Assembly (NCBI GenBank): GCA_947561395.2
Contig: OX387190.1
Coordinates: 37,374,392-37,438,391, forward strand
DNA: 64,000 nucleotides
DNA from: Buxus sempervirens
Taxonomy: Eukaryota; Streptophyta; Magnoliopsida; Buxales; Buxaceae
Direction: 5' to 3'
The position numbers and the translations under genes were made by a program. The notes below the pieces were generated by a model. It saw only the letters and a program-made list of their open reading frames with translations, searched no databases and was not told the DNA's origin. The number at the start of each line of letters is the position of its first letter. Within the stretch, counting starts at the first letter, position 1. Shown here in pieces: positions 1 to 64,000 of this stretch.

Positions 1-811
1 AATAGTTCAATGATTGTGCAAAAGAATATGTTCAATGGGAAAATTGCTTTCAAATTTTACATGGTATCCAAGAAGTAGAGAAAGATGGGCATATGCACCT
101 TAGTAAAGTTTGTTATATCACAAAATCTTATGCCAACAAAAGCTATGAAATGTTTGGATACACAACGTAATTCCATTACCTGTACAATGCATCTAATTGA
201 TGAAAATTGAGAGATAAACAAAATATGGGAAACCAAGAAAAACTTTAAAAATTCATAATGCGTGAGAGCATATGGATATGTTTGTGTGCGTATATAAATA
301 AAGAATGCACACACACACACATATTCGTATACTATCTGGAAGAAAAAATAGTGTGTAAATAATCCTTTCTGCATATTCAATCCATCTCAGTCGTCTCTAC
401 ATAGTTCTATCGATCAATGGGGATTATTTCTTACCTTATAATGCTTAATTTGACATCTTTCTCAATGCGCTGGTAACGGAACATGGCAGAAAGAATGAAT
501 TCCAGATATGTTGCGGAACATGATGAAGGAATTCTTAAAGAAATTATAAAAATTTTAAAAGCCAGAAATTTACCAGGTACTTTGAGAATCCTCCGTGTGA
601 GCAATCTCGATTTGAACACCACGGTGGTTTGGATGTGTGAGCAATCTGACGGGATTCCCTATCGAAAAAATTTGTAGCGTTCTTACTTTTTCAAATATTC
701 GCGAACACTCTTTTTTTTTATTATAAAAAGAATCAAAAGCATCATCAATCATAAAAAATAATAAGAAACCAAATGAGTGATAAGATGTGAGAACTCCTAA
801 CTATCACTAAC
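1..811. other. Left-edge intergenic DNA, no gene seen
   Basis: AT-rich sequence with a short CA microsatellite near 308-322. The short open frames here (for example 483-677) match no protein family I recognise and lack splice-supported extensions. No RNA gene or convincing promoter was seen. Confidence 0.5.
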
Positions 812-1021
812 CAGTGGTAGAACCAGGACTTCAAATCTAAGGGGGCAAACAAAATTTTCAATTAACACTTCTCATGAAATATAGAAATTTCAATGAGTTG
901 GGGAACAAACCAGAAATTTTAGAGGAGGTTCTCATGAAATATAGAAATTTCAACGAGTTGGGGAACAAACCAGAAATTTTTAGAGGAGGTTCTCATGAAA
1001 TATAGAAATTTCAATGAGTTG

Positions 1022-1061
<40 letters not shown>

Positions 1062-1130
1062 CGGCTTGCAAACCAGAATTTTTAAAGGGGGCAAAACATA
1101 AATTTTAATTAAAACATATAAAAAAAATAT
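812..1130. repeat. Degenerate hAT-type MITE copy with tandem 57-bp units and a G run
   Basis: It begins with a decayed version (CAGTGGTAGAACCAGGACT) of the terminus of the intact element at 55573-55901. It carries about three copies of a 57-bp unit containing CTCATGAAATATAGAAATTT, then an uninterrupted run of about 40 G at roughly 1022-1061, and ends in the same AT-rich segment as the other copy. No right terminal repeat or target duplication is visible, so this is a truncated or decayed copy. The G run may be of uncertain length in the assembly. Confidence 0.6.
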
Positions 1131-2503
1131 ATTTAATTAAATATATAGACAAAGTTGAAACATTAAAGCCCTAAATATTTGAATTACCTTTTAGGGAAAA
1201 TGGCTTCTTCAAGTGCACATCTCAAGCTTGATTCCTAATGTTCCTAACCCGTATAGTCCTTCCATGCCTATGAATTTAAGGCTTTACCACATTCTCAAAA
1301 GTTTTGGCAGAGGGGAAAGAGAATCTAACAGTGTAAATCGAAGGAGTAATGGAGATCACCAGGAAAAGAATTGGAGATGAAAGAAGGATAGAAAGAGCTA
1401 GAACATGTAGGAAATGTAGGAGACGCTTTTTTCGCGTATTCTCGGGGAGGGCTGCATCGCGAGGTAGATAGAGTGGGGAAGACGACGTGGGCGAGAATAG
1501 TTGGAAAACAGATTGTTAGGTTTTAGAAGTTTTGAGGTGGTATTGACGTTTGTATCATTTTATTGAATCCTTTTATTAATGTAGCTTGGAAAGGGTGTGG
1601 AGGGTTTTTTTTGGAAAGATGAGAATTTTGTTTGGCACGCTTCCCAAGGGAGTAATTCCCATTATATAATATATATAGTATAGATATAGATATTTCCTTG
1701 TATTTTCACATTCTTGTCATTGTAACCCTAGACCTATAAAAAAGGGTCTTGAAGAGAATGAAATGTATAAAAATAAGAAAGAAATAGAAAATCATCATAT
1801 GAGAAAATGGAAAATATTATTAATTCCTGAAGAACTACTTTTTTTACAAATTGTGTTCAATCTTACTTTTTTCTTCTTTCCTTTTACAGCAGATTGTATC
1901 TAATGGAAGATTATACTTACTTTAAAAGCACTAATGTGTTAAGTAAGATTAAGAAAAGGGCACAGATAGGTGCAAACCAGGTTCAGAGCCCTAACCATGA
2001 TCATGGAACATAACATTCTTGAACTGGGATTAAAACCCTCTACTATGACACAATTAATATCACAACTTGATGTTGAAATAATATTTTCCAATAGCTAAGT
2101 TGCAGCTCGAAACCATAATTTTTTTTTTCTGTTGGCCCCGAGAAGGAATTAGCCTTAGGTACGTTTAAAACGACTCTATTTAAATAATGTTAGTTCTCAC
2201 TACCAAAAAGTTAAAGGGCAAAAAAAGGCCCATTGAAATTTGAAATAGTTCAACGGTAAGAAGACCTGGATTTTTTCGTTTTTTACAAAAAAAGAAGAAA
2301 AAAAATTCAAACCACGGCGGAACGCGGAACCGGAACCACCATCGAAGGTGAACAGTGCCTTTGAGATGTGGGGAGCTTGCATCTCTTGTATATTTTCTTT
2401 CTCCAGTTCCGCGCGCTTATATTCTACTCTTTTCAAACCATAAAAGGCAGCAAGCATCTCTCACTCTCTCTTGCTACAGTCCCATTACGTTCCCCGAATC
2501 ACG
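1131..2503. other. Intergenic and upstream region of the ARMC6-like gene
   Basis: No gene recognised. Around 1590-1680 there is a remnant (GGTTTTTTTTGGAAAGATG, then TTGGCAC) that recurs near 61540-61590, so an old dispersed repeat is present. The 2390-2500 stretch, CT-rich just before the ATG, is the likely 5' UTR of the downstream gene. Confidence 0.4.
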
Positions 2504-5120
2504 ATGGGACCGCCGAAGAACGTCCGCATCGTCTCACAGGAAGGCTTCGACGAATTGGTGAGGGAGAATATTGTGGATCTCGGGATGGATCCTGTAGAAG
2601 CCCTCGAAGACGCTATCGAAACCCTAACTCTGCAGGGCGTCGATATCTCTGGTTCACTCCTTATAACTCTTCATTCGAAATGAACCAAGCAAATCGATCC
2701 AATGACGAAACCCTAATTCTAATCTCGTGTCCGTTCTTATAACTATTCCTTATTGGTGATTCTGCAGGGATCGTTAAATGTATCCCTGGAGTTAATAGCG
2801 TCAATGACGATCCTGTTGTACATTGCCTCAATAGATTGAGAGAAATAGATTCCAAACTCGGAGATCAGGCGTCAACGAACGCATTCAGCGATGCAGATCG
2901 AGAGGACTTGGTGGATTTATTGGATAAATTAACCGATCTCTGTTCTACCGGTGGATCGGAAAATTTGTCCATTGCGACAAGGAATGGAGGTGTTGAGCTG
3001 ATAAATTCCTTATGTTTTAGGCATGAAACCAAATGTGAGCTGCCTATGGCTTCATTATTGAAGACAATGGCATCTTTATTACACGGTATAACATAAAAAT
3101 CACTCCTTTGGCTTCTATCGTTCATCAGAATTACTTCATTGTGTATTTAGCTCCTATTGAACAGCATTTTTAGTTTATATAGTGCAATTATTCACCGTGA
3201 TTATTCGACCGTGATAAATGGCCAATAGGCTGAGCAAACACATATCCAAGCGGCTCCTTTTAGCCAATAAAGCTGTTTAAAAGTGTTACACTCATTACAG
3301 TAGTTGAGGATCAAATACCATGTCATTTGTATGCCGTTTGATGTTTCAATTCCTAGTCATATGAGTAGCTGGCATCTACATCTAAGTTTTGCTTCCCAGG
3401 CACATACGGACCATTTTTTTTTCCAGGACTTCAATTTTCTTTTCTTTTCAGCTTTTACTGTCCCAAATGTACCCATAATATGGAAATTAGATGTCTGGCA
3501 TGGCAATCCTTCTCATTTGGTACTCTATATTGATTGAATAATGTATCTGGATGGGATGTTTGAAATAAATTGAGTTGTTCTTTATGATTTTTTACACAAG
3601 AAAAGCTTATTTCCATACTGATAATATTGTTGAAGCTGTTTCTGGTTAAAAGGTTACTGGTCCTTAATTGTTTGTATTGCATGTTTGAATCCTTAGATAC
3701 CATAGGGAGATGGAAATTCCCTTTTATGGGTGCCTTGAAATTAGTATTAATTGTCTTCTTGCATCTTGCAGATGTTCAAAGTACAGAAATATTTCTAAAA
3801 ATTGCTGGACCTAAGGCTGTGGTGGATATCCTAAAAAATAACAGTGATAATATCAACATCTTGAATAGTGGCTTCTCTGTTATTGCTGCAGCTGCTACTG
3901 GTAATGAGCTTGTTAAGGAATCATTCATGGATTTAAGAATTGATGAGCTTCTCACTCAAGTAATGAAGGGGCAGAATATGGATAACATTCGAAGTTTATA
4001 TGATGCTATAAGAGTCTTGTTGACACCTGATGATAACCGTGTTGTGGCTTCTCAAGTAAGTATTGTTCATACTGCATACCCGTCTATTGGTTTCCAATCT
4101 TTCATATAAATTATGTACTGGTTTTCTAAATATCAACTTTTTTATATTGATTTTTCTTAACATAACTGCAATTCATAAGCTTTATGGAGAAATAGCCACA
4201 GCACGCGTGAATGACTTGTGATGAATGTTATTGATGCGTATAAACCTATGAATATATGGCTTCATATATGCTATTAATGTGTTATTTTGTAATGCTGAAT
4301 AACATTTTCTGGATATCTGGAATCATTATACAAAAAATAACTAGTCAGTTTGATGTAGAAAGATTTTTAAAATGCCAGATGCTTAAAAATTAGATCTTGT
4401 AAAAGCTTGTGTGAAGAATCTCTCTCTCAATCTTTTTCAAAGATCATATCTGTTTGTATTGATTTTATGCACTAGATGAACCAAACTGAGGATGTGTAAG
4501 ATCACCCTTGGAAGTTATAGGCTTATATTCAGTTGTGGTTGATTGTTTGAAATGTTTCTTGAATAAAGAAATCTGTGATATAGGTATATGGGTACGCTCG
4601 GCGATTTGCAAAAACTGGAATTGCAGGAGCTATTGTGGATGCACTCCATGAAGGGCTTTGTTCACCAAGTTTGGTTTCAGCAACATTTGCTTTAAAGGCT
4701 ATTGCTCTAAATGTAAGTTCGATTTCAAATTGCTGAAGCTGTTGTCATTCTGCATCGACTTAGAATTTGTTTGATTTTAAACTCTGTCTTTATGTAGCAT
4801 GATGGGAAAATTATCTTTATATTTCCTTCTAAGTTATCTAATTAAGGTGCCATTTAATATTATTTATATAGAAATGAGATAACAAACTATTTCTGTGCAT
4901 ATGCTAAGTCATTCATTAACTAGATGGTATGCTCAAGGCTGTGTTTGGATAGCAGGAGAATGTAGGAGATTTCAGGAAATATTGTGTTGCCTACATCTCA
5001 TGTGTGTGAACCGTTGTGTGATGTACACTTCGATAATAGATCTTCTCTCTCTTTTTCTCTTACTTCCTAATGAACATTGATTGTGCTTTCTGTCTTTCTC
5101 AGTTAGCTTAGAATGCCCGG

Positions 5121-5189
<69 letters not shown>

Positions 5190-8100
5190 GTCTGTGTTGG
5201 CTTGACTTAATTCAGTTTAATGTGGTTTGGTCTTGGTTTGACTGCTAAACCAATCCAAATGACCGAATTACATTTCATTTGTGAGCTACTGACCCCTTTT
5301 AGGCATTGCTGTGGTTACTCTTATACTGACCTCACCAAGCGTGCACGGATGGAAGTTGATATCCAGGGATTGCCAATACGGTAAGAAACAAAGATGTACT
5401 GCTGAACTGGTAGTACGTAAAACTTCTACTGATAATTCTGCATTGTGCATCACCAAAAAAACTCTAGCTTATCTTTCAGTTACAAAAAGCAAAAAAATTG
5501 TTAAAAAGAAAGCGTCTATTTTTCTGGAAGGAGCACTAGATTTGACCTTAACAAATTGCAGACTGTATGTACTGGATCAGTTACCAGATTAAGTTTATGG
5601 TAGACTGATCTTGATTCCTGGATTTCTCTCTTCATTTGGTTTCCTTTAATTAACTTTTATCGGTCTCAAGTAATCTGCCTTCTCTCCGTTTGATACACTT
5701 AAATAAGTTATAAGGTTCTGATTTGTACTTTTTCTGATCACAATGTTTTGATTAACTCGTCCTTTTCCTTTTAAAAATGAGACCGTGACTTGTACTAGCC
5801 ACCTTCTATTTTATTTCTTGAATAAGAATGGTTATCTTTTAGTGTTTTTGAGTGCACCATCGGTTTTAATGAAGACAGTAATTTATGACGCAACTTAAAT
5901 TTCTGTCTCCCTACATGGCTTTCAGAGTGTATTAAATCCACATGAGACTTTCTTCTTGAAACCTGACTGTTTGCATAGAATTTAACAATTGTCAGTTCCA
6001 TATCTTTTTGTGTGGTCTGAAATCTATGTTGACCAGAAAATTTAATGCAATAATAAAGAAATTGCATAAAAAAGCAGTGACACAAAACTGAAGATGTACG
6101 TCATTTTGCTGCAGCCTGCAGTTTATAGCTTGAGTAGGAGCTCAAAACAAAATATTTGAAACACTATAACTTGATGTCCTCTTCCGAAGTCTAACCTTGG
6201 AAAAGAAAAAGGATAAAAAGGCCAATAAAGAACTCTAGGACCATAAGGACATTAACAAAATGCCTTCCCATTTAGTTGGGTCAGCAATATGAATTCTGTT
6301 TCTGTTGTCCAATCTGTCAAAAACCATTTCTTTAGCAGATTTAAGTGTCCAAATCCTTTCTGACTGAATCTATTGAACAGTTCCACCTGTAACAGAAACT
6401 TGAATGGCATCTAAAACTGCAAAGTACCCATTTTATTGGTTTGGAATTGTTCCTTATGTCCTCCCTAGGTATCTCTCACATCAGTCAACTGGACAAAGAG
6501 ATACAGGTAGGTTTGGTCCATAAATTTGACATGATGGTGTTGCAGACAGAAAGCATGTGGAACCTGTTATTCCTAAAAACATGACTTCCGATAAATGCCA
6601 ATATCACTGCTCATAGTAAGGCATGGAGATTCTTTGGATGTCGAGTTACTGTTGGAGTCTGGTTAACTCAAAATAGATTATATATGCCCCTGTCGGAGAC
6701 CTGTATCAAACTGATGGCTGTTTCTTGTATTGACTCACTGGCACATTTTTCTGCAGGATGAAATATGCAGATCAATTGCTGAAAATGGTGGTATTGATGC
6801 AGTTCTCCAATGTATCGATGAAAGTTCTGTACAAAATAATAAAGCTGTTGCCAAAGCTTGCTGTTCTTTGCTTTCTAAGGTTCGAAGTTGAAATCTTAAT
6901 TTTATTAAATCAAGTCAATAATTTATCAATAATTTGGTTGTTATCATGCCTGCAATTTCAATATCAGATAGAAATGTTAGCTTCAGTGCATGTTGAGGCA
7001 TTACAACCATTTTTAATTTGTTACTGTATTCGAATAGTTGGCAGGAAGTGATGCAAACAAAAGTGCTATTGTTGAGAAGGGGGGAATTAACAGACTGATT
7101 AAACTTTCATCCAGATTTTCTGATGATGCTTCGGTTCTACAAGAGGTATGTGAATCACGATTCTAGTACGGTAAAGAAGTGTGCTTAAACAATCACTACC
7201 TGCATTTGGTCTTGTTACTTCCTCGTGAATTTTTCCATGCATGTCATCTGGTATGCTTGAAGAAAAACTTCATGCATGATCCACGGTGGTCGATGTAGGT
7301 CACATGTTAAAACTCCATCTGATAAGGGTCTCTGCACTGCTCATGTTGTACTGGTATTTCCAATCAAATGATGATGTCTTTGGTGGGCCACAGTGAACGG
7401 GTTTATCGTAATATCTCTGCTTGCATCCATCAAAATAAAAAAATGAATTTAAAAATAGTAGATTTCGTTGTGAGTGCAGTTGGTGTTGAAAATTATTGTG
7501 GATATAAATCAAGTGAGTCTTGTTAAATTATCTGGGTAGTCCTTATCAATATATATATATCTGCGTAGTCAATTGTCTGTACCAAAGTGATACCGCTGAT
7601 TGATGCTCAAGGCATTCGACTTGTTTAATTTTCTGGCAGTGATCAATTGCTGTGGTGCATTCTATATTGAGCAGTCGCCCTTTTGATAGATGTCTCTTCT
7701 AATACCATGGTTTGTTAAGATCCAATTTGGGCGGCTATTGGATGCTTTTACAGAATTTTAGAGATGAAGTCAACACTGACATTGTTGCCTGACTTGAACC
7801 AACTTTAATTCTTAATCATAAGCTGCAAGCAACATGGATGGGGATGAAGTTGGTAGGTGATCTGACTCTAGATAATTAAGAAGTATGTGCCAGGTCTAAA
7901 ATGCTGCTGGTTTGTTTGAGTCATTGGGTGTAGAGAGGTTAAAAATCTTTTGTGATATTGAGGCCATGGAAGATAGATACTCGCATTTTCATTTTGCTTT
8001 TATATGTAGGGAATTGAATGGGGGACAAGATTTTTTAAGTGCTAAATACAATAATAGAAGAAGTCTTATATCCAGGGGAGTTCGGAGTTCCTAGTCGGAT

Positions 8101-9311
8101 TGGTGAATAACGGATGAAATGATGAGAAGTTTGTCTTGCTCAAGTGGCAATCAGGATCATTTGTTTACAGATTTACAAAAAACTTGGGCAAGATCTTAGA
8201 GTTACATTGTTGGTACCAATCCCAGTTGTGGGACTGTATCAGATTGGCAGCTGGTGTAAAAATCCAAGCCCAGGCAACAAGACGGAGGTTGTCCTCTCAC
8301 AAGTGATGGCTCCTTTGTCATTAGTCCTTTCAATAATGATCTCACCATTTTAGTTCGTGCAAACGCACGAAAAGATCTCTGTTGTTTGTTCCACCCCAAA
8401 CCGATTTCATTTAAATGGCATCTAATTTATCCAAACCTGATTTGTCACCTCTATCAGTTGGTGCAGCTCTATAGTTGCATTATGGCTGCGCCCTTAACTT
8501 TAAAATGTTGTGAGTTATTTCACGTGTTAGTGCCCCTTTATATAGATAGAGTGGCAGGGAGAGATGCATTATGGGACACAGGTGGCAATATAGATCTTCC
8601 AGCTATATATGACTCGGAAAGTGAATGAGAGAAGCTAGAGCAGTATCTTTGCCTATGGGAAGTCTTTAGTAGCAATAATGCGACCAGGGGGAATTCTTGC
8701 TGAGGGCACTCTCCTTGGCCTTTTACTTACTGTTGTTCATAGCATATAAGTTGATGTATATGGCTAGCCTGTTTGAGTACTGTAATGCATTTAACCAGTG
8801 CATTTTTTTTTTGTACAGATAATGTCTATTATATGGATACTATCATTGAGGTCCCCAGATAATGCAGCTCGTGCCATTGAAGCTGGGGTTGGAGATCTCA
8901 CAATTCAAGCCATGCAGAGGTTTCCTGCTGCACATCAGATGCAGCAGCAGGCCTGTCTAATGATCCGCAATCTTGTCGTTAGGAACCCAGAAAACAGGTA
9001 AATCATAACTGCATCAATGAATTCTGAAATTTTACTGTTAGTATTTCCTTCTTTATGCCTTATCATGTTATGGGGCCCAAGACTCTAGTTGCGGTAATTT
9101 TTTTTGCTACTACAAGGACGTTCAGGATGAAGGTTTTATACTTCCACTATAATCTTTGTTTCCGGTGTTTTGTTACAAAACTTGCAGAACATTTTTTCTT
9201 GGTAATGGCATAGAGAAGCTCATAAGGAAAGCAAAGGAAAACCACGAGAACTGCAAGGATGCTGCTACTGATGCTCTGAGAGATCTAGGACTTGATAACT
9301 ACAACTCGTAG
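2504..9311 (+). CDS. ARMC6: Armadillo repeat-containing protein 6-like protein (8 exons)
   Basis: Coding exons read by eye: 2504-2651, 2768-3085, 3772-4055, 4584-4712, 6757-6879, 7038-7145, 8819-8997 and 9188-9311. All junctions are GT-AG and phase-consistent, giving 470 aa. The N-terminus (MGPPKNVRIVSQEGFDELV, then LGMDPVEALEDAI) is the conserved ARMC6 start. The rest is armadillo-type helical repeats with Asn/Gly turns such as ENGGIDAVLQCI and EKGGINRLIKL, and the C-terminus reads KDAATDALRDLGLDNY. The ATG was chosen because the family start lies there, although the frame is open further upstream. ARMC6 proteins are single-copy eukaryotic armadillo proteins presumed to be protein-interaction scaffolds; their biochemical role is poorly known. 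The 2.0-kb intron 4 holds a CT microsatellite, and intron 6 is 1.7 kb. The gene looks intact. Confidence 0.92.
5124..5185. repeat. CT dinucleotide microsatellite in ARMC6 intron 4
   Basis: About 31 perfect CT units lie in the large intron between exons 4 and 5 of the armadillo gene. This is a simple sequence repeat, likely length-polymorphic. Confidence 0.95.
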
Positions 9312-10317
9312 ACCGTAACTGCACACTCTGGATTGTTCATTTCTCTTGCCTTTTTTTTTTCTCCAGTGTGGGGTTGTTTATTGTTTGATGCTTTATAGCA
9401 TGGGGAACTTATGAAAAAGGTCACTTTTTGGCCTGTATTTATAAAAACAGTCCATAAAAATCGAGTTTTACAAAAAAGTGTCACTTTTCAAACTTAATGG
9501 ACCTGTAGGCTCACTTTTCAAAAACAAAATTAAAAAATAGTCACTTTATTGTAGGTAAAATATGATTGTATCTTTGTATGATGTGCTCATATTCCACATA
9601 AAATACGCTTGTGTCTCATGTAAGATGCATTCATATCTCACGTGCATTTGTGTCCCAAGTAAAGTGATCCTGTAACTTAATCATTTTGAAAAAGTGACCA
9701 TTTTTTGTAATTCCCAATTATGATGGATTGTTTTTATAATGATCATGAAAAGCGATTTTTTATTTTATTTTATAATTTTCTCTTATAGGATCCGCTCAAG
9801 TTTTACTACTTGGTTTTAGTCAACTGTGGCTGATATGGAATATTGAAACAACCGGAGACCTTCCAACTATTTTAAGATGCCCGTCAATTCGGCAAGTCTT
9901 TCTCACTTTTTTTTTTTCGTCATAACGAATATGATGAGAAAGTGAAATGTGTTTGGTCAATAACGAGGGAGAAACAAAGGGGTGGAATTTTTTTCTTCTT
10001 GTGTAACAAGCCAATTATGGTCATATCATATTCTTCTGTTAAGAATACAGCATTAATCTCATAAATTCCTTATTCTTGGGACTAACGATAAGTTGAATAA
10101 AAACACATTAAAGGCACAAGAAACATAACCTTGAATAGAGACTGGTCGATCACATCGAGGCAGTGCCAGATTTACCGAACCAGGCCGGTCGATGACACCA
10201 AAATTGTATTGCTGAAGTAATGATCAGATAGGCCTGCACCCGCTGAGTGAAATTTGAACAGCCTACGAGGCATGGCGCCATTTTGTCCAAAGTGCAGGAC
10301 TTTGTATTTCCAAACCA
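9312..10317. other. Intergenic, ARMC6 3' UTR and an old inverted-repeat element
   Basis: The ARMC6 3' UTR is followed by a probable decayed MITE at about 9405-9713. Its left end (GGGGAACTTATGAAAAAGGT, then CACTTTTT) matches the reverse complement of its right end (GTGACCATTTTTTGTAATTC). No clear target duplication was found. From 9714 to 10317 nothing recognisable was seen. Confidence 0.45.
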
Positions 10318-11451
10318 ATGGAACCCTGCCACTTAGGCCACCTCGATATCATTCAACTAGATTTAAGTCCATATGATCATAACTCCAAACGATGCTCACA
10401 AATGGTGTCGATGAGAATGGCATCACAACTTGAACTCGACATACAAATAGGAACAACTCAAGACGATCCGGCAAGCTTTGCAATGGCATTGTTGAATGGT
10501 GAAATTGAGAGTTCCAGGCAAGAAACAAGAGATCCAGCAGATGAAGAAGAATCCAGCAAAGCTGTGGAGGCCAAGCGAGAAGAATTAGCGAAGATAGAGG
10601 AAGATATAACTAGAGCTCGAGACAACTCCACGCAGTCATGGTTGGACTCCAGGCCCCTGATTGATGAACTAGAGAAGCTAAAATCAGGCCTTGCCAATGC
10701 AAGAAGTCAGTCTTCCATGGATAGAAAGGTTATCTCGGAGTTGGAGTCCGAGATTGAGACTAAAAATACAAGTACCAAATACAAAAAGGCAGAAGAAGTC
10801 GAAGCCAAAAGGATGAGCGAAGAATTAAATCATGCTTTGAACCAAGCAAATGCAGAGACCGACAGGCTTAAACCAGAAATATTCCAGGAAAGCCAAGCAC
10901 GATCAAGGCTGAAACGAACCTTACGCCTGAGAAGGCAGACTCTCAGGACTTTGCAACTCAACCTTCGAGCTACCCAGATGGAAACAGAGGCTTTTCGAGC
11001 ATCGGCCGAAAATGCAATTCGCCACATAAAGCAATCTAAGATGAGCGATGACATAGTCCAGCTCTCGCATGAAGAATATTATGCATTAACAGGAAGAGCT
11101 AATGAGCTTACATCACTGGCAGATTGGCGTGTTTCAGCGTCCATAGAACAGAAGCTTGTGGCCGAGGCAAGCCGAGATTCAGCACGAAGAAGATTGAACC
11201 AGTTACATGCTGATGACAAAGTGGGGAAAAGAGACGTGGACATCAAGGGAAGGATTACAAACGAGGTCGAAGAAGAACATCCAAAAGCCAGAGAGGAGCA
11301 ACCAGCTACTAGTTTACCACGAACCCGAAACAAGGAGAAGAGCCCAAAGAGAAAGTCGAGAAGATCCAAAGTGAAACAGAAGAAGAAATCATCCATCATT
11401 TACAAAATAAGAAATTTTTTTATTCGAAAACTAGAAATATTGTTCAGATGA
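10318..11451 (+). CDS. WEB-family-like coiled-coil protein, single exon, possibly N-terminally incomplete
   Basis: An uninterrupted 377-aa frame rich in Glu, Lys, Arg, Ala and Ser. Residues about 75-300 are predicted coiled coil. The segment QLSHEEYYALTGRA, followed by ELTSLADWRVSASIE, resembles the C-terminal signature of plant WEB/DUF827 proteins (the EEY.L...A motif followed by A..RV.AA). WEB1 and PMI2 act in chloroplast photorelocation, but family members differ and this role is not implied here. The last 60 residues are very basic (a KSPKRKSRRSKVKQKKK-type tail). The usual WEB N-terminus is missing, and the first 40 residues look unlike the family. The real start may therefore be a later Met (MVSMRMAS, about 10402), or an upstream exon or retrocopy is involved. 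The long clean frame argues that it is or recently was coding. Confidence 0.55.
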   Translation: MEPCHLGHLDIIQLDLSPYDHNSKRCSQMVSMRMASQLELDIQIGTTQDDPASFAMALLNGEIESSRQETRDPADEEESSKAVEAKREELAKIEEDITRARDNSTQSWLDSRPLIDELEKLKSGLANARSQSSMDRKVISELESEIETKNTSTKYKKAEEVEAKRMSEELNHALNQANAETDRLKPEIFQESQARSRLKRTLRLRRQTLRTLQLNLRATQMETEAFRASAENAIRHIKQSKMSDDIVQLSHEEYYALTGRANELTSLADWRVSASIEQKLVAEASRDSARRRLNQLHADDKVGKRDVDIKGRITNEVEEEHPKAREEQPATSLPRTRNKEKSPKRKSRRSKVKQKKKSSIIYKIRNFFIRKLEILFR

Positions 11452-13111
11452 TCGTAGTTTCCTTTAACCATGTTCCCAAAACTAACGTGTTTTACATCAG
11501 GATTGGGGAGTTCCAGTAGTAACAATTCTGAGCAGAAATCCTTTGGTGTTAGGACCATATTTGTCCGTTTGACAATGTTTCTTTCCAGTCATCATTCAAT
11601 TCAAAATCGTTTTCTTTAAATCTGAACCGACAAATGGATGCCTCTTCAGTGCCATTCCCATCTCACAAATGGGGCCGGCTAGCAGGAATTGGAGTCATTT
11701 GCAGGGATAGCAGTGGGATATTCAGTTCTCTCCAGGAAGATACTATTATTAGAAGATTTTATAGAGAAGCAAACTGAATTACAGGTAGTCTTACACTTAC
11801 TGACTTTTCTATTGATCAATTCTCATGTTGTTGGTTTTTTTTTTGTTGGTGAAAGACCTCAAAAAATTGTATCAAGTACTTTTGAAACATACGTACATTG
11901 GACCCTCCAATTCTCATGTTGTTGATTGAGCATGTTTAAATGCTATGAAAGATGACCATATGGGCAGGTCCTTTATTAGATTAACTCCTAAAGAGTAATG
12001 CAATTATGTTTGTTTTCCTACCCAAGAAACAGCACCAACAACTGCTGTAAGACACGTGTTTAGATATATTTTCTGGATCAAGCTTAATAAATTTAAAGAA
12101 AACAAAATGGTGAGAGAGGTCTTGCTCCCACCTCTCTGCTCCCTCCTTTTGTAGTTTACCTTCTTCTGTCCTGTTGTTGGTCATAGTTCCATTTACCAGG
12201 GAAATGAGGTTGTCAAACAAACTAACAACATTTAAAGAGATTTATGGAACTTATAATTTCCGGGGGTTGCAGAGCCATGGTGATAAAAAGCAAATGTCAA
12301 TGGTTGAAGATATTAAAACTGTTCTCAGAAAATCTTCAAAAAAAAAAAAATCATTTGTTGGGATTCTTGCCGATTTGCCTGATTTCTTGCCCAACTGCTA
12401 GAATGTGTCTAGCAAATTCCGTTGAGAATCGGAGTAAGAGATTCATAATCAAACCATGAAAATAGGAGAGGTTCTAGTTATGTCCTCGGAGGACAACAAG
12501 ATTAATTTTTAAGGCCCAGATACCATGTTCATTACGGGATAAAGAGAAAAAAAGATTGTTATGCCCACATAATCAAAATGCCAATAATTTGTCTTCAAAT
12601 ATCAAATCTAAGTACGAGAGATACATCGAACATTGTCTTAAATAGCTTTGCGTAGCCGTTTCTGTGTTGTTACTGAATAGAGGAGTTGGGTTCAATAAAG
12701 CATGAGAGGTATGCAATGACAAAAGTGAGAAACAGTGGATGCTCAAGTGATCTTCACAAATTTTATGCTAGAGAGCTCTTTTAGTGATAATAGACTAATA
12801 AATATGAGAAGGGAAATGCTGAGCCTCTCCTTAGGGAGGTTTCTAGGAAATGAAAAGAGAGTTCAAATAATGAATTGTGAGTTCTCTGAAGAGTAAACCA
12901 TAAAGATCTAGAAAAAGTTCGCTCAAATAAGAGAGTTTTCATATTTATGGGGAGTATTGGATCTCAGGATTATGACTTTCGTCATGATCTTATGCTTCAG
13001 AAATATTTTAATTTTTACTTGAACCTAGTCTCATAATTGTCTATTTCTCACTATCTTCGGATTAGAGATTTTATTTTTCTGTTGAGGCTCCAAATGGCCT
13101 AAGAATGCAAT
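11452..13111. other. Intergenic, no gene recognised
   Basis: AT-rich DNA with only short unsupported open frames. No domain, tRNA or recognisable transposon end was seen. Confidence 0.4.
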
Positions 13112-13262
13112 TGAGATCCTACACAGCCTTTATCTACAACCTTATTTGAAACCTGCATAGGGATCATACCATGTGTACTGTGAATGGTATAACTGTAAAT
13201 TTTTAAGTAATCCTATGAAAGCTGCAAATAAGGTTGTAGATAAAGGTTCTACAGGATGTGAA
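13112..13262. repeat. Short foldback (MITE-like) element
   Basis: Inverted arms of about 35 bp flank an 80-bp spacer. The left arm contains CTTTATCTACAACCTTATTT and the right arm carries its reverse complement (AAATAAGGTTGTAGATAAAG). The outer ends (GATCCTACACAG and CTACAGGATGTG) pair imperfectly. The target duplication is not clear. Confidence 0.6.
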
Positions 13263-13647
13263 TGGCTAAGAATGAATAGTTTTTTTCGGTACTTTATCAG
13301 TTATATTAATTTATTCATTATGATGATGTGACATTGCTTACCACGCCACCAACTCGGCGATTAAGTCAAAATTAGTCAAGTACAATCGTTTATGTACAAT
13401 ATCTATACATACGACCCCATAATAAATATAAGAAGTCTACTCTAATATCATCTAATAATATCTTCGTAAAAAAAAAGAAAAAAAAAGTCAAATTTCTTTT
13501 TGGTTGTATTTGTACGTCAAGAGAGTGCGGAAAAAACAATCCGAGAAAACAAAATTTATATAGGCTCCACTACCTGAACCTTTTCTTGCAATCAAAACCA
13601 CATCACACAACAAGAAACAAAAACAAAAACAAAAACAAAATTCTTTT

Positions 13648-14121
13648 GGGAAAATTAATTTTTAGTGGTACTTTATCAAACTATTTAAGATTCAGTTGCC
13701 AAAGTTTGCACTTTTATGTTTCAGAGCACCTTTATCAAACTATTTAACTTTTAGTGGTATTTCACTATTATGAATAAATTCTTCCAAAAATACCTTTACA
13801 TCACTCATACAAATGACTTGTACAAGTCACTCATTTAAGGTACAAGTCATTTTATTAACTTGTACAAGTCAATTTATTCACTTGTACAAGTCATTTTATT
13901 GCTTGTACAAGTCTAAAATGTCTTATACAAGTCAATTTATTACTTGTACAAGTCATGGGAGTGAGTTGTATAAGGGTATTTTTGGAAGAATTTATTCATA
14001 ATAGTGAAATACCACTAAAAGTTAAATAGTTTGATAAAGGTGCTCTGAAACATAAAAGTGCAAACTTTGGCAACTGAATATTAAATAGTTTGATAAAGTA
14101 CTACTAAAAATTAATTTTCCT
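13648..14121. mobile_element. Mutator-type MITE (474 bp) with 9-bp target duplication
   Basis: Terminal inverted repeats of about 150 bp start GGGAAAATTAATTTTTAGTG on the left and AGGAAAATTAATTTTTAGTA on the reverse of the right end. The flanks carry the identical 9-mer AATTCTTTT (13639-13647 and 14122-14130), the size typical of Mutator-like elements. The centre (13812-13970) is about ten tandem copies of a unit containing the palindrome ACTTGTACAAGT. There is no transposase, so the element is non-autonomous. It lies between intergenic DNA and the small membrane-protein gene. Confidence 0.92.
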
Positions 14122-14478
14122 AATTCTTTTTGCCCCTCACTTTTTCATAAAAAAAAATAGTTTTATACTTTTTGTTAATCTTTTTCTGTAACCAAATACT
14201 TGCAGATGCAGGAATTACGTCCTTATATCTTCACAATCAAACGCAGCTGCCCTCGACCATATTCTAATTATCCGGCGATGTTTGTGCTCTGGATGCATCC
14301 ACGATGAAGATGTAAAACAAGAAATGTAAAAAATAAAAGGGGAATTGGATAAAAGGGGGAAAAAAATACTAAATAAGTTAACAGAAGGAAACAATTATTT
14401 TTCTCACACGAAAGCAAAAAGAAAGGAACCTACTTTATTTCACATAGACTCGATTCTCACGCTCATGATCAGCACCTG

Positions 14479-14865
14479 TCAAGGCTCGCCAGTTCCGACC
14501 GGGCCTTCAGGAGGTTTCGTTGTTTTCTTTGTTTGTTGTGGGGCTTCGACAGGAACTGCCGCGGAAACAGAATCTCCGGGGCCATCCGTGACGGCTCGTG
14601 GCAGAGGTGGTGGCGTATCCACAATCGCGTCGATGCAAGACGCGCATTTCGTCTCCACCCAACCCTCAATATCGTATCGTCGGCGCAGCGTGAATCGTCG
14701 TCCGAAACACAGCCGTCCAATTATAGCAGCGATCACACCGAGAATCGTGATCGCAGCCAAAATCGCAATCACCGGGCCGAATGATCCATGTCCCGAGCCG
14801 GCGGTGTTCGCTTGTTGCGTTACCGGCATGGACGGTGCTTGCTGCCGCTGTGGCTCCAATGCCAT
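14479..14865 (-). CDS. Small single-pass membrane protein of a plant-conserved family (unknown function)
   Basis: An intronless gene of 128 aa from MALEPQRQQAP; an in-frame Met 12 codons upstream (14901) is possible. The order is a short Gln/Pro-rich N-terminus, a hydrophobic segment (GPVIAILAAITILGVIAAII, about residues 28-50), then a basic stretch (GRLCFGRRFTLRRR) and the motif YDIEGWVETKCASCID. The tail is Pro-, Thr- and Lys-rich and low in complexity. From memory, a family of small plant membrane proteins shares the glycine-containing TM segment followed by DIEGW.E.KC..CID; its function is unknown. By the positive-inside rule the basic C-terminal side is probably cytosolic. The region is GC-richer than its surroundings, as expected for coding DNA. 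Open frames in other registers over this stretch are shadows. Confidence 0.8.
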   Translation of the reverse strand: MALEPQRQQAPSMPVTQQANTAGSGHGSFGPVIAILAAITILGVIAAIIGRLCFGRRFTLRRRYDIEGWVETKCASCIDAIVDTPPPLPRAVTDGPGDSVSAAVPVEAPQQTKKTTKPPEGPVGTGEP

Positions 14866-15100
14866 TTTCAGTGAAAACCTGATAGCTCGAACCTTGTCCA
14901 AGATATCGGGGGTTTTATTGCCCGACTATGACTTAGTTGGAAAATTTTTCAGAATCTTCTGGGGAGTTAAGAGCATTGCCCATCTACTGAAACAGAAATT
15001 TGGGCAGGGGCAAAAGGAAAAATAGAGGAAAATTATTTACTTATTTATTATTATTATTTATTTATTTTTTGGTAACATATTATTTATTTTTGTTATTGTT

Positions 15101-15481
15101 GAAAAGTTACACTTACCTCCCTTATTGTTCTGACAACTGCAAATATGTACATAATGATACTAAACTCACTTTCTAGTTTCAGTATCCATTGTATGTCCAT
15201 AACTTCTATAATAATATTATTAAACTTGCCCAAGGTTTTTGAGATTATTGATAATAAAAAAATGAGGTTTGAAGATTGTAATAATCATTTAAAAAACCAT
15301 GGGAGATTTAATCATGTAAATTTTTACAACGTTAAATAAAAATTATTGAGGAACAAAAATATTACTTTTGTTAATATGATTGATTCAACTCTAATAAAGG
15401 AGGTTAGTTTCATTTCAGAGAAACCGTATGGGAGGTGTTTGTAGTTGTCGAAAACTAGAAGAGAGATAAGTGTAATTTTCC
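15101..15481. mobile_element. Decayed MULE-type MITE
   Basis: The left end reads GAAAAGTTACACTTACCTCC and the right end is its approximate reverse complement (GATAAGTGTAATTTTCC). The subterminal TTCTGACAACTGCAAAT on the left matches GTTTGTAGTTGTCGAAAAC on the right. These ends closely resemble those of the elements at 39781-40231, 54002-55337 and 63137-63517, so it is an older member of that family. The target duplication is no longer exact. Confidence 0.7.
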
Positions 15482-16155
15482 TATTTTGGTGGAATGATAA
15501 TAATGACTTTTGTTTGTTTAAGCAAGTTAAAATTGCACTATGATTAAACTAAAAAGAATTTCTTCATACGATTTGCAATTCCATGACTTCGATAATTATG
15601 GGTGGCAACAAAGAAAAGCAGGAGTGAAATTGTCTACTACAAAACCCTATGATAGACATTACAGCCGTCATGAGATGCTATCGCATGTAACATCTCACTA
15701 CCTATATCTTTTCACATTTTTCAATGTGAAAAGATACTTTCACATTAGCTGCGGAGTCTTGCTGCGGATGATTTTGATTTCATCCTACGAAAACAAAGCT
15801 TTGATTTGACAAGTTCGTTTTAGAATGAAGAGGGAAAAAATGAGACACATCATGTCTCTTATAAAAAAATTATGTGGTGTCAGGAAGACAAGCAAATAAC
15901 TTATCAACAGGCTGTTTTGATTGAAATATAAATGCCTGCCGATATACAACGGGGTCTATGTACTCATAAGAAAATTATGACTGATTTACTCTTGTATCTC
16001 TGTGGCATAGCATACTTGGTGTAGATAATTTTGTTACGGAAAAATTAGGGGCGAGCCTTAAAAGTACAAAGAAGGCAAAAACCCTTTCCTTCCCTTCGTG
16101 TGTAAGTCTCAAACACAACTAATTAATTAAAAATGTTGGGGCGTTTTTTTATTTT
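15482..16155. other. Intergenic, no gene recognised
   Basis: AT-rich DNA between two transposons. The 16147-16155 9-mer TTTTATTTT is the left target-site duplication of the large MULE that follows. Confidence 0.5.
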
Positions 16156-16501
16156 GGGTAAATTACAGCAACACCCCCTGAGGTTTGGGAAATGGACACG
16201 CGGTACCCCTGAGGTTTGAAACTGATCACTTATAACCCTCCAGTTTTCTAAAAGAAACGATCGCTACCCCCACCGTTAGTTGAATGAAAACGGTGTTAAG
16301 TTAAATAGTTTTAAACCCGAAACTACCCCTCCTCTCTTAACAGGACCCGCCCTTCCCTCTCTCTCTCTCTAACGAAACCCCCAAAACCCTTTCTTCTTGA
16401 ACCTCGTCGGCGACTGGAGAGGACGCAGCGGCAAGGGGAGACGAAGCACCGGCGAGGGGAGAACTAGCCAACAATCATCAAAGAGGTAAGTCGTTTTATC
16501 T
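16156..16501 (+). repeat. Left terminal inverted repeat of the MULE
   Basis: Starts GGGTAAATTACAGCAACACC. It contains a CT-rich stretch (about 16355-16373) and a GC-richer part (about 16405-16470), and ends just inside a perfect splice-donor consensus (AAGAG|GTAAGT, about 16482-16491). It probably supplies the promoter and first non-coding exon of the GRF gene. An acceptor (TTTTGTAG, about 17150) lies about 20 bp before the GRF ATG. Confidence 0.9.
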
Positions 16502-17172
16502 ATTTCTCCTACAAACTATTTGGTAGTTTGTTTTATCTATGCGCCCAAAACCCTTTCTCCAATGGGGGTTCAAAATCAAAGTAGAACTTTAAGAGTTACT
16601 GCCTGTAAGAACTGTCTCCAATGAGAGTTTAATTCAAAATCAAAGTAGAACTTTAAGAGTTACCGCCTTTAACCAATGAGAGAGTTTAATGGTTTGGGTT
16701 TTCCGTTGTTATCACTTTCCCAAGTCAAAAAAACAAAATTTTGGGTTAATTCGTGACCCAAGTCAGAAAAATGAAATGTTGGGTTAATTAGTGACTTTTG
16801 ATTTAGACTTGGATTTGTGAATTGAATGTCAAAAAAGTAGATTTGGATTTTGGGTTAATTCGTGACTTTTGATTTAGACTTGGATTTGATTCCATGGAAG
16901 TGGGTGTGGGTTTTGTGATTATGGAAAGAGATTGAATGAATAGTAAGAAGGAAATGTTGTCGAGCTTTACCAAGGGTAATAATGAGTTTTAGTAGCATCA
17001 ACACACCAATCAACTTCAAAGAAAAGAAAAGAAACAGTGGAGACACCAAAAAGGAGTAATCATCTTGAATTTCGGTGACATCAAATTGGATACATGGTTT
17101 TCCAAATGCTTTTGTGTTAATCTAGTCATGTTTTGTTATGTGTTTTGTAGGATTTAGTCTATTCAAATTGGC

Positions 17173-17984
17173 ATGGCATCATCTACTGAAAATTGTCCGT
17201 TGGACTTGAAGTATGAAAGCAAAAATTGCTTCTGCAAAAAGAAAGCAATCATAAGAGTATCAGAGACATCTGAACACCCAAATAAATTGTTTTATACATG
17301 TGGAAGAAATGTATCCGTAAGTATCAACTTGACTTTATTTATGTGTTTACTAAATGTCTTATTCGTGCTACTAAGGTCACCATGGACTTGTAGGTTACAA
17401 GTTCTGAAACATCATGTAATTTTTTCCAATGGTGTGAGCCTATAGCACGGTGTGGTGTTAGGCAATTGAAATACGAAAGTCGTGTTTGTAAGTGTAAAAG
17501 GAAAGCCATTATAAGAGTATCTGAGACGTCTGCCAATCCCAATAGACTATTCTATACGTGTGCTACGAAGGTAATGGTGAGTATAGCTATTTTTTTTTTT
17601 ATTAATTTCATTGCTTCCCCTTGTTTTATGAAATTGCTTCCCCTTGTCTTATGAAATTTTACTTTACCATTGTAGGTTTCTACTTCAAAACCATCATGCG
17701 ATTTCTTTGAATGGTGTACTCCTGTACGTAGTCGTGAATTTACAGATGAGATATGCAGTTCTACGAGGACAAATTGCAGTATGAGCATGTCTGAAGATTC
17801 AACTAGAGCATCAATTGACAACCTTGATTCACGAATGACCCAGATTGATGAGAAAATGGAGGATTTGAAATCCCTACAAGAAGAAATAATGGGTCTACGA
17901 GAGGAAATGCGAGAGGAAATGAAAGGGTTGAAATTGCTAATTTTAGTAGCAATTGTACTGCAAGTGATTGTAAATATTTTCTAG
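17173..17984 (+). CDS. Tandem GRF-type zinc-finger protein with coiled coil and C-terminal membrane anchor (MULE-encoded)
   Basis: Exons 17173-17316, 17394-17576 and 17676-17984 are GT-AG and all phase 0, giving 211 aa. There are two GRF zinc-finger units, each split by an intron at the same place. Unit 1 has CFCKKKAIIRV, then LFYTCGRN and CNFFQWC; unit 2 has CKCKRKAIIRV, then LFYTCATK and CDFFEWC. The conserved Cys and the FF.WC signature are present in both. After them come a heptad-like coiled coil (about residues 150-190) and a final hydrophobic segment (LKLLILVAIVLQVIVNIF), consistent with a tail anchor. GRF fingers bind single-stranded DNA in several repair enzymes (known for the family); plant At4g04775-like proteins have this layout. 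The gene converges on the transposase and sits where mudrB sits in MuDR. A helper role in transposition is inference. Confidence 0.85.
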
Positions 17985-18386
17985 TTTTTTTTTTTGGTGG
18001 AAATACATATTTTCTAGATGATATAGTTAAGTAGAAAGTATGCAACTGGGACATACTTGTAATGATTATCCATGAATGTTTTGTGCTAATTAACTCGTTT
18101 AACATGTTTTGTAGTGATTATCCTTGAATGTTTTCCATCTTTGCCAGTTTCGGATATTTAGATTGGATAGTATTTGTCCTTGTATCAGGTCATTATAGTT
18201 AACAAAGGTTATAGTTAATATACTACATGAATTCTTTTGGATGAGTAATATTCTTTTGGCCGACATCATGGTGGTAGTGGCAAAGTGATAAACTAATGTT
18301 CAATTTTTGTTAACATTCTTATGTTACTCGTGGGGACCATTTCATGAGCTTGTTCATCTTTTTTCTACAATCCATAGCTAAATAAA

Positions 18387-19037
18387 ATGACTCTTGAGAA
18401 CTTCCAAGAGTCATTGGCACGGATTGAGCATTTGAATTTGGTGAAGTTCTATGGGTATTTTGAGCACGGAGATGAAAAGATTGTCATCGTGGAGTATGTT
18501 CCCAATGGAACCCTCAGGGAACACTTGGATTGTGAGTTATTTTCTGGCTTCAGCTTCTCTTCTTTATTTGTCTTCTATGCTAGTATTTCATTATTGTAAT
18601 TTCAGAGAGAGTGTGTATCTGTCGTGTGGGTTCTGTGCATGCGAATTTGAGTATGTGGGCAAATGACAAAAGAATAAATGCAGGTATGCATGGAAATATT
18701 CTCGACCTTGCTGCACGGCTTGATATTGCAATCGATGTGGCTCATGCAGTTACCTATCTCCAACATTCTCCTCACTGAAAGCCTTCGAGCAAAGGTGTCT
18801 GGTTTTGGGTTTGCTCGGTTGGGTGCTGACAGTGATTCAGGAGTCACCCATGTGTCCACCCAAGTTAAAGGAACTGCTGGGTATTTGGATCCTGAGTACC
18901 TGAGAACATACCAACTCACTGATAAGAGTGACGTATACTCATTTGGAGTGTTGCTGGTGGAACTTGTTACAGGGAGGCGCCCTATTGAACCCAAAAAATT
19001 AGAACCATCCAATTGGAGAGCTTCACAATGTCTGTAA
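18387..19037 (+). pseudogene. Captured fragment of a calmodulin-binding receptor-like cytoplasmic kinase (CRCK-like)
   Basis: The first exon-like piece (to about 18529, donor GTGAGT) reads RIEHLNLVKFYGYFEHGDEK then VEYVPNGTLREHLD. After an unspliced host intron (about 18530-18682), the second reads [20 protein letters not shown], then [37 protein letters not shown] and [20 protein letters not shown]. These are kinase subdomains V-IX of CRCK-type receptor-like cytoplasmic kinases. Between HAVTYL and NILLTE the catalytic-loop segment (HRD, Lys, Asn) is missing, with loss of frame, and the DFG Asp is replaced. The N-lobe glycine loop and Lys are also absent. Retention of an intron shows capture at the DNA level by the MULE, not via mRNA. 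It is not a functional kinase. Confidence 0.85.
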
Positions 19038-20716
19038 GTAATTTCATCAGTATTAAAGCACTAACATTATATAACAAGCAAAGAGTCTGTATCTAAAGCT
19101 CATCATCCTAAGCACAAACACACTTATCGCTTACCCTGTCGAGCACAAGCAAACAGCCAAATAATAAGGTTTTTTACAGTCGTTCATTTTAAAGGTCCAA
19201 AATAAAGCAAACTAATTTAAATGAAGACCACACGAAACTGGTTTTGCACATCTTCCTCTTCATCATTTTCATCTTCATTACCTGCTTCCAAATCACTGCC
19301 TTCCAAGTGGAATATTTTCTGAAAGTGAAAAGCATGGCTGCATTCAGAAAGGAAATAGACTTCATAGATAAATAACAATCATCAAACCATTTAAATCTCA
19401 CATAGCATTAACCTGATCATAGAATCGGAAGATCCTGATAAGCAGTACCTGCAATACAAGAACCATAAAAATGTATGATTAGCTTACACAAAATAGGAAA
19501 TCTCATGATATGGTTGAATACCAAAACACAAATCAACTTATTATCATCAAGTTCATATGCACTTTGAAACTTCAATATTAAAAGCAAGTTCCTATGTATT
19601 TTTCTTGCTCAAGAAAGACCAAGCTTGGGCATCAGGTAACCCAAGTCCCTAGTAGCTTGTTCGCCAATCCTAAATGGCATGATGAAACCAAAAGCAAATT
19701 TTAAATGCATTCCCATCATCCCATGAACTATTGTCCAAAGTAACAAAATTAACCACTCAACCAAGTGTATTCCCAGAAAAGTAACAAAATTACTTTTGTT
19801 TCTTTTGTCCAAAGTAACAAAAGTAACAAAATTAAACTCATTCCGACAAAGACATAAGTGAAGCAAGTGTATTCCCAGAAAAAGAAGAAGATCATTTCAA
19901 CTAATTCAAGTGGAATATTTCACTTGAATAGCTCCTAAGTCCTAACCACTGGGCGAGCACCATTCAAATAAAAGGGTATGGAATAATAATAAAGTGACCA
20001 AAAGACCATTATAATCTCTACTGTTGCTGATGACAAGTGGGGAATCCAAAATGTACTCTGTTATCAGAAATCATTGAGAATTCAAAAAAACCATTAGCAC
20101 CCAGAAATCAAAAAATTCTCTGTTATCTCTGTTATCAATTCAAAAAATCATTGAGAATTTTCTGTTATAAGAAACAGTGATTAAAGTAATAGCCCAATTT
20201 TACATAGACCCACACCCAGAAATCTAGGAATGCCCGTGTGCCCACAATAAAGTTTCGGGTGCAATAGCCCTTGACTATTTCCTCTTCTAGTACTTAAAGT
20301 AAAGAAATTCCAAATTCAGACCCCAATTGAGCAACACATAAAATCTTGTTTAGGACATATTATAATCCTTTATTTATCATTAGAATCTACAATACTCAGA
20401 AAACCATTTCTACAATTCATGCATGATATATCTAGCAATATTCATTGCACCTCCAAGCATACAACCAAACCTTTCTTTCAAATACCCATGACAGAAACAT
20501 TTTAACAAACATACCAACCAAACCTTTCTTTAAATATGTCAATGTGGTACTCACAAATGAAATCAAATTAAACTTAAACACCCATGACAGAAACATTTTA
20601 ACAAATCTAAACATTCACATATTTAAAGAAATTCAATAAATTCTCTTAATGTGAATATGAAAGCACAATTAATGCAACAAGAAATAGCAGAAGTAGCATC
20701 ATTTCTTACCAGCCAA
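19038..20716. other. MULE interior between the kinase fragment and the transposase
   Basis: AT-rich DNA without an intact gene. On the minus strand, 19227-19334 and 19413-19451 look like two spliced terminal exons of an unidentified host gene (see separate entry). Around 20457-20610 a direct repeat with CATGACAGAAACATTTTAAC occurs twice. Around 19735-19880 there are short repeats of GTAACAAAATTA and GTGTATTCCCAGAAAA. This stretch is probably captured or filler DNA plus the transposase 3' flank. Confidence 0.45.
19227..19451 (-). pseudogene. Possible further captured host-gene fragment (two terminal exons, unidentified)
   Basis: On the minus strand an acceptor TATTGCAG precedes a 39-nt open exon (about 19413-19451) reading VLLIRIFRFYDQ and followed by a GT. 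After a short intron, a CTTTCAG acceptor opens a frame with IFHLEGSDLEAGNEDENDEE and a closing FRVVFI, ending at TAA near 19227. The acidic C-terminus and phase-0 junction look like the last exons of a real gene. I do not recognise the family and the parent is unknown. This could be chance, but two splice-consistent exons in phase make capture plausible. Confidence 0.35.
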
Positions 20717-23225
20717 TCAATTATCTATCCTCTGTGTATCCCCAGAAGTAGAAGCTTTGCTTTTAGCCTTTGTGGGGCCACGCTGGCAAGTCCTTCTATT
20801 ATGACCGAAACCACCACATATGCAACAACGTAGGGTACTTGATCTTCGAATTTGGCTTCCATCCCTTGGTTCATCTATCTCTTTCCTTCTATTTTTCCTA
20901 GGTCTTCCAGTTAGACGACGAAGTCTTGGGGCCATTAAAGGGTCTGTATCAACTGTGGGCCACATCCTGTCATCAGGAATAGGATGTAGCATTTCTCCAT
21001 ATGCCCTCAAGTATGCCTCAACTGTGTAGCAAGGATCACAATGGTTTTCTGGATTATCCCTTCGATGTATCATGCATTGAATTGCATGCTTACACGGTAT
21101 CCCACACAAATCCCACACTAGGCATGTACATGTTCTTCCACCCATCTTTACAATGTATCTGCCAGTGCTGTCAACAACCTCATATTCATCCCCACCAGCG
21201 AATAATATACTACAACTCCTAGCTGCCTTTTTCCTTACTTCCAATGTTGCACAAACTCTTGGAGGTACTAATGTAGTCCAAGTAGATGCAGTTTGATGCC
21301 TTTTCTGGATCTTTACCATCCACCTTGTCCTTATACCATCCAATAAAGCTAGAATAGGCTTCTCCCTTAGATCTCCAATCCATTGATTAAAAGACTCTGA
21401 CAAATTGTTTGTTACGTGATCATTTCTCACACGCTTGTCAAATGCATGCCGTGACCAAGTCTCCACGGGGATCTCCTTCAGCCAATTATATGCAGCAAGT
21501 GATGCATTCTTCATCCGCTCCATTGCATCATTGAAATCATACACGTTGTATGCTCTGACTGCTGCCCAAAACAAATTCTTAAGCAACAGCCCCTTATGAA
21601 GTGTTTTGAAGTTACTGTACATGTGCCTCGCACAGTAACGTTGATTAACATGGGGTAGCACTTCTCCAATTGCCTTCAGTATACCCTACATGCAAACAAA
21701 AGGATATATATGTTGATTATCGATATATTATAATTTACTTCCAAAAAATTAGTGCTTAAATTGTAGTAGTTACCTTTTGTCTATCAGTAATGAGTGTCCA
21801 TGCTCGATCCACTACACCAATGACGACATAGAGGTTCTGCAGGAAAAATGACCAACTATAATATGTTTCTGCTTCCACCACTGCATATGCAACAGGAAAT
21901 AAACCTCCGTTGCCATCCAAAGCAACTGCAGATAATAACACACCTCCATATGGACCCTTCAAATGACAACCGTCTAATCCAATGAAGGGTCGACACCCAT
22001 GAAGTAATCCTAACCTCATCGCTGCAAAGCTAATAAATATCCTCTTGAACATGGAAGCTGAAGATATATCGAGCCTCTCTGACTCAATCTTTACCAAACT
22101 CCCAGGGTTGGTAGCTCTAATGATCTCAGCATATCTCCATAGAAGCCCATACGATAGTCCATGACTTCCTTCTACTACCTCAATAGCTTTCCGCCTTGCT
22201 CTCCTCAACTGCATATTACTAGGCTCAATACCATACTTACTTTGGACCATCTCTCTAATGGTTGAAATTTGAACCTTCGGATTTGCACGCACTTGTGGGA
22301 GAATCTTTTTTGATATCCATCTAGAGTTAGCTTCCACATTATTATGGACACGTGTGCATGTGTGTTCTGGCTGAAAAGTCTTGATCATGTACGTCGTCCC
22401 ATCGGGTTTCGTGGATGCATGCAATCTCCACGTGCAACCCGCAACTGCACACCCAACTGTAACCCTTTTCTTTTCATTCTTAATCCTCTTCAAATTAAAA
22501 CCCTCCCTAATTGCAAATTCTGCCAATGCTCTTCTAAATTCATGGATGTTGCTAAATTGCATACCTCTTTCAAATTTGGGGTCATCCATTCCATGTTCAG
22601 CATCAAATTCAATGCCATCACTTTCACTATCCTCATCAGAATCATATGGGCTTCGGTAATCAGGATCAGACTCACAATTTGATAGATGATCACCTCCTTC
22701 TTCACTGCCCTCAGCTCCTTCTTCATTGCCCTCAACTCCTTCTTCACTATCCTCAGCTACATCAACCTCGGGTGACTCAACCACCTCTTCTTCACTTTCT
22801 TCTTCTTCTCCTTCATTGTCACTGATTAAAATTTCTTCATTTATCCAATCCTCATCTTCAGTTGATTCTGTTGCTTCTGCACCTCCTCCTTGCTCATATC
22901 TAGATCTACTGCCAGTGAAGCCCGAGGATGCTGCATTATCACTTCGCATCTGTGACAGCACGGGTGTCTCTTCTTCAATTAATTCTACGTATATCTCCTT
23001 CAATCCTCTATACAGTGAAAACATGTGCATGAGAGCAGCATCACCATCAACAACACTAAAATTCCGGGTGCCAGGTATACGGTATTTAATGGTTATGCAA
23101 TTTCCTGGACGAACACCACCTAGTTCCGCTGCATCGTTCGTCAAATCAATGAAACTATACCTATCCTCATCCACACAATCAATGTGCTCGACCCCCCTTG
23201 AGTGATGAACTGCAATTGTATACAT
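20717..23225 (-). CDS. MuDR-type Mutator-like transposase (2 exons, 806 aa)
   Basis: Exons 21774-23225 and 20717-21685 (minus strand) are joined across an 88-bp GT-AG intron, phase 0. Domains in order: a PB1-like N-terminus (about 1-95); an acidic linker (about 125-215); a plant MuDR DNA-binding zinc motif with VGCAVAGCTW and a downstream HTC (about 225-305); the MULE catalytic core with D418 in GLDGCHLKGPYGG, D481 in LITDRQKG and a likely third acidic residue E540 in FNDAMERMK; a SWIM zinc finger (CTCLVWDLCGIPCKH); and a C-terminal CCHC knuckle (CCICGGFGHNRRTC). No frameshift or stop interrupts it, and the length suits the family. It catalyses cut-and-paste transposition in the nucleus, binding the TIRs. 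It reads inward from the right TIR, with a PPR fragment between. The intact frame and near-identical TIRs suggest an autonomous element. Confidence 0.93.
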
Positions 23226-23544
23226 CTTCTATGCTGTACGAAAATGATTTAAAATCAATGAAACTATACCTATACATTCTACGGCATGAACGAAGTCTAA
23301 TAATCACATGAACATACATGTAAGTGAGACAAGCATTATCAAGTCTTTGTTATAATGGAGGAAATAAAAATACATTATCAAGTGTTTGTCTACGGCATCC
23401 ATTCTACCCAATAAACCGCATGGTTGGTGATTTCAGATTCTTTGTTTGGTTTCAGATTCTTTCTACGAATCTGAAACCAGAACCTCCAACAAAAATTGTT
23501 TAGTCTAAAAGCTTGGTCGAAGCTTTTAGACAATGCTTGTTTAA

Positions 23545-23900
23545 AAGCTTGTTTCCACGCTTTATAATGCTTCCCAAAACAGAGCTTCCCAAAACAGAGA
23601 AACCCAAGTCTACACGACCCAAATGGCTCAAACAATTGACGAATATGTTCATGGTATATGCATTGGATTCAATTCCTAAAGAAAGCAACTCTTTACACAT
23701 ATAAAAGACATGGGTATACTGTTTCGTCTTGGAGAGGGCAGTCAATAGTCGGTTAAAATAGTAAATTGAGGGCATCGGTCGCATTCAAGCCATAGAAGGG
23801 AAGAAGTCCAAAGCTTCATCTACCCTAACATTTCCTGATTTACATCGATCAATAAGGGATTTCAACAACCGGGTTCGACCATTGGGAGTAACAGGAGAAG
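23545..23900 (-). pseudogene. Captured fragment of a P-class pentatricopeptide repeat (PPR) gene
   Basis: The minus-strand translation reads RTRLLKSLIDRCKSG, VDEALDFFPSM, then an in-frame TGA, then MRPMPSIYYFNRLLTALSKT, SLGIESNAYTMNIFVNCLSH and LGRVDLGFSVLG. This is the N-terminal part of a plant mitochondrial-type P-class PPR protein: a two-helix 35-residue repeat with the LGI.....T.N ILINC hallmark. A 15-bp tandem duplication (23570-23599) repeats the SVLG segment, and the frame then decays. PPR proteins bind organellar RNA, but this piece has no targeting peptide, few repeats and a stop, so it is non-functional. It lies between the right TIR and the transposase ATG, in the same orientation, so it would be part of the transposase 5' leader or its intron. 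Confidence 0.8.
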
Positions 23901-24030
23901 GGGGATCATCATAAGCCTGGGGTTCTTCGCTATCAACGATTTAGATAAAACGACGGTTCTTGAACTACCAAACCATTCTTCTTCGTTGAGGTACGAGAAA
24001 ACCCTAGGTTCAAACCCTAGGTGACGAAAG

Positions 24031-24376
24031 AGATAAAACGACTTACCTCTTTGATGATTGTTGGCTAGTTCTCCCCTCGCCGGTGCTTCGTCTCCCCTTG
24101 CCGCTGCGTCCTCTCCAGTCGCCGACGAGGTTCAAGAAGAAAGGGTTTTGGGGGTTTCGTTAGAGAGAGAGAGAGGGAAGGGCGGGTCCTATTAAGAGAG
24201 GAGGGGTAGTTTCGGGTTTAAAACTATTTAACTTAACACCGTTTTCATTCAACTAACGGTGGGGGTAGCGATCGTTTCTTTTAGAAAACTGGAGGGTTAT
24301 AAGTGATGAGTTTCAAACCTCAGGGGTACCGCGTGTCCATTTCCCAAACCTCAGGGGGTGTTGCTGTAATTTACCC
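24031..24376 (-). repeat. Right terminal inverted repeat of the MULE
   Basis: The reverse complement of 16156-16501, with two differences seen by eye (near 24306 and 24191). Its inner end carries the same donor consensus AAGAG|GTAAGT reading toward the transposase. It is the likely promoter and leader exon of the transposase transcript. The adjoining 24377-24385 TTTTATTTT is the right copy of the target duplication. Confidence 0.9.
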
Positions 24377-24385
24377 TTTTATTTT

Positions 24386-25131
24386 TTATTTTTTCCCTGG
24401 AGGATAACCGGACGTAACAAAGAAAGGTAGTGATTATAGTATAAAAATTAAGTGCTTTTAAAAAGAACCAAATTGGGTTTCCACTGGAGCAGAAACGTAG
24501 AGAAATCTTTCAAAGGTCGGCAAGAGATTTTTGAGGATCTTTTTTAATTCGACAAAAATCATGATTAAAAAATAAAAAAAAACATTATAGTGCGCACTAA
24601 TGTTTCCTTTAGCTTCCTTTAGGAGCCGAAGCTTCTCATTTTGGCTTTAAAGAACCAAATTAAAACTCGTGCCTCTCTCTCACCAGTCACCCCATTTGTT
24701 CTTGACGTAATTTTTGGGACCAAAAATAGGCGAAAAAGATTTCCATCTCATGCGGGAATATTGGGACTTTAATGGCGCGTTGTTAAGTTTTTTATGAGGA
24801 CGTACGAGGTGTGTGAACGAACGCTCCAGAGAAAAGAAACCCTAGTGAGACAGACCTTAAACGTTGAGCCAACGAATTTGAATACCTAGTTCTTCTAGTA
24901 CTGGAAAGTGGAAACCGTCGAGTTTTAGGATTAAGAGTTTGTGAGTCTTCACGTGATCGATGACCATGTTGATTTACTCTTATATTAACTACTTTTCTAT
25001 TAATCACACACCACCATATTCTGATTGAGAATTCCAACAAAAAAAAAAAAATATTCTGATTGAGAAAAAGTAAGAACATCATTTATTCATGCAGCATCCA
25101 TGGCTTCGTATAGATTCCGAACGTTACTCTT
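24386..25131. other. Intergenic, no gene recognised
   Basis: Sequence between the MULE and the peroxidase 3' end. The last part is the peroxidase 3' UTR. Short open frames have no family match. Confidence 0.45.
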
Positions 25132-26600
<1,469 letters not shown>

Positions 26601-26650
26601 AGCTCTTGAATGAGTTGCAAAGGTGAGAGTCGATCTGAGATTATTTATGG

Positions 26651-29060
26651 GCGAAAGCTGGGGGCAGATCCAAGTAATTTGGTTGGTTAAAGCTTAGAAA
26701 ATGGAAAGCCCACTAGTTTTAGACTAATGAAATTGAAGTCAGCGATCCAAGACATGATCATCAAATGAGCAAATGGAAATATCTCTGATTAAAACCTTGT
26801 CACTTGGGAAACAAGGAAAGGGGAATGAATATGAAAATATAGAAGTCGGATGTAGTGTTTTGGGCTGGTGGGGATCTACGAAGAAAGGACATGCATTGTT
26901 AAAAAGATAAAATGCACTGAGAGAAATATATATGTATTCGGCATGTCATGACCTAATTATGAAAGAGAGAGAATGAAAAAAGCAATCCAAAATGTGATAA
27001 ACAGCACCACATGTCACTATGTCTGGTGGTTCGAACCTTCAACAAATCAAAGAGAGTTGTCATGCTGGCGGTTGTCTCCCTAGATTACATATGAATTTCA
27101 ACTAAAAACAAAAGAGTATAAAACATCAAAGGAGAGATGAATATTGTTGACTTTAACCACCAAGTCACACTCATGAATGACATGGTAAAGATAACTAGTA
27201 ATTTAACTAGTAAAAATGTTGGAAGAGAACTGTTCATTTTTGGGCCCCTCGAGTCCCTGGCAGAGAATGAAAACTCTAATTGACCTTGAGAAGGCCTGAA
27301 ATCTTACCAATTGGTCTGAGGACATCTCTAATTAATAGATTCAGAGCATGGAAAAACCCTTGAAAACCCCTCCCTCCCTGGAATGATCAAAACAATGTTG
27401 GGACTCAAATCAATAAAATCAGTTAGTTGCCAGGACTACCATTTTTGCCGAGCAAATCCAATTTCTTGGCAAATAATCTAGTCTTGGTAGAATAAATTTC
27501 ACAAATTCCGACAATATTTAGCATTTCTTTTTTTTGCCATTTTGCATTGTTCCTAATAGAATTTATTATAGAACACCATTCCAATACCATGTAAGAACAC
27601 CGTTCCTACTAAAAGCTCAAGTTAATAGTAGGGGTGAACTTTATATATTTAATATATTCCTTAAAATTTATTTGGCAAATGTAATATCATCTTGGCATAC
27701 CTATATTCGGCATATCGATGACCATTAAAGACCTTGGAATGGCCGTAGAATATTCTTGAAAACCATAATTTTATAGTTTTGGACCTCATCTAACAATTCT
27801 GTAGATTTCAACCTTGCAGAGCTTCTGACATAACCTATTATACTAAGAAGGAGACCTCATCTAAATTAATTGGCAAATCAATAATTATTTTGGATTTTCG
27901 GAGTAGTAGTTATCTCAAAGTCCAACATGCCGCCTCCTTCTTCCTCATCTTGTCCTTCTTGTTCTTGTTCTTCTTGTGCTTCTTACTATCGCAACTGGTT
28001 TTCCTCTGTCCACACTTTATCATCTTCATCTTCTTCTAACATTAGCCACCTTACAAAGCAAAGAACCTGATCGGAAGAAGATCAGGTGCCCTCTTATTGT
28101 CCAAAACGCTTTTACCAACTTATGTGTCCTTTTCTTCTGTTAATTCCTTTTATCTTCCTTCTTCTCTTACCTTTTCTCCATCTATATATCTCTTCAATTA
28201 TTTTTCATAACCAATTCACTTAGCAAACAATATGACGGAAAGAGATGGCCTCATTCTCCCGCGTTTTCCATGAAGAGGAAGCGTGATCAAGCCCCCTTTC
28301 TTTCAGTTCAAGAGTTCAAGCCATCTCCATAGGGCAGTTCAAGGAAGAGTTAACTAATTTTATCTTTTTTATTACTGGCAATGTAAGTAAGCAACCATGA
28401 CGTATGAATAACATACATGTAAGTGAAACAGTGGTATAAATCCTTCCTTAATTTTGCTTTTCCTGTTTGTTAATTCAGATTTTTCCTTTGATTTGATGTA
28501 CATTATGATTCATATATATTTTCCCTTAAATTTGTTTCTTCGAGGCTTGTAAACATATAAAAACAGGTTAATCCTAAATTTATAAGTTCTAGGGCTTCTA
28601 AACATTTTTGGCTAGAATAAGTAATTTTCAGTGAAAAAAAAAAGGATTGGAGAAGTCAAGAAGAGTTATACAATGTTATTCATAAAAGATTTAAACCCCA
28701 ACCTCAGTGCAGATATGGAGCTTCAAATATAATGTCCCCAGTCCACCCCGCAATAAGGCGATTCATAGAATATCTTGAAAGTTCGTTCTTAGCTTCCATC
28801 CGAACGCTGATAGACCGGTTGAAGGGATGACTCCAGAGCCATGTTGCGTAATGCTTTGATGGAAAGCGAAAGCTCAATTCAATTATCAGATTGATCAACT
28901 CAACAAGCCAGATGAACGTTCATAAGCAAAGCCTAGACAGAGGCCTAGCACAATAGCACATCCATGTACAAAAGAAGAATCAAAAGGAGCAGAGGAAAGT
29001 CTATAGTTAATTTATACGTTTTCTTGACCTAAAGGAGAGAGCGGGGGAAGTTTTGATCTT
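26651..29060. other. Intergenic with a TRIM LTR fragment
   Basis: 2.4 kb between the peroxidase promoter and a small unknown gene. At 27591-27665, in reverse orientation, is a piece (CACCGTTCCTACTAAAAGCT, then AATATATTCCTTAA) of the same miniature LTR family clustered at 59970-60577. Around 27925-28040 the sequence is CTT-rich without a convincing frame. No other gene, RNA or intact transposon was seen. Confidence 0.5.
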
Positions 29061-29324
29061 CTAACAGGAGTCGCAAAATAGGAACTCAAAGCAGCTCTCT
29101 GTGCAGTCGTAGAAGCAGGAACAGCTGCAAGAGAAATCCAGACAGTAATGGAAGTACTGTATAATAAAAGGGAGAAATGGTTTTAAATTAATTAGAGAAA
29201 CCGTGGAAGATGAGATGCGCATAGCGTCGTACCATTCGTCGATGATCTTATCCCGTTCATCATCAGCATCTACCTGGAAGTCTTTACCAGTAATCTCTAT
29301 CTCCTGGGTTGGCGGAGGTTCCAT
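29061..29324 (-). CDS. Small hypothetical protein, acidic with a Cys-rich C-terminus
   Basis: From the Met at 29324 (MEPPPTQEIEITGKDFQVDA, then DDERDKIIDEWYDAMRISSS) the frame runs to TAG at 29061-29063, 87 aa. The same frame is open further up to 29489, but that part is CT-rich and looks like a 5' UTR. The C-terminus (CSCSCFYDCTESCFEFLFCD) has nine Cys in the final 27 residues, suggesting metal binding or lipidation. The middle stretch (TVSLINLKPFLPFI) could instead be an intron, since a GT follows TCTTCCACG and AGs occur at TTATACAG and CTTGCAG. The shorter of these introns (about 45 bp) would be below the usual plant minimum. I do not recognise the family; the start and splicing are uncertain. 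Confidence 0.45.
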   Translation of the reverse strand: MEPPPTQEIEITGKDFQVDADDERDKIIDEWYDAMRISSSTVSLINLKPFLPFIIQYFHYCLDFSCSCSCFYDCTESCFEFLFCDSC

Positions 29325-29758
29325 CTCTCTCGATCTCTTTAATTTGTCCAAGGGAAGGGAGGATTTCAGACTAAAAACAAGTACAGAAGAGTCTGGAATC
29401 TGGAGAGAAGAGATGCCGCTGATGACAGAATAAGAACTCATGTGATCCGAAAACAGAGAGAGAGGGAAATCCTCCTCTCCTCTTTCCATTTATTCGTAAA
29501 TTTGTTAAACTTCCAAAAATGGTTCTTACTTCTTACCCTGTTCTAACACGAAATGATTCACAGAGCCATTTTTGGAAAATTTGCAGCACTCTTTCCTTAT
29601 ACATGAACTAGGAGCCATATATGGAATCTACAGATTTTGATTTTAAGCTTATATTGGCTGTTTGTAAATAAACTCCAGGCAGCAACAACTACGGATTTTG
29701 ATTTTGCAACAAAATAAACATGGCCCATGCAAGGTTTATTCCGTTAAAAAAATAGGCA
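29325..29758. other. Upstream region of the small gene and downstream flank of the tRNA
   Basis: 29325-29489 is a CT-rich (on the minus strand) probable 5' leader of the small gene. From 29490 to 29758 no gene was seen. A T-run on the minus strand (29746-29752) is the likely Pol III terminator of the tRNA. A copy of the tRNA 3' end (CATGGCCCATGCA, 29719-29731) precedes it. Confidence 0.5.
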
Positions 29759-29832
29759 TGGCCCATGCAGGTCTCGAACCTGCGACCTTCGCGTTATTAG
29801 CACGACGCTCTAACCAACTGAGCTAATAGGCC
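29759..29832 (-). tRNA. tRNA-Ile (anticodon AAU)
   Basis: The minus strand folds as a cloverleaf. The acceptor GGCCTAT pairs with ATGGGCC (one G-U), the D arm is AGCTCAGTTGGTTAGAGC, the anticodon stem TCGTG/CGCGA encloses loop CTAATAA with anticodon AAT (forward 29796-29798), and the T arm is GCAGGTTCGAGACCTGC. There is no intron, and CCA is not encoded. Box A (TAGCTCAGTTGG) and box B (GGTTCGAGACC) match Pol III promoters. A CAA motif lies about 10 bp upstream and a T7 terminator just downstream. It closely matches the plant nuclear tRNA-Ile(AAU) as I know it and should be functional. Confidence 0.97.
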
Positions 29833-30415
29833 GTGATGTTGAGGACAGAAATAATTCTTATCAAAACCTAAATTGTAAGATATTTTTTTTAACCATCTCC
29901 TAATATGACCCATGACTGATATGAGATTAATAGATATGGTCCTATTATTTAGAGTTGTATCAAGATGTTAAACGGGATGCTAAAACATTGTGTCTAATAA
30001 GATGACCGTTTAAACAATTATGTTGATGGGAGGAAACTATTTGTACGACTAAAGGGGTCTCTAGTCTATCTTATAAAAGTTACTGAAAACCATAAAAAAA
30101 GGTAGCACATTACATAAGGGCTTAGACCAGAAGATTCCCTTTCAATAGAGTTTTGTACGGGATTCTACATAACACGTTTGGGACTCTGCAAATGGATTAT
30201 TTGTCATCTTTATCTTGAGATCTGAGCAATATAGCAGAAGTTATGTTGATCAAACTTCCGCTGATTTATTTGTTTATGTGTTAGACGAGATAATCTTTAT
30301 GTGATTCACATAAATATCAAGCTTTTCCAATTATTTTAGGAAAACCTTTCACAACTACAATTCTGTTTCCTGACCAAAGCATATTCTAAAATGCGCCATT
30401 AGCCCATTAAAAGTA
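29833..30415. other. Intergenic, no gene recognised
   Basis: AT-rich DNA between the tRNA and a MITE. Its last 9 bases (30407-30415, TTAAAAGTA) are the target duplication of that element. Confidence 0.45.
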
Positions 30416-30777
30416 GGGGAAATTGGTTTTGATTTGAGTGATATTTTTTTAAAATAATTCAGATTCAGTTGATCAGTTGATAATTCATAAAGATTAAAAA
30501 TCAATGATACTTTTTTCCCTAGTCCTCGAAAGATTCACATACTTTATAAACGTTTTCTGAGTTTCTTCCAACATTGTCCTCGAAAGACTTTTAGTTACAT
30601 AAAGACTTTTAGTTACATGTGAGATTTGCAAATCTTTTTGGAAGAATTTTTAGGTAGAAAATAAAATGATATTGAATCTTAATTCTTTGATAGAAGTATC
30701 ACTAATTTCTAATTTTCAATAATTTATCGACTGAATCCGAATTATTTAGAAAAGTATCACTAAAAACCAATTTTGCC
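30416..30777. mobile_element. Mutator-type MITE (362 bp) upstream of the methyltransferase gene
   Basis: Inverted termini of about 60 bp: left GGGGAAATTGGTTTTGATTT, and right, reversed, GGCAAAATTGGTTTTTAGTG. Both continue into the shared subterminal CAGATTCAGTTGAT/CGGATTCAGTCGAT. It is flanked by the exact 9-mer TTAAAAGTA (30407-30415 and 30778-30786). An internal 19-bp direct repeat (AAAGACTTTTAGTTACATA-like) lies at about 30584-30620. No coding capacity. It ends 163 bp before the methyltransferase ATG, so it may form part of that promoter. Confidence 0.9.
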
Positions 30778-30940
30778 TTAAAAGTATGACCCAGGTTACT
30801 GACCCATGAGACAGAACAAACTCACTGCAGCGTCCGTCCATGCTAGCCAATTCCCTTTCTGCATTGTCATCGGCAATGCCTCCAACCGTTGTCTCCAAAT
30901 CTCAAGTACCATTTCGTTAACGATTTTGGTGTTCTTTCCC

Positions 30941-33589
30941 ATGGCAAATGCCTGGAGAAGAGACAGATCCTCGCGATTTCTCTTACCCAGATCAAGTCTC
31001 CTCTTCTTAACCTCAGTCTCTGCTCTCCTCATTTTCTTCTTCTTGTTCTCTGGAACCTCATACTCCAATTCTAATTTTACTCAACGGTTATATCTCAAAA
31101 CCCTGACCCTGCGTCACTCGATCCAACCATTCGACTGCTTCAAATGCCCTCAGTCTTACCCGGTTATCGCCAACATCGTTGAAGGCGTTCGCTATCCGTT
31201 CCTTTACTCACTTGCGGATCTGGGAACTCTCCCCGATAAGCCCCACAAGAACATTGTTCGAATGATGAAAGGGAAACCTTTCAGAAAACCCGATATTTCC
31301 GTTACGATTCAGGAGGTTCTCGAGAAGATGAGAGGTAATGGTAAGGATGGGCTGGTTATTGATGTCGGTGCGAATGTCGGAATGGCAACTTTTGCTGCAG
31401 CTGCTATGGGGTTTAGGGTTTTGGCCTTTGAACCGGTATTCGAGAACTTGCAGAGAATTTGTGATGGCATTTTCTTTAATCGAGTTGGGGATCGGGTTAC
31501 TTTGTTTGAGGCTGCCGCTTCAGATCGGCTTGGAAATATTACTTTCCATAAGGTATTTATTTACCTCATTGGATCTTCTTCCTTTTTCTTTTTTCTTTTT
31601 TTCGTTTCTTTGCCGTTTCATTTTATACTTGGTCGGCATTGAGATTCCTAATTTGAAATTCGGTCTGAAACATATTGTGATAATTTATAAACTCTCAGTT
31701 TTGTGAGGTACAGTGATTTTCTGTTTTGCTATAGATGAATTTCTTGTGTTGTTACATGTGGGTGCCCGTAGGAAATTGCCATAAAAATTTTTTACGAACG
31801 CCATTGGAAATTGAGAACGTGGTATGTAGTAGTAAAACGGGATATAGAAATCTTAAAAAAAAAAAAAGAATGTAGCAGATAGTTACGGAAACCAAACGTT
31901 TGGCCAGAATCTCCTCGTCTTCTTTTTATATTATAGTATAGACAGTATAGACTAGACTTAACATTAGAGGAATGGATAATGAATTTTGTTTTCGGCATTC
32001 CCGTGACAAAGAGGCCTTGAAGTGCTTGAGTGAAAAATGATTAAGTCAACTTAGGATGAAAATAAATCCATCCTCGATTGGCTTATGGATTACAGAGTGG
32101 AGAAGAAATCCCATGACATTTGAGAGTGAAATTGTGAGGTCTCAGTGTAGAAGGGGAAATCCTAGATGCAGAAACTAAGAACCTTTAGGCTGCGTCATGG
32201 ATATGTCGATAAATTTGACTTGAAATTTTCTTCTGGGGAGGGAATCATTTCATTGACAAACTGAGTTAACATTTCATTAGACCCAGAAGGTCTTAGTGCC
32301 TAAGAGGTGTTGAGCCACTGCAGTAGGCCGAAAATCAATCAGTTTGTGATATTCAAGAATACCAATCAAATGAATTCTCGAAGGTGACTATCCTCCTAAA
32401 TAAACTTTGAAGTCTTAATTTGATATAATTTAGGCTTTTTCTCTGTCATTTTCATAAATAAAATTAGGCATATTAATTCCTAATTTTATATTCCATATAT
32501 CTAGGTTTAAGTTTTTATTCATTCATTGTCTTTTTTTTTGTTTGTTTCTTTTTGATAAATGTTCAAAATTTTCTTTTCTTTGCATGAGCATATTTTTCAG
32601 ACAATAGCAAGTGCGTAGCAATTGTGATGGAAATTACCTCTAATATAATCTTGCAAATAATATCAGCTAATTAATCAGAGTCAACCACATTTGCTACTAC
32701 AATAATCGGGAGAAGGTTCTAGTTATTTACGGTATGATGCTTTGTGATTTTTGTTTTCTCAATAAGGGAAGGATGCTTCTTGATTTATCATGTCCACTTT
32801 ATGTTTTTTGCTTTATCAGCACATTTTGTGCAATGAGACAGATGTTATGTACGTCTTGAAAGTGGTGGATGTTCAAAATTTTTTTTTAATGATGGTAATT
32901 CCTTTGATCTCTCTATGAGTGGAGTTCATCAATTGAATGGTCCAGACTTGTGATTTGCAAGGCATGTATCATGGCAAGGAAATGTTCCTTCTACACTATG
33001 TTATGATGGAGCAAAATGCATTGTAGTATGAAATGGCTGTAACTTCCAATTTAGTGTCAGATTCAAATGCATCTCTTGTGTTCATTTTAATTTTATCTGT
33101 CTCATTTATTACTCTAATTTCGGATTATATTTCATAAGTTGTAGTTCAGTTTCTGAAAATGATCCATACAATGAGGTTTATATGTTTTCATCTGCTATGT
33201 CACTCATGTTTTCTTTCTACTTTTACCAGTTGGTTGGTCGGCTTGACAACAGTGCTGTCTCTGCCACTGGTGCAAAGTTGGCATTCAAGTCCAATGAAGA
33301 GATAGAGCTTCAGGTAAAATCCACCCCTCTGGATCAGGTGATCCCAGACTCAGAGCGTGTGTTTCTACTCAAGATTGATGTTCAAGGCTGGGAATATCAT
33401 GTGTTAAAGGGAGCTGCAAAGTTGTTATCAAGAAAAGTAGGTGAAGCCCCTTACGTAATCTATGAGGAAGATGAACGGTTGTTACAAGCCAGCAACAGCA
33501 GTACCAAAGAGATAAGGAGTTTTCTTAGTACTGTGGGTTACCATCACTGCATCCAGCATGGGACAGATGCCCACTGCACTAAGGAATAG
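30941..33589 (+). CDS. FkbM-type SAM-dependent methyltransferase, Golgi/ER membrane-anchored
   Basis: Exons 30941-31552 and 33230-33589 (GT-AG, phase 0) give 323 aa. The ATG chosen (MANAWRRDRSSRFL) gives a short basic cytosolic tail followed by a signal anchor (about residues 19-38, LFLTSVSALLIFFFLFSG), the type II topology of Golgi proteins. The frame is open 45 codons upstream, but that part is not family-like. The SAM-binding motif I is GLVIDVGANVGMATF (about 137-151), followed by VLAFEPVFENL, with the acidic residue of motif II. In exon 2, FLLKIDVQGWEYHVLKGA is the FkbM hallmark (KIDVQG.E). In bacteria FkbM domains are O-methyltransferases; plant members are Golgi proteins of mostly unknown substrate. 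Intron 1 is 1.7 kb and AT-rich. The gene appears intact. Confidence 0.88.
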
Positions 33590-36131
33590 TGTCTGTCCTT
33601 GACTATGGAACATGAAAACAGAACACAAACAGATCTCTACATTATGAGTGCAGCCTCTCTTTATTCCAAGTAATGATAAGTATTGGGTAATTTGGGTCGC
33701 ATGACACGATGTTTGTACAAGATTTGAGGCATGGGATGCTGGAAATTCTTCCTTTGGAACCCTGCATGGGGGATTGAAAATTCAGAAGTGGTTTCAGATT
33801 TCGTCTTTTCACCAAGTTCAAATTGACTGATTCAGGTACCAGACTTTTCCTGGATCTGGGATTGAAGAAGACGTTTTGAAGATTGTGGAGGATGCTTAGG
33901 CAAGCATCAGTCGCACAGAATTCTTTTTTCCTTTCATTGCCGTTGATAGTGATATATTTGTGGTGTGGTTTACTGGTTAGAGCCTTAGAGGTATGGTTCC
34001 TTTACTTAACAGAATTATGATTTCTGACTTGTATTTGGGAATCAGGACCATAATTTTGGATTAAATTCAATTAAGGTACAGATTTCTTTTTTGTCGCCAT
34101 TCATCACTAATGATGCTATTATTGAATTTCCTTTTCGTTAAACATTGAATTGAGCCAAAAATAAAAATGAGGAAGAAAAGAATTTGGTCAGCATGTTTCC
34201 TCCAGTTACAATTTGTGAACAGACTCGGTGAGGATGAAGGTGGAAGTGGGAGGGAGCACACAGAAAGTCGGACTCCATAATTTAGCTTAAACATGTGTAT
34301 TTTAATCTCCAATTCCTCATCTATACCTAGCTCATCATAATTCTTTCTTTCTCTCATTGTAATATGTGTTCTTGGACAAGGTAGTGTTGCTTGAGGTTGA
34401 AAATCCTGTCCTGTACTATTGTTTTCTTGAAGTTCAATTTGAAAAATTGGAGCAGCCGTTGGCACAAATTTCTTCTTCCGAAGAAGTATCTGATTACAGA
34501 AAATCTTCTTGACGCACATGGTTGCGGTCAGAATTCTATCCCTAAAACAAATTGGAACCCTTTTTAAATTTAGACGCTATCACATAATAGCATATTAGGA
34601 GCCAAACTTTATCTATTAACAACTTAAATTCCTAATACAACTCAAACAAGTTAACTAAAAATAAAAGGAGATAGATATAACATAAAGAAAGTACCTTGTA
34701 GATAGTGCTGTAAGCAAGGTTTTGAGTTTTGGTGCCCCGAAAAAATCAGCACACCAGAAACTCTCGATAAATCAAGAAGGCAAAAACTGGTTTAAAATTT
34801 TGATTTTTTTTTATTCTGTCGAAATTTTGCCGGCACGCTACTAAAATCACAACTGAAAACTTAAAAGAAAAATCAAATTTTCCTCTATTTATCGCGTGTT
34901 TCGTTTGTTTTGGCTTGTTTCGTTGACACACCGCAAAAAATCGCAGGATTTGCAAATAAGCAATTTCCCCTTGTCAAAACGCATCAATACTTTAAAAAAA
35001 AAACGACACCATGACTGTAAGTAGGGCAGGTTGGGCTGGGTTTGATGAGTTCGGGCTCAACCCAATCTAAAATCAATTGGCCCAAATTCACCTTGGCCCA
35101 CTCTAAACCCAAATTGCTTGAACCCGAACCCAACCCTACAATTATTTCTCAAGTTCGGGTTGGGTTCGGGTTGGCCTAAATTAATGGGATCTATCAAGGA
35201 TCTAATGAAATATAATAGCAAGACAACAAATATATAATTTTTTTAGTATAGGAAAGCAAAAAATTGAGTTTTTGAATTATAAAATTTCTAAGATTTATTG
35301 ACAAAATTATAAGACAACACATTTAACATTATGAAAGAAATATTTACTGAAAATGTGGTCCTTTGTAAATCTCAAATTATTATCCATACAATGGTCAACA
35401 TTATCAACTTTCCTAAATCTTGAAAAGGTTCTAGGTTCGAAATACTCAATTCTATAGAATCTTATCTATTGAGGAATTGATTGGAAAAATAGAAAAGAAT
35501 GGCTTGGAGTTTGAAAGAACTTAGGAAGAAGATAAGGTTTGCAGTCAGTCATTTAACCTTGGCTTTATATAGTTCGAGCTTTTGGGTTTTTCGGGCTATG
35601 AGCTGCAAACCCAAGCCCAACCCAAACTCAAGTTCAGGCCTAAAATCAAGCCCAACCTAAACCCAAAATAAAACCTTAGATCAGGCTATTATTCGGTTGG
35701 GTTGGGCGAACTTAGGGTGGGTTAGGCAAAACTTACAGCTCTACTTGTAGGGCGCCAATTCCTATCCAATCCGAATCCACTACATGAAAAATAAAATGTA
35801 AAAGGCCCAACTTAATCCGAATAGGAAGTCCTCTCTTGAATCTTGATTCAGCACTTCATTACATAATAATCTATAGATCCATTGTCCATATCTTGACGGT
35901 TTTAATGAGAGCAAATGTCAAATGATTGTATGAATCATGATTAATTTAAGCTGCTTATTGTTTAAGCACGATTAATATAATATGCACAAGTCAACTGAAA
36001 TAAGCTGGAATCGGTGATGATTAATAATTTAAGCTGCTTACAATGTAAGCACTGTAAATCAAATTTCAAATCAAAAGTCTCAAGACTCAACGGCCCTCAC
36101 AATTGCATATTTATAGAGCGAGGTTGCAGAT
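33590..36131. other. Intergenic, with one dispersed repeat
   Basis: Methyltransferase 3' UTR, then AT-rich DNA. The minus-strand frame near 34067-34519 shows no family features. A transposon-like repeat occupies about 35017-35752 (separate entry). Around 35935-36060 the phrase TTTAAGCTGCTTA occurs twice. Confidence 0.45.
35017..35752. repeat. Dispersed repeat, hAT-like non-autonomous family (copy 1)
   Basis: Begins GTAAGTAGGGCAGGTTGGGC and ends ACAGCTCTACTTGTAG. A second copy with the same ends and the same internal phrase (AGTTCGGGCTCAACCCAATC) lies at 41270-42034. The ends are enriched in GGGTTGGG/CCCAACC words, with short imperfect terminal inversion (AGTAGGGC versus AGTAGAGC). No clear target duplication, so the superfamily is only suggested. 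Confidence 0.6.
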
Positions 36132-37590
36132 GTGAGTGCTCTCATCCATCGTCCTGGTTCACACACAGGTACTTTGTCTTTAACTTCTTTCTTACACCAA
36201 AACTCAGCTGTTGGAATGGAATCTGGCTGGAATCACGGAACCCAATGGCAATGGAACTTGGGATCTCAGCCGAAATTCAATTCCAATTTCACTTTCAGGC
36301 CACTCGTGAGCGCTCAAACAGATTCTTGTCTTCAACTCTTAAAACTCCTAGGTTTCAATGAAGCTAAGCACTCCAATTTCGTGTTCTCTCCCTTGTCGCT
36401 GTATGTGGCATTGAGTTCACTAGCCCCTGGATGCAGTGGTGCTACCTTGGAACAGCTGTTAGCGTTCCTCAAGTCCCAGAGCCTTCACCATCTCAACTCC
36501 ACTAGTTCTTCCCTCCTGGTTGAGGATCTGGTCCGTGGGACTTCCGTCCATGGAGGACCAGTTTTGTCTTTCATCAGCGGCGTTTGGGTCGACAGGTCTC
36601 TCGCACTCAAACCTGCATTCAGAGATGTCTTACAAACGGTCTATACAGCAGAAGCAGAAGCCGTTGATTTTCGTCATCAGGTGAATTTTCTTCTCTGTCC
36701 TTTTTTTTTTTTTTTTTTTCCTTTTTCACTTCTCCTTCGGATTGATTGTTTTTATCACTGCAACCACAACATGGGCTAGGCTGACGAGGTGAGGAAGGCG
36801 GTGAATACATGGGCAGAAAGGCGTACTAATGGGCTCATCAAGGATCTTCTTCCTGAAAGATCTGTCGATCACTTAGCCAGGCTTGTTCTTGCTAATGCTT
36901 TGTACTTCAAAGGAGCGTGGAGTGAAGCGCGCGTTTGATAGATCAAAAACGGAGAACTCTGAATTTCACCTCCTTGATGGAAGTTGTGTCCAAGTTCCCT
37001 TCATGACTAGCGAAAATGATCAATTCATTCGCTCTTTCAGTGATGGCTTAAGAGTTCTCAAACTTCCGTATAGGCAAGATTTCAACAATCACAGACGCTA
37101 TTCCATGTACATATTCCTTCCCCATGAGAAAGATGGGCTCTGGCCTCTCCTTGACAGGGTGAACTCTGATTCAGGATTCTTAGACTGCCATCTTCCCGAG
37201 CAATAGGTACCAGTGATAAAAAAATTCATGGTGCCGAGGTTCAAGATTTCATTTGGATTCGAAGCCTCCAGAGCTTTGAAGGACTTGGGACTTTGGTTGC
37301 CTTTCTCACCTCTGGAAGCAGAGCTAACCGAGTTAGTGAGCAATTTACCTCCTGGTAATGGCCTCTATGTTTCAAGAATTCATCAAAAATGCTTTATCGA
37401 CATGAACGAGGAAGGAACAGAAGCCACTGCTGCTACTGCCATTGTTTGTAGGCTTCAATGCGCTTCACTTCTCAATCCCATGGATTTTGTGGCAGATCAC
37501 CCGTTTATGTTTACAATCAGAGATGATGTTCGTGGGGCGGTGTTGTTCATGGGATGTGTCCTTAATCCATTGATGCTGGGTGATAAATGA
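36132..37590 (+). pseudogene. Plant serpin (serpin-ZX-like) with a frameshift and a premature stop
   Basis: Exon 1 (to 36680, first Met 36132 or 36216) encodes NFVFSPLSLYVALSSLAPGC and SFISGVWVDRSLALKPAF. A 99-bp GT-AG intron (36681-36779) sits at the usual plant serpin position. Exon 2 from 36780 encodes [20 protein letters not shown] and [13 protein letters not shown], then hits TGA at 36936-36938 because of a +1 frame change near 36921-36935. In the shifted frame homology resumes ([24 protein letters not shown]), breaks at TAG 37204-37206, and continues (KKFMVPRFKISFGFEASRAL) to the natural end at 37588-37590. The reactive-loop hinge EEGTEATAATA is well preserved, then FVADHPFMFTIRD. Serpins are suicide inhibitors of cysteine or serine proteases. 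As read, no full-length protein can be made. Two lesions in otherwise clean sequence point to a young pseudogene or to base-call errors. Confidence 0.85.
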
Positions 37591-37679
37591 TTTAGCCTTT
37601 TTCATGTATCTGTCGCTGTGGTTGAGACTTCTCAGTTGCTACTGCTTTTTGAACCAATTAAATAAAGATATTAGACAGT

Positions 37680-37818
37680 TGTTAAAGTCTGCTATATGTA
37701 AGAATTTGTCTTCGTCATACAAACTGTAATGTTAACCCTAATTCATTAAGAGAAAAATACAATTTCTTTTCTGCCGTTTTTCCTCTCTTCTTCTCTGCGT
37801 CATCATGGTATCAGAGCC
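37680..37818 (+). mobile_element. TRIM-type LTR with primer-binding site (truncated)
   Basis: A 126-bp segment runs from TGTTAAAGTCTGCTATATG to CTGCGTCATCA (37680-37805, TG...CA) and is followed at once by TGGTATCAGAGCC, the canonical initiator-tRNA-Met primer-binding site of plant LTR retrotransposons. No second LTR is seen in the next kilobases, so it is a truncated or miniature element. The sequence after it (to about 37985) may be its internal part. It lies 90 bp after the serpin remnant. Confidence 0.7.
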
Positions 37819-37988
37819 TTGCTTGGACTAACGTCCCCTTCTCCGTTAAGGATACTTCTGTAATCCGTGAATGACAATAGTTCTATGAAGAACCCACAAG
37901 AAGCTGTTGCTTTAACTGCAGTGATCATGTGGGGCTTTTTCTGGAGAGAAATACATACATTCCGAGGCCATATTAGCTGGTCCCTCAC

Positions 37989-38089
37989 GTTGGAAGATCT
38001 GTTGGTCCAACGGTGGATGATGTGTACACATAGGCTTCATGCACCTATGTGGATACATACATCACCGTTCGACCAGCAGATCTTCCAAC
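37989..38089. repeat. Long near-perfect hairpin (46-bp arms, 9-nt loop)
   Basis: Left arm 37989-38034 (GTTGGAAGATCTGTTGGTCC and on) pairs with right arm 38044-38089 (ending CAGCAGATCTTCCAAC), with only a few mismatches and small bulges. The loop is CTTCATGCA. Either a foldback transposon remnant or a small-RNA precursor; nothing in sequence decides. Confidence 0.7.
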
Positions 38090-39176
38090 CAAGAGCTCCA
38101 GCAGATTTCAAGCATACATTCCTATACTTTGATAAATTGGGAAAGCTCTTCTTGTCTACTACAACAATTTTAGTCACAATTATCTTTGCCAATCTAGAGA
38201 CATTAGAGAGGATCGTTTCTAGATTAACCATAACGACAATATCTTGAAAATAAGAAATTAATAGAGGTATTTTGTTATTTAAAAATTTTTTATTAGATCT
38301 TGAAAAAGTAGGGCATCTTCTCATTGCTTATCGATCACACGGTTTCCATAAAGACTAAACCCCAACCAGGTGAAGAACAAAGTCACAGAGCCCACATTAC
38401 CAAAAAAAAGAAGTCACAAAGCCCACGTACTGTTGAAACGAAAAACTGAAACATTAAAACGTTGAGTCAAATGTTTTGTCCACTGACGCTTTGTTCGTCG
38501 GCACGAAACATTTTCCTTCAATACATCCAACCCAGATGGGCTCGTTTGTGGGAGGCACAAGATTGTATTGACTTATCAATTGCATTTGAATGCTAATAAT
38601 CAAAAGGAGAGGGAGAGGGAGAGGGGGGAGCGAGGAGGAGGAGAGGGAGAGGGAGAGGGGGAGCGAGGAGGAGGAGAGAGAGAAAGAGATTGAAAACAAA
38701 CAGGCATAATTGGATGCCAACCAGGTGTTCAAGAAAAGTTTGTGCCTCAAGTTTTTCCTTTGCATTACCGTCTGTATAATGTTACAACACTAGGTCCCGA
38801 AATTGACGATGGAATTACATAAGAATACAAGTATAGGTACCCAGAACCTTCACAAGGGCAAATTTTCAGAGATACAATGGATACACTGGCAAGCTTGAAC
38901 TCCATCATATTCATCATGCCTAATCAGGCTGACTACTGAAAACCTAATATCTACAAATTCAAAATAATTCAATCATATATTATACAGATGAGAAGGGGGG
39001 AAAGTATTCCGGCAGAGTATGAATGTATATCTTTCAGTTCTTTTCGAAGCGACAAACTAATGAACAGCACCAATTGACCTGCTTCCAAATCCCCCGACCA
39101 GAATTCCTTTAACAATGACAGGGCCTTGCTATTTCAAGGAAGCGATAAAAACCATGAAGAGAATTGAGCCACTGCA
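38090..39176. other. Intergenic and 3' flank of the MAPKKK gene, with a GA-rich tandem repeat
   Basis: 38601-38690 is a purine-rich tandem repeat, two copies of a roughly 44-bp unit built from GGAGAGGGAGAGGG and GAGCGAGGAGGAGGA. The part from about 38760 to 39176 is probably the 3' UTR of the minus-strand kinase gene. No other gene seen. Confidence 0.5.
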
Positions 39177-42100
39177 TCATCCACCTCGATAATCCCTTCC
39201 ATGAGTCTTTGGAAAAGCATTAAGACGGTCATGTGCAGCACCCAGTTGTAAATAATTGACAACATTTGGGGAAGGGCACGAACTGGGTGTGCTACGATTT
39301 GAATGTGGAGGTGATAAACTAGGAAGTGCTTCTAGGGTGGAACGAGGAGAATGATGGGAAGCCGCTGTGGAGTTGAAAGTTTCAGGACGAGATTGTAGAC
39401 CAGTCTCACTGGATAAAAACAATAGCAATACTTGTAACTGAATCCCTTAGTCACGCAGAAGTGAGCAGCAGCAACTTGAAAGAGTTCTCATTCATGCAAT
39501 CTGCGAACATAAAGAAAAGAAACATACCCATGCAATGGCAATTTTCCTCTTGTGATCTGGTTGCCAGAAGAGATGGGCATCCCGCTAGATCTACTCCACT
39601 CCCCGGGAGAATGCACTCTATCCTGTCAAAATAAAGTTTGGAATAAGAATAACATCACCACACTTGTAAAACACAGTTTAATGATGCATAAAAAGTGATA
39701 AAGGCAAGGTTACAACTACCATTTGGAATATTTAGAATTTCGAGTAACTGCTATCAATTCCATATCTGGTATATAAAATAGAGTAAATTACACTTACCTC
39801 CTGTATGGTTTCTGACTACTGCAGATACCTCCCCTGAGGTTTCCTAAATGACACTTACCTCTCTTATAAGACATATAAAATATAATTTTACTATTTTACC
39901 CTTTATTAGTTTTTTTATTTAAAATAAGAAATTTTCAAAATTTTAAATAATAAAATCACTCATAATTTTTAAATTGATTATTAAGACTTTTTAACTTTTT
40001 AACTTTTAAAAATTATTTATCATTATAAAAAAACCTCAAAATCTTACACTTTTTTATACCTAAAGAAGGGTAAATTCGTCAAAATATATTTATATTTTAA
40101 TAAAATTTGTGCGAAAGGGAGGGATATGAAATAGACAACAAAAATAGAAAGGAGGTAAGTGTCATTTCAGAAACCTCAAAGAGGTATCTGCAGTTATCAG
40201 AAACCATAAGGGAGGTAAGTGTAATTTACTCTATAAAATACCAAGGTAGTATATGTACTGGATGACAGATACAACTCAACAGGTATCATCCATATCTGCT
40301 GGTACATAAAGAAGTAAAAACTTTCACTAATACATATTGATGTATCAGAGGTAAATAATATTTGAAATATCCTCTTTTTTCATATAACCTTTTCAGACCC
40401 TTTCTTTTCTTTCATCATTTTGAGCTCAAGTTAGTTCTTACTCTTTTTCCTTCAACCCTTTTCTCCACATTGGTATTCTCCCTAGATTTATGTATTTAAG
40501 TGACAAGTTAGCATGATTTGTACACTTTTGAAGCAAAATAAAATGGGAATCAATGGGATTTAGGGTTTTTCTACTCTTGGTTAGTTTTCTTTGATTTTCT
40601 GCATGCTAATGCATCATTATTTTTTCTTTCGTTAGATTTTCATGTTTAAGACATCTTCTTCTTTTTTTTTTTTCACAAATCATTTTCAATATCTGATAAA
40701 CATTTTATGTTTTTGCTTCCTCAATTTAGGATAATTCTTGAATAAAATGCCTTATTTTCTAAAAATTTTCAAATTCATTGTCCAAGTTGAAAAATACACT
40801 TCTTTAATCCACTTAAGTACTAATATTCATGGATTGGGAGCTCAATCTGTAGATGAAAAGCCCTTCTTTGTAATTTTTCTAATATATTTTTATTATATCA
40901 ATTATTTATCAATCAGGTTGTAAAATGCCATCTTTAAGCTCCAAAATACTTAAGATTCATGGATTTGCATCCCCGTCCAAGCATCTAAGAGCATTTATTT
41001 TGAAATTTATTAGTTTTGCAAAAGATTAAAAATATCTCGTGAAAATTTAATGTGTGATCATTTCTTTGCTTTAGTTTCTGTCCTGTTTCTATCAATGGTG
41101 CAATTTATTTAATTCAATTAAGCTTTCTTAATATTCCTAAATATGTAATATGTGATCATTTCTTAGCTTTCTTTTTCTTTGTCATGTTTCTATCAAGGGT
41201 GTGATATAGGTAGTTTAGTTTGATGTGCTTCGGGTTGTTTTGGATTAATTAGAGCCTTACTACCAGAGCAGTAAGTAGGGTGGGTTGGTCAGGTTATGTA
41301 AGTTCGGGCTCAACCCAATCTAAGATTCACTAGCCCAAACTCACCATTGGCCCGCCCTAACCCAAACTTATTAAACCCAAACCCAACCCAAACTTTATTA
41401 TTTGAGTTCAGGCTAGGTTCGGGTTGGCCCAAACAAAATATAAAATTTTGAATATTTCTTTTGTTTTTTTTAATATGAATGTAAATGTTGGAATATCATT
41501 AATGGAAGTCATGCACAACGGCCTCTTAATTGGCCTCTTGAATTTGGAAAAAAACTTAATTAATTTATTTCTTAAAATATTACTTTTAACATAATGAACC
41601 AACCACATGCCCATTGTATTTGTGGTTGCACAATCTTTTTTGTCGAGGATGTGCACCCAAATACATATTCATTGTAGCGTATATATCTTTGTGTATATAA
41701 AATTATTTATTTGAGAATAAATTCATAAATCTGTTATCACATGTTTTCTAATTTTATGTTTTATAGATAATTACATAACTACAAAGACAATATAAAAAAA
41801 AAGAAAACAATAGTGTATATACATAATAAATACTCACTTAAATATATGTATGAGAGTGTGCACATCTCAACTCAACTTCAGGCTTTTCGGGTTCTATGAC
41901 ATGAACCCTAACCCAAACCAAACTCAACTTCAGGCCAGAAATGAAGCCCAGCCCAAACCCAAACCCAAACTCAATGCTTATTTCGAGCTCTTATTTGGGT
42001 TGGGCAGTCTGTACTAGATTTACAGCTCTACTTACTACAACCCAAAAGCAAAATTGGAAAAAAAACTGAACCAAACCATTTTTTTCTGATTTGTCTTGCC

Positions 42101-45100
42101 CAGTTTTTGATTTAAAATGAACCAGCTGAAATCCCTAATTCCTTTATGTCATTTGAGATCATTTAAGGTTTCATATTATTTATGCTTTATTTTTAATGTT
42201 TGATTTTTTTTTTATTATTTTCTAATAAGAACAATAGTCTAGATTTTCACCGATCAAAAAAAAAAAAAAAAACAATAACCCAGATTTATTTGAAGTTGGG
42301 TAGGGTTATGCCTCATATCGTTCAGACTCTGCCTGCTGGTTGTTAATTCTTATAACTCAGTTTTCCTTGGACTGCATCTGAGACAAGGATACCTTAAACT
42401 ATAATAATGGGCTATTGAAATTTACCTCCAATTTTATCCCGGAAAATTCTTGGGCAATTCCTGGAACATCCAGTTGCTGCGAGTTTCTCACAAAACGATG
42501 TTCAAGTAGCTTGCTCGCTGGTGGCCTCTCTGCAGGACTTCTCCTAAGGCAACACTGTAGGAAATCCTTTCCGTCAGATGATAGAGTTTCAGGTATAGGT
42601 GGGGATTCTCTCCAGACTTTGAACATAGCTGCTGCCTGCATTTGTAGAGGGCAACAACAGATTTCACTGACTATGCACAATATATATATATATTTGATTA
42701 GACAAACAAAGATGGGATGCAATTTCCAAATCATAAATGAAGCCAAAGATTAAAAACAAAATACTAGAAAAGCTACAAGTTGGTGATTGGACAGTACAAG
42801 GCCCTCTGACCGATAGCAGAATTACAGCATATTGACAACTGAGGTTTTCTAGTTCATAAATGCCAACTCAACTAAAAAATCCTCCTGTAACTGGACGCAC
42901 AAGGAAAAAAAAAACCATGATGCACTGGGCATATGATCTATCTCTCCCCATGTCCCTCTCTCTTTTATTAATTTTTCTTCCCTTTTTTTTGGGGAGATGT
43001 GGAGATTCTGAAATAGTTGATCTCATCATCTCTCATCAAATTTCCATATTCAAACTCAACAGGCATAAGATCAACTATTTCAAGGACAAGATTCAAGAAT
43101 CTTTCCTTTCCAGTAAAAGTTCAAGGGAAGCTTGTGCAGCCGTTATTCATGCAAACAAATAAATATCATCAATATTAAGTTTGCACAAGTTTTGTTCAAT
43201 GAATCAGAAATCAATTTGTTTTGCATCTCTTTCTTTAGATTTAGGAATCATCTACCGAAGGTTCCGTCCTCAACCCAGCTATCACTACCCCAGTTTTGTC
43301 TAAACTTACTGTTCTGCATGGGATGGGCATTTCTGCAATGAGAATTTTGAGAGAGATCTGTTGGAAAACTATTAAAAATAAGGAATAGTAAGATAGAGTG
43401 TCTAGATGTTACATAAATAGGAAATAAGATAAATTAAAATAGGTTAATAATGTTTGGCATATAAAATAAGGGCCTGCGGAGGTAGCTAGAGAAGTTATAA
43501 AGGGTATTTATTGACAATAGATGGCAAAAGGAAGACAAAAAAGGGAAGAAAAAAAAAGTCAGAATGGAGTCAGAAAGGGTTCCGATACTTGTAATCTGAC
43601 TAAAGATATGACTTCCGAGAGGCTGGGATGGAGGAATATGATTCAAATTACCGAACACAAGATTCGTGTTGCCAACCCCACTTTGGGGGGAAGTGGCTTA
43701 TAATGATGATGATGATTGTATTTGGATTTCAAGTAAATAACCGTGCATGATATGTTCGGCTAGGCAGAAGATTCATGGAGTTATCATGCGTTTCAATACA
43801 CCAATCTACAGTGTCTAAGTCTGTCAAGGAGTGCTTGAGTCACCTATTTCTTGATCTCCAGAAAAACAGTGAGTTCTCTCTAGAGAAAGGTCCAAGAGTT
43901 GGTCAACAGACCTCATAGACTCTCCCTCTCTCTCTCTCTCTTTGAACTTTCTATTTTACTTTTTCTGTAATCTTGTTACAAACATAGAACCATTTATATT
44001 GCATATGTTTCAGTAGAATATTTATGCAGTTCCACATGTTTAAATCAACAGGGTTTAAGTCTATCAGGAAGTGCTTGGGTCAACCATCTTCTGATGTCCA
44101 AAGGAGCAAGAAGCCAGATCTCTCCATCACAGGGATATAGCGCATTGAATGTAAGTTTTCTTTCAGATCAAGCCTTATTCTTTCTCCGTTCAATAAGTCA
44201 TATACTTATTAGGAGCTTCTCCATGGGTCATTTACTTGTTTCCAAAAGCAATGGTTTTTGTCAGTGCTCTAACCATGAAGACTCAAGAGTGCAAGTTTAT
44301 ATTTGCATGCTGGTAAAACATGGAAGGCAGTTACTGACATGGTATAATTTGTTGACAGAAGTGTGACATTTCTGCACTAAGAAAGACCTATAGATGATGT
44401 GTAAAGACGTATCTCTGTTGCAACTGGAGGATGGCAAGGAGAAGTTCGTGAGTATGGAACTTAGATGAACTCTTATAATTCAAAGGTTGGCAGATTTTAG
44501 CAAAAATTTCTGCTGGGAATTCATGGAGTAGTTAAAAAGTTATAGACTGTGCTTTCAACAAGGGCATTCACCTCTGATAATGTTTGCCAGAGGACAGGAG
44601 TTGTTATTGTGATGAATATTACTTGTAAAACTGAGATTTTTTTTTATTATTTTTTTTTCTGGAAGTATGTGCATGAGTATGAGGTTATTGGAGTGGGGGC
44701 AGGACAGGAAAAATACTAAGGGTTTTGAATTAGTTTTAAGTTCCATTTTGGAAACATATTTATGTTCTTATGCAAGAATTTCTTGATTAAGGTTGTTAAA
44801 AAACAAAAGATGAAAACTTGCTGTTTTTCTTAATAGTACCATGGAGGGAGATGTTGATGAAACAGTCTGTTTTTTTTTTTCCTTTTTTCAGTCCATGAAC
44901 TTGCAATTTGCCATTTACAGAGAGAGAATGTTTTTAAGTCATGTTACCCATTTTACTTTTCCAAAAGATGAAGCACAATGTTTATGATGGTCAACACAAG
45001 GTTTGGCTCTGTGTGGGGGAGAGAGAGAGAGCCCCTACTTTTCATTGACCAGGGACCTTAGAAAAGGAAGCAACAGTACCATACCTGACATGCTTATGGT

Positions 45101-48100
45101 CAGGAGGTTCTTGTCAATTGACCTATAAAAATGTCATTTTACAGAAGGGGCACAGGTGTAATGAAATAAAAAAAAAGGGTATCAAGAAAATAGGAGAGAA
45201 AACCAACTACCAAAAAAAGTGAGGGCACAAATGCAAAGACCCCAAATAAATATAATTGGATGACATGAACCAAATGAACATAATAAAGAGTCCAGCTGAG
45301 TGATAAAAAGGAATAACAGGTCAAGAAGTCTGAACAAGTGGGAGCATTAGAAGAACAATATCAGCACACCTCTTTGTGAAAGGAAAAAATTTCCACCAAG
45401 AGCTAGGTTTTTATCATTTTAATCCTAACCCAAGAAGAATGCATTTCAGACAAATAAATTACAGAAAAGTGTTGTGCAACAATCTGCCAATGGAAGCTCT
45501 GTTAGAAGTGTTAGGAAAGCCATTTCAGGAGAAGCCACAACTGCACCTTCAGGTCTACATTGCAGGGCCAACACATTCTCAGCAAATGAGTTTCTTGAGA
45601 AAGTAATGAAATGACAGAAAGAACAGTAACCGAAAATAAAACAGAAACTGCAATAAATTTGATGATGGAAGACTAAAGTCTTTCAATAAGCTTAACTCCA
45701 CCAAAAATATTTTAATAAGCACAATTGACATACAAAATCACACTTCAAACATTCGTGTCAATGGATAAAGCAAAATAAATTGCATAATGTTCTCACCCCT
45801 TCATATTCACTCCAAGGAGGTTTACCATTGAGCATCTCAATAATAGTGCAACCCAAACTCCATATGTCAACACCAAGCGCATGATCACTAGTACTATCTT
45901 TCTGCAACACAGACTGCAAAACCTGCAAGAATAAAATAGGTTTAAGAAAGGGAGACCTACACTAAAATCTACCAACACAAGACACTAATGAAATGGAAAA
46001 AATAAATATCGATATATATACCTCTGGAGCCATCCAATATGGACTTCCTTTCAGAGAAAGTTCTGCTGCTTGTCCAGTAAGCTGAATAATGAAAAATGGC
46101 AAATTTTTAAACCATCATCCATTCAATAAATATCTCCAATTATAATTTTTACAATTTATAATGGGACATATTTTTGAGGGATATAGCCTTTTTGGTAACA
46201 TGTTCCAGACATTATAAAATGTCAAACAGGGGAAATTTCTATAGTTTTTTCCTATTATTTCAATCATATTTAAAAAAAATAAAAATAAAGAAGCACTTAA
46301 AAGCCGTCCAATATATTATTAAACAGTTAAATTTTGATTCCAAACACCAATTGGTCAACTGCCCTTCGACTCAGAGCAAAGATTTCACAATGTTTAATAT
46401 GTCCCCCCCCCCCCCCCCCCCCCCCTTCCTTCCCTCTCTCTCTCTCTCTCTCTCTTCCCTTTGGCTCATTTTGCAATCAATTATAATGTGATGGATTATT
46501 ATCTATTTGTAGACTTGAAAGATCTGCAATCCCACAAAGTTTGTGGAAAATTATATGCTACATTTCATTCTCAATCTACTTGTTGACCAGAAAAAGTTAA
46601 TTTTTGAATTCACATAATAATAATATTGGTTATTTTATGAAGTAAAATATATATGTTCTCAAAACAGACTTTTACTAGTTTCGAATGTTAGCATATGAAC
46701 TAATTGTATCATAAAATATAAATTTATCAAATAAATATTGGCATATTATAAATTAAAAATCAATTTCTACTTGATAATTTTTAGAATCAAAACTAAATGT
46801 TAAAAGGGTAAATTTATAATGGATAGCTAGTCCTACGATTACAAACACACTATATATTTACGATTTATGTAGAATTAGTATTTCATTGATAAAAATAACT
46901 TTTAGAGAAACATTCAAAATATCTTTAAAATTTATGTATTCTTGTTTGAATAGTTTTTTTTTTAATCAACTTTAAGGCCTTCCATCTATGGTTTTTGGAG
47001 TGCCTAAATGACTGAATATGCACAATCATGCATGTCTTAGTTCCTTAGGCATACATTACCTAGCTAATGTAAAAAAAATTTTATATAATATTTGAGTTTT
47101 TTAGGTGTAAACGTGTCTGATTAAGCATTCAAAATATTCCTCCTTTTTTTCCCAATGCTCCATTTCCTCAACTTTTTGGGCAACATCAATATCTCCCTTG
47201 CTATTTAAGCAATGTACCCCTTTCCCTGGGTAACATTATATTCTAATTCCTGCGTAACCACAACTTCTTGAGCAATTGCACTTACGAGATATTTAAACTT
47301 TGGATTATTAAGTTATAAATGCATTTAGAGGCTTTTTACGGCTAAAGGTGTACTCATGTTCACACAACTTAGGCAGGACGCTTTATTAGGATTGGTTAAA
47401 CATATTGTTGAAAATGGAGAGGACGCCTATTTAACAAAAGCTTGTCATGTCACAAAGTTCCACGTGGCATGACCAGACATTGGATGGCTCATAATAGATG
47501 AAGCCCACACAAACCATGAAGTTATCTGTTATTATTGGACAGTCTATTTTTACATATGTGATAAACATATCTATGAAATTTCTTTGAACTGATATGAATC
47601 ATTAGTTACATAATTATAAATTTGAGGTACTAAAATATAACAAAATCAGGGGTAGGGACAATATTTTCCTCTCAATTTCTCTGCCATTCTTCTGCTTCTC
47701 TCTTTCAATGACCTTCAGTTCTCTTAAAAACAATTAGTTAACAGCAAACAATTGAATAGGGAACCAATAAAGAAATAAGATTGGTTAAATAGGATGAAGG
47801 ACGTGAATGAATAATCAACTTTGAAAAGCCCAAGACGATGGCAATATTGATAAGTTCTCCATTTCTATAGTGGTCCAAGACCCAATAAGGAAGCTAGATC
47901 AACAATGTATACAAATCCATGCCATGATGGCTGGTTTGGTTGAGCCAGCTACTTTTTGCCTCTTACAAAAGACGTGCTATAGACACAATTAGTCAAATAA
48001 TCTCGTGGCACAACATGAGGTATCTATTCAACCTTTTTCTCCTCCATCTGAAAATAATTCAGATCTTTCAACCACTCTCTTTCCCTATGGACAGATTTAG

Positions 48101-51100
48101 AAACCTGTGCTTTTCCCTAGGATTAAGACCATTGTCTTGTGTGTGGCTTCAAATAATCAACACTGGTGATGTCCTCTAGAATAAAACAAAATAACTCTAT
48201 GGCATAAATGAACTACATTCATTTATTAAATTTAAGTACTATTTAGAGTCTCATGGACAAGAACTCACATGTTTTGCCATCCCAAAGTCTGCAAGTTTGA
48301 CAACACCAGATGAATCAACAAGTAAATTTGCTCCTTTGATATCCCTATAGAAAAAATTTATCAAACAAACACATTAATATTCACCCAAAAAAAAAAAATC
48401 AATATTCTTATTTTGGCCAACACATGATAAAAGTTCCATTTTTTTTTACAAGATAAACAAAATTTACAAAATTCAGCTGGCTTTTCTACTCCTTCGATTT
48501 TATTTGGCATCAACACGACTAGTAGAATTCACTTAATGTGTGATGCAAATGCACTAAGATAAAATGATATGAAGGATATGAAATGATTACTTGGGTATGC
48601 CTTCCAAATCAACTGTTGGATCATTATTTGATACAACTTGATTGCAGTGGAATGAAAATATATATATATATCATGCCCATTAATATTTGAAATATTTGGC
48701 TTAAAGGCACTGGTTTTGTGGAGAAGTTGAAATAAAGAGCGGATGGCTTTGAATTCTAAGGCAAACTTCCATTTTCTGCCCATAAAAAAAAAAGAAAGCC
48801 TCAAAAAAGTATAAAATGGAACAAAAAAACATGTGGGCAATTTGAGTCATACAGAGATATTTAAACATTTAGGAACTGAAGCAGGAATGGGCACATTAAT
48901 TGAGGTGGTATCGGCCACCAGAACATATATCAAGTTGGATTACAAGAAATGGTCACAATTATAGTTTAGAAAATATCAGTCGATATTGGACTTGAAGAGG
49001 ATAAAAAAATGACAGCGGAAGGATAATTGTTGGAGAAAGACAATATGAAAAATTGAGATTCAAGAGTACTATTGAAACTTATATTAGGAAGGTAAGAGAT
49101 TGATGGCCATTCTTGGACAATATGGAGAGAATATTGGACAGGGAAAGATAGTTATAAAATAGTCCATTAAAGAAGAGGAAGTAAAGAAGGTTATTGGGAA
49201 CTCAAAGGATACAAAGCACCATGCCTGGATCGATTGAACACGGCATTTTTACAAGAAATACGGGCATGTAGGGAATCAGACATAAGTTCAGGAATTGTTC
49301 AAGGAATTCAAACTTGAAAGTACTTCTAAAAAGTAACACCATGTTCATATTTTTTAATCCAAAAAATTGAAATAGTGATGTTTTAGACAGTCCAACACAT
49401 TCATTTTTTTTAATCCAAAAAATTAAAGAGTCGTGCTTTAGACAATCCAATTAACCTGGTGGGTAGAACATATAAAATAATAGCGACACTATTGCCAAAT
49501 AGGTTAAAGAAAGTACCAGCCAAATCAAGATCTCATAAGAAATTGAAAATTTTGGGTGATGACCAGGTCGCAAATGGATGGTTTGATTCGACAAAACATG
49601 GTGGCATTTTTTGAGAATTTTTCAAATTTGACATGGAGAAGATGTGATGTAGGACGAGTGGGACCCAAAGTCTAGATTAGTTAGTTATTTAGTAAAAGTA
49701 GAATTCCTATTTTCTTGCATTAGGTATTTGAGTTATATTATGAGTCTTTAAGAGGTTTTAGAGTTAGATTTTAACTTTAAGTTGTTTACTATGAGTAGGA
49801 GTCCTAATTTTAATAGATTTCTATCTTATTTTGGGGTCTTTTAAGGTCTATAAATAAGGGGTAAAGGTTGTACACGAATTTTAGAGATTAATTTTTTTTT
49901 AAACTCTAGAGTTTCTCTCTCATCTTCCTTGTGGATTCAAAGTTATTTGCTGGTGGATTCCAATTTCTAGGATTAACGAAGATTAATCCTTGTATCGTAA
50001 CTTTCACTGCATCAAGATGTCTCAATTATATGTCTTCTCCAATATGCTGATGGCAGCTTATTAACTGATGCAAGTGACAAACAAATAAAAGTTGAAGGCA
50101 GGTGCTACTATGTTTTGAAGCAATTTTGGGGCTAAGGTTCCCCTTAGCAAAGACTATGATTTACAAAAAAGAGAAATCTCAGGAAACTAAGGCTGTGTTT
50201 GGAACTCTGGATATGGGGAGAAAAGAAAAGAAAATGCTAAAAGTTTCTTTTATCTCGTTTGGTTTGAACGAAGGAAAATTGGATTTTCTTTCCCTCTTTC
50301 TCTCCAATGTAAATAATTTTCTCTCCAAAAAAATAGAGATTTTGAAAGAAAAGAAAAGTTCACAATCACATATTACTACTTACACCACCCACCCACCACT
50401 ACTACCACCATCCATCACCACCACCATGACCCACCACCCACCACCACCACCACCCATCATCAACCCTACCGTCCCACCACCACCACCGCGCACCAACACC
50501 ACCCCACCACAGCCTACCACCATCATCCACCCCACCACCACACCCACCGCCACCCACACCCATCATCGCCCACCATCACCACTCACCACCACCGCCCATC
50601 GCCACCACTGCTATTGCCACCCTATCAACACCCACCTATTCCCACTCACCCACCACCACCACCCTCACCCATCATCTTATCAAAATATTTTTCTCTTCTC
50701 ATTTCTCATCTCATTCAAACACTGGAAAAGAAAAGAAAAATCAGTTATTTTCTTTTCTCTTCTGTTCTTTTTTAGGTTCTTTTCTTTTCTCCCCAAATCC
50801 AGGGTTCCAAACACAGCTTAAGTATGAATTTGAGGGAAGGTACATTTCCAACTACCTATATGGTATTCCTATTAGTAGCATTACTCAAAACAACATTGAT
50901 GTAGGATCAAATCATGAAAAAAGTAAAAAAAAATTTATCTACTTATAAAAGGAGTTATGTGTTTGATCATTGATGGAGATAAATTGACATCGACCAAAAG
51001 TATAATATCAAAAATACCAACCCATTCTCTTTCATTATTTCTCATCCCTTCTTCAGTGGCTAAGAGACAAAAAATTATAGCAAAAGGAGGATCTTTTATG

Positions 51101-54100
51101 GAAAGATGTAGGGCATGAATTAAAACACCAATCATGAAATAGAATACAATTTGTAAGTTAAAAAAACACTATGAATTAGGAATAAAGCATCTAATTGGAC
51201 TTAAACAAATCATTTCTTTGGAAGTGATTGTGGAGATTTTGGTTGGAGCACAGAAGCCTTCATAGAAGGATCATAGCAGCCAGGTACAAGTGTTGAAAAT
51301 GGGATTAGAACAGCAACACAGTTAGATGCTCATATAAAGTATGTATTAAAATCATATTAGGAGAATAAGGTATTTGAGATATTTTTTAAGAAGAGGATGT
51401 ACAAGAAATAAGTGAATCTTTTTCTCCATCTTGGATAGGATTCATGCATCATGTCTTGTCAAAGGGAATCAATGTAGAAGATGATGAGCGAAGAGTACAA
51501 ATGGTACCTTCTCGATAAGACCTTTCAATCAGGAAATACCATTTCTATATAAAGTGAATGAATCCTTTTTATGAGGGAGGAAATGGACGATCATTTGCTT
51601 ATTCATCACCTATATACAAGGCAAATTTGGAATTTGTACTTCAAAACTTGGTGTGGATTTGGTGATCCATATAAACCTACTCACTGTTCTTGAACTTGAA
51701 GGGTGGAAATAACATACAAGAAACAAAAGAAAAACATTTTACTGAATAAACAAAATACACATATCTTTGAAGAAGAAGAGAAAGATGTGACAGTAGTGCA
51801 AACAGATATGCCCCCAACTTCATAACGTTCTATTTTGGGTGATTTCACTTGATTTGGGTTGATAATTTTCTAGCACGAGAATTCTATGGCCGATTTGAAA
51901 ATTGAACATTTATTTGTAGTTGACCTAATGACATATATTTTACAACAAAATAACTTCTACCAATTAATATTTGTCTAGGCAATAACTTAGTTCTATAGGG
52001 GATAACTAATATAACCTTTAAAAACAATGGACTTATGATTCTTCAGAAAAATTATGGTATATATTACTTATTTGGATATATATTTCACACATTATACATA
52101 TACGTGTAACTGTGTCTGTGTGTGAGTAGTATTTAATATTCCAATATAATTATATTAACGTATAATATGTTAACGCTTAACATAATTAAGTTAAGATTGG
52201 ATAATATTAAATTACATTAATTTGACCGAAGATATTATTTGTTTAATAATTAATATGGAGGAATAAGAACCCAAAATAAAGAGAATAGAATTATGTATAC
52301 AATTTTTTAGGCCAGAATGGGATGTAAATGCTTGTGATATATTGCATACAAGAGATTCTTTTTATGCATAGAATTGCATACAAGAAGCCTCATCTTGTTA
52401 ATGAAAAATATATTACAAATTTAACATCTAATCAAGTTTATTTACCTATCAACAAGAAGAAACTAAAAAAATAAACAAATAAATAAAATGGATTCTCCCT
52501 AACTACTTTCAAGCATCAACATACCCTCATACAAGAAATATATTTCCTTCTTTCTTTTTTTCTTTTTGAACTATGAAGTAGAGGACTTTGCACATAAAAT
52601 TTCATAACACAGCAGAGAAACATAACACACTCAATATTACAATCTATTTAGTTATTGCTTGTCATCTTAGGTTACTTTTTTTTTATTAATTGTAAAAAAA
52701 AAAAACCTAAGCTATTATCTATTTTAAATTCTAATGAACTTAATGGACGTTAAGACATATTTGCATATATCAAAATCAAGCATAAGATTGTCACCTGTGT
52801 ACCGTTTTTGTGCTATGTAAGTAAGCTAATCCAGAGAGAATATGCCGGGTGAAATTACGAACCACAGATTCTCTCATGGCTCCACCATGTTCACGCATAT
52901 ATTTGCTAATTGACCCTGGATGAACATACTCCAAATATATGTAGAAGCGATTGTCAACCTGAAAAAATAAAATAATATTTTCAGATCAATTAAATTTCCA
53001 GAGGCCCCTAAGGCAGTCAAATCTTACACAAACCCAACAAAAACAGTCAACAGAGGATTACTCACTATTTGACTACCATAATACTGCACAATGTTTGGAT
53101 GCTTTAACTGGCTAAGAACTTTAATTTCCTGCATCAGTGGAAGTGAAACACGGTAAAGTCCAAGGCATAGGTTAAACATCACCAGGAGAATTTTTTTAAA
53201 GCTGAATTAATGGGGGAAATATCATAGTTCCAAACTGATATATCCATCATTAAATAATTCAATCCAGATGAAGAATAGGGAATGGGGTTATTGTTTACTG
53301 CTCTTCACAGTAAAAGCAATGGAACAGATTCAGAAAACTTCCTAGAGTAAACGTTGAACACAGTATGAGAATCTTAACCATTCAAACACCACATAATTTC
53401 TTTTCAAGGAACAGCCTGCTCAGAAGATTAAAATGGATGCCAGTGAGTTGAAGACGACTAAGAAAGAGGCTTAAAGAAACAAACGGAATATTAAAATTGT
53501 CCTTTTAAAGAACTCATATTTCTTTTCTTGTACAGGGTTTTAGTTTGCTGGTCCTGCTCTGTACGTTGTTCAGAGGCAAAGAAATTACCGCAAGGATTTG
53601 ACAACACCTGGAGTGTTCTGGTTAACATTGATAAGAAATATGAGCTCTTTAAAAGGACAATTTTAATATTCAGGTGCGTGCGTGTGTACATACATTATTT
53701 ATTTCGTAACTCATGGTGGCGGGCAAGTTTCAGGAGCATATGAAACCCTAAAATGTAGGAATTGGAACCTGAAAATTTGGGATTAAAGTAAAAGGGAATT
53801 GTAAAAGGTGCACAACCCTTTTATCTTTTAAAAATGTAAAAATGATGGAATTGGCCCTATAAGAACACATTCTAATAGATTATTGAGATTGTAGTTGTAA
53901 AGAGCATTGTCTAAAAATAAAATTTTCATTAATTGGAACAACAAAGATTTAAAACACGATAATGGGCATTCATATATATATCAAGTTCCATTTAATATAT
54001 TGAGAAAATTACACTTATTTTCCTTCTAAGTTTTGACAAATACAAATTCCTCTCTTGATGTTTCTGAAATGACATTAACCTCCCATGTCAGGTTTTAGAG

Positions 54101-57100
54101 TTAACAGTTGAAACAGAAATTTAGTAAGTTACTAGACATCAACAGAAATGGTAAGCTAAAATTTTAGAAATATAAATGACCAGATCACCCATATCATTCA
54201 AATTGATTTATAATGACTTTGAATCCCAAAAGATCATCTCTTACTACTAGGGATGGCCCATCAAAGTTTTATCTATTACCAAACCCTAGCCCGCCCCTAT
54301 CACGTTGATAACAAGGTGGTTTGGGTTTTCTCTGATTATATTATGGAGTAAATAAAAAACTGTTTTTAAAATAATTATATTAAGGGCGGATTTGAGGCGG
54401 GTTGGGCTAAACCCTAACCCAAGTTTGGCAAGGCGAGGGCAGGTGACCCGTTTAACCCACCCCATTTCCATCCCTACTTATTGTATCACAAATCCCAATG
54501 CTCAAAAACTTCTCTTTATTGCAATTCCCCCTCCCTTTCTCATGAAGAGCACACATGACATATTCTTCTTGAAGAATAACATGTTTTTCAATATCACATG
54601 TCAAGTAGCCACAACATGCTTTTAATATAGTAACCATATCATGATTTTATAAATTTTAGAACTTTGATTTACAATGCTCTTACATATGTTAGTTTATCAA
54701 ATTTGGCAATTCAAATTTGAAGAATAAATATGTAGGTAGCATATTCCAAACAGATGGAGGAGAACATATCACATCTACATCATCATCTTAGATCACATAG
54801 ACAATATTTTGGGCTTTTATACTTATAGGGATATTGAGATGGTGTATAAGCTATGTATTATATTGAAGTAATGGATTCTCATGCATAGAAATTTTTTTTT
54901 CCTCTCTATTGGGCTAATAGTTTAAGTTTAGCATTTTTACAATTAAAGGGTTTAATCTTATACATATAACATAATAAGGTAAAATGGAAAATATAGAAGG
55001 TATAAGTAAGGATAAATTTGTCTTTCTAGAGCTCTACTACAAAGGTCTCATAGCCATCACATATTAGTGATACCATCACAAAACATATACGGTACAGAAG
55101 AAAATATTTAAAGCATAGACGAAAGGTAGAATTGTCTTTCTGAATTGAAGGGTAAAATAGTCAGAGAATGGTCAAATTTTAATGACATCACCATCTTCCA
55201 TTAAAGTCTTTTAACGGTTAATTAGCAAAGGTGAGGAATAAAACCATACAAAAGGTCACAGTCATTTCAGATCAAAAAATTCAAGGTAGGAATTTGTAGT
55301 TGTCAGAAACCATAAGGGATGTAACTGTAATTTTCTCTAACATATCTACCTTAGTATCATTTTTTAATCTTTTATTGATTTTTCAGAATTTTTCCAAAAA
55401 ATTTTATTTTCTAACTTTTTCAATTTTTTGGAATTTCTCGGTTGGACAATACGAAAATGCAACAGCAAGAGCGGCATCCAACATTGCAAAAAAAGCACCA
55501 TGCAAAACGACACCAAAACCGGCACAATGAAGCTTGTGTGTATATATGTGTGTCTATGAGTGCATACATAATCAGTGGCGGAACCAGGACTCCAAATCTG
55601 GGGGGGCAAAAAAAATTTTCAATTAACACTTCCCATGAAATATAAAAATTTTAATGAGTTGGGGTGGGCAAACCAGAAATTTTAGAGGGGTTTCTCATGA
55701 AATATAAAAATTTCAATGAGTTGGGGGGGCAAACCAGAAATTTTAGAAAGGATTCTCATGAAATATAAAAATTTTCAATGGATTGGGGGGGGGGGGGGGG
55801 GGCGCAAAACATAAATTTTAATTAAAAAATATATAAAATACATACATTTTTTATTAAAAAAAAAAAGTTAGTTTTCTAACCACAATGTGGTTCCGCCACT
55901 GTACATAATTCAATTAATTTTTTGCACAGAAATTAAACAAATATTATGTTTCAAATAAAATAAAAGCAACCACAGTTAATACAAGAAAATGTAACAAAAT
56001 AACCAACAATAATGTCCAAAATAATGTAAAAGTGCCTGCATAACTTCAGAATTCAGATTTCCAAAATCCAAAGTGTATCTTATAGAAATATTTCAAAAAT
56101 AATAACAATAATTTACATCACGAATTGCATATTATTTTGTTCTTATAAAAGTTTTCTTCACTTCATTCAGAAAAATGGCCTAATACATTATGGCACAACT
56201 TCTCAACAAAGTTCAATACAGAAGGAAAAGAGGTTTGGACGATAACCTGCTCCAACTGTCTTATACATTCAGCAGACTTTGGGTCATCTGGAATCAGATC
56301 AACTTCTTTCATTGCACATAAAGCACCAGTTTCTCTGTTAAAGGAAAAAAACATATCAGTTTTCCATGCAACCGATCCAATTAGAACTAAAACTAAATAA
56401 TTCTTATATACCGGTTAGTGGCTTCATAAACACTTCCAAATGTACCACGTCCAATAAGCTTTCCCTTTTGCCATGTCATTGATGAGAACTCTGGTATAGT
56501 TGGAGCCTGATGAATAAAACCAGACTGAACTGGTACCGCAGCTCCAGGAGGAAGGGGCAATGGGTGGACACTGATATTACCACTGCTTTCATGCCATGCT
56601 GCAGAGCCTTCTGGCATTAATTTGTGATGCAATGGAGATGCAGAAGTGCTGATACTTCCGGGGTTTGGGCTACGAATTTTTACTCTAGGACTTTGAAGTG
56701 GAGAATGTTCAGGACTAGACATGGTTTTCTCTGGTGAAGCATGGGAAGATAAACCTACAAACATATCAATGACAGGAAACTCTGGAGCTGACCAAACCTG
56801 AAATTGTTTAGGAGCCGCGTATGGAGAATGATAAAGATCCACAGAGCTCAATCTACGTGGGCTGAGTACAGGACTTGAGAATCCACTATTTGGAGCACTA
56901 TTAGCAGCAATATTCAGTCTGTACTTGTGTTGAACATCTTCAATACCGTTAAGTCCTGGAACCACCTTCTTTCCACGATCAGTTGGAGAATTAGTTGACC
57001 GGGTATCAACATGCTCTGTACTCCTTCCAATAGTTTGGTGAGAAAACCTACTGATAAAATATAAGCAACATGCTTCTCAGATACTGAGCTTCAAGGCAAC

Positions 57101-59065
57101 CATGCATAGAATGCAGAAAAGAGAAGGAAAAAAATACAAAGAAGATAGATGCCAACACATGTCAATAACGTATCGCAATTATGGAAAAACAAAGTTCCTG
57201 ACTTGTCATTTGAACCTGAAGAAAGATTCATATGAGATGGTGGCAACCAAAGTAAAATTACATTAAAAAGATTATGAATTCCTAAAATTTTCCTTTATTC
57301 ATAAAAACTCTTCTATATCCATGTTATAAAGCTGGATTGTACCATGAAACAAGAGAATGATAGTAGATTTCTTATAGTCAATGGTATGCAGTTTTAAATG
57401 TTGATAAGCCCAAATTCATGTGTGACTCATGTCTTGAGGCAAGAGGCAAACCTCAAGAAAAATTACTCAAAGCTACATGTAATGCCTACCATTTAGAAGC
57501 TAATAACATGATGGTCAGCAAATGCTTCCATAGATGGCAGTAATGCAGATAACTTCAGATTATCTGAGAAAAGGGAATATAACTTGAATTCATGGTAGGC
57601 TAGTTATTAAGCTGGATTCCAGCCTGAAACCAGAGAATAAGAGTAGCTTCCCTACAGCCAATAGGATGCAATCTAGAGGTTCATAAGACCAAAGGCAAGT
57701 GAGGCTAATGCATTGAGGCATGAAGCAAAACCTCAAGAAAAATGACTCAAAACGTAAGTGTAATACCTACATTCAAGAAGCTATAATATCATGATGGTCA
57801 TTTAAGGCTTATGTAAAGATGTGCATGCCCTAAAATGTGATGCAAGCATGAGTTTTGTTTATTTGCAATGCTCAGACTATATAAATCAAAAAAAATTATG
57901 ATTAAGATCACAAAAGTAAGGACAACTTTTATGTTATTCCTTTTAAGTCTATACCTTATAAGGACAATTTGTCATATATATTTCAAATGTTCCTGTTTAC
58001 TTTAAGCATTATCTCAATTTATTATGACAACATGATTACAGACCTAGTTCGTGAAAGCTATTATGCACAGAAGTCTCAAACAGCAGCTTCTACAAGATCA
58101 AGATATGTATCAAACTGCCATGGCAAACACAAAAGGAAAACAGATTCCAGAACCACAATAAGGCGTAAATGAAACAGAAAGAACCAACATACGCATTCTC
58201 CATTATGAGAAGCAAAGACATCTAAAGTAGCAAGTCCACATAATGTTCTCTCAAGATAGTATAAAAGGGGAAAAAAAGGAAAAAAATAAAATTAACAAAT
58301 TTGAAACTGAGCAATACACTTTAGAACCAGAAAATTTAGCAAGTTCGAGTAGGTGGCAGGAAAAACGGAAAGGATAAAAATACAAAAAACAAAAAAAGGA
58401 AAAAAGGAAAACGGGAACAACAAACGTGATTAAGAGTGTTTCAACCTTAAGATACCTAACTAATCAAGAATTCTCAGTTTCCATCCATCAAATTTCAGAA
58501 ATTCAAAAATCAATTCTCAGTGTATGGGAAGAATACATGGAGAATCCAAAGAAAACTCAAGAACTTGCCTCTTAATAGCAGAGATCGGCTGCACACGTTC
58601 TCCTACCCCATCTCCGATCCAAGAATCCGATTTATCGGTCTCCTCTACCTCCCCTCCGCTCAGTGTTGCGTTTGGCAAAGGGCGAGGACGACTCCGCGGG
58701 CTACGGCAATGGCCTGGACTTGGTAAAGCCGATTCCAGAGGTTCAGGAAGCGGCAAAGGCTGTGGCATGGCAGAAAACGATCGAGCAGGGGAGAGGTTCA
58801 GACTGCTCGGCGAAGGCGACACTGGGGGCGAACTCGACGTACTGGAGATTTGCAAGGGCCTATTCAATGACAAACCGACGTCTCTATCGCTGAGATGACG
58901 AAGCTTCCTCTGTCGCGTGAGCCGGGGCTCTGCGTGCCTCCCTCGCCGATTCCGGAAGAAATTGATGTTCCCGATCTGGCGTCTTTGAGTAGAATTAACC
59001 GAAGTCGAGGTAGAAGAAGCGGATGACGAAGAAGAAGAAGAAAAGGCGTTCTGCCACCAATGCAT
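39177..59065 (-). CDS. MAPKKK5: MAP kinase kinase kinase of the MAPKKK5/YODA type, 11 exons over 20 kb
   Basis: Exons (minus): 58569-59065, 56412-57047, 56247-56334, about 53067-53128, 52795-52958, 48269-48344, 46022-46081, 45797-45922, 42426-42635, 39528-39622 and 39177-39408; about 748 aa. The N-terminus has Ser tracts and the family motif [17 protein letters not shown] Ser/Pro-rich regulatory region follows ([26 protein letters not shown]). The kinase domain (about 361-630) has GRGTFGSV, the ATP-site Lys in [30 protein letters not shown] and SPYWMAPE, all intact. The C-terminus includes [11 protein letters not shown]. In Arabidopsis, MAPKKK5 relays chitin receptor signals to MKK4/5 and MPK3/6, while close relative YODA controls stomatal patterning; the role here is inferred from similarity. 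All introns are GT-AG except intron 1, which appears to use GC-AG. Most introns are swollen by transposons. Confidence 0.93.
39781..40231. mobile_element. MULE-type MITE in MAPKKK intron 9 (451 bp)
   Basis: Ends GAGTAAATTACACTTACCTC and its reverse complement GAGGTAAGTGTAATTTACTC form a long inverted repeat (about 100 bp, including TTTCTGACTACTGCAGATAC on the left). It is flanked by the exact 9-mer TATAAAATA (39772-39780 and 40232-40240). Non-coding centre. Confidence 0.92.
40241..42425. other. Rest of MAPKKK intron 9, AT-rich, with a dispersed repeat
   Basis: The interval between coding exons 9 and 10. It contains copy 2 of the hAT-like repeat (41270-42034) and poly-T and poly-A stretches. 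Open frames here are short and unsupported. Confidence 0.5.
41270..42034. repeat. Dispersed repeat, hAT-like non-autonomous family (copy 2)
   Basis: Begins GTAAGTAGGGTGGGTTGG, ends TTTACAGCTCTACTTAC, and shares internal words with the 35017-35752 copy (GTTCGGGCTCAACCCAATCT; TTCGGGTTGGCC). The middle has diverged and the copy is slightly longer. No target duplication identified. Confidence 0.6.
42636..45796. other. MAPKKK intron 8 (3.2 kb) with a probable LINE 3' end
   Basis: Non-coding. At about 43500-43720 a frame reading [20 protein letters not shown] and ending in a TGATGATGATGATTG tail resembles the 3' end of plant RTE-type LINEs. CT-rich tracts lie at 43921-43945, and two diverged copies of GTCTATCAGGAAGTGCTTGG (about 43816 and 44060) form a direct repeat. 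No coding exon for another gene was recognised. Confidence 0.4.
46082..48268. other. MAPKKK intron 6 (2.2 kb) with a poly-C and CT tract
   Basis: Non-coding and AT-rich. An uninterrupted run of about 24 C (about 46402-46425) is followed by CCTTCC and a CT microsatellite (to 46454). No transposon end with a target duplication was recognised. Confidence 0.5.
48345..50190. other. MAPKKK intron 5, first part, with an LTR-like remnant
   Basis: About 49640-50015 has features of a Gypsy-type LTR remnant: a TATA box (GGTCTATAAATAAGG, about 49848), a transcribed part with CTCTTCCTTGTGGATTC and GCTGGTGGATTCCAATTTC, and a CACTGCATCA end. No partner LTR or coding domain was recognised. Near 49325-49445 a short repeat containing TTTTTTAATCCAAAAAATT occurs twice. 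Confidence 0.4.
50191..50818. mobile_element. Tourist-like (PIF/Harbinger) MITE with a CCA-rich core
   Basis: Terminal inverted repeats of about 45 bp: GGCTGTGTTTGGAACTCTGG on the left and AGCTGTGTTTGGAACCCTGG on the reverse of the right end. It is flanked by the 3-bp duplication TAA (50188-50190 and 50819-50821), typical of PIF/Harbinger. The centre (50385-50680) is a degenerate CAC/CCA microsatellite that yields an artificial His/Pro/Thr-rich open frame. Lies in MAPKKK intron 5. Confidence 0.88.
50822..52794. other. MAPKKK intron 5, second part, nothing recognised
   Basis: AT-rich intron sequence with TATATA and poly-A or poly-T stretches. No exon, RNA gene or clear transposon end was seen. 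Confidence 0.45.
53487..53670. repeat. Foldback with 38-bp arms and 108-bp spacer in MAPKKK intron 3
   Basis: Left arm 53487-53524 (AATATTAAAATTGTCCTTTT, then AAAGAACTCATATTTCTT) is the reverse complement of right arm 53633-53670, with a single mismatch seen. The spacer has moderate GC content and looks unlike the arms. Could be a MITE remnant or a small-RNA hairpin. Confidence 0.75.
54002..55337. mobile_element. MULE-type element (1.3 kb, non-coding) in MAPKKK intron 3
   Basis: Ends GAGAAAATTACACTTATTTT and the inverted GTAACTGTAATTTTCTC, with further inverted similarity over about 90 bp (TTTCTGAAATGACATTAACC versus GGTCACAGTCATTTCAG). The flanking 9-mers TAATATATT (53993-54001) and TAACATATC (55338-55346) differ at two positions, consistent with an older insertion. 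A nested element sits at 54248-54476. Same terminal family as 39781-40231 and 63137-63517. Confidence 0.8.
54248..54476. mobile_element. Nested hAT-like MITE
   Basis: Ends TAGGGATGGCCCATC and TTTCCATCCCTA are inverted. The interior carries inverted CCTAGCCCGCCCC and GGGCGGATTTGAGGCGGG words. It is nested inside the 54002-55337 element. The 8-bp flanks match only partly. Confidence 0.5.
55573..55901. mobile_element. hAT-type MITE (329 bp) with tandem units and G runs
   Basis: Terminal inverted repeats CAGTGGCGGAACCAGGACT and GTGGTTCCGCCACTG (right end) are flanked by the exact 8-mer TACATAAT (55565-55572 and 55902-55909), the hAT signature. Inside are three tandem copies of a roughly 57-bp unit (CTCATGAAATATAAAAATTT, then CAATGAGTTGGGGGG), the last ending in a G run at about 55785-55802. 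A decayed relative is at 812-1130. Lies in MAPKKK intron 3. Confidence 0.92.
57048..58568. other. MAPKKK intron 1 (1.5 kb)
   Basis: Non-coding. Contains two diverged direct repeats of about 180 bp (for example around 57340-57530 and 57600-57790, sharing CCTCAAGAAAAAT.ACTCAAA). It begins with GC rather than GT at the donor. No nested gene seen. Confidence 0.55.
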
Positions 59066-59569
59066 CTCCGTGATTCTGGAGGGGAAAGCGAAAACATGGT
59101 ACGTAGTTGATCACGATACGAAGGACGGTAACCTCCTTCTAGGTCACCATGAAAGAGAGCCTAAAAAAAATCCAAACCCTAACCCTAACGGAGGTAGACA
59201 TGAACGTGGATCAGCGGCCATGGACGTTGTGGAAGTCGTCCCAGAGCCACGCGGTTTACGACATCTTTCCAACAAGAAGGGGAATCTAGACCCATTTCAA
59301 AATTACAGCGTAAATACTCTCACGTCAGATCCGTATAACAAAGTCAATTACCTATTTTTTATTATTTCATTGGTCCTTGTGGAGACGATTGGGGCAGGCC
59401 GACTTTTTACTTTAATTCTCGACTACTTACCTCGTTACGAAATTGACTTGTTTTAAGAACGAATGAATGTAACATAAGGCTATGATGACCAGAATAATAA
59501 TCTAACTAATTGGACGATGCCCCTCTGCCACAGTGATACCGATTAATTGGGAAATGTTTAGGTAACACT
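59066..59569. promoter_or_regulatory. 5' UTR and promoter region of the MAPKKK gene
   Basis: Upstream of the kinase ATG on the minus strand. It contains a telomere-like box (AAACCCTAACCCTAAC, about 59174-59189), a motif common in plant promoters of growth-related genes, and an ACGT-containing stretch. The transcription start is not determinable. Plus-strand frames here are shadows. Confidence 0.4.
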
Positions 59570-59941
59570 GGGGTGCAACTTGGTTCGGTCCCGGTTCATG
59601 TCAACCTAATACCAAACCAAAAATATATATAGTTAAATCGAATCAAACTGAACCGAATTGAAAACCAAAACTACTAAATCGAACCGAAAATATATAGAAA
59701 AACCGAAACCCATAAAGTTTAAAGATAAACTTTGAAAATTTAACATATATTATATTTTATATATATATGAATTCGATTCGGTTCGGTTTAGGGAAATACA
59801 TGAATTCAGTTCGGTTCGGTTTAACCGAACATACAACCCAAAACCAAACTGACCTAATTCAGTTTTGGGATTTTTGGACCGAAACCAAACCAAACCAAAT
59901 CGAACTCGGGTTTGGTTTTAATCGGACCGAGTTGCACCCCT
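59570..59941. mobile_element. MITE (372 bp) with 9-bp target duplication
   Basis: Ends TGGGGTGCAACTTGGTTCGG and, reversed, AGGGGTGCAACTCGGTCCGA. It is flanked by the exact 9-mer AGGTAACAC (59561-59569 and 59942-59950); with the adjoining T the match can be extended to 10. The interior is rich in GGTTCGGTTT and AACCGAAC words in inverted arrangement. The target size fits Mutator-like, but the terminal sequence is unlike the other MULE MITEs here. Confidence 0.85.
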
Positions 59942-59969
59942 AGGTAACACATCTAATAAAAATAGTAGA

Positions 59970-60577
59970 TACCATTCCTACTAACAATTCAAGCTTATAG
60001 TAAAAAGGTAAATTTTATAAATTTTCTTATATTCCTAACACTCCCCCTCACGTGTGGGCCAAACTCAAACCCATTTTTAGGAAGGCCCTACACGTGGAAT
60101 ATTTTTTTTCTCATCGGGTGGAATAGAGGTTTGAACCCAAGACCTTGGTGTTTGCCTGTAAAACACCGTTCATACTAAAAGCTTAAGCTAATAGTTGGGG
60201 TGAACTGTTATATATATGATTATATTCCTTAACACTCCCCCTCACGTATGAGGGCCAGACTCAAACACATTTTAGGGAAGGCTTACACGTGAAATATTAA
60301 GGAATATATTAAATATATAAAGTTTAACCCCAACTATTAGTTTAAGCTTTTAGTAGGAATGGTGTTCTACATGGTATAAGAGCTTTAGGCAAACACCAGG
60401 TCCTGGGTTCAAACCTCTACTCCACCCGTTGAAAAAAAAATTTTCCACGTGTAGGGCCTCCCTAAAATGGGTTTGAGTTCGGCCTACACGTGAGGAGGAG
60501 TGTTAAGGAATATATTAAATATATAAAGTTCACTCCTTACTATTAGTTTGAGCTTTTAGTAGGAATGGTGTTTTACA
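59970..60577. mobile_element. Back-to-back TRIM-type miniature LTR elements
   Basis: Four LTR-like units of about 70-78 bp: two in reverse (59970-60040 and 60157-60234) and two forward (60297-60371 and 60501-60577). Each is bounded by TGTTAAGGAATATA and GGAATGGTGTTYTACA-type ends. The forward pair encloses TGGTATAAGAGC (60372-60383), one base from the tRNA-Met primer-binding consensus, a TCCTGGGTTCAAACCTCTAC segment, and a purine tract (GAGGAGGAG) before the second LTR. The reverse pair has lost most of its primer site. The family is also at 27591-27665. Confidence 0.7.
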
Positions 60578-62257
60578 ATTTTCACGTGCACATGCAAAAG
60601 CAAAGTTAAGGGTATTGGAACAAGCTTTAAGACAAGTTTTTTTAATCTTAAAAAGGTTCAAGGTTCTTCACCTAATGGGTTTCATTAAATAGATTAAAAA
60701 TATCAAATACAAGATTTATTGAGTAGTTTGTCATTGAATTCACTTAGGATGCATTTGAGTTTCTTCTATAGACTTGGAAGTGACTCTTGCCACAAAAGCA
60801 ATTTAATGTATGAGTGATGAGCTTTTTGGCTCTATTTAGATTTGCTTTCAAAAAGTCACCATCAATCAAAACTAAACAAGCAAAAAAAAAAAGAAAAAAA
60901 ATGTCCACAATATTTTTAAGAAAGGCCAAAAGGGCTTTTATTTTTCTTTTGTTAATATAAGCAGTAATGATTTGTTGCTTCTCCTAAAAAAACAAATAAA
61001 AATTACTTCTTTACTTCAATTAAAAATAAAAAATACTTCATAAATAACTAACCAAATTTTATTTTTGCATTCATAAACAAAAAAAGACGTATACTCCTAA
61101 AAAAGCAATACTAAAAGGATCTTTGCATCACTATTTTAGTATTTTATTATAAAGTCTTTGACCACAGTTCTATATATCTATATATGCGTGGTTGCTGATT
61201 CTCACTATTTTAGCAATACTAAATGGATCCTTGTATCACTATTTTAGTATTTTATTATAAAATCTTTGACCACAGATCTATATATCCATTTGGGCCTCTT
61301 TCAAGATAAAATGTCCAAATCGTTATGCCTTTTGTGCAGATCACAACTTTCTCAATATGGAATTTCGCTATCTTTTGACCTTTCTAGATTTATATATATT
61401 AGTAGGGTGCACGTGCAGTGCACGTAATAATGGATGTAGAGGGAACAGTTACAAAACTGTTTAACTGTTAAATGAAGGAAATTGAGTTGTTATGACAATT
61501 ATACCCCGACTATTAATGAATCTTAATCATGCGAGAAAAGGGTTTTTTTGGAAAGATGCACATTGCATTTGGCACACTTTACAAGGGGTCTTCTAGCATT
61601 AAAGATACTACAGATATAGAGTTCCAGTCACATCTAGTCGCTAGCGTTCACAACCTTTTAGAACTGGGCCTCATAGGATTCATAACCCAATTCGTTACCG
61701 TATTGTGAGCCCAACCCAACCTAAAAATTCGCAGTGTTCTCGGGTTACCGGGCCGATCAGATTCTCCTGCATTAATTAAAAAGGCCCTCGAAGAACGGGC
61801 CTATCAGAGCTTCCGTGTGGAGGAAGTGCAAGCGAGAGAAATGCTTTGAGCCTCAGAAAAAGAAAAGAAAGGGGCAAAAAGGATGAAAAGGTGAGTGTTG
61901 TAAATGGTACGAGAGGAGGAAGAAAGCAGCAGACAGATTGAATGCTGGTATCAGAATATTCATGTCATGCATCGCGAATATGCAGTGATTTGCCATCACA
62001 TGTCAAATCCATGCACGTGATTGTCTTCCCTCACTGGTGGTGGTGGGTAACTTTGCGTTGAAATTACAGCGCCGACGTGGGAAAACTAATAGTGAACGAA
62101 AAAGGTGAGACAGACAGCCAGCTTGACCTCTTTGCATGCAAGCGTGCATGGATGGTCATCGTCATTTCATGTAATTATTATGCGAAAGCATCCGAATTGA
62201 CTAAAACACCCCCACTTAAAATCCTATTAGTAGAGAGCTGAGAGCTCTACAAAAAAG
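60578..62257. other. Intergenic, with a 120-bp-spaced direct duplication and an old repeat end
   Basis: No gene recognised. A 70-bp block (GCATCACTATTTTAGTATTT, then TCTTTGACCACAG) occurs at about 61122-61190 and again at 61232-61300. Near 61396-61430 is a palindromic GTGCACGTGCAGTGCACGTA, followed at 61540-61590 by a phrase shared with 1590-1650. Both are likely traces of one old transposon family. Confidence 0.45.
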
Positions 62258-62281
62258 ATGAGATATAATCTGATAACCACA

Positions 62282-62334
62282 ATCCCACATCGGAACTGCG
62301 TTGTACCTTGCAGAGAGGTCTCTGGCTATTTAAA
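62282..62334 (+). promoter_or_regulatory. snRNA-type promoter signature (USE plus TATA)
   Basis: A perfect plant snRNA upstream sequence element, ATCCCACATCG (62282-62292), is followed after 34 bp by a TATA-like TATTTAAA (62327-62334). In plants this spacing is the Pol II type (U1, U2, U4, U5), while about 23-24 bp marks Pol III. Downstream sequence (from about 62360) does not match any spliceosomal RNA I know. It may drive a snoRNA, a decayed snRNA copy, or nothing. Confidence 0.45.
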
Positions 62335-63136
62335 AAAAGGCCCACCTTCTTCTGCACGCAATGGCTTAACAACACACTGCAGGTGCAGGACAGTCAGTCC
62401 TCGCCCTTCTACTTCTCTTTTGTCCCCTCTCATCTTATCTGCACTTTTCCCCCACCAAAATCGTGGGTCCCACGACAACCCTACCAAATGCGAAACCAAA
62501 ACGACCCGCCATCCGAAGATACTTTCGCTTGCCGCCGACGCTCCTCCCGTCCAAGGAAAGCCATCCACGTACGCAAACGCCCCCTTTCTTTGGTTTTTTT
62601 TACCACTATTTACCAAAATACGCGTTATTCCAAGCGTGTCATTTTCTTTTCAACGGAAACCTGGGGCATTAAATGCACTTTTAATTAAGACTGGGTAAAG
62701 ATAATAAATAAATAAAAGGGCGGGTGAGTTGAGAGTTCGAGTAGTACGGTCAGCGGCGGGTGCAAGCCGGTGGCTTCTGGTTTGGGGGAGTTTAGGATTT
62801 GTCACTTCGAAATGAATGAGAAAGTCAGCTGGACAAGAGGTCAATCAGATCCGACTGTTCGCATGTGCCCCTGCTGCTGCAGATTGAATGTCTCGTCTGT
62901 AAGGACGGAGATGACCGGCAATAGAAGGTCGCATATCCCACCACTAATCCACTCGTAACTCGTGCGCATTTCAAAAGGGCACTCAACTGCTTCCCCTTTC
63001 AGTGAAAGACTAGCTGTCACCTCAGTTTGCGAAAATATTATAGCCACGTGGCAACGCTATTGACCTTTAAACAACGGGTAGTCAGCTTTGCTTGTGTACC
63101 GCGACGGATGGATCCCTTAAAAGTGCGTTTAAAGTT
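62335..63136. other. GC-richer non-repetitive stretch, no gene confirmed
   Basis: Less AT-rich than its surroundings, with several overlapping short frames on both strands, none with a recognisable domain. It could be the 5' region of a gene beyond the window or the transcribed part after the snRNA-type promoter. Confidence 0.35.
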
Positions 63137-63517
63137 GGGCAAATTACACTTATCTCCCTTGAGGTATGACATAATTACACTTACCTGCCTTGGGGTTTCT
63201 GATATAACACTGTCATCCCTTGACGTTTATGTGTGGGTCACATTAACACCCCCTTATTACATTTTTCATATTAAAAAATAAATAACTTTTGAATATATGA
63301 CTAAAAATTAATTTTAAAAAATAAATAACTTGTGAATGTATGACTAAAAATTAGTCATACATTCAAAAGTTATTTATTTTTTAATACGGAAAATGTAGTG
63401 AGGGGTGTTAGTGTGACTCACACATAAACGTCAAGGGGTGACAGTGTTATATTAGAAACCCCAAGGGAGGTAAGTGTAATTATGTCATACCTCAAGGGAG
63501 GTAAGTGTAATTTACCC
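63137..63517. mobile_element. MULE-type MITE (381 bp)
   Basis: Inverted ends GGGCAAATTACACTTATCTC and GGTAAGTGTAATTTACCC belong to a nearly full-length foldback (arms of about 160-180 bp). It is flanked by the exact 9-mer TTTAAAGTT (63128-63136 and 63518-63526). The centre holds an extra partial copy of an arm segment (AAAAAATAAATAACTT with ATGACTAAAAATTA). Same terminal family as 39781-40231. Confidence 0.92.
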
Positions 63518-64000
63518 TTTAAAGTTTAAACTCATATCTATATCCATACTATATATAACACGTTTTGGAAAATAAGCAACGTTTCAAAACAGCTCTTCCA
63601 AATTTCTATGAAAATTGATTTAATAAAAGGGTATAATAATCAAAACTGCCTTAATTTTTCTAAAAACAGCTATAAAACAGTTCTTACCTATATAATTTTT
63701 TCGTACGTGCAGTATTGCACATGCACTGCCTAATTAGTTATGAAAATAGGTTTCACATCCTTTATACTTTCCTCCATTACTTATCTTTGACACAGGTAAC
63801 TAAAATTTTTTTTTGGTTGCTAAAAGTATAAAAAAGATTTTTTCGTTTTTGTTAACAAGCTGGAACAGTCATACATTCCCACATGACGTGACACCACCTC
63901 TTTCAAAGTGCACCGATAAGTGCAGGAGAAAAAATAGTACAGATAATGTCAACCCATGAAAATAAGCTTACCTTCTTTTCTTATGCTGTTTAATTAATTT
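63518..64000. other. Right-edge intergenic DNA
   Basis: AT-rich. It contains CGTACGTGCAGTATTGCACATG (about 63702-63723), similar to the palindromic motif near 61396-61430. No gene seen. Confidence 0.45.

Follow-up and report, generated by a model that had tools for sequence, protein, structure and literature searches.

A GRF zinc-finger gene as an exchangeable second gene of MULEs in Buxus sempervirens

A complete MULE with two convergent genes

The stretch of the Buxus sempervirens genome analysed here (the window, 64,000 nucleotides) holds a complete MULE in which a spliced gene for a protein with two GRF zinc fingers faces the transposase gene from the opposite end, with a captured kinase fragment between the two. 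By position in the window, the features are as follows.

16147..16155, unstranded: left target-site duplication TTTTATTTT, an identical 9-bp copy
16156..24376, unstranded: complete MULE, 8,221 bp, called from TIRs, 9-bp duplication, length and transposase domains
16156..16506, + strand: left TIR, 351 nt, from repeat detection and alignment
16486..17150, + strand: intron predicted in the 5'UTR of the GRF gene, with its GTAAGT donor within the TIR and its acceptor shortly before the ATG, placed by eye
17173..17316, + strand: GRF gene, first exon, with the start codon and the front half of finger 1, in-frame join, same model in sister copies
17394..17576, + strand: GRF gene, second exon, with the rear half of finger 1 and the front half of finger 2, in-frame join, at least 150 genome matches
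17676..17984, + strand: GRF gene, third exon, with the rear half of finger 2 followed by linker, coil, tail and stop, in-frame join, 101 genome matches
17787..17924, + strand: predicted coiled-coil stalk, residues 147-192, from the sequence pattern and a homologue modelled as one long helix
17928..17978, + strand: hydrophobic tail, residues 194-210, predicted membrane anchor (hydropathy 2.63, dN/dS 0.30)
18380..19040, + strand: captured host kinase fragment, a passenger (Pfam Pkinase on a 119-aa ORF, source at C19)
20717..21685, - strand: transposase exon 2 (SWIM), ORF and Pfam, splice site by eye
21774..23225, - strand: transposase exon 1, coding for the MuDR DNA-binding and MULE catalytic domains, ORF and Pfam, splice site by eye
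23234..24047, - strand: intron predicted in the 5'UTR of the transposase gene, with its donor within the right TIR, by eye
24026..24376, - strand: right TIR, 351 nt, from repeat detection and alignment
24377..24385, unstranded: right target-site duplication TTTTATTTT, an identical 9-bp copy

The long TIRs, the 9-bp target duplication and the MuDR/MULE domains of the transposase place the element among the MULEs. The TIRs are 99% complementary by alignment, and the TTTTATTTT flanks agree at 9 of 9 bp, at a low-complexity site where the duplication is hence weak evidence alone. Among the five related elements, out of eight, for which both ends are covered, the target duplication is 9/9 bp in four and 8/9 in one. 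The two-exon transposase runs from 23225 to 20717 on the - strand, opposite to the GRF gene, and matches PF03108 (1.6e-16), PF10551 (7.4e-8) and SWIM (5.8e-7); having a transposase gene with open exons, the element is not a Pack-MULE. Short direct repeats with a 21-base spacing (22690-22811) fall within the transposase gene, where it codes for an acidic stretch. Beside the right TIR, on the - strand at 25132-26693, are ORFs whose motifs resemble those of a class III peroxidase gene.

The GRF gene (17173-17984, + strand) has three exons with GT-AG borders that join in frame to a product of 211 aa. The GRF zinc finger family PF06839 matches this protein in two stretches (E 4.4e-15; score 56 bits, cut-off 25.9) and is the only Pfam family to exceed its cut-off; PF05325 (DUF730) aligns with residues 79-176 at E 1.1e-4, under its own cut-off. 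Two 92-nt repeats within the gene are 73% alike, and the tandem finger would fit an internal duplication. The Pfam match, the splice structure and the many copies rule out a chance ORF. Among solved structures the best match is the tandem GRF of NEIL3 (7omk and 7jl5; weak, E 0.0067 and 0.01), which shares with the window protein two GRF zinc ribbons in tandem but is part of a repair enzyme.

The highest 17-residue hydropathy window is residues 194-210 (Kyte-Doolittle scale), which end one residue short of the C-terminus; by composition only, the window protein has the single, C-terminal hydrophobic segment of a tail-anchored protein. The exon join, the Pfam search and the TIRs bear out the earlier note on this DNA, which had described a spliced gene inside the element, convergent with the transposase and encoding two GRF fingers, and the hydropathy profile confirms the C-terminal hydrophobic segment that it had pointed out. 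The coiled coil of the same note holds as a prediction, made from the sequence pattern and the homologue model.

At their inner edges both TIRs have an identical splice donor, GAG/GTAAGTCG, and acceptors sit shortly before the ATGs of both the GRF gene and the transposase gene. In elements with the second type of GRF gene described below (type B), GTAAGTC is found in the left TIR stretch of 7/8. Each TIR is thereby predicted to supply a 5'UTR exon: both genes would be transcribed from their own TIR, with the first exon inside it, and the two products would be made together. In maize MuDR, promoter activity comes from the TIRs, and insertion depends on mudrB (available text of PMC8224964). Given the shared TIR donor and the acceptors before both ATGs, we predict common control of the two genes in the window element, as in MuDR.

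Recurrence, passenger control and selection

We searched the whole genome (676.5 Mb). The window transposase exon gave at least 94 matches (87 of 609 candidates scored), merging to 85 loci, and a second, distant transposase used as query gave at least 136 matches (93 of 571 scored) and ten further loci. For the GRF gene, the exon 2 search returned at least 150 matches (150 of 260 candidates scored), the exon 3 search 101 (143 of 143) and the Pfam GRF family search at least 141 (150 of 573).

A GRF match lies downstream of the transposase in at least 45 of the 85 loci of the window-exon search, and all 45 are convergent. With the ten further loci and the exon 3 matches added, the total is 95 transposase loci, at least 50 of which are followed by a GRF match no more than 14 kb downstream, against a chance expectation of 0.5; among the matches listed, 1 of the 95 has one upstream. 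The figure of 50 is a lower bound, since scoring covered 87 of 609 candidates in one transposase search and 93 of 571 in the other. Like mudrB, the GRF gene is convergent with the transposase and sits at the opposite end of the element, and this orientation holds for 50/50 of the downstream matches. Among the matches listed, 45 of the 95 loci have none downstream, yet three of four such loci that we inspected have a GRF gene or part of one. Two of these (L059 and L060, transposase 63% identical) have a convergent tandem GRF gene of another type, and the third (L062, 74%) has GRF exon 3 with the front part not adjoining; in the fourth (L061, 50%) we sought a GRF gene on inspection and found none. 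At about 3100-4500 of L062, exon 3 is intact and is separated from the front-exon site by a 153-aa ORF, which by its motif resembles a piece of a Harbinger-type nuclease; with this ORF in between, an insertion is probable.

In the reverse direction, 37 of 133 window-type GRF loci have a transposase within 14 kb 3' among the window-exon matches listed, all 37 convergent, and the remaining 96 have no such transposase within that distance among the same matches. Many of these 96 could be orphans, lie in elements that escape the search, or be host genes.

The seven nearest sisters, whose transposase exon is 98-100% identical, all keep the GRF gene (97-100% identical in exon 2, 96-100% in exon 3). 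The absence from sister elements that the earlier note had named as counting against its proposal is thus not what these seven sisters show. The kinase fragment provides an internal control. Its likely host source, at C19:5243702-5244456, matches it in two blocks at 99-100% identity. The fragment occurs in only 4/7 of the sisters, all seven of which have the GRF gene; in the other three the match covers just the first 38 query bases, plus the last 54 in one, mostly outside the kinase blocks. Its presence in four of seven and its near-identical source mark the kinase piece as a recent and variable passenger and the GRF gene as the constant part; within the window element, passenger-like behaviour is confined to the kinase piece. 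In the copy on C8 the kinase blocks have a 163-base spacing as in the source, and the window copy is without that spacing. A one-off capture of the GRF gene from the host is ruled out by the recurrence together with the kinase control. The claim that the gene is element-encoded and in the mudrB position, not a chance passenger, is strongly supported by the 50 of 95 loci, all convergent.

All 15 window-type copies that we opened (L039-L053) fit the three-exon model. Fourteen are stop-free, and 13 also have all splice sites intact; the copy with a stop is L053, and in L048 the acceptor preceding exon 2 is altered. Comparing eight window-like copies with eight of the 73% group (Nei-Gojobori, all 64 pairs, which are non-independent), we obtained a GRF dN/dS of 0.50 overall, with 0.76 for finger 1, 0.14 for finger 2, 1.9 for the linker, 0.55 for the coil and 0.30 for the tail; on these values finger 1 and the linker look relaxed. 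When group majorities were taken (seven plus seven copies, L045 and L053 excluded) and each difference counted once, there were 34.5 changes over 501 nonsynonymous sites versus 17.5 over 132 synonymous sites (Fisher p 0.019). Removing the N-terminus and linker gives p 0.003, an optimistic value since the linker was dropped after its speed was seen. Within the groups dN/dS is 0.62 and 0.74, and for exon 3 alone, in one pair, it is not significant (p 0.14). The transposase gives 0.15-0.33 in 8/9 comparisons and 0.55 in the ninth, which has six differences, and the constraint is weaker on the GRF gene than on the transposase. These comparisons point to purifying selection on the GRF gene at a dN/dS of about 0.5, and the frame is kept in most copies opened; the relaxed selection with stops that would have told against the earlier proposal was not found.

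These results bear on the alternative that a plant GRF family gene has been captured repeatedly by MULEs, like the pieces in Pack-MULEs, and is of no use to the element. The kinase fragment shows that MULE capture of host DNA has occurred in this very element; GRF-coil-tail proteins exist in other plants, there are two types of GRF gene (both described below), and the 96 of 133 window-type GRF loci without a nearby transposase among the matches listed also speak for it. We nonetheless consider repeated capture quite unlikely, given the same side and convergent orientation in 50/50 loci, retention in 7/7 sisters versus 4/7 for a true passenger, and introns and frames kept under purifying selection.

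Two types of GRF gene and their exchange

The window gene belongs to type A, which comprises one or two GRFs, a coil and a predicted tail anchor and is found beside transposases of 47-100% identity. At the distant end of this range, the genes of L054 and L055 (transposase 55-58%) and of L056-L058 (47-49%) encode one GRF finger along with a helical region and a hydrophobic tail; L054 is frame-shifted, and L055 and L057 have a stop in exon 3. A protein database search with the window protein alone gave no match, and a four-row profile search of protein databases gave 16 homologues (P0121-P0136), of which 12 were read and nine measured. These plant GRF-type proteins, Trifolium and Telopea proteins with the GRF-coil-tail layout among them, resemble the window protein in having a GRF finger, a long helical region and, in most, a hydrophobic C-terminus, but most have one finger where the window protein has two. 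By similarity, the Telopea and Trifolium homologues indicate that the type A layout, tail included, is older than these elements, and the tail was probably inherited with the gene family.

The tail keeps its hydrophobicity, although its residues vary among type A sequences. In 14/14 sequences (five type A genes of the Buxus genome and nine plant or metagenome homologues, P0136 being outside the set) the 17-residue hydropathy is 2.2-3.4, at most nine residues from the C-terminus; P0128 and P0132 stop before the tail in the alignment. In a model of the Telopea homologue P0125 (mean pLDDT 70.9; block pLDDT 76-96 for the helix and 51-69 for the finger), a small ribbon is followed by one helix, residues 73-141, that runs into the tail. 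This continuous helix across stalk and tail would suit a hydrophobic C-terminus that is the buried end of a multimerising helical bundle rather than a membrane anchor, as would the use by related elements of type B, in which no such tail was seen. A hydropathy of 2.2-3.4 kept in all 14 sequences while the residues vary is, however, what is expected of a membrane span, and we hold the buried bundle end to be unlikely. The membrane anchor put forward in the earlier note is borne out only in part: type A keeps the hydrophobic tail, but no such tail was seen beside the transposases of about 90% identity.

Those transposases (n=8; dS 0.15 and 0.16 in the two exons) are accompanied by a GRF match that is only 24-32% identical to the window protein. 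Translation of two of them (E21 and E25) defines type B as two GRF fingers and a charged C-terminal part. The E25 protein reaches a maximum hydropathy of 1.09, versus 2.63 in the window protein, and has no tail-like segment, though a further exon is possible. Outside the transposase gene, the window element and three of the 90% elements align only at the TIR ends (70-95 bp). The matched TIR length among E21-E28 ranges from 477 to 1012 nt despite near-alike transposases (E25 is excluded, its right end lying beyond the sequence analysed).

Over a span that begins some 20 bases ahead of the ATG and ends at the stop, the E25 type B gene is 87-91% DNA-identical to those of L005, L007-L014, L016-L020; pieces of it occur in L015 and E01, and L006 is more distant (75-81%). 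Introns of this gene match about as closely as its exons do: between L014 and E25 the introns are 95% and 89% identical and the exons 90-94%, and the flanks are 67-79% in a forced alignment. At the edge of L010, a FAR1-type MULE transposase (PF03101, PF10551) is convergent with type B; of its gene, only the DNA for the last 60 residues recurs, in five of the other loci. In E01 (L037+L001+L038) the transposase is 24-31% identical to that of the window, and the type B gene is on the same strand. Such identity, introns included, beside very different transposases makes it appear that one GRF gene moved between elements as DNA. L009-L020 form a repeat family with a type B gene, and a Transposase_32 ORF (PF20167) is present in L012, L013, L014, L017 and L019. 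The type B gene of E01, at about 3544 of the joined stretch, is without intron 2 of the E25 gene.

Within type A, the window/L062 pair has a dS of 0.22 for GRF exon 3 versus 0.48 for the transposase, from few sites, a hint of exchange in this type too. Strict co-inheritance of the GRF gene with the transposase is rejected as the full story, type B being found beside transposases of about 90% identity. As type B elements have spread with no such tail seen, a tether seems dispensable for the element; in type A the tail may serve location or stability.

A possible helper function among known second genes

Borne by the element and exchangeable, the GRF gene occupies the mudrB position as a second gene. 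GRF ribbons bind single-stranded DNA in repair enzymes, and MULE insertion leaves short gaps, of 9 nt here by the length of the duplication. For these reasons, and in view of the NEIL3 match, we favour a helper that holds single-stranded DNA during insertion or gap repair. Our main reading is that the gene is a stably kept second gene of a MULE lineage whose protein is likely a single-stranded-DNA-binding transposition helper, to which we assign a probability of about 0.5. Its ribbons would hold single-stranded DNA at excised ends or at the 9-nt insertion gaps, and the helical stalk would make the protein a multimer. The type A tail would put it on a membrane, for example the endoplasmic reticulum or the nuclear envelope, and the type B protein would fill the same role in soluble form. 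In function, mudrB of maize MuDR would be the analogue. Counted against a helper are the same-strand orientation in E01, the 45 of 95 transposase loci without a GRF match and the 96 of 133 window-type GRF loci without a nearby transposase among the matches listed, and the weaker selection than on the transposase. The fuller version, in which GRF-stalk-tail proteins, widespread in plants, are accessory proteins of a large MULE group, exchanged as cassettes and acting as an endoplasmic-reticulum or nuclear-envelope tether with single-stranded DNA held for insertion, is in our judgement decidedly doubtful.

The element-borne gene might instead encode an anti-silencing or expression factor, VANC-like, rather than an insertion helper. 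VANDAL elements do have an anti-silencing second gene (available text of PMC6446971), and fast exchange of the gene between elements would suit an arms race with the host. Against this, conservation is highest in finger 2 (dN/dS 0.14), as if its nucleic-acid target were fixed; as for the mudrB-like position, it is an analogy only, either way. We rate an anti-silencing role as unlikely and retain the helper as the preferred reading.

The earlier note describes mudrB as different in sequence, and we know of no GRF finger or tail in MURB. The likeness to mudrB lies in the arrangement, in which a second gene next to the other TIR runs towards the transposase gene (available text of PMC8224964 and PMC6446971). 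ORFR of the Abermu MULEs is likewise opposite to the transposase and between it and a TIR; it is divergent or absent among related elements whose transposase is conserved, and it has no similarity to MURB. The available text on it mentions no GRF domain, and the likeness is by description only (PMC9168764). VANB/VANC of VANDAL and the antisense PMD ORFs are also extra protein genes of plant MULEs, but of other protein families (available text of PMC6446971). In the available parts of the sources, the second genes described in MULEs are mudrB, MutB, VANB/VANC, the PMD ORFs and Abermu ORFR (PMC6446971, PMC9168764); the main text of PMC6446971 has 0 occurrences of 'grf'. A literature search over titles and the openings of abstracts, with subscription journals mostly outside its coverage, found no link between GRF fingers and MULEs. 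As GRF is absent among those described, the GRF second gene would be a new variation on the known second genes of MULEs.

A known zinc ribbon in the mudrB position offers a testable mechanism, and elements that share nearly the same transposase and differ in GRF gene type are natural matched pairs for experiments. Plant 'GRF-type' genes occur in crop trait-mapping papers, as far as their available text goes, and part of these unnamed plant 'GRF-type' genes could be explained as transposon genes.
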